From Phycisphaerae bacterium (GTDB taxonomy: Bacteria > Planctomycetota > Phycisphaerae > UBA1845 > Fen-1342): DNA of 17,168 nt. Shown piece after piece: positions 1 to 17,168 of the stretch. The translations under genes and the position numbers were made by a program. Below the pieces are notes generated by a model. The model searched no databases. It saw nothing but the letters and a program-made list of their open reading frames with translations, and was not told the DNA's origin. Each line of letters starts with the position of its first letter. Position 1 is the stretch's first letter. The DNA lies in the NCBI GenBank assembly GCA_026984555.1, contig JALSRY010000205.1:1-17168 (forward strand), written 5' to 3'.

Positions 1-781
1 TCGCCCGCGACCAGACAACCTTGCCCTTGTAACGCAGGTACTCCTCGCCGCCCGGCGTCTTCACGGGGATGCGGGCTCCCTCGCGCTCATCACCCAACGC
101 GATGGCCACCACCGGCACCTTCATGTCCTTCCACAAGGCGGCCGCGGCCTCCACCGGAAAACTCTCGTGGTCCTCCCCGTCGGTGATCAGCAGCACGACC
201 TTGTGCGTGTCGAGCGAATCCTGAAAACACTCTTCCGCCTTGCGGATAGCGTCGCCGATCAGCGTCCCGCCACGCGGGCTGCTGTTCGTGGACACGTCGT
301 CCAGGGCCAGCCGGAAAAACCCGTAGTCGTGCGTGAGCGGACATTTGAGCGTCGCGGCGCCCGCGAACGTGATCAGCCCGATGCGGTCTCCGCCCAACGC
401 CGGCAGAAGATCGTCGCGGATCGAGAGCTTCGCCCGTTCGAGACGGTTGGGGGCAATGTCTCGCGCCAGCATCGAACGCGAAACATCCAGCAGAACCATC
501 ACGTCGATGCCCCGCCGCATCACCGTTTGTTCACGCTCACCCCAGCGCGGATGGATGATGGCCGCGGTCAGCAGCACCAGCGTCAACAAGATCAACGCAA
601 GACGCGAAAGCCCGCGTATCCAGCTCGTCGGACACGTGAGCCGGCCGAGCAATCCCGCATCCGCGAAGACCCGCAGCGATCGACGACGCTGCCAGATTCC
701 CCACACGCCCGCCACCCCCACCAGCAGAACCACCCACAACAGGTGCAGCCAACGCAGGTCGTCGAAAACAACGTTCCTCAC
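1..781 (-). CDS. BatB-like VWA-domain membrane protein, C-terminus outside window
   Basis: Probably an inner-membrane protein with a periplasmic or cytoplasmic von Willebrand A domain, as in Bat (Bacteroides aerotolerance) operons; the biochemical role of the family is unsettled. Two hydrophobic segments lie near the N-terminus (about residues 11-29 and 58-76). The VWA domain follows, with a complete MIDAS start (Asp99-Val-Ser101-Arg-Ser103, in the string LLDVSRSM) and a later TDGED motif at about residues 200-204. About 260 codons are present; BatB proteins are usually 320-350 residues, so roughly the last 60-90 are missing. The start is a GTG whose bases overlap the TGA of the upstream BatA-like gene (GTGA), leaving no alternative spacing. 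The two-segment N-terminus followed by VWA is the same layout as the upstream gene, so the pair probably arose by duplication. Confidence 0.85.
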   Translation of the reverse strand, partial: MRNVVFDDLRWLHLLWVVLLVGVAGVWGIWQRRRSLRVFADAGLLGRLTCPTSWIRGLSRLALILLTLVLLTAAIIHPRWGEREQTVMRRGIDVMVLLDVSRSMLARDIAPNRLERAKLSIRDDLLPALGGDRIGLITFAGAATLKCPLTHDYGFFRLALDDVSTNSSPRGGTLIGDAIRKAEECFQDSLDTHKVVLLITDGEDHESFPVEAAAALWKDMKVPVVAIALGDEREGARIPVKTPGGEEYLRYKGKVVWSRA

Positions 782-1848
782 GGCGTCTTCCTCAGCACGG
801 TGTGGTCGAGCAGCGTTTGCAACGCGAGGGCACCAAACGCCACCACCAGCCACCAGTGCGACAATTCACCCCAGCGCGTGTAACGCTTTTCCTCGACCTT
901 CGTGCGCTCGAGCTTGTCGATCTCCGCGTAGATGTGCGCCAGCGCCTCCGCGTTCGTCGCACGGAAAAACTTCCCGCCGCTTACCTCGGCGATACGCTTG
1001 AGATCCTTCTCCGGCACCGGCACCCGAAACCCCGGGCCAACCAGTTTCCCCGTCCCCGCCAGGATCGTGTATACCTTGATGCCCCACGTCGCGGCGAGAT
1101 CCCCCGCCTGCTCCGGCGTCACCATGCCGTAGTTGTTCTCGCCGTCCGTCAGCAGCACGACCACCCGGCTCGTGATCGTGAGTTGCTCGCCCGTGCCGAG
1201 CGTGCGCTTGAGATCCTTGAGCCGCTCGACGGCCAGCGCCAGCCCGTCGCCGATCGCCGTCCCGTCTTCGTCGCGATGCGTGACGATGTGTGTGTGGTCC
1301 AGTACGTCCAGCAGGGCCTTGTGGTCCAGCGTGAGCGGGCAGACCGCGTCCGCATAGCGGGCGAAGCGAATCATGCCGATCAGGTCGTTCGGTCGACCCC
1401 GCAGACCGAGCTCCTTGTCGCCCACGACGAACTTGCGGAACACCTCCTTGACCACGTCGAGTCGCGTGGCCTGCTCCCCAGGCGGCGACAGGTCCACATC
1501 ACGCATCGACCCGGACGTATCCACAACCATCTGGATCGCGATTCCCTCGGCGAAAACGTGCGTGGATTCATCCGGCCGCTGGGGCCGCGCCGCGGCCACG
1601 ATCAGGCACCCCAGCCCAATCGTGCGCAGCACCGGCAGCACGAGACGGAGCCGGCGCCGCATCCCGCCCCCCGCGCCACGCAACGTCGCCAGCCCCGAAA
1701 AGCGAACCACCGTTTGCCGCCGCGGCCGCATCCACACGACCCACAGCAGCGGCAGCAGGAGCAGTCCGAGCAACAACCAGACCCAAGGCTCGGGCCACTG
1801 GAGCCACGCCGGTGTCAGCGGAAGATGCCTGTGGATCACCGGGTTCAT
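778..1848 (-). CDS. BatA-like VWA-domain membrane protein
   Basis: A 356-residue VWA protein of the BatA type. Hydrophobic segments are at about residues 15-37 and 62-85, followed by the VWA domain with an intact MIDAS (Asp110-Thr-Ser112-Gly-Ser114) and a TDGENN motif that supplies the later metal-site Asp. A last hydrophobic segment near the C-terminus (HWWLVVAFGALALQTLL) is typical of BatA. An in-frame extension to 2007 exists, but the ATG at 1848 overlaps the stop of the preceding gene as ATGA and is followed at once by the conserved membrane region, so I chose it. The gene sits between the BatD-like lipoprotein and the BatB-like protein, matching the family's usual order. In known systems these proteins are thought to work with a MoxR ATPase in envelope stress or aerotolerance; that role is inferred here. 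Confidence 0.85.
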   Translation of the reverse strand: MNPVIHRHLPLTPAWLQWPEPWVWLLLGLLLLPLLWVVWMRPRRQTVVRFSGLATLRGAGGGMRRRLRLVLPVLRTIGLGCLIVAAARPQRPDESTHVFAEGIAIQMVVDTSGSMRDVDLSPPGEQATRLDVVKEVFRKFVVGDKELGLRGRPNDLIGMIRFARYADAVCPLTLDHKALLDVLDHTHIVTHRDEDGTAIGDGLALAVERLKDLKRTLGTGEQLTITSRVVVLLTDGENNYGMVTPEQAGDLAATWGIKVYTILAGTGKLVGPGFRVPVPEKDLKRIAEVSGGKFFRATNAEALAHIYAEIDKLERTKVEEKRYTRWGELSHWWLVVAFGALALQTLLDHTVLRKTP

Positions 1849-2903
1849 GCCGCGTCCTCCGCCGATACGGAGACCCGGCTCGCGGTCTCGCGACACGATT
1901 GTTCCGCGGCGCTGGCCGTCGAATCGACGAACGCCCGTGCCGTTCGCACCGCTGCTCGCGCGTCCTCGACGCGGGGGGCGTAGGCGGCGTACTTCACCAG
2001 GTCGCACGCCGTGAGAAAATCACGCAGCCGGCCCGCGTCGAAAGGCACCGCATGACGCCTCTGCGCCAGCGTCCGCAGGAATTCTTCCGTCGTCATCTCC
2101 GGCGCCGCCAGGCCGAACTGTCGCTCGATGTAGCTACGCACGATTTCGCTCAGCCCGTAATAAAACGGTCGAAACGCACCACGCTCCAGCAGGTCCCCCG
2201 CTTCCAGCTCCGCCAACGCTCGCAGCGCCCACACCACCGGCGGAATCGGTGGGGCGGGACGCTGACGCCGGCCACGCGACCAACGCACGAACCACCACCC
2301 CAACGCCGCCAGCCCAACCACCACCAGCGCCAGTGTCGCCCAGAACAACGGCCCCGGCGGCGGCGCCCGAGGAACCAGCGGGGGCGCGATGTCACGCGGC
2401 TGCAAGACACTGTCCTGCGAGCTCAACGCCGAACGTACCTCCAGCGCCACCGCCGGCGTCGATAGATCGTGGTCCAGCGTCGCCTCCGAGCCGGACTGCG
2501 ACGACCGGCGCCCATAACGAACCGTCAGCGCCGGTATCTCGATCCGACCGGAGCTCAGCGAGCGGAGCGTGAACGACTCCTCCCAGTCACTGCCGCCCGC
2601 CGTGCCCGGGTACGGCCCCCCGACCCGCGGGTCTTCCACCAGCCACGCTCCCAGCGAAGACACGTCCGGCATCTTCGCGGTCAAACCCTCCGGCAGGTGC
2701 AGCCGAAGCGTTACCGCGAACGGATCACCAACCCATCCCTGCTTCGGCGACACCTCGATCACGAGCCGGATCGGCCCCCGTTCTACCTTCTGTACAATGG
2801 TCGTCGGGGCCGGTGGCTCCGCGCGCCGACAACCGCCGAATGCGGCTGTCACCAGCACGGCCGCCCAACCCGGCCAACCAGGCCCGCGGCGCTCCCCCCT
2901 CAT
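1845..2903 (-). CDS. BatD-like lipoprotein with DUF4381-like C-terminal region
   Basis: A 352-residue protein. The N-terminus has a short hydrophobic stretch ending in a lipobox-like AFGGC with Cys25, so it is probably a lipoprotein facing the periplasm. Residues about 40-160 form a beta-rich region with the string VSPKQGWVGDPFAVTLRL, which resembles the repeated beta-sandwich domains of BatD. A single transmembrane helix is at about 186-208. The cytoplasmic tail (about 225-330, containing FYYGLSEIVRSYIERQFG and an MTTEEFL motif) resembles DUF4381. The start ATG overlaps the stop of the DUF58 gene (ATGA). It is shorter than most BatD proteins and fuses features usually carried on two proteins (BatD and DUF4381), which is common in compact Bat operons. 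Function is inferred from family and context only. Confidence 0.7.
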   Translation of the reverse strand: MRGERRGPGWPGWAAVLVTAAFGGCRRAEPPAPTTIVQKVERGPIRLVIEVSPKQGWVGDPFAVTLRLHLPEGLTAKMPDVSSLGAWLVEDPRVGGPYPGTAGGSDWEESFTLRSLSSGRIEIPALTVRYGRRSSQSGSEATLDHDLSTPAVALEVRSALSSQDSVLQPRDIAPPLVPRAPPPGPLFWATLALVVVGLAALGWWFVRWSRGRRQRPAPPIPPVVWALRALAELEAGDLLERGAFRPFYYGLSEIVRSYIERQFGLAAPEMTTEEFLRTLAQRRHAVPFDAGRLRDFLTACDLVKYAAYAPRVEDARAAVRTARAFVDSTASAAEQSCRETASRVSVSAEDAA

Positions 2904-3775
2904 CGCCGCCGCCCCCGCTGGTGAAAGAACCGTCGCAGCGGCTCCACGAACGATTGCCCGGTCTCTACTTCCACGACGTCGATCCCCAGCCGGCGAAATC
3001 CCGCCAGCAACGCGGCTTCACGCGCTCGCGCAAGCGCCGCAAACCGCTGCCGTAACGCCCGCGACGACGTGTCGACCAGGAGTTGTTCTCCCGTCTCGGC
3101 GTCGTAAAACTCGACGTAGCGGACCGCCGGCAGTTCCCGTTCGCGGCGGTCGCGCACGAGCACCGGGATGACATCGTGCCGCCGGCGAAGCGATTTCAGC
3201 GCCCGCGAAAAATCGGGCGTTTGGAAATCGCTGATGATGAACACCACCGCCCGGCGGTTGAGGACTCGGTCTACGTATTCCAACGCGCCGCCCACGTCCG
3301 TCCCCCGGCCGGCGGGCCGGTGGTACAGCAACTCGCGGATCACACGCAGGACGTGACGCGTTCCCTTGTCCGCGCGCACGAACCGCTCGACCCGATCCGA
3401 AAACAGTACCAGCCCCACCTTGTCGTTATTACGCACCGCCGAAAACGCCAGCGTCGCACCCAGCTCGGCCACCAGCTCGCTCTTGAGCTGGTCACGAGTA
3501 CCGAACTCCTGCGACGCGCTCACATCCACCACCAGCACGACGGTCAGCTCACGCTCTTCGCGGAACCGCTTGACGAACGGCCGCCCGTGGCGGGCCGTCA
3601 CGTTCCAGTCGATCGTGCGCACATCGTCGCCGGGCAGGTACTCCCGCACCTCCTCGAACTCGATTCCCATCCCCTTGAATGCGGAATGGTACTGACCTGC
3701 CAGCAGATCGTTGACCATCGCCGATGTGACGATCTGGATCCGCCGCACTTTCTTGAGGATTTCCGCTGGTACCAT
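2900..3775 (-). CDS. DUF58 domain protein
   Basis: A soluble 291-residue DUF58 protein, first gene of the Bat-type operon. The family signature REYLPGDDVRTIDW lies at residues 44-57, after FKGMGIEFEEV. A VWA-like fold follows, with Asp84-Val-Ser86-Ala-Ser88 (VVDVSAS), which keeps the DxSxS metal-binding pattern. A later IISDFQ segment corresponds to the second acidic position. Most DUF58 genes lie directly after a MoxR-family AAA+ ATPase; here the gene opens the operon and no moxR is found within the 1.1 kb upstream. I chose the ATG at 3775 because the family begins right there (VPAEILKKVRRIQ); a GTG five codons upstream (3790) is also possible, and neither has a strong ribosome binding site. 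The molecular role of DUF58 is not known. Confidence 0.88.
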   Translation of the reverse strand: MVPAEILKKVRRIQIVTSAMVNDLLAGQYHSAFKGMGIEFEEVREYLPGDDVRTIDWNVTARHGRPFVKRFREERELTVVLVVDVSASQEFGTRDQLKSELVAELGATLAFSAVRNNDKVGLVLFSDRVERFVRADKGTRHVLRVIRELLYHRPAGRGTDVGGALEYVDRVLNRRAVVFIISDFQTPDFSRALKSLRRRHDVIPVLVRDRRERELPAVRYVEFYDAETGEQLLVDTSSRALRQRFAALARAREAALLAGFRRLGIDVVEVETGQSFVEPLRRFFHQRGRRR

Positions 3776-3870
3776 CGCGCACTGTCTCACCGCGGACGCG
3801 ACACAGCCGCCGCGCCGCCATCACCCCGTTGTGGCCGCGGGCCGCGCTCCACGACGCGACCCGCATGCGC

Positions 3871-3900
3871 ATTGTATGGAGGAAACTCCCCGAGAGCCAA
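3871..3900 (-). promoter_or_regulatory. Candidate sigma70 promoter of the DUF58-Bat operon
   Basis: On the minus strand a TACAAT -10 box (3871-3876) is preceded, with an 18-base spacer, by TTGGCT (3895-3900). The -10 matches five of six consensus positions; the -35 is weak (TTG only). The predicted start of transcription is about 90 bases ahead of the DUF58 ATG. The same TACAAT -10 occurs in front of the MCE gene. Confidence 0.4.
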
Positions 3901-4178
3901 AAGCCGACCCGCCACCAACCCAAAAGCCGGCTTGCCGTACACGCGGCCACGGGCCGCCCGGCGCGATCACCTCGTCAAGTGCTCAGCGGACGCGCCGTAG
4001 CAACGCCGCGGCCGACCGCGCGCCGCCCGTCCGGCCGCTCGTGAGCCGTCGCTCCTGGTTCGATCCCCGGAGGAGTGGGGGGACGCAACGCATCTGTTGG
4101 TTATCGGCCGCTGCTGCGCACCCCGCATCTCGATTTCCCTGAAGCACCCTCGTCGCCTGGTCGATAACACCGCTGGCG

Positions 4179-4215
4179 CGACACGTGCGCCCGCACGTCG
4201 CGGGGCCACGTGTCG
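4179..4215. repeat. Inverted repeat upstream of globin gene
   Basis: CGACACGTG (4179-4187) and CACGTGTCG (4207-4215) are perfect 9-base arms separated by 19 bases. The spacer begins with a smaller GTGC/GCAC repeat. A second, smaller inverted repeat follows (CGTCGC 4262-4267, GCGACG 4273-4278). Both lie within 155 bases of the globin ATG, so either may be an operator or a leader hairpin. No known regulator motif was recognised. Confidence 0.45.
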
Positions 4216-4331
4216 AATCCAACCTGCGTGTCGGCGTTTGGAACACCTTGGGAAATGCCTGCGTCGCAACAGGCGACGTCGCCGCGCGTGTCGGAATGCC
4301 GCTCGCGATGCTCACACGAAGGGATCCGGCG

Positions 4332-4757
4332 ATGAACCAACAGTCGATCGAGCGAATCGAACAGTCTTTCAAACTGCTCGCCCCGCGAGCCGAAGAATTG
4401 GCCGACCGTTTCTACGCCACGTTGTTTGCCGCCCACCCCGAAGTGCGCGGCTTGTTCCCTCAGGATATGCACGACCAGAAACGCAAGATCGTGGCCGCGC
4501 TTACCCTCGTGGTCAAGAACATCCGTGACCCCCAGGCCCTGCGCGAACCCCTGCTGACGCTCGGCGAGCGTCACGCCGGCTACGGTTGCACCGAGGCGCA
4601 GTATCCCGCGGTCCGCGACGCACTTCTGGAGGTCATGGGGGCGATGGCCGGCGATGCCTGGAGCGAGCAACTGCGCGCCGACTGGACCAGCGCGATCGAT
4701 TTCGTTTCGCAGATCATGATCGAAGGTCAACGCCGGGCCGCCGTCGCCAACGCCTGA
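4332..4757 (+). CDS. Single-domain bacterial globin
   Basis: A 141-residue haem globin of the Vitreoscilla-haemoglobin / flavohaemoglobin-N-terminal type, without a reductase domain. Alignment by eye to Vitreoscilla haemoglobin gives the expected haem-pocket residues: Tyr28 (B10), Phe42 (CD1), Gln49 (E7) and the proximal His81 (F8, in GERHAGYG). The motif LFAAHPEVRGLF also matches the family. The Tyr-B10/Gln-E7 pair is typical of globins that bind O2 tightly and can dioxygenate nitric oxide, so oxygen sensing or handling, or NO detoxification, is plausible; the electron donor is not in this window. The ATG at 4332 is preceded by GAAGGGAT (4318-4325), a reasonable ribosome binding site. A longer in-frame start at 4185 gives an N-terminus unlike any globin and was not used. 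It is monocistronic and convergent with dnaE2. Confidence 0.9.
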   Translation: MNQQSIERIEQSFKLLAPRAEELADRFYATLFAAHPEVRGLFPQDMHDQKRKIVAALTLVVKNIRDPQALREPLLTLGERHAGYGCTEAQYPAVRDALLEVMGAMAGDAWSEQLRADWTSAIDFVSQIMIEGQRRAAVANA

Positions 4758-4780
4758 CCGGCCCAGGCGACCGCCGCCGA

Positions 4781-4848
4781 CCTGCCTTCTTCGGGTAGGC
4801 CGGGGGGCCGGCCGTGGCCGAAGCGGACACCCGCCGGCCGGCTGTCCG
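4781..4848. terminator. Candidate hairpins between convergent globin and dnaE2
   Basis: Two hairpins lie in the 126 bases between the convergent stop codons. One has CCTGCC (4781-4786) pairing with GGTAGG (4794-4799). The other has CGGACA (4824-4829) pairing with TGTCCG (4843-4848), with a GC-rich inner palindrome. Neither is followed by a T tract on either strand, so a role as bidirectional terminator is suggested only by position. Confidence 0.3.
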
Positions 4849-4883
4849 GGGATGTCGCGTCGGCCTGTTGTGATGCCGGCCCA

Positions 4884-7800
4884 TCAGTGAAAATCGCGTG
4901 AGGAAAGGCGCAAGCGCGACAGATGGCGGCCCAGGTTCGCCAAACGCTCCGCCAACACATGGACGACCTCGCCTTGCCGTTCGAGCCGCCCCTCCACCAC
5001 CAGCCCTACGCTCGCGTGCGCGATGAAACGGTAACGCTGCCAGACGGCGGGACGGATCACCAGGTTTACCAGCCCCGTTTCATCCTCGAGCGTGACGAAC
5101 GTGATTCCGCCTGCCGTCCCCGGTCGCTGGCGCAGCGTCACCAGGCCGGCGACGGCGACCGCTTGTCCGGGACGCAGACGCCGCAGACACGCCGCCGGCA
5201 CGATTCGCAGCCTTCGGCGTCCGATGGTGCGGGAGTTCAGCTCGGCGCGCAACAGCCCGATCGGATGTGCCCGTAGTGAGAACCCGAGCGCGTCGTAGTC
5301 CTCGGCCATCGCCTCGCTGGTCGGTGCCCGTGGCAGGGTGACGGCGGGCTCGGCGGCTTCGAGCGTGGCAAAAAGCGACTGGCGGTTGTCCTCCGCCGCC
5401 AGAATCTGCCAGAGTGCTTCACGACGGGAAAGCCCCAGGGATCCGAACGCGTCCGCCGCCGCCAGGCGCAACAGTGTTTCACGTGAAACATCGTTGCGCA
5501 ACGCGAGCTGTTGAATCGACCGGATGGCCCCCGCACGCCTCGCCGCGACGATGCCGCGTACCTTTTCGTCACTCAGCCCGCGCACCAGGCGCATACCCAG
5601 CCGCAACGCCGGCGGTCGTCTCTGCACCGCCTCCAGGGTGCAGTCGTAGTCACTGTGGTTGACATCGACGGGCCGCACCGCGACCCCGTGCGCAATCGCG
5701 TCGCGCACCAGTTGCCCGGGGCTGTAGAAGCCGAGCGGTTGGGCATTGAGCATCGCGGCACAGAATGCCGCCGGGTGGTAGTGTTTCAACCACGCCGACG
5801 CATAGACCAGCAGCGCGAACGACGCCGCGTGACTCTCGGGAAAACCATATTCCGCGAACCCGGCGATCTGCTTGTAGATTTGCTCGGCGAAGTCAACACT
5901 GTAACCGCGTTGCAACATGCCTTGCACGAGTTTACGCTGAAACTGTTGCATTTTGCCACTACGCCGCCACGCCGCCATCGCCCGGCGAAGCTGGTCGGCC
6001 TCGCCCGGCGTGAAACCCGCCGCCACCACCGCCAATCGCATCACCTGTTCCTGGAACAGCGGCACGCCCAGCGTCTTGGCCAGCACCTCCCGTACCGCTT
6101 CGCTGGGGTACGTCACCGGCTCGCGACCGTTGCGGCGGCGCAGATAGGGGTGGACCATCCCCCCCTGGATCGGCCCCGGCCGGACGATCGCCACCTCGAT
6201 CACCAGATCGTAGAAACACCGCGGTCGCAGACGCGGCAACATGCTCATCTGCGCCCGCGACTCGATCTGAAACACGCCCACGGTATCCGCGCGGCAGATC
6301 ATGTCATAGACGGCGGGGTCTTCGGGGGGAATGTCGGTGAGCGAACGGGGAACGCGGCCAGGCAGCGACGAAGCGCCCGACGAGGGGCGTTCTTCCTTTG
6401 GCAAGCCGCTCAACAGCGCAAGACACTTGCTGATCGCCGTCAGCATGCCCAGCGCCAGGCAGTCCACCTTGAGGATCCCGAGCGCGTCGATGTCGTCTTT
6501 GTCCCATTCGATGAAGGTACGACCGGGCATGGCGGCGTTTTCGAGCGGGACGATCTCGCAGAGTGGCGATTCGGTGATGACGAAGCCGCCGACGTGCTGC
6601 GAAAGATGACGCGGGAACCCGATGATCTGCTCCACCAGACGCACGAGCATCCGCACGGTACGGTCGTGCGGGTCGAGACCGACGTGGCGGATGACCGCCT
6701 CGGGGAGCGGCTCGCGGTCGGACCACTCACGCGACTTGGCCAGCGCATCCACACAGTCGAGCGAAAGGCCTAACGCCTTGCCGACATCACGGATCGCCGA
6801 TCGGGGACGATAGGTGATGACTTCGGCGGTGATGGCCGCACGCTCGCGACCGTACTTGCGGTAGATGTACTGGAACACTTCTTCGCGGCGTTCGTGCTCG
6901 AAATCGACGTCGATATCGGGGGGCTCATTGCGTTCGCGGCTGATGAAACGTTCGAAGAGCAGATCGATTCGCCGGGGATCGACGGCGGTGATGCCGAGGC
7001 AATAGCAGACCGCGGAATTCGCTGCCGATCCCCGACCCTGGCAGAGGATGCCACGACTGCGGGCGAAACGCACCAGGTCGTAGACGGTGAGGAAATAGTG
7101 CTCGTAGCCGAGTTCCGCAATCAACTTCAACTCGGTTTCGAGCCGCTGGCGTAATGCCGGCGGCAGGGCGGCGGGGGCGTCCGCGGGGTCCACGCCGCTG
7201 CACCGAGCCGCTCCGGCCCAAGTGAGGCGACGCAAGGTTTCGATCGGCGTCATCCCTGCCGGGCAGACCTCGTGCGGATATTCGTAACGAAGCTCGTCGA
7301 GTCGAAACGTGCAACGCTCGGCGATCTCGACGGTGCGGGCGACGGCGGCCTCATGGCCGCGGGTACGCCGGGCGAGTTCGGGGAGCGGGCGCAGGTGGCG
7401 TTGGGCGTTGGGGTGGAGGCGCGTACCGGCCTCGGCAAGGGTGCAACGCAGCCGAATGCACGTGAGCACGTCCTGGAGGTAACGCCGTTGGGGATCGTGG
7501 TAATGGACGTTGCCGGTGGTCACCAGCGGCACGCCGGCGCGGGCCGCGAGTCGGCTCTGACGTCGAAGATGCGTTTCGTCGGGGAGCTGGTGATCGAGCT
7601 CGACGGCGAGATAAAGCCGGTCGGCGAACATGTCCTTGTATCGCCAAAGCGTCTGGACGGTGGGGGAGGGATGCGAGAGGGACTCGGGGCCAAGGGATGC
7701 GGGCAACGCGATGGCGATCAGGCCCTCGGCCAGGTCGGCGATGTCGTCGAGGCGGATTTCGCAACAACCCTTCGATGCACGCAGCTTTCCGCGTGTCAGC

Positions 7801-8198
7801 AGACGCGCCAGATGCCCGTAGGCGCCGCGGTCGGAAGCGAGCAACACGAGCGGGGGGGCGTCGATGGGGACGATCTCCGCACCAATCAACAGGTGCAGCC
7901 CGCATTCCTCCGCGGCCTGGTGGGCACGCACCACGCCGGCGAGCGAGTGGCGGTCCGTCAGGGCGAGGGCTTCGTATCCCAGTTCGGCGGCCCGATGGAC
8001 AAGCTCCTCGGGATGCGAGGCGCCGCGGAGAAACGAAAAGTTGCTCAGGCAGTGAAGCTCGGCATAGCGCAGTGGGTTCTCAGAACGTGGCCGACCCCGA
8101 GAGGACGCGGCGCTGGCGGCGGGCGCTGCGGATCGGCCGGCGGCGGGGACACGCCCCGGGGCGGAGTCGTTGGCTGCGGAGCATCGAGGCGCACACAT
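4884..8198 (-). CDS. dnaE2: Error-prone DNA polymerase DnaE2 (ImuC)
   Basis: The catalytic alpha subunit of a C-family DNA polymerase, used for SOS mutagenesis and lesion bypass. From the chosen ATG it has 1104 residues, normal for the family. An N-terminal PHP domain starts at about residue 45 (YAELHCLSNFSFLRGASHPE). The polymerase core has the metal-binding PDIDVDF, with Asp428, Asp430 and Asp432, and a third likely catalytic Asp579 in ILKVDCLALGML. The fingers region carries AGFAEYGFPESHAASFALL, followed by helix-hairpin-helix and C-terminal OB-fold regions. The last residues, SRDFH, are the usual ending of ImuC/DnaE2 and separate it from replicative DnaE1. An in-frame TTG at 8285 is rejected because it lies inside the promoter (8264-8292). 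The first 44 residues are rich in Ala, Pro and Arg and unlike the family. The usual partners imuA and imuB are not adjacent. Confidence 0.95.
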   Translation of the reverse strand: MCAPRCSAANDSAPGRVPAAGRSAAPAASAASSRGRPRSENPLRYAELHCLSNFSFLRGASHPEELVHRAAELGYEALALTDRHSLAGVVRAHQAAEECGLHLLIGAEIVPIDAPPLVLLASDRGAYGHLARLLTRGKLRASKGCCEIRLDDIADLAEGLIAIALPASLGPESLSHPSPTVQTLWRYKDMFADRLYLAVELDHQLPDETHLRRQSRLAARAGVPLVTTGNVHYHDPQRRYLQDVLTCIRLRCTLAEAGTRLHPNAQRHLRPLPELARRTRGHEAAVARTVEIAERCTFRLDELRYEYPHEVCPAGMTPIETLRRLTWAGAARCSGVDPADAPAALPPALRQRLETELKLIAELGYEHYFLTVYDLVRFARSRGILCQGRGSAANSAVCYCLGITAVDPRRIDLLFERFISRERNEPPDIDVDFEHERREEVFQYIYRKYGRERAAITAEVITYRPRSAIRDVGKALGLSLDCVDALAKSREWSDREPLPEAVIRHVGLDPHDRTVRMLVRLVEQIIGFPRHLSQHVGGFVITESPLCEIVPLENAAMPGRTFIEWDKDDIDALGILKVDCLALGMLTAISKCLALLSGLPKEERPSSGASSLPGRVPRSLTDIPPEDPAVYDMICRADTVGVFQIESRAQMSMLPRLRPRCFYDLVIEVAIVRPGPIQGGMVHPYLRRRNGREPVTYPSEAVREVLAKTLGVPLFQEQVMRLAVVAAGFTPGEADQLRRAMAAWRRSGKMQQFQRKLVQGMLQRGYSVDFAEQIYKQIAGFAEYGFPESHAASFALLVYASAWLKHYHPAAFCAAMLNAQPLGFYSPGQLVRDAIAHGVAVRPVDVNHSDYDCTLEAVQRRPPALRLGMRLVRGLSDEKVRGIVAARRAGAIRSIQQLALRNDVSRETLLRLAAADAFGSLGLSRREALWQILAAEDNRQSLFATLEAAEPAVTLPRAPTSEAMAEDYDALGFSLRAHPIGLLRAELNSRTIGRRRLRIVPAACLRRLRPGQAVAVAGLVTLRQRPGTAGGITFVTLEDETGLVNLVIRPAVWQRYRFIAHASVGLVVEGRLERQGEVVHVLAERLANLGRHLSRLRLSSRDFH

Positions 8199-8263
8199 GG
8201 TGGTTCTGGCAATTCGCCCATCCGCTGATCGGATGCCGGAAGCTGTTCGTTTCGCCGCGGAAA

Positions 8264-8292
8264 AGTGTAACCTAACAAACACCAAATATCAA
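8264..8292 (-). promoter_or_regulatory. Candidate sigma70 promoter of dnaE2
   Basis: On the minus strand, TTGATA (8287-8292, five of six consensus) and TACACT (8264-8269, four of six) are separated by exactly 17 bases. Transcription would start near 8257, giving a leader of about 58 bases before the ATG at 8198. A full LexA palindrome (CGAAC-N4-GTTCG or CTG-N10-CAG) was not found; a half-site-like CGAAC lies just downstream of the -10. Confidence 0.55.
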
Positions 8293-8485
8293 GGTGCGGG
8301 GATCGCGGCCGGGGGGTATGCCGCGGCGTCTGGTGGGGGCGGGTCGGTGCGTGTCCTCGGGTTGTGCGGTTTCGTGGATACCGACGTGTCGGATTTCGCT
8401 CGTTCCAGGTCGGGAAACGGTCCGTGCGGCAGGACGGCTCCAAGGGGGGCGGCAACCAGGGGGGGAGGACGCAGCGTGGGCGCAG

Positions 8486-8528
8486 AAAAAAGGCGACGCG
8501 AGGTGGAGCGAAGAAGCCCGTGGCGTCC
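8486..8528 (-). terminator. Candidate minus-strand intrinsic terminator
   Basis: Read on the minus strand, GGACGC (8523-8528) pairs with the GCGT(CG)CC strand at 8492-8499, with a two-base bulge and a long loop, and is followed directly by six T (8486-8491). It would end a minus-strand transcript that comes from the structured region at 8760-9600. The stem has only six pairs, so this is a moderate call. Confidence 0.35.
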
Positions 8529-8619
8529 TTCAGAGTATTCGGGCCCACTGCTCGAAACGTCCACGTTTCCGCAGACGAGTCGTCCTCTTGTGGGGTTGGC
8601 GTCTCGCTCAGAGTATTCG
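8521..8619. repeat. Imperfect direct repeat, two copies
   Basis: Copy 1 is 8521-8541 and copy 2 is 8597-8619. Both read TGGCGTC, then a short variable stretch, then TCAGAGTATTCG on the plus strand. A shortened relative (CAGAGTATCG) is at 9302-9311. The bases between the two copies contain small palindromes (GAAACGT-CC-ACGTTTC and GACGA-G-TCGTC). Confidence 0.6.
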
Positions 8620-8759
8620 ATTCGACAAGGTACCGTCCGTATGGGTTAGACGAACCCGCTTCGCCGTTGGCCGTTGCCTCGGCCTTGCGGTTTTCCCGTG
8701 CCGAACCTCGAAGACCGATAGTCAAACCGGCCGTCCGAATCCTCTCGCCGAGTTGGCCT

Positions 8760-9600
8760 CCCTGTAGAGTTTTGCCCAGTGAACCCTAGCCGGTCGCACG
8801 CGGCACACCGGCTCCTCTCATGGACTTTGCTCCCCTACAGCACATCAAGACCCGGAAGTCCACTGCTCGCGGGGGTTCCGCGCCCCGCTACGTTCCGCCC
8901 TCAGGGTTTGGTTACCCTCTCGGCGGCTTTCTCCTTCCGAGCCCGTGCCGGCCTTGTTTCGTGCCGGCAGCGCTCATGGGGTTTGCCCTTCGGAGCTTTC
9001 CCCTTCCACAAGGTACGCGGGCGTTACCACCCGTGTGAACCCACCTGTCGTTTCTCCCGCCACTACCGCCACCGCCGAAGCGGCGACCCGTCGCGGCAGG
9101 CCGCGACTCCTGGGCTTTGACCCTTGGGGAAGTCCCTTGCGACCCCGCGTGTGTTTAGCACGCGCAACCGCCGGCTGCTCCCTTGGGTTTTTTCCCTTCC
9201 AGGGCATTTGAGCGACAGCCTTGAGCGGCTTCCGCCGCTCTCCTCTCTCGTGCTTTGCTGAGCGATCCATCCGCGGAGGCAGACCGCTTCAGCCGGCACC
9301 CCAGAGTATCGATCGGCTCTCGCCAACCTCTTCCGCGCCCGCGGGCGAGCCCTTCGGGCGGGGGACGAGGCAACCCTCGTAGGGTTTTCGCACCGGTCCG
9401 TTCCCAAGCATTCGAGCGCCGTCCACCTCGGGCTTATGCGTTCGCCTCACGCCGCGTCGCGCGTTGCCGCCGACCGTCCGACGCTCTTTGAGGTGACCGG
9501 CCCCCTGCCGGAGCTGCCAAGGATCGGCCGTGGTGCCGAGCCTTCGCGACCTCAACGTCGCACCTCAAGTGTTGCCTATAAAAACCGCGAGTGCAAATCG
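8760..9600 (-). ncRNA. Candidate large structured non-coding RNA, family not identified
   Basis: No protein domain is recognisable on either strand, but perfect hairpins are dense. Pairs (plus-strand positions) include 8788-8794/8807-8813, 8821-8827/8856-8862, 8895-8899+8903-8907/8914-8918+8922-8926, 9072-9075/9080-9083, 9090-9096/9101-9107, 9146-9151/9159-9164, 9223-9229/9234-9240, 9365-9370/9375-9380 and 9546-9550/9557-9561. Strand polarity is minus. Hairpin 9072-9083 has a cUUCGg loop there and is extended by G-U pairs; hairpin 9223-9240 has a GGAA (GNRA) loop; and hairpin 8895-8926 has a purine GAG/GAG internal loop. On the plus strand these become CGAA, TTCC, A/C mismatches and CTC/CTC. 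The limits are approximate. An ORF-less ribozyme or an orphan OMEGA (HEARO)-type guide RNA are possible identities, but no group II domain V and no iscB/tnpB gene is visible. Confidence 0.5.
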
Positions 9601-9687
9601 TCCGGGCGGGTTTCGAGTTGTTGACAGGCTGTTGGAAGCGAGTTGCGCAAGAACTGCGTTGCGTAAGCCGTTGCCCCGGACGCATCG

Positions 9688-9716
9688 GCGGCTGTGGCGG
9701 GGCCGCTAACTTTTTT
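9688..9716 (+). terminator. Plus-strand intrinsic terminator-like hairpin
   Basis: GCGGC (9688-9692) pairs with GCCGC (9702-9706) around a 9-base loop and is followed, after TAAC, by six T (9711-9716). No plus-strand gene precedes it for more than 4 kb, so if it works it would stop antisense or unannotated plus-strand transcription before the chemoreceptor gene. A second pyrimidine tract (eight T, C, four T) follows at 9732-9744. Confidence 0.4.
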
Positions 9717-9946
9717 CCTGGTGCGGGTGTGTTTTTTTTCTTTTGACATCGCGATGACATCCGCTGTTCGACCCAGTCCGGGCAATTACCTGGAGCGTGG
9801 CCGTTTTCGCCGATTGCTAGTCAAGCCGCGATCCCGAATGACGATAAAACTTGTTGATCGAGGCGTGTCGCCGCCCGCGTCGTGGCGGGCCGGGCGCCGC
9901 CGGGAACACCTACGCGCGCCGTCGGAAGGCCACACGGGAGAATCCA
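9717..9946 (+). other. Leader region of the chemoreceptor gene
   Basis: No gene is seen in these 230 bases. A perfect TTGACA is present at 9743-9748, but no matching -10 box lies 16-18 bases downstream, so I do not call a promoter. The ribosome binding site of the next gene (GGGAG, 9936-9940, six bases before the ATG) closes the region. Confidence 0.5.
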
Positions 9947-11872
9947 ATGACTCGACGCCTCTCATTGAACGCTCGGCTGGGGCTCATTCTCGGCGTATTC
10001 GCCGTACTGGTCGCCGGCATTGTCGGTGTGACGTTCTGGGTGACCGAGGCCCAGAAGGGAGACGCCGTCGTCATCAACCTGGCGGGTCGGCAGCGGATGC
10101 TGACGCAGAAGCTGACGAAGGCGACGCTGGGGTACGTGATCGAGCTGCGCGAGACGGACGAGGCTCGCAAGCAGGTGGACTTGCTCGTGGATACGCGGAG
10201 CCACCTGGCGAAGTCGATCGCCGCGGCGAAGAAGGCGGGCGATTTCAAGCTGACCGACACGACGTTGAACTTCGCGCCCGCTGCGGCCGCCCGACAGATC
10301 GCGGCGACGTTTTCGAAGGACAAGAACCTCCGGTTGCGGCAGGTATCGCTCAAGTACCGCAACCCGGCCAACAAGCCGGACGCCTACGAGGCTCGCGTAT
10401 TGGCGATGATGGCGAAAGACCCGAAGGGGTGGAAGGGACGCGACTGGGTCGAAAAGGTGGTCGATGGCGATCACGCGGTGATGCGCTACATGCGGCCGAT
10501 TTTCGTGAAACAATCGTGCCTGACCTGCCACGGCGACCCGGAGAAGATTCCGGCATTCGTGCGGGATAAATATCCCGACGACCACGCGACCGGTTACAAG
10601 GTCGGGGAGCTGCGCGGGGCGATCTCGGTATCGTGGCCGACGCGAGCCAAGAGCCTTTCCGAGCACAAGACCGAGGCGATGGGCGCGCGCAAGCTGTTCG
10701 CCGAAACGCTCCAGGCCCTGATCCAGGGCGGGCCGGCGAGCATGGGCAAACAAAAGCCCGTACTGCCGGCGTGCGACGACCCGGCCATTCGGGCCCAGCT
10801 CGCGAAAGTGACGAAGTTGTGGAAGGCGTTCAACGCCAGCATCGATGTCATTTTCAGCGACGAAGGAACGGCCAATCCACGATTCCTGCAAGCACTCAAC
10901 ATCGTGCTGGGAGAGAACCAGACGCTGCTGGCGGAGATGAACAAAGCCGTCGGCATGTTCCAGGAGAAATCGGAAGCGCGCACGGCCCTGATGCGAAACA
11001 TCCAGCTCGGGGCGCTGGGCGTCGCGGTGGTCGTGTTCGTGGTCGTGCTGGTGTACATCCGCCGCGCGGTCACGACGCCCATTCTCCAGTCGGTGGGTAT
11101 GCTCAACGACGGAGCGGATCAGGTCAGTGACGCGGCCAGTCAGGTCTCGGGTGCCGCCCAGAGCCTGGCCGAGAGCTCGTGTGAGCAGGCGTCCTCACTG
11201 GAACAGACGTCGAGTGCGCTCGAGGAGATGTCGGCGATGACCAAGGCGAACTCGGAGAAGGCCCAGATGGCCAACGAGCTCACCGGCCACGCCCGCGATT
11301 CGGTCACGGGCTGCAACGAGACGATGGGGCGTCTGAATGACGCCATGGGTGGCATCAGCGAGGCTTCCGGGCGGATCAGCAAGATCATCAAGGTCATCGA
11401 GGAGATCGCCTTCCAGACGAATCTGTTGGCGCTCAACGCGGCGGTCGAGGCGGCCCGCGCCGGCGAGCACGGCAAGGGTTTTGCGGTCGTAGCCGATGAA
11501 GTGCGGACGCTGGCGATGCGCAGTGCCGAAGCCGCCAACGAAACCACGGACCTGATCCAGGAAGCGGTCAACAAGGTCGAACAGGGCGCCGCCGTCTCGC
11601 AGGAGATGAACACCGCGCTCGCGCAGATCGTCGAGAACGTCAGCCAGGTTGGTGAGCTCATCGGCGGCATCAACGAGGCCAGCGCCGAGCAAGCCCGGGG
11701 CGTCGACCAGATCGCGTCCGCCGTCACCCGCATCGACCAGGCCACGCAGCAGAACGCCGCCAACGCCGAGGAGTCGGCGGCTGCGGCCGAAGAGCTCTCC
11801 GCCCAGTCGGTGACGGTCAAGACCGCGGTTGGCGACCTCTACGCTCTGGTCGCCGGCGGTTCGAAAGGCTGA
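9947..11872 (+). CDS. Methyl-accepting chemotaxis protein with PilJ-like and DUF3365 c-haem sensor
   Basis: A 641-residue inner-membrane chemoreceptor. Transmembrane helix 1 is at about residues 10-32 and helix 2 at 352-374, enclosing a large periplasmic sensor. The sensor opens with [13 protein letters not shown] (44-56), the signature of the PilJ/NarX-type N-terminal domain. It then carries a DUF3365 (Tll0287-like) region with a c-type haem motif Cys191-Leu-Thr-Cys194-His195, and ends with a further helical stretch before helix 2. The cytoplasmic part is a standard signalling coiled coil, with the hairpin tip at about 485-523 ([20 protein letters not shown]). I see no clear HAMP domain after helix 2 and no C-terminal CheR-binding pentapeptide. 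It probably senses redox state, O2 or NO through the haem; that is inferred from the family. The start at 9947 has GGGAG six bases upstream. The gene stands alone, with no che genes nearby. Confidence 0.93.
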
Positions 11873-11905
11873 CCGGAACCTGCCCGCACGCCCAATCCCT
11901 TTCAC

Positions 11906-11940
11906 GGCGGCGACGTTGGCCCCCTGGTCACGTCGCCGCC
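11906..11940 (+). terminator. Strong hairpin after chemoreceptor gene
   Basis: GGCGGCGACGT (11906-11916) and ACGTCGCCGCC (11930-11940) form a perfect 11-bp stem with a 13-base loop, starting 34 bases after the stop codon. There is no proper T tract (TGCTT follows), so it may act as a weak terminator or as a 3'-end stabiliser. Confidence 0.5.
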
Positions 11941-12059
11941 TGCTTATGCGCGGCCTGATGGCGGCGAGCGGGGGGCGGCGCGGCTCGAAGTGTGGGGGCG
12001 CGTGGTTCGGCGCGGGTTTCCGGCATCAAAAGACACGCCGGCGTTTGTGTCGGGCGGGT

Positions 12060-12088
12060 CGGACAACGACGAGCGGAGCGGGTACAAT
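12060..12088 (+). promoter_or_regulatory. Candidate sigma70 promoter of MCE-FAD oxidoreductase unit
   Basis: CGGACA (12060-12065, four of six consensus) and TACAAT (12083-12088, five of six) are separated by 17 bases. Transcription would begin about 70 bases before the ATG at 12167. The -10 hexamer is the same as that proposed for the DUF58-Bat operon. The rest of the 11941-12166 gap shows nothing else definite. Confidence 0.45.
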
Positions 12089-12166
12089 GTCGCCGCACGT
12101 TTGCCGGCTGCGGGTTGCGGAGCGGCCCGGTTTGGTCGGCGGATGTTTCGACTGGGATCCACCGTC

Positions 12167-13513
12167 ATGAAGTCACGTCGCGAGGATTTCGTACTGGGGC
12201 TGGTTGTACTTGTGTTTCTGGGCTTGTTCGTGGGCACGATGTTGTTCGTGTACCCGCGGCTGGGAGTGCATACCAGAAAGATCACGGTTCGGTTTCGACA
12301 CGAGCAGGGCGTGGCGCCGTTGAAGGAGGGCAGCGCCGTGATGCTCAGCGGCGCGCTCCAGGTGGGGAAGGTGTCGCGCGTGTGGATGAAGTCGGACGAA
12401 GTGCGCGGTGCGGGCGGCAAGCCGCTGCGGGACTTGATGATTTACGTCGATGCCGACATCGACGCCGACCTGGTGCTGCACGAGGACTGTCGGATCACGA
12501 CGGACCAGCCGCCGGTGGGGGGCGGGGGGGTGTTGGTGATTCTGGACGTCGGGGCGGCGGACGCGCCGCCGGCGCCGGCGACGATCGACGGCTTGCCGCC
12601 ACAGAGTCTGGCTGCCGCCATCGGGTCGTTGACGCGGCGGTTGCTCGGTCCGGGGGGGATGGTGGACAAGTTGGAACGGATGGTGGATTCCAACGCGGAG
12701 GGGTCGCTGGCGTACCAGATCAGCACCAGTCTGACCGATATCAACGCGATCACGGCGTCGTTGCGGCGTGATCTGAGCCCGGCCGAGCGCGAATCGCTGA
12801 TGAGCGACATACACTCGGTGGTTGGCAACATCAACGCGGCGACGGGTTCCTTGCGACGCCAGCTCAGCACGGGCGACGAGGCGACGCTGTTGTCTCGGGT
12901 TCACGTGGTGTTGCGTCATCTCGACGCGGGGCTGATGGAAGCGAATGCGATCCTGAAGGAGAGCCGCGCGCCGCTCCATGAGACGCTCACGAATGTGGCC
13001 ACCGCTTCGGGCACGGTCAATGCCGACCTGTTGCCGGCGATTCGGGCGGAGTTGAACCGGGATGATCCGGCGTCGCTGATGGGGGAGCTGCACGCGGGGA
13101 TGGCGGAGCTGAATGCGTCGCTGGAGAACGTGCGCGTCATGACCGGCGAGGGCCGTAAGATGCTCGTGTTGAATCGTCCGGTGCTGGACCGGACGATCGC
13201 GAACTTCAAGCAGGTCAGCGACCGGGCCAACGCGCTCATGTTGGAGATCGTGCTGCACCCGTGGAGGCTGTTCAAGCCGCCGGCGGGAGAGATCAAGAAG
13301 AACGACGCGTTCGTGGCGGCGCAGTTTTTTGCCGAGGCGGCGGTGGAGCTCAACGACGCCGTGGCGCGGCTCGAGGCGATCGAGCACGCGGCGGCGCCGG
13401 GCGAGCCGTTGCAGGGTTCGGAGGAGGAAATCCGGGCGATTCAGCAGTCGTTGCGCCGGACGTTCGAGCGTTTTCGCGAGGCGGAAGACTACCTCTGGCA
13501 GCAAATGAAGTAG
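12167..13513 (+). CDS. MlaD-like MCE-domain protein
   Basis: A 448-residue membrane-anchored protein of the MCE (mammalian cell entry) family, whose members carry lipids between membranes as part of Mla-type ABC systems. One transmembrane helix is at about residues 8-30, followed by the MCE beta-barrel domain (about 36-125, starting KITVRFRHEQGVAPLKEGS and containing ALQVGKV). The rest is helical. It includes a repeat of about 30 residues (INAITASLRRDL at 192 and INAATGSLRRQL at 222) with weaker similar segments further on, which fits a long extended coiled region. The ATG at 12167 is used because the membrane helix follows directly; the upstream in-frame extension is Arg/Gly-rich and has no domain. 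The permease (MlaE) and ATPase (MlaF) are not adjacent. The FAD enzyme follows after 9 bases and is probably co-transcribed. Confidence 0.85.
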   Translation: MKSRREDFVLGLVVLVFLGLFVGTMLFVYPRLGVHTRKITVRFRHEQGVAPLKEGSAVMLSGALQVGKVSRVWMKSDEVRGAGGKPLRDLMIYVDADIDADLVLHEDCRITTDQPPVGGGGVLVILDVGAADAPPAPATIDGLPPQSLAAAIGSLTRRLLGPGGMVDKLERMVDSNAEGSLAYQISTSLTDINAITASLRRDLSPAERESLMSDIHSVVGNINAATGSLRRQLSTGDEATLLSRVHVVLRHLDAGLMEANAILKESRAPLHETLTNVATASGTVNADLLPAIRAELNRDDPASLMGELHAGMAELNASLENVRVMTGEGRKMLVLNRPVLDRTIANFKQVSDRANALMLEIVLHPWRLFKPPAGEIKKNDAFVAAQFFAEAAVELNDAVARLEAIEHAAAPGEPLQGSEEEIRAIQQSLRRTFERFREAEDYLWQQMK

Positions 13514-13522
13514 GGCGAGGAT

Positions 13523-14626
13523 GTGAGCGTGGTTCCTGATCGATTCGACCTTGTGGTTGTCGGTGGTGGTCCCGCCGGCGCGACCGCCGCGGCCCGCGCG
13601 GCCCGCGAAGGGGCCACGGTGGCGGTGATCGAAAGGGCTCGTGTGCCCCGTCCGCGGCGTTGCACGGGGTGGCTGGGACCGGCCGGGGTGGCGATGTGCG
13701 CGGATATCGGTTTGGTCGCCCGCAAGGCCGGGGCGCGTCCTTTCTCCAGCGTGCGCTTGCACTCCTGGGACTTGCAACGCAGCGCGCATATCGAGGATCC
13801 GGAGTTGCGCGGGTGGCTGATCGACCGCGGCCCGTTCGACGACGCGGTACTCGACTGCGCCACCAGCGCCGGCGCGCACACCATCACCGGCGTCGAAGTC
13901 GCTGACATCCACCTGGGCGAGGACGAGGCCGCGGCTCATCTGCGCGACGGGCGGCGCGTGGTCGGTCGAATCATGCTGATCGCCGACGGCGTTCATTCGC
14001 CCGTCGGCCAGCGGGCGGGGCTCACCCCCGCGATCGGGGTGCCGCGCCTGCCGTGCTGCGCCTTCGTCGAGTTCACGTCGCGAAGCAAGGGCGTCGGCCT
14101 GGAAATCGCCGTCGGCGCCAGCCGCAGCGGGCAGGTCGTCACCGTGATGCGGGCGGGAAACGGTGGGCGAGTCTCGCTGATGATGCGCGGCGAGCCGGCG
14201 GAAGTGCGGTCGGCGTTCGTGGCGTTCAACACCGCCGCGGCGCACAAGGGCCTGTTGCCCGATGACTTGCCCGCCCCGCGCATGCGCCTTTCCCCCGCGG
14301 GAGCCGCCCTCGACCTGGAAACCCACGTGGGCAAACGCTGCGTGCTCATCGGCGATGCGGGCGGCTTCGTGGCCGCGTTCAGCAACGAGGGCATCTACCC
14401 CGCGATGCGCTCGGGTTGGATCGCCGCGGAGGTGGCGTTGCGTGCGTTGGCGGCGGCGGTACCGCAGGATGAGCTGGCGACGTTCGGGCCGCAGTGGCGT
14501 CGCGAGTTGGCCGACTATCTCCGCATGCCCAATACCGACTTGAGCTTGCTCGTTCCGCTGGTGTTCAACAACGAGCAGATGTCCCGCCGGGTCGTTCGCT
14601 CGTTCCTGTTGGGGCAACCGTTCTGA
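13523..14626 (+). CDS. FAD-dependent oxidoreductase, geranylgeranyl reductase family
   Basis: A 367-residue flavoprotein. The N-terminal Rossmann motif is Gly14-x-Gly16-x-x-Gly19 (VVVGGGPAGATAAA) with Glu37 at the end of strand 2 to bind the ribose. The second FAD motif is Gly277-Asp278-Ala279-Gly280, followed by FSNEGIYPAMRSG, which is characteristic of geranylgeranyl reductases and related lipid-modifying flavoproteins. RCTGWLGPAG near residue 46 corresponds to the family's Cys-containing segment. The likely reaction is reduction of double bonds in an isoprenoid or related lipid, but the substrate cannot be read from sequence, and a halogenase- or hydroxylase-like role is not excluded. The start is GTG at 13523; AGGGCGAGG (13512-13520) sits better for a second GTG at 13529, two codons later. 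It lies 9 bases after the MCE gene. Confidence 0.85.
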   Translation: MSVVPDRFDLVVVGGGPAGATAAARAAREGATVAVIERARVPRPRRCTGWLGPAGVAMCADIGLVARKAGARPFSSVRLHSWDLQRSAHIEDPELRGWLIDRGPFDDAVLDCATSAGAHTITGVEVADIHLGEDEAAAHLRDGRRVVGRIMLIADGVHSPVGQRAGLTPAIGVPRLPCCAFVEFTSRSKGVGLEIAVGASRSGQVVTVMRAGNGGRVSLMMRGEPAEVRSAFVAFNTAAAHKGLLPDDLPAPRMRLSPAGAALDLETHVGKRCVLIGDAGGFVAAFSNEGIYPAMRSGWIAAEVALRALAAAVPQDELATFGPQWRRELADYLRMPNTDLSLLVPLVFNNEQMSRRVVRSFLLGQPF

Positions 14627-14760
14627 TTACTGCATCGCGACCGGGGCCGGGGGCGGCGCTCCGGGGCGGGCGGCGGCGGGGGGCTGGCTCCGATCGCTGG
14701 GAGAACGCGGGATCGAGTCGTGGTGGCTTGGGGGGGCGGGGCATTTCGGGATCAGGGCTT

Positions 14761-14795
14761 TCCTTTCGTGGTGGGGTTCGGGCTATAATCCGAAC
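14761..14795 (+). promoter_or_regulatory. Promoter of def-fmt-rsmB with -10 box inside an inverted repeat
   Basis: A perfect TATAAT (14784-14789) lies about 48 bases before the def ATG. It is enclosed by GTTCGG (14776-14781) and CCGAAC (14790-14795), a perfect 6-base inverted repeat. No good -35 box is visible 16-18 bases upstream (TCCTTT). The symmetry around the -10 may be an operator for a repressor or may be chance. The rest of the 14627-14836 gap shows only G-rich sequence. Confidence 0.5.
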
Positions 14796-14836
14796 GCGGG
14801 CGGTCCGGGCCGAAGCGCGGGACGCCGGGCGCCGAG

Positions 14837-15403
14837 ATGAAGGTTTGTTCAGCCGCCGGGTGCGATGTGGGTATGGATGTTGACTTGCAGGAACTGACGA
14901 TCGTTCACTATCCCGATCCGTGTTTGCGCAAGGTTTGTGAGCCGATCACACGTTTTGACGACGATCTGGCGGCGTTTGCCGCGCGGATGATCGAGTTGAT
15001 GCACGCCGGCAAGGGGGTCGGCCTGGCGGCGCCCCAGGTTGGGATTCTCAAGCGTTTGTTTGTGATGAACGCTACGGGCGAAGAGGGGGATGACTGCGTT
15101 TTCGTGAACCCGGAAATCCACGACATGCGAGGCAACAAGGAGGCCGAGGAGGGGTGCTTGTCGATCCCGGAGGTGTACGTGCAGGTTCGCCGGGCGTTGC
15201 GTTGCCGGATCGTGGGGCAGAATCTCGCGGGCGAGCCGGTGGAAGTGGATCTCGAGGAGTTGCCGGCGCGGATCTGCCAGCACGAGACCGATCATCTCAA
15301 CGGGGTTCTGATCCTGGATCGCATGGGGCCGGGAGACCGGATCAAGGTTCGCAAGCGGCTTCGTGAGCTGGAGGCCGCGTACAAGTCTCGCGGGTCGCGT
15401 TGA
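14837..15403 (+). CDS. def: Peptide deformylase
   Basis: Removes the formyl group from the N-terminal formylmethionine of new proteins, a cytosolic metalloenzyme working at the ribosome exit. All three family motifs are present: GVGLAAPQ (residues 60-67), EEGCLS (104-109) with metal ligand Cys107, and QHETDH with ligands His149 and His153 and catalytic Glu150. The third motif has Thr where Tyr, Phe or Leu is more common (HExDH), which should not affect catalysis. The length of 188 residues is usual. The ATG at 14837 is given; a second ATG at 14873 would place the start six residues before the conserved TIVHYPDPCL and is equally credible, since neither has a strong ribosome binding site. It is the first gene of a def-fmt-rsmB unit, and its product acts on the product of fmt's pathway. 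Confidence 0.96.
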   Translation: MKVCSAAGCDVGMDVDLQELTIVHYPDPCLRKVCEPITRFDDDLAAFAARMIELMHAGKGVGLAAPQVGILKRLFVMNATGEEGDDCVFVNPEIHDMRGNKEAEEGCLSIPEVYVQVRRALRCRIVGQNLAGEPVEVDLEELPARICQHETDHLNGVLILDRMGPGDRIKVRKRLRELEAAYKSRGSR

Positions 15404-15441
15404 GTCGCGTTCGGCGGGACCGTCCGCCCGAGAATCCGCCG

Positions 15442-16392
15442 ATGCGTCTGGTTTTTCTGGGAACAGGAGAATTCGCCTGCCCGGCGCTGGAAGCGTTGGT
15501 GGGGGCGGGTCACGAAGTGGCCTGCGCGATCAGCCAGCCCGACCGCCCCGCGGGTCGGGGTCGCGTGGTGCGCCCGTCGTTCGTCCACGCGGCCGCGGAC
15601 CGGCTGGGCGTCCGCCACATCCAGACCGCCGACGTGAACGGTCTCGATTTCGCGGAGGTGGCCGGGGATGCGGACATCGGCGTGGTGGCGGCGTTCGGTC
15701 AGAAGATTTCGCGGGCGGTGCTCGATACGTTGCCGCGGGGCTGCGTGAACATTCACGGCTCGTTGTTGCCGAAGTATCGCGGGGCGGCGCCGTACCAGTG
15801 GGCGATCATTCGCGGGGAACGGGTGACGGGGGTGACGGTTTTTCAGCTCGATGAGCGGTGGGACGCCGGTCCGATTCTCGGGCGTCGCGAGCTTCCGATC
15901 GGGGAAACCGAGACGGCGGCCGAGTTGCACGATCGGCTGGCCCGGCTGGGGGCGGAGTTGATCGTGGACACGCTCGCGGGGCTGGAGCGGGGAACGATCA
16001 CGCCGGAACCGCAAGACGCCGCCGCGGTGACGTGGGCGCCCAAGCTCTCTCGCGCGCACAGTCGCATCGACTGGTCGCTTCGGGCGGCGGAAGTCGCGGG
16101 CTGGATCAACGGGTTGTGGTCGTGGCCGGTGGCGACGTGTGTGTTCGAGGATGCGGCGGGCAAACGCCAGCGGTTGGGGCTTGCCCGGGCGCAAGCGGTG
16201 GGCGACGGCCCGCCCGAGTCGGGGATCGCGCCGGGGGGCTTTTTGGCCGACGGGTTCGTGCAGGCTGGCCGGGGGCGGGTGCGTCTGCTTGAGGTCAGAC
16301 CGGCCGGGGGTAAACTGATGCGTTTCGAGGCCTTCGCCCGGGGGCGGTCCGTGCGTCCGCCCGCGCGCTTGCTTCCGCTGGAAGACGCATGA
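15442..16392 (+). CDS. fmt: Methionyl-tRNA formyltransferase
   Basis: Formylates initiator Met-tRNA using 10-formyltetrahydrofolate, in the cytosol. It has 316 residues, the normal length. The N-terminal catalytic Rossmann domain begins RLVFLGTGEFACPALEAL (the usual form is GTPEFA). The catalytic residues Asn103, His105 (in VNIHGSLLPKYRGAAPYQWA) and Asp141 (in DERWDAGPIL) are all present. A C-terminal OB-like tRNA-binding domain follows from about residue 205 (AAVTWAPKLSRAHSRIDW). I chose the ATG at 15442 because the conserved strand starts right after it; an in-frame alternative codon at 15400 would overlap def. It lies 38 bases after def and overlaps rsmB by four bases (ATGA). The def-fmt-rsmB order is widespread in bacteria. 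Confidence 0.97.
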   Translation: MRLVFLGTGEFACPALEALVGAGHEVACAISQPDRPAGRGRVVRPSFVHAAADRLGVRHIQTADVNGLDFAEVAGDADIGVVAAFGQKISRAVLDTLPRGCVNIHGSLLPKYRGAAPYQWAIIRGERVTGVTVFQLDERWDAGPILGRRELPIGETETAAELHDRLARLGAELIVDTLAGLERGTITPEPQDAAAVTWAPKLSRAHSRIDWSLRAAEVAGWINGLWSWPVATCVFEDAAGKRQRLGLARAQAVGDGPPESGIAPGGFLADGFVQAGRGRVRLLEVRPAGGKLMRFEAFARGRSVRPPARLLPLEDA

Positions 16393-17168
16393 CCGAACCG
16401 CCGAAGAGGACGAATGCGCAACCATCGCTGCATGGGCGTGAGGCGGCGTTGCAGGCCGTGGTGGACGTGCTGCACGGCCGGGGGTTCGTGCAGGAGTCGC
16501 TTGGTCGCCTGCGCCAGCAGCGTCACCTCCGCGGTCGCGAGGCTTCGTTGGCGCGCCAGATCGCGCTGGGGGCGGTGCGGCACGCGCTGACGATCGACCA
16601 CGTGCTGTCCGCGGTGGCGCGGTACGATCCGCGCCGCGTGCGCACGCCGTTGCGGGCCATTCTGCTGACCGCGGCGTACCAGATTCTGTGGATGGACCGG
16701 ATCCCTGTTTTCGCGGCGGTCAACGAAGCGGTCGAGCAGGCACGCCGACATGTCGGACGCCGGGCACCGGGAATGGTCAACGCGGTACTGCGCAGGCTCT
16801 CGGGCGCGATCCGCGTGCGGCGGGACACGTGGCGGCCGCGGGCGACGCACCAGGTCCGTACCGGGTTCGATCGCGCCTGCACGTTCGAAACCGACGTCAT
16901 GCCCGACGCGCAGCGTGACGGCCTCGCCGCGTACCTGGCCGCGGCTGCGTCCGAACGGCCCGAACGCATCGCGGTGCTGATGGCGCGTCACGGCGAGGAA
17001 GGAGCCGAGTCCATCGCGTGGGCGGCGCAGGCCGTGCCGGTCACGGTGGTCCACCGGCACCTGTTGCGACTCAGCCCGGGGGTGTTCCAGACACGGCTGC
17101 GCGAGGCGTTCGGGGCGGCGGCGGAGTGGTCGCCGGACTCGGCGTACCTGCCGGCGGTGGTCAACGTC
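16389..17168 (+). CDS. rsmB: 16S rRNA m5C967 methyltransferase RsmB, N-terminal part
   Basis: The first 260 codons of an RsmB (Sun/Fmu)-type protein; the reading frame is open to the right edge of the window. Residues about 13-140 form the NusB-like RNA-binding domain, with LARQIALGAVRHALTIDHVL, RAILLTAAYQILWMDRIP and an APGMVNAVLRRL helix typical of the family. The following region (ERIAVLMARHGEEGAESIAW) corresponds to the linker before the methyltransferase domain. The S-adenosylmethionine-binding domain and the two catalytic cysteines lie beyond the window, so the enzyme's activity cannot be checked. The ATG overlaps the fmt stop codon (ATGA), which supports translational coupling. The linker lacks the usual clear YNxPxW-type wording, so the protein is somewhat divergent. 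Confidence 0.85.
   Translation, partial: MTEPPKRTNAQPSLHGREAALQAVVDVLHGRGFVQESLGRLRQQRHLRGREASLARQIALGAVRHALTIDHVLSAVARYDPRRVRTPLRAILLTAAYQILWMDRIPVFAAVNEAVEQARRHVGRRAPGMVNAVLRRLSGAIRVRRDTWRPRATHQVRTGFDRACTFETDVMPDAQRDGLAAYLAAAASERPERIAVLMARHGEEGAESIAWAAQAVPVTVVHRHLLRLSPGVFQTRLREAFGAAAEWSPDSAYLPAVVNV

Follow-up and report, generated by a model that had tools for sequence, protein, structure and literature searches.

A conserved, structured noncoding RNA of about 1 kb between dnaE2 and a chemoreceptor gene in a Phycisphaerae bacterium

The stretch of DNA analysed here, referred to as the window, is a contig (C205) of 17,168 nucleotides from the fragmented genome of a Phycisphaerae bacterium (3.48 Mb, 88.7% complete). 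The feature of interest is flanked downstream by dnaE2 (4884-8285, minus strand) and upstream by a chemoreceptor gene (9851-11872, plus strand, in divergent orientation). Elsewhere in the window, the minus strand at 781-3790 carries genes with BatA/VWA, DUF4381, and DUF58 domains, a set reminiscent of Bat aerotolerance-type operons, and an FAD-dependent oxidoreductase-like gene is located at 13523-14626 on the plus strand. A preliminary description of the region had proposed that the minus strand between the two flanking genes encodes a large structured RNA. Three lines of evidence speak strongly for this proposal: base pairs covary, relatives carry promoter-like boxes and a T-run at constant positions, and reading frames are not maintained.

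Homologues were collected with blastn, using positions 8700-9600 as the query against 101 genomes, its own included. A single site was found in the bacterium's own genome, and there were matches in 44 of the 101 genomes (own included), with 57 having none. An HMM was then made from 30 aligned loci. It recovered the element in the window and, of the 44 loci fetched, in 43, corresponding to 43 genomes; a 34-base blastn match in genome G051 was dropped, as the HMM had no match in its locus (L074). Two loci (L065 and L073) are contig-end halves from one genome, G092, and were excluded from the main alignment, which contains 42 sequences, the window and 41 others. Five near-duplicates (L037, L039, L048, L061, and L071) were excluded from alignments A1 and A4. 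For alignment A3, which holds 53 sequences, six of 59 sources were excluded and five second-site matches were also removed by the E-value limit. The named relatives are metagenome-assembled genomes (MAGs) labelled Phycisphaerae, Phycisphaerales, Planctomycetota, or similar.

Within the 42-sequence alignment, conservation extends from about 9580 to 8480, with little beyond. The RNA gene, with a predicted transcript of about 1,070 nt, covers 8486-9562 on the minus strand, and the span 9562-8492 measures 1017-1121 nt across the 42 sequences (median 1055, window 1071). The RNA is located where the preliminary description had placed it, but the limits given there (8760-9600) are too narrow and miss the 3′ quarter: the closing helix's 3′ strand and the T-run, together with domain F, fall mostly in 8486-8777. 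From the promoter-like boxes, the closing helix, and the T-run, we place the predicted 5′ end near 9562 and the predicted 3′ end in the T-run. At the promoter position (9568-9596, minus strand), the alignment highlights TTGCAC (9596-9591), 17 nt, and AACACT (9573-9568), the second box being degenerate in the window. Each of the 41 other sequences has a TA-starting −10-like box, lying 6-8 nt ahead of the base at which the closing helix (P1) begins, and a −35-like box 16-18 nt further upstream, with at most 5 of 12 mismatches in 40 sequences and 6 of 12 in one. Of 168 control stretches further upstream, 45 contained a TA box within the permitted distance, and the best three of these had 5 mismatches. 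In the same scan, the sole TA box of the window was 11 nt away and had 8 of 12 mismatches; a sequence from the same genus (L031) has TTGCCT-17-TATGTT. Since its −10 box is degenerate, the copy in the window may be weakly expressed or decaying. A simple promoter and terminator scan of the window reported neither signal, as would be expected from a degenerate −10 box and a terminator-like hairpin with a loop of 1 kb.

The helix that closes the whole molecule, P1, is formed by 11 bp between a 5′ strand at 9550-9561 and a 3′ strand at 8493-8503 on the minus strand, and includes three significantly covarying pairs. Standard pairs occupy 407 of its 462 alignment cells, and the weakest pair (9553/8500) forms in 23 of 42 sequences. 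The complementarity is kept in L067, L070, and L071, where the strands are strongly altered. Directly after the 3′ strand there is a T-run (8486-8491 in the window, minus strand); at least four T follow P1 in 41 of the 42 sequences, which is terminator-like with P1 as the hairpin. Of the 41 sequences with a T-run, 28 have GCGC no more than 10 nt after it (8480-8486 in the window), a separate observation that the model leaves unexplained. The predicted fold also allows the 5′ strand of P1 to form a local hairpin (9545-9561), so a switch during transcription is possible.

Evidence for the structure comes from a consensus generated by RNAalifold on the 42 sequences, the window among them. Covariation was assessed with a tree-aware test, using our own script in the manner of R-scape. 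Its null model redistributed the Fitch substitutions on a FastTree tree of the 42 sequences over other columns in 20 replicates, and pairs were scored by a G statistic with average-product correction (E < 0.05). This test identified 48 of 306 structure pairs as significant, in a comparison where the structure was derived from the same alignment; the cleaner test, on all column pairs at least 4 apart, gave 19 significant pairs, 18 in the structure, one adjacent to it, and none elsewhere. The homologues therefore contain compensatory base changes beyond phylogenetic expectation, as befits a structured noncoding RNA. Further evidence was obtained across phyla for the core of domain D, from which a covariance model (R1) was built. 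In the 53 sequences of A3, an alignment fitted to the model structure and so biased towards it, 97.2% of 2256 cells are paired and 36 of 43 pairs change on both sides. The covariation score and every other measure of this core were reached by none of 500 shuffles, and sliding one side by 1-3 columns reduced pairing to 39-48%. A 38-sequence alignment of the D core has 39 invariant positions, paired and unpaired together.

The preference for the minus strand that had been read from local sequence signs is borne out by folding. With a covariance bonus on either strand, RNAalifold scored the 42 sequences at −683 kcal/mol (minus) versus −590 kcal/mol (plus), and the stretch 8760-9600 folded with z = −5.0 (minus) versus z = −1.8 (plus) relative to 20 dinucleotide shuffles per strand, none of which was as good in either case. 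The three features that had been singled out as pointing to one strand all recur in the 42-sequence consensus, with differing degrees of covariation. The stem of the GGAA tetraloop (9240-9234/9229-9223) has three significant pairs, and the cUUCGg stem (9087-9080/9075-9068) has none. The GAG/GAG internal loop lies between stems 8926-8922/8899-8895 and 8918-8914/8907-8903, which have no significant pairs in the tree-aware test and changes on both sides in 8 of 10 pairs of the 53-sequence alignment.

Inside P1 is a second helix, P2 (9542-9537 with 8520-8515, minus strand; 6 bp, one significant pair), and within both are five domains, A to E, with a further domain, F, nested in E. All are on the minus strand. 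Domain A (9390-9536) consists of helices from 9536-9532/9394-9390 inwards, with 11 significant pairs together. Domain B (9194-9384) is defined by consensus helices, and domain C (8985-9188), defined by the consensus structure and the covariation test, holds the UUCG hairpin. Domain D with its 5′ flank (8822-8998, with D itself at 8981-8832) forms the core for R1 and a second model, R2, and is supported by the pairing in the 53 sequences. Domain E (8525-8825) has a base in which GUCC-AUG-AGAG (8825-8815) faces CUCU-GAA-GGAC (8535-8525), with one significant pair in the helix; its 3′ strand ended at 8774 in an earlier fold of a shorter alignment, and is at 8535-8525 in the longer one. Domain F (8586-8777, about 8769-8587) is enclosed by E.

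Arms B to E each begin with a short helix, followed by a 3x3 internal loop and another helix. The consensus contains eight such loops between 8660 and 9380 on the minus strand, and this recurring loop is purine-rich, with a signature (5′-RNG/5′-GNR) that is frequent in six of them, reversed in one, and mostly missing in one. The signature occurs in 42 of 42 sequences at 9184/8991, 41 at 9302/9249, 39 at 8748/8609, 38 at 8921/8902, 34 at 8977/8838, and 21 at 9380/9200, where it is reversed in 11 others. At 9110/9046 the reversed form is found in 41 of 42 sequences, and loop 8686/8662 is mostly without it (9 of 42). The linkers between domains end in AA, with A frequencies at the two positions of 100/100% (A-B), 100/98% (B-C), 100/100% (C-D), and 93/98% (D-E); the linker preceding F is A-rich with lower conservation. 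No conserved palindromic loops of the kind that could mediate kissing-loop multimers were found in the 42 sequences: a pair of large, variable loops have palindromic 6-mers in 11 and in 15 of 42 sequences, and elsewhere these occur in 1 and 2 of 42.

Domains D and F, each of about 180 nt, resemble one another. R2 is a covariance model built from the D core and R3 a model built from the F domains of 37 sequences from the window's order, aligned without D sequences; calibration of R1 to R3 was short, making their E-values rough. In the window, R2 matched F at 8593-8772 (E 4e-6), and R3, with domain limits picked after the R2 match was known, matched D at 8816-9003 with an E of 5.3e-9, which ranks second among its matches in 17 kb. 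Both models were then applied to 34 loci, of which 29 are distant loci drawn from a set of 40. At E ≤ 0.01, R2 identified a further site downstream of D in 25 loci and upstream in 6, and R3 found F downstream of D in all 29 distant loci, partially in L149. These reciprocal matches show a similarity beyond chance, indicating that D and F are diverged copies of one RNA domain. Domain B is perhaps a weak third copy of the same fold: R2 matched it at 9185-9401 (E 0.0026), and the third match of R3 was to its inner part (9244-9314, E 3.3e-4). This assignment is not secure, because R2 scores an unrelated plus-strand site in dnaE2 (7468-7618) at E 0.0068; the fourth match of R3 was likewise to an unrelated plus-strand site (15229-15321, E 0.0072). 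A 12-nt direct repeat, TCAGAGTATTCG, is also present at 8530 and 8608, in the 3′ strands of E and F.

Searches in wider samples indicate a patchy distribution. Among named genome contigs, 31 of 40 pattern matches were confirmed by the profile, of which 30 are labelled planctomycetes and one (L094) Deltaproteobacteria; the other nine, labelled Caldilineaceae, Anaerolineales, Pectobacterium, Acidobacteria, Roseovarius, Propionibacteriaceae, Akkermansia, ‘bacterium’, and Saccharibacteria, failed the profile at E 10. R1 found the RNA in 28 of 298 genomes of the class, all from the window's own order, and in 36 of 294 genomes of the phylum Planctomycetota (the window's own and 35 labelled only as same-phylum, read as members of other classes), with two matches each in G375, G474, and G501. 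Locus L094 comes from a MAG labelled Deltaproteobacteria (G606) and has three collinear profile matches, which correspond to the D core, an upstream part, and the 3′ end with T-run. This MAG has two copies on different contigs, R3 found the F domain in its locus L177, and R1 matched 10 of 195 genomes from its phylum. Judged by these matches, the RNA is present in a second phylum, reached via a MAG labelled Deltaproteobacteria. R2 found nothing in 297, 240, and 201 genomes from the phyla of the records labelled Acidobacteria, Akkermansia, and Caldilineaceae, respectively, under stricter filters and in sets with no known positive, nor in the five genomes of a further sample, also with no known positive, which leaves these empty results uninformative. 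Genomes of the window's order have a single locus each, the two pieces in G092 being contig ends. R1 had no match in G005 and G024, near-complete genomes of the window's family. The lack of a match in these two, and of a blastn match in 57 of the 101 genomes, indicates that the RNA is dispensable, not essential.

Flanking genes on both sides of the RNA differ in kind and strand from locus to locus, and clustering them by sequence across the homologue loci found no neighbour common to all clades. The one cluster that was given a name is phoH. In 14 loci a PhoH/PIN gene precedes the profile match by no more than 550 nt and has the same orientation; the window, which has no such gene, is counted among the 44 loci compared. 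An example identified by the Pfam match of its protein is the PIN-PhoH gene at 4485-5783 of L033, on the same strand as the RNA, with 13 further loci alike. The linked loci fall in three families (f1, f7, and f8), and we read this placement as a putative ancestral position; no phoH gene was found near the RNA in the distant loci, within flanks of up to 1.5 kb.

Rfam holds models for HEARO, GOLLD, ROOL, and OLE, each of which had been mentioned for this region. In a scan of Rfam 15 at gathering score, there was no family in the window, in 19 homologue loci (18 of the 40 distant loci and L094), or in a set of 10 loci, three of them repeated from the 19. Two permissive scans gave nothing beyond weak matches (E 0.63 to 9.2). 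Two of the identities originally suggested are therefore not sustained: HEARO or OMEGA RNA, for which neither the window nor the homologue loci gave an Rfam match at gathering score, and an ORF-less ribozyme in the sense of a group II intron, for which neither the gathering nor the permissive scans found an intron match. Like HEARO/OMEGA RNAs, the RNA described here is a large noncoding RNA without its own ORF; it differs in the lack of an Rfam match, and it is much longer. At least some HEARO/OMEGA members would be expected to have an adjacent RuvC/HNH nuclease gene; the neighbours in the window are dnaE2 and the chemoreceptor gene, and among the clustered neighbours of homologues phoH is the one identified by name. 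The third suggestion, an undescribed large RNA, fits the combination of covarying structure with no Rfam match.

Other large bacterial RNAs offer useful comparisons. OLE is described as a large, ornate, and conserved bacterial RNA whose biochemical function is not established, about 600 nt in length, found in Gram-positive bacteria, and a component of a ribonucleoprotein (PMC9723947, PMC12286853). It is likewise large and conserved, and differs from the RNA here in size (about 600 versus about 1,070 nt) and in its hosts; its Rfam model gave no match at gathering score in the window or homologue loci. Like the RNA here, GOLLD and ROOL are very large, multi-domain bacterial RNAs; their genes lie in phages and prophages, often close to tRNA islands (PMC12286853). 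The RNA in the window, in contrast, has no Rfam match to either, no match in a phage collection, and no conserved palindromic loops. By analogy, we infer that the AA linkers could make A-minor contacts like those reported in the GOLLD and ROOL cages (PMC12286853). The smtA motif is grouped by its authors with rare large noncoding RNAs of undetermined function, and differs in its position upstream of the gene smtA (PMC11109978). The strings ‘planctomyc’ and ‘phycisphaer’ are absent from the main texts of the GC-IGR screens PMC11109978 and PMC8632094. A description of this RNA was not found in searches of an open-licence literature library. We call the family categorically new and, under the loose heading of large ornate bacterial RNA, a new member.

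Taken together, we consider it probable that the locus is a free-standing gene for a noncoding structural RNA of about 1,070 nt, representing a new class and acting in trans. The conserved structure, the minus strand, the noncoding nature of the RNA, and the similarity of D and F are borne out by the data; the exact ends, stand-alone transcription, and action in trans are a likely reading. A trans-acting RNA with its shape as the product is suggested because there are promoter-like boxes in relatives, the ends are closed, no neighbour is shared across the clades, and the structure is conserved over classes and phyla. In this model, a housekeeping-type promoter would start transcription at the first bases of P1, and transcription would stop in the T-run right after the 3′ strand of P1, which would zip the two ends together. 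Inside P1 and P2, domains A to E would surround a hub, with linkers ending in conserved AA, and D and F (within E) would be copies of one domain, with B perhaps a third. The resulting compact RNA would work in trans, leaving the neighbouring genes unregulated.

Different explanations can be set against this model. A coding or decayed coding region, its stems a by-product of high G + C content, deserves next to no credence. There are ORFs of 88-114 amino acids on both strands, and some frame is often open: over the stretches of five such ORFs in the window, any stop-free frame exists in 31, 28, 16, 8, and 7 of the 42 sequences, and the median length of the longest open run is 196.5 codons on the plus strand. 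However, the same five ORFs are intact in only 5, 3, 2, 2, and 1 of the 42 sequences (window counted), and alignment gaps relative to the window are multiples of three in 80 of 1036 cases, 701 being single bases. Protein coding is rejected since ORFs are not kept in frame, gap lengths are not triplet-based, and base pairs covary. We put the open plus-strand frames down to G + C content, which probably accounts for them, because it is above 60% and no frame is kept. None of six ORFs tested between dnaE2 and the chemoreceptor gene had a Pfam match, consistent with the earlier impression that the region contains no recognisable protein. A cis-acting leader or attenuator controlling the next gene on the strand, here dnaE2 (8285-4884), has a very slim chance. 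The start of this ORF is about 200 nt downstream of the T-run, but the neighbours of the RNA vary in kind and strand between loci, 41 of 42 sequences have a T-run at the end of the RNA, and a length of about 1 kb far exceeds that of known riboswitches.

The possibility that the RNA belongs to a mobile element or is an orphan guide RNA, whether HEARO/OMEGA, a group II intron, or phage-borne in the manner of GOLLD and ROOL, is slim. Large ornate RNAs of such kinds exist, the distribution is patchy, and G375, G474, G501, and G606 have two copies. Against it stand the single locus per genome in the window's order, the phoH linkage across three families, and the missing Rfam match. At E 1e-5 the RNA matched nothing in phage and plasmid collections, and two viral-contig pattern matches (L115 and L116) were rejected when the profile found neither at E 10. 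A ribozyme, whose active site would be built from conserved single-stranded segments in domains such as D and F, is unlikely but carries more weight. Its size, complexity, and sequence conservation, including the 39 invariant positions of the 38-sequence D core, are what a catalytic RNA might show, yet no catalytic motif was recognised and no Rfam family, hence no ribozyme known to Rfam, was matched at gathering score. RNase P RNA (RF00010) is encoded elsewhere in the same genome (G000:C351:1762-2215, 261.6 bits), with no RF00010 match in the window. Returning to the favoured model of a trans-acting structural RNA, our best guess at what it does, by analogy with OLE, ROOL, and GOLLD, is a scaffold for a ribonucleoprotein or an RNA particle, with the ribozyme reading next in rank.

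Bacterial noncoding RNA classes of such size are few. Three of them (OLE, GOLLD, and ROOL) have been found to form unexpected assemblies (PMC12286853). The named contigs and coordinates given here let others locate and annotate this RNA in other genomes. A bolder view, which we hold tentatively as a minority prospect, is that it may be the founding member of a class of RNA machines that grew by duplication of a domain of about 180 nt. Such a particle would exceed 1 kb, be closed and pseudo-repeated, and be held together by the recurring 3x3 loop; it would occur in two or more bacterial phyla and work with no dedicated protein, as a ribozyme or an RNA-only assembly. The internal domain duplication would also make the evolution of RNA by domain repetition directly testable, by cryo-EM and by comparison of D with F.
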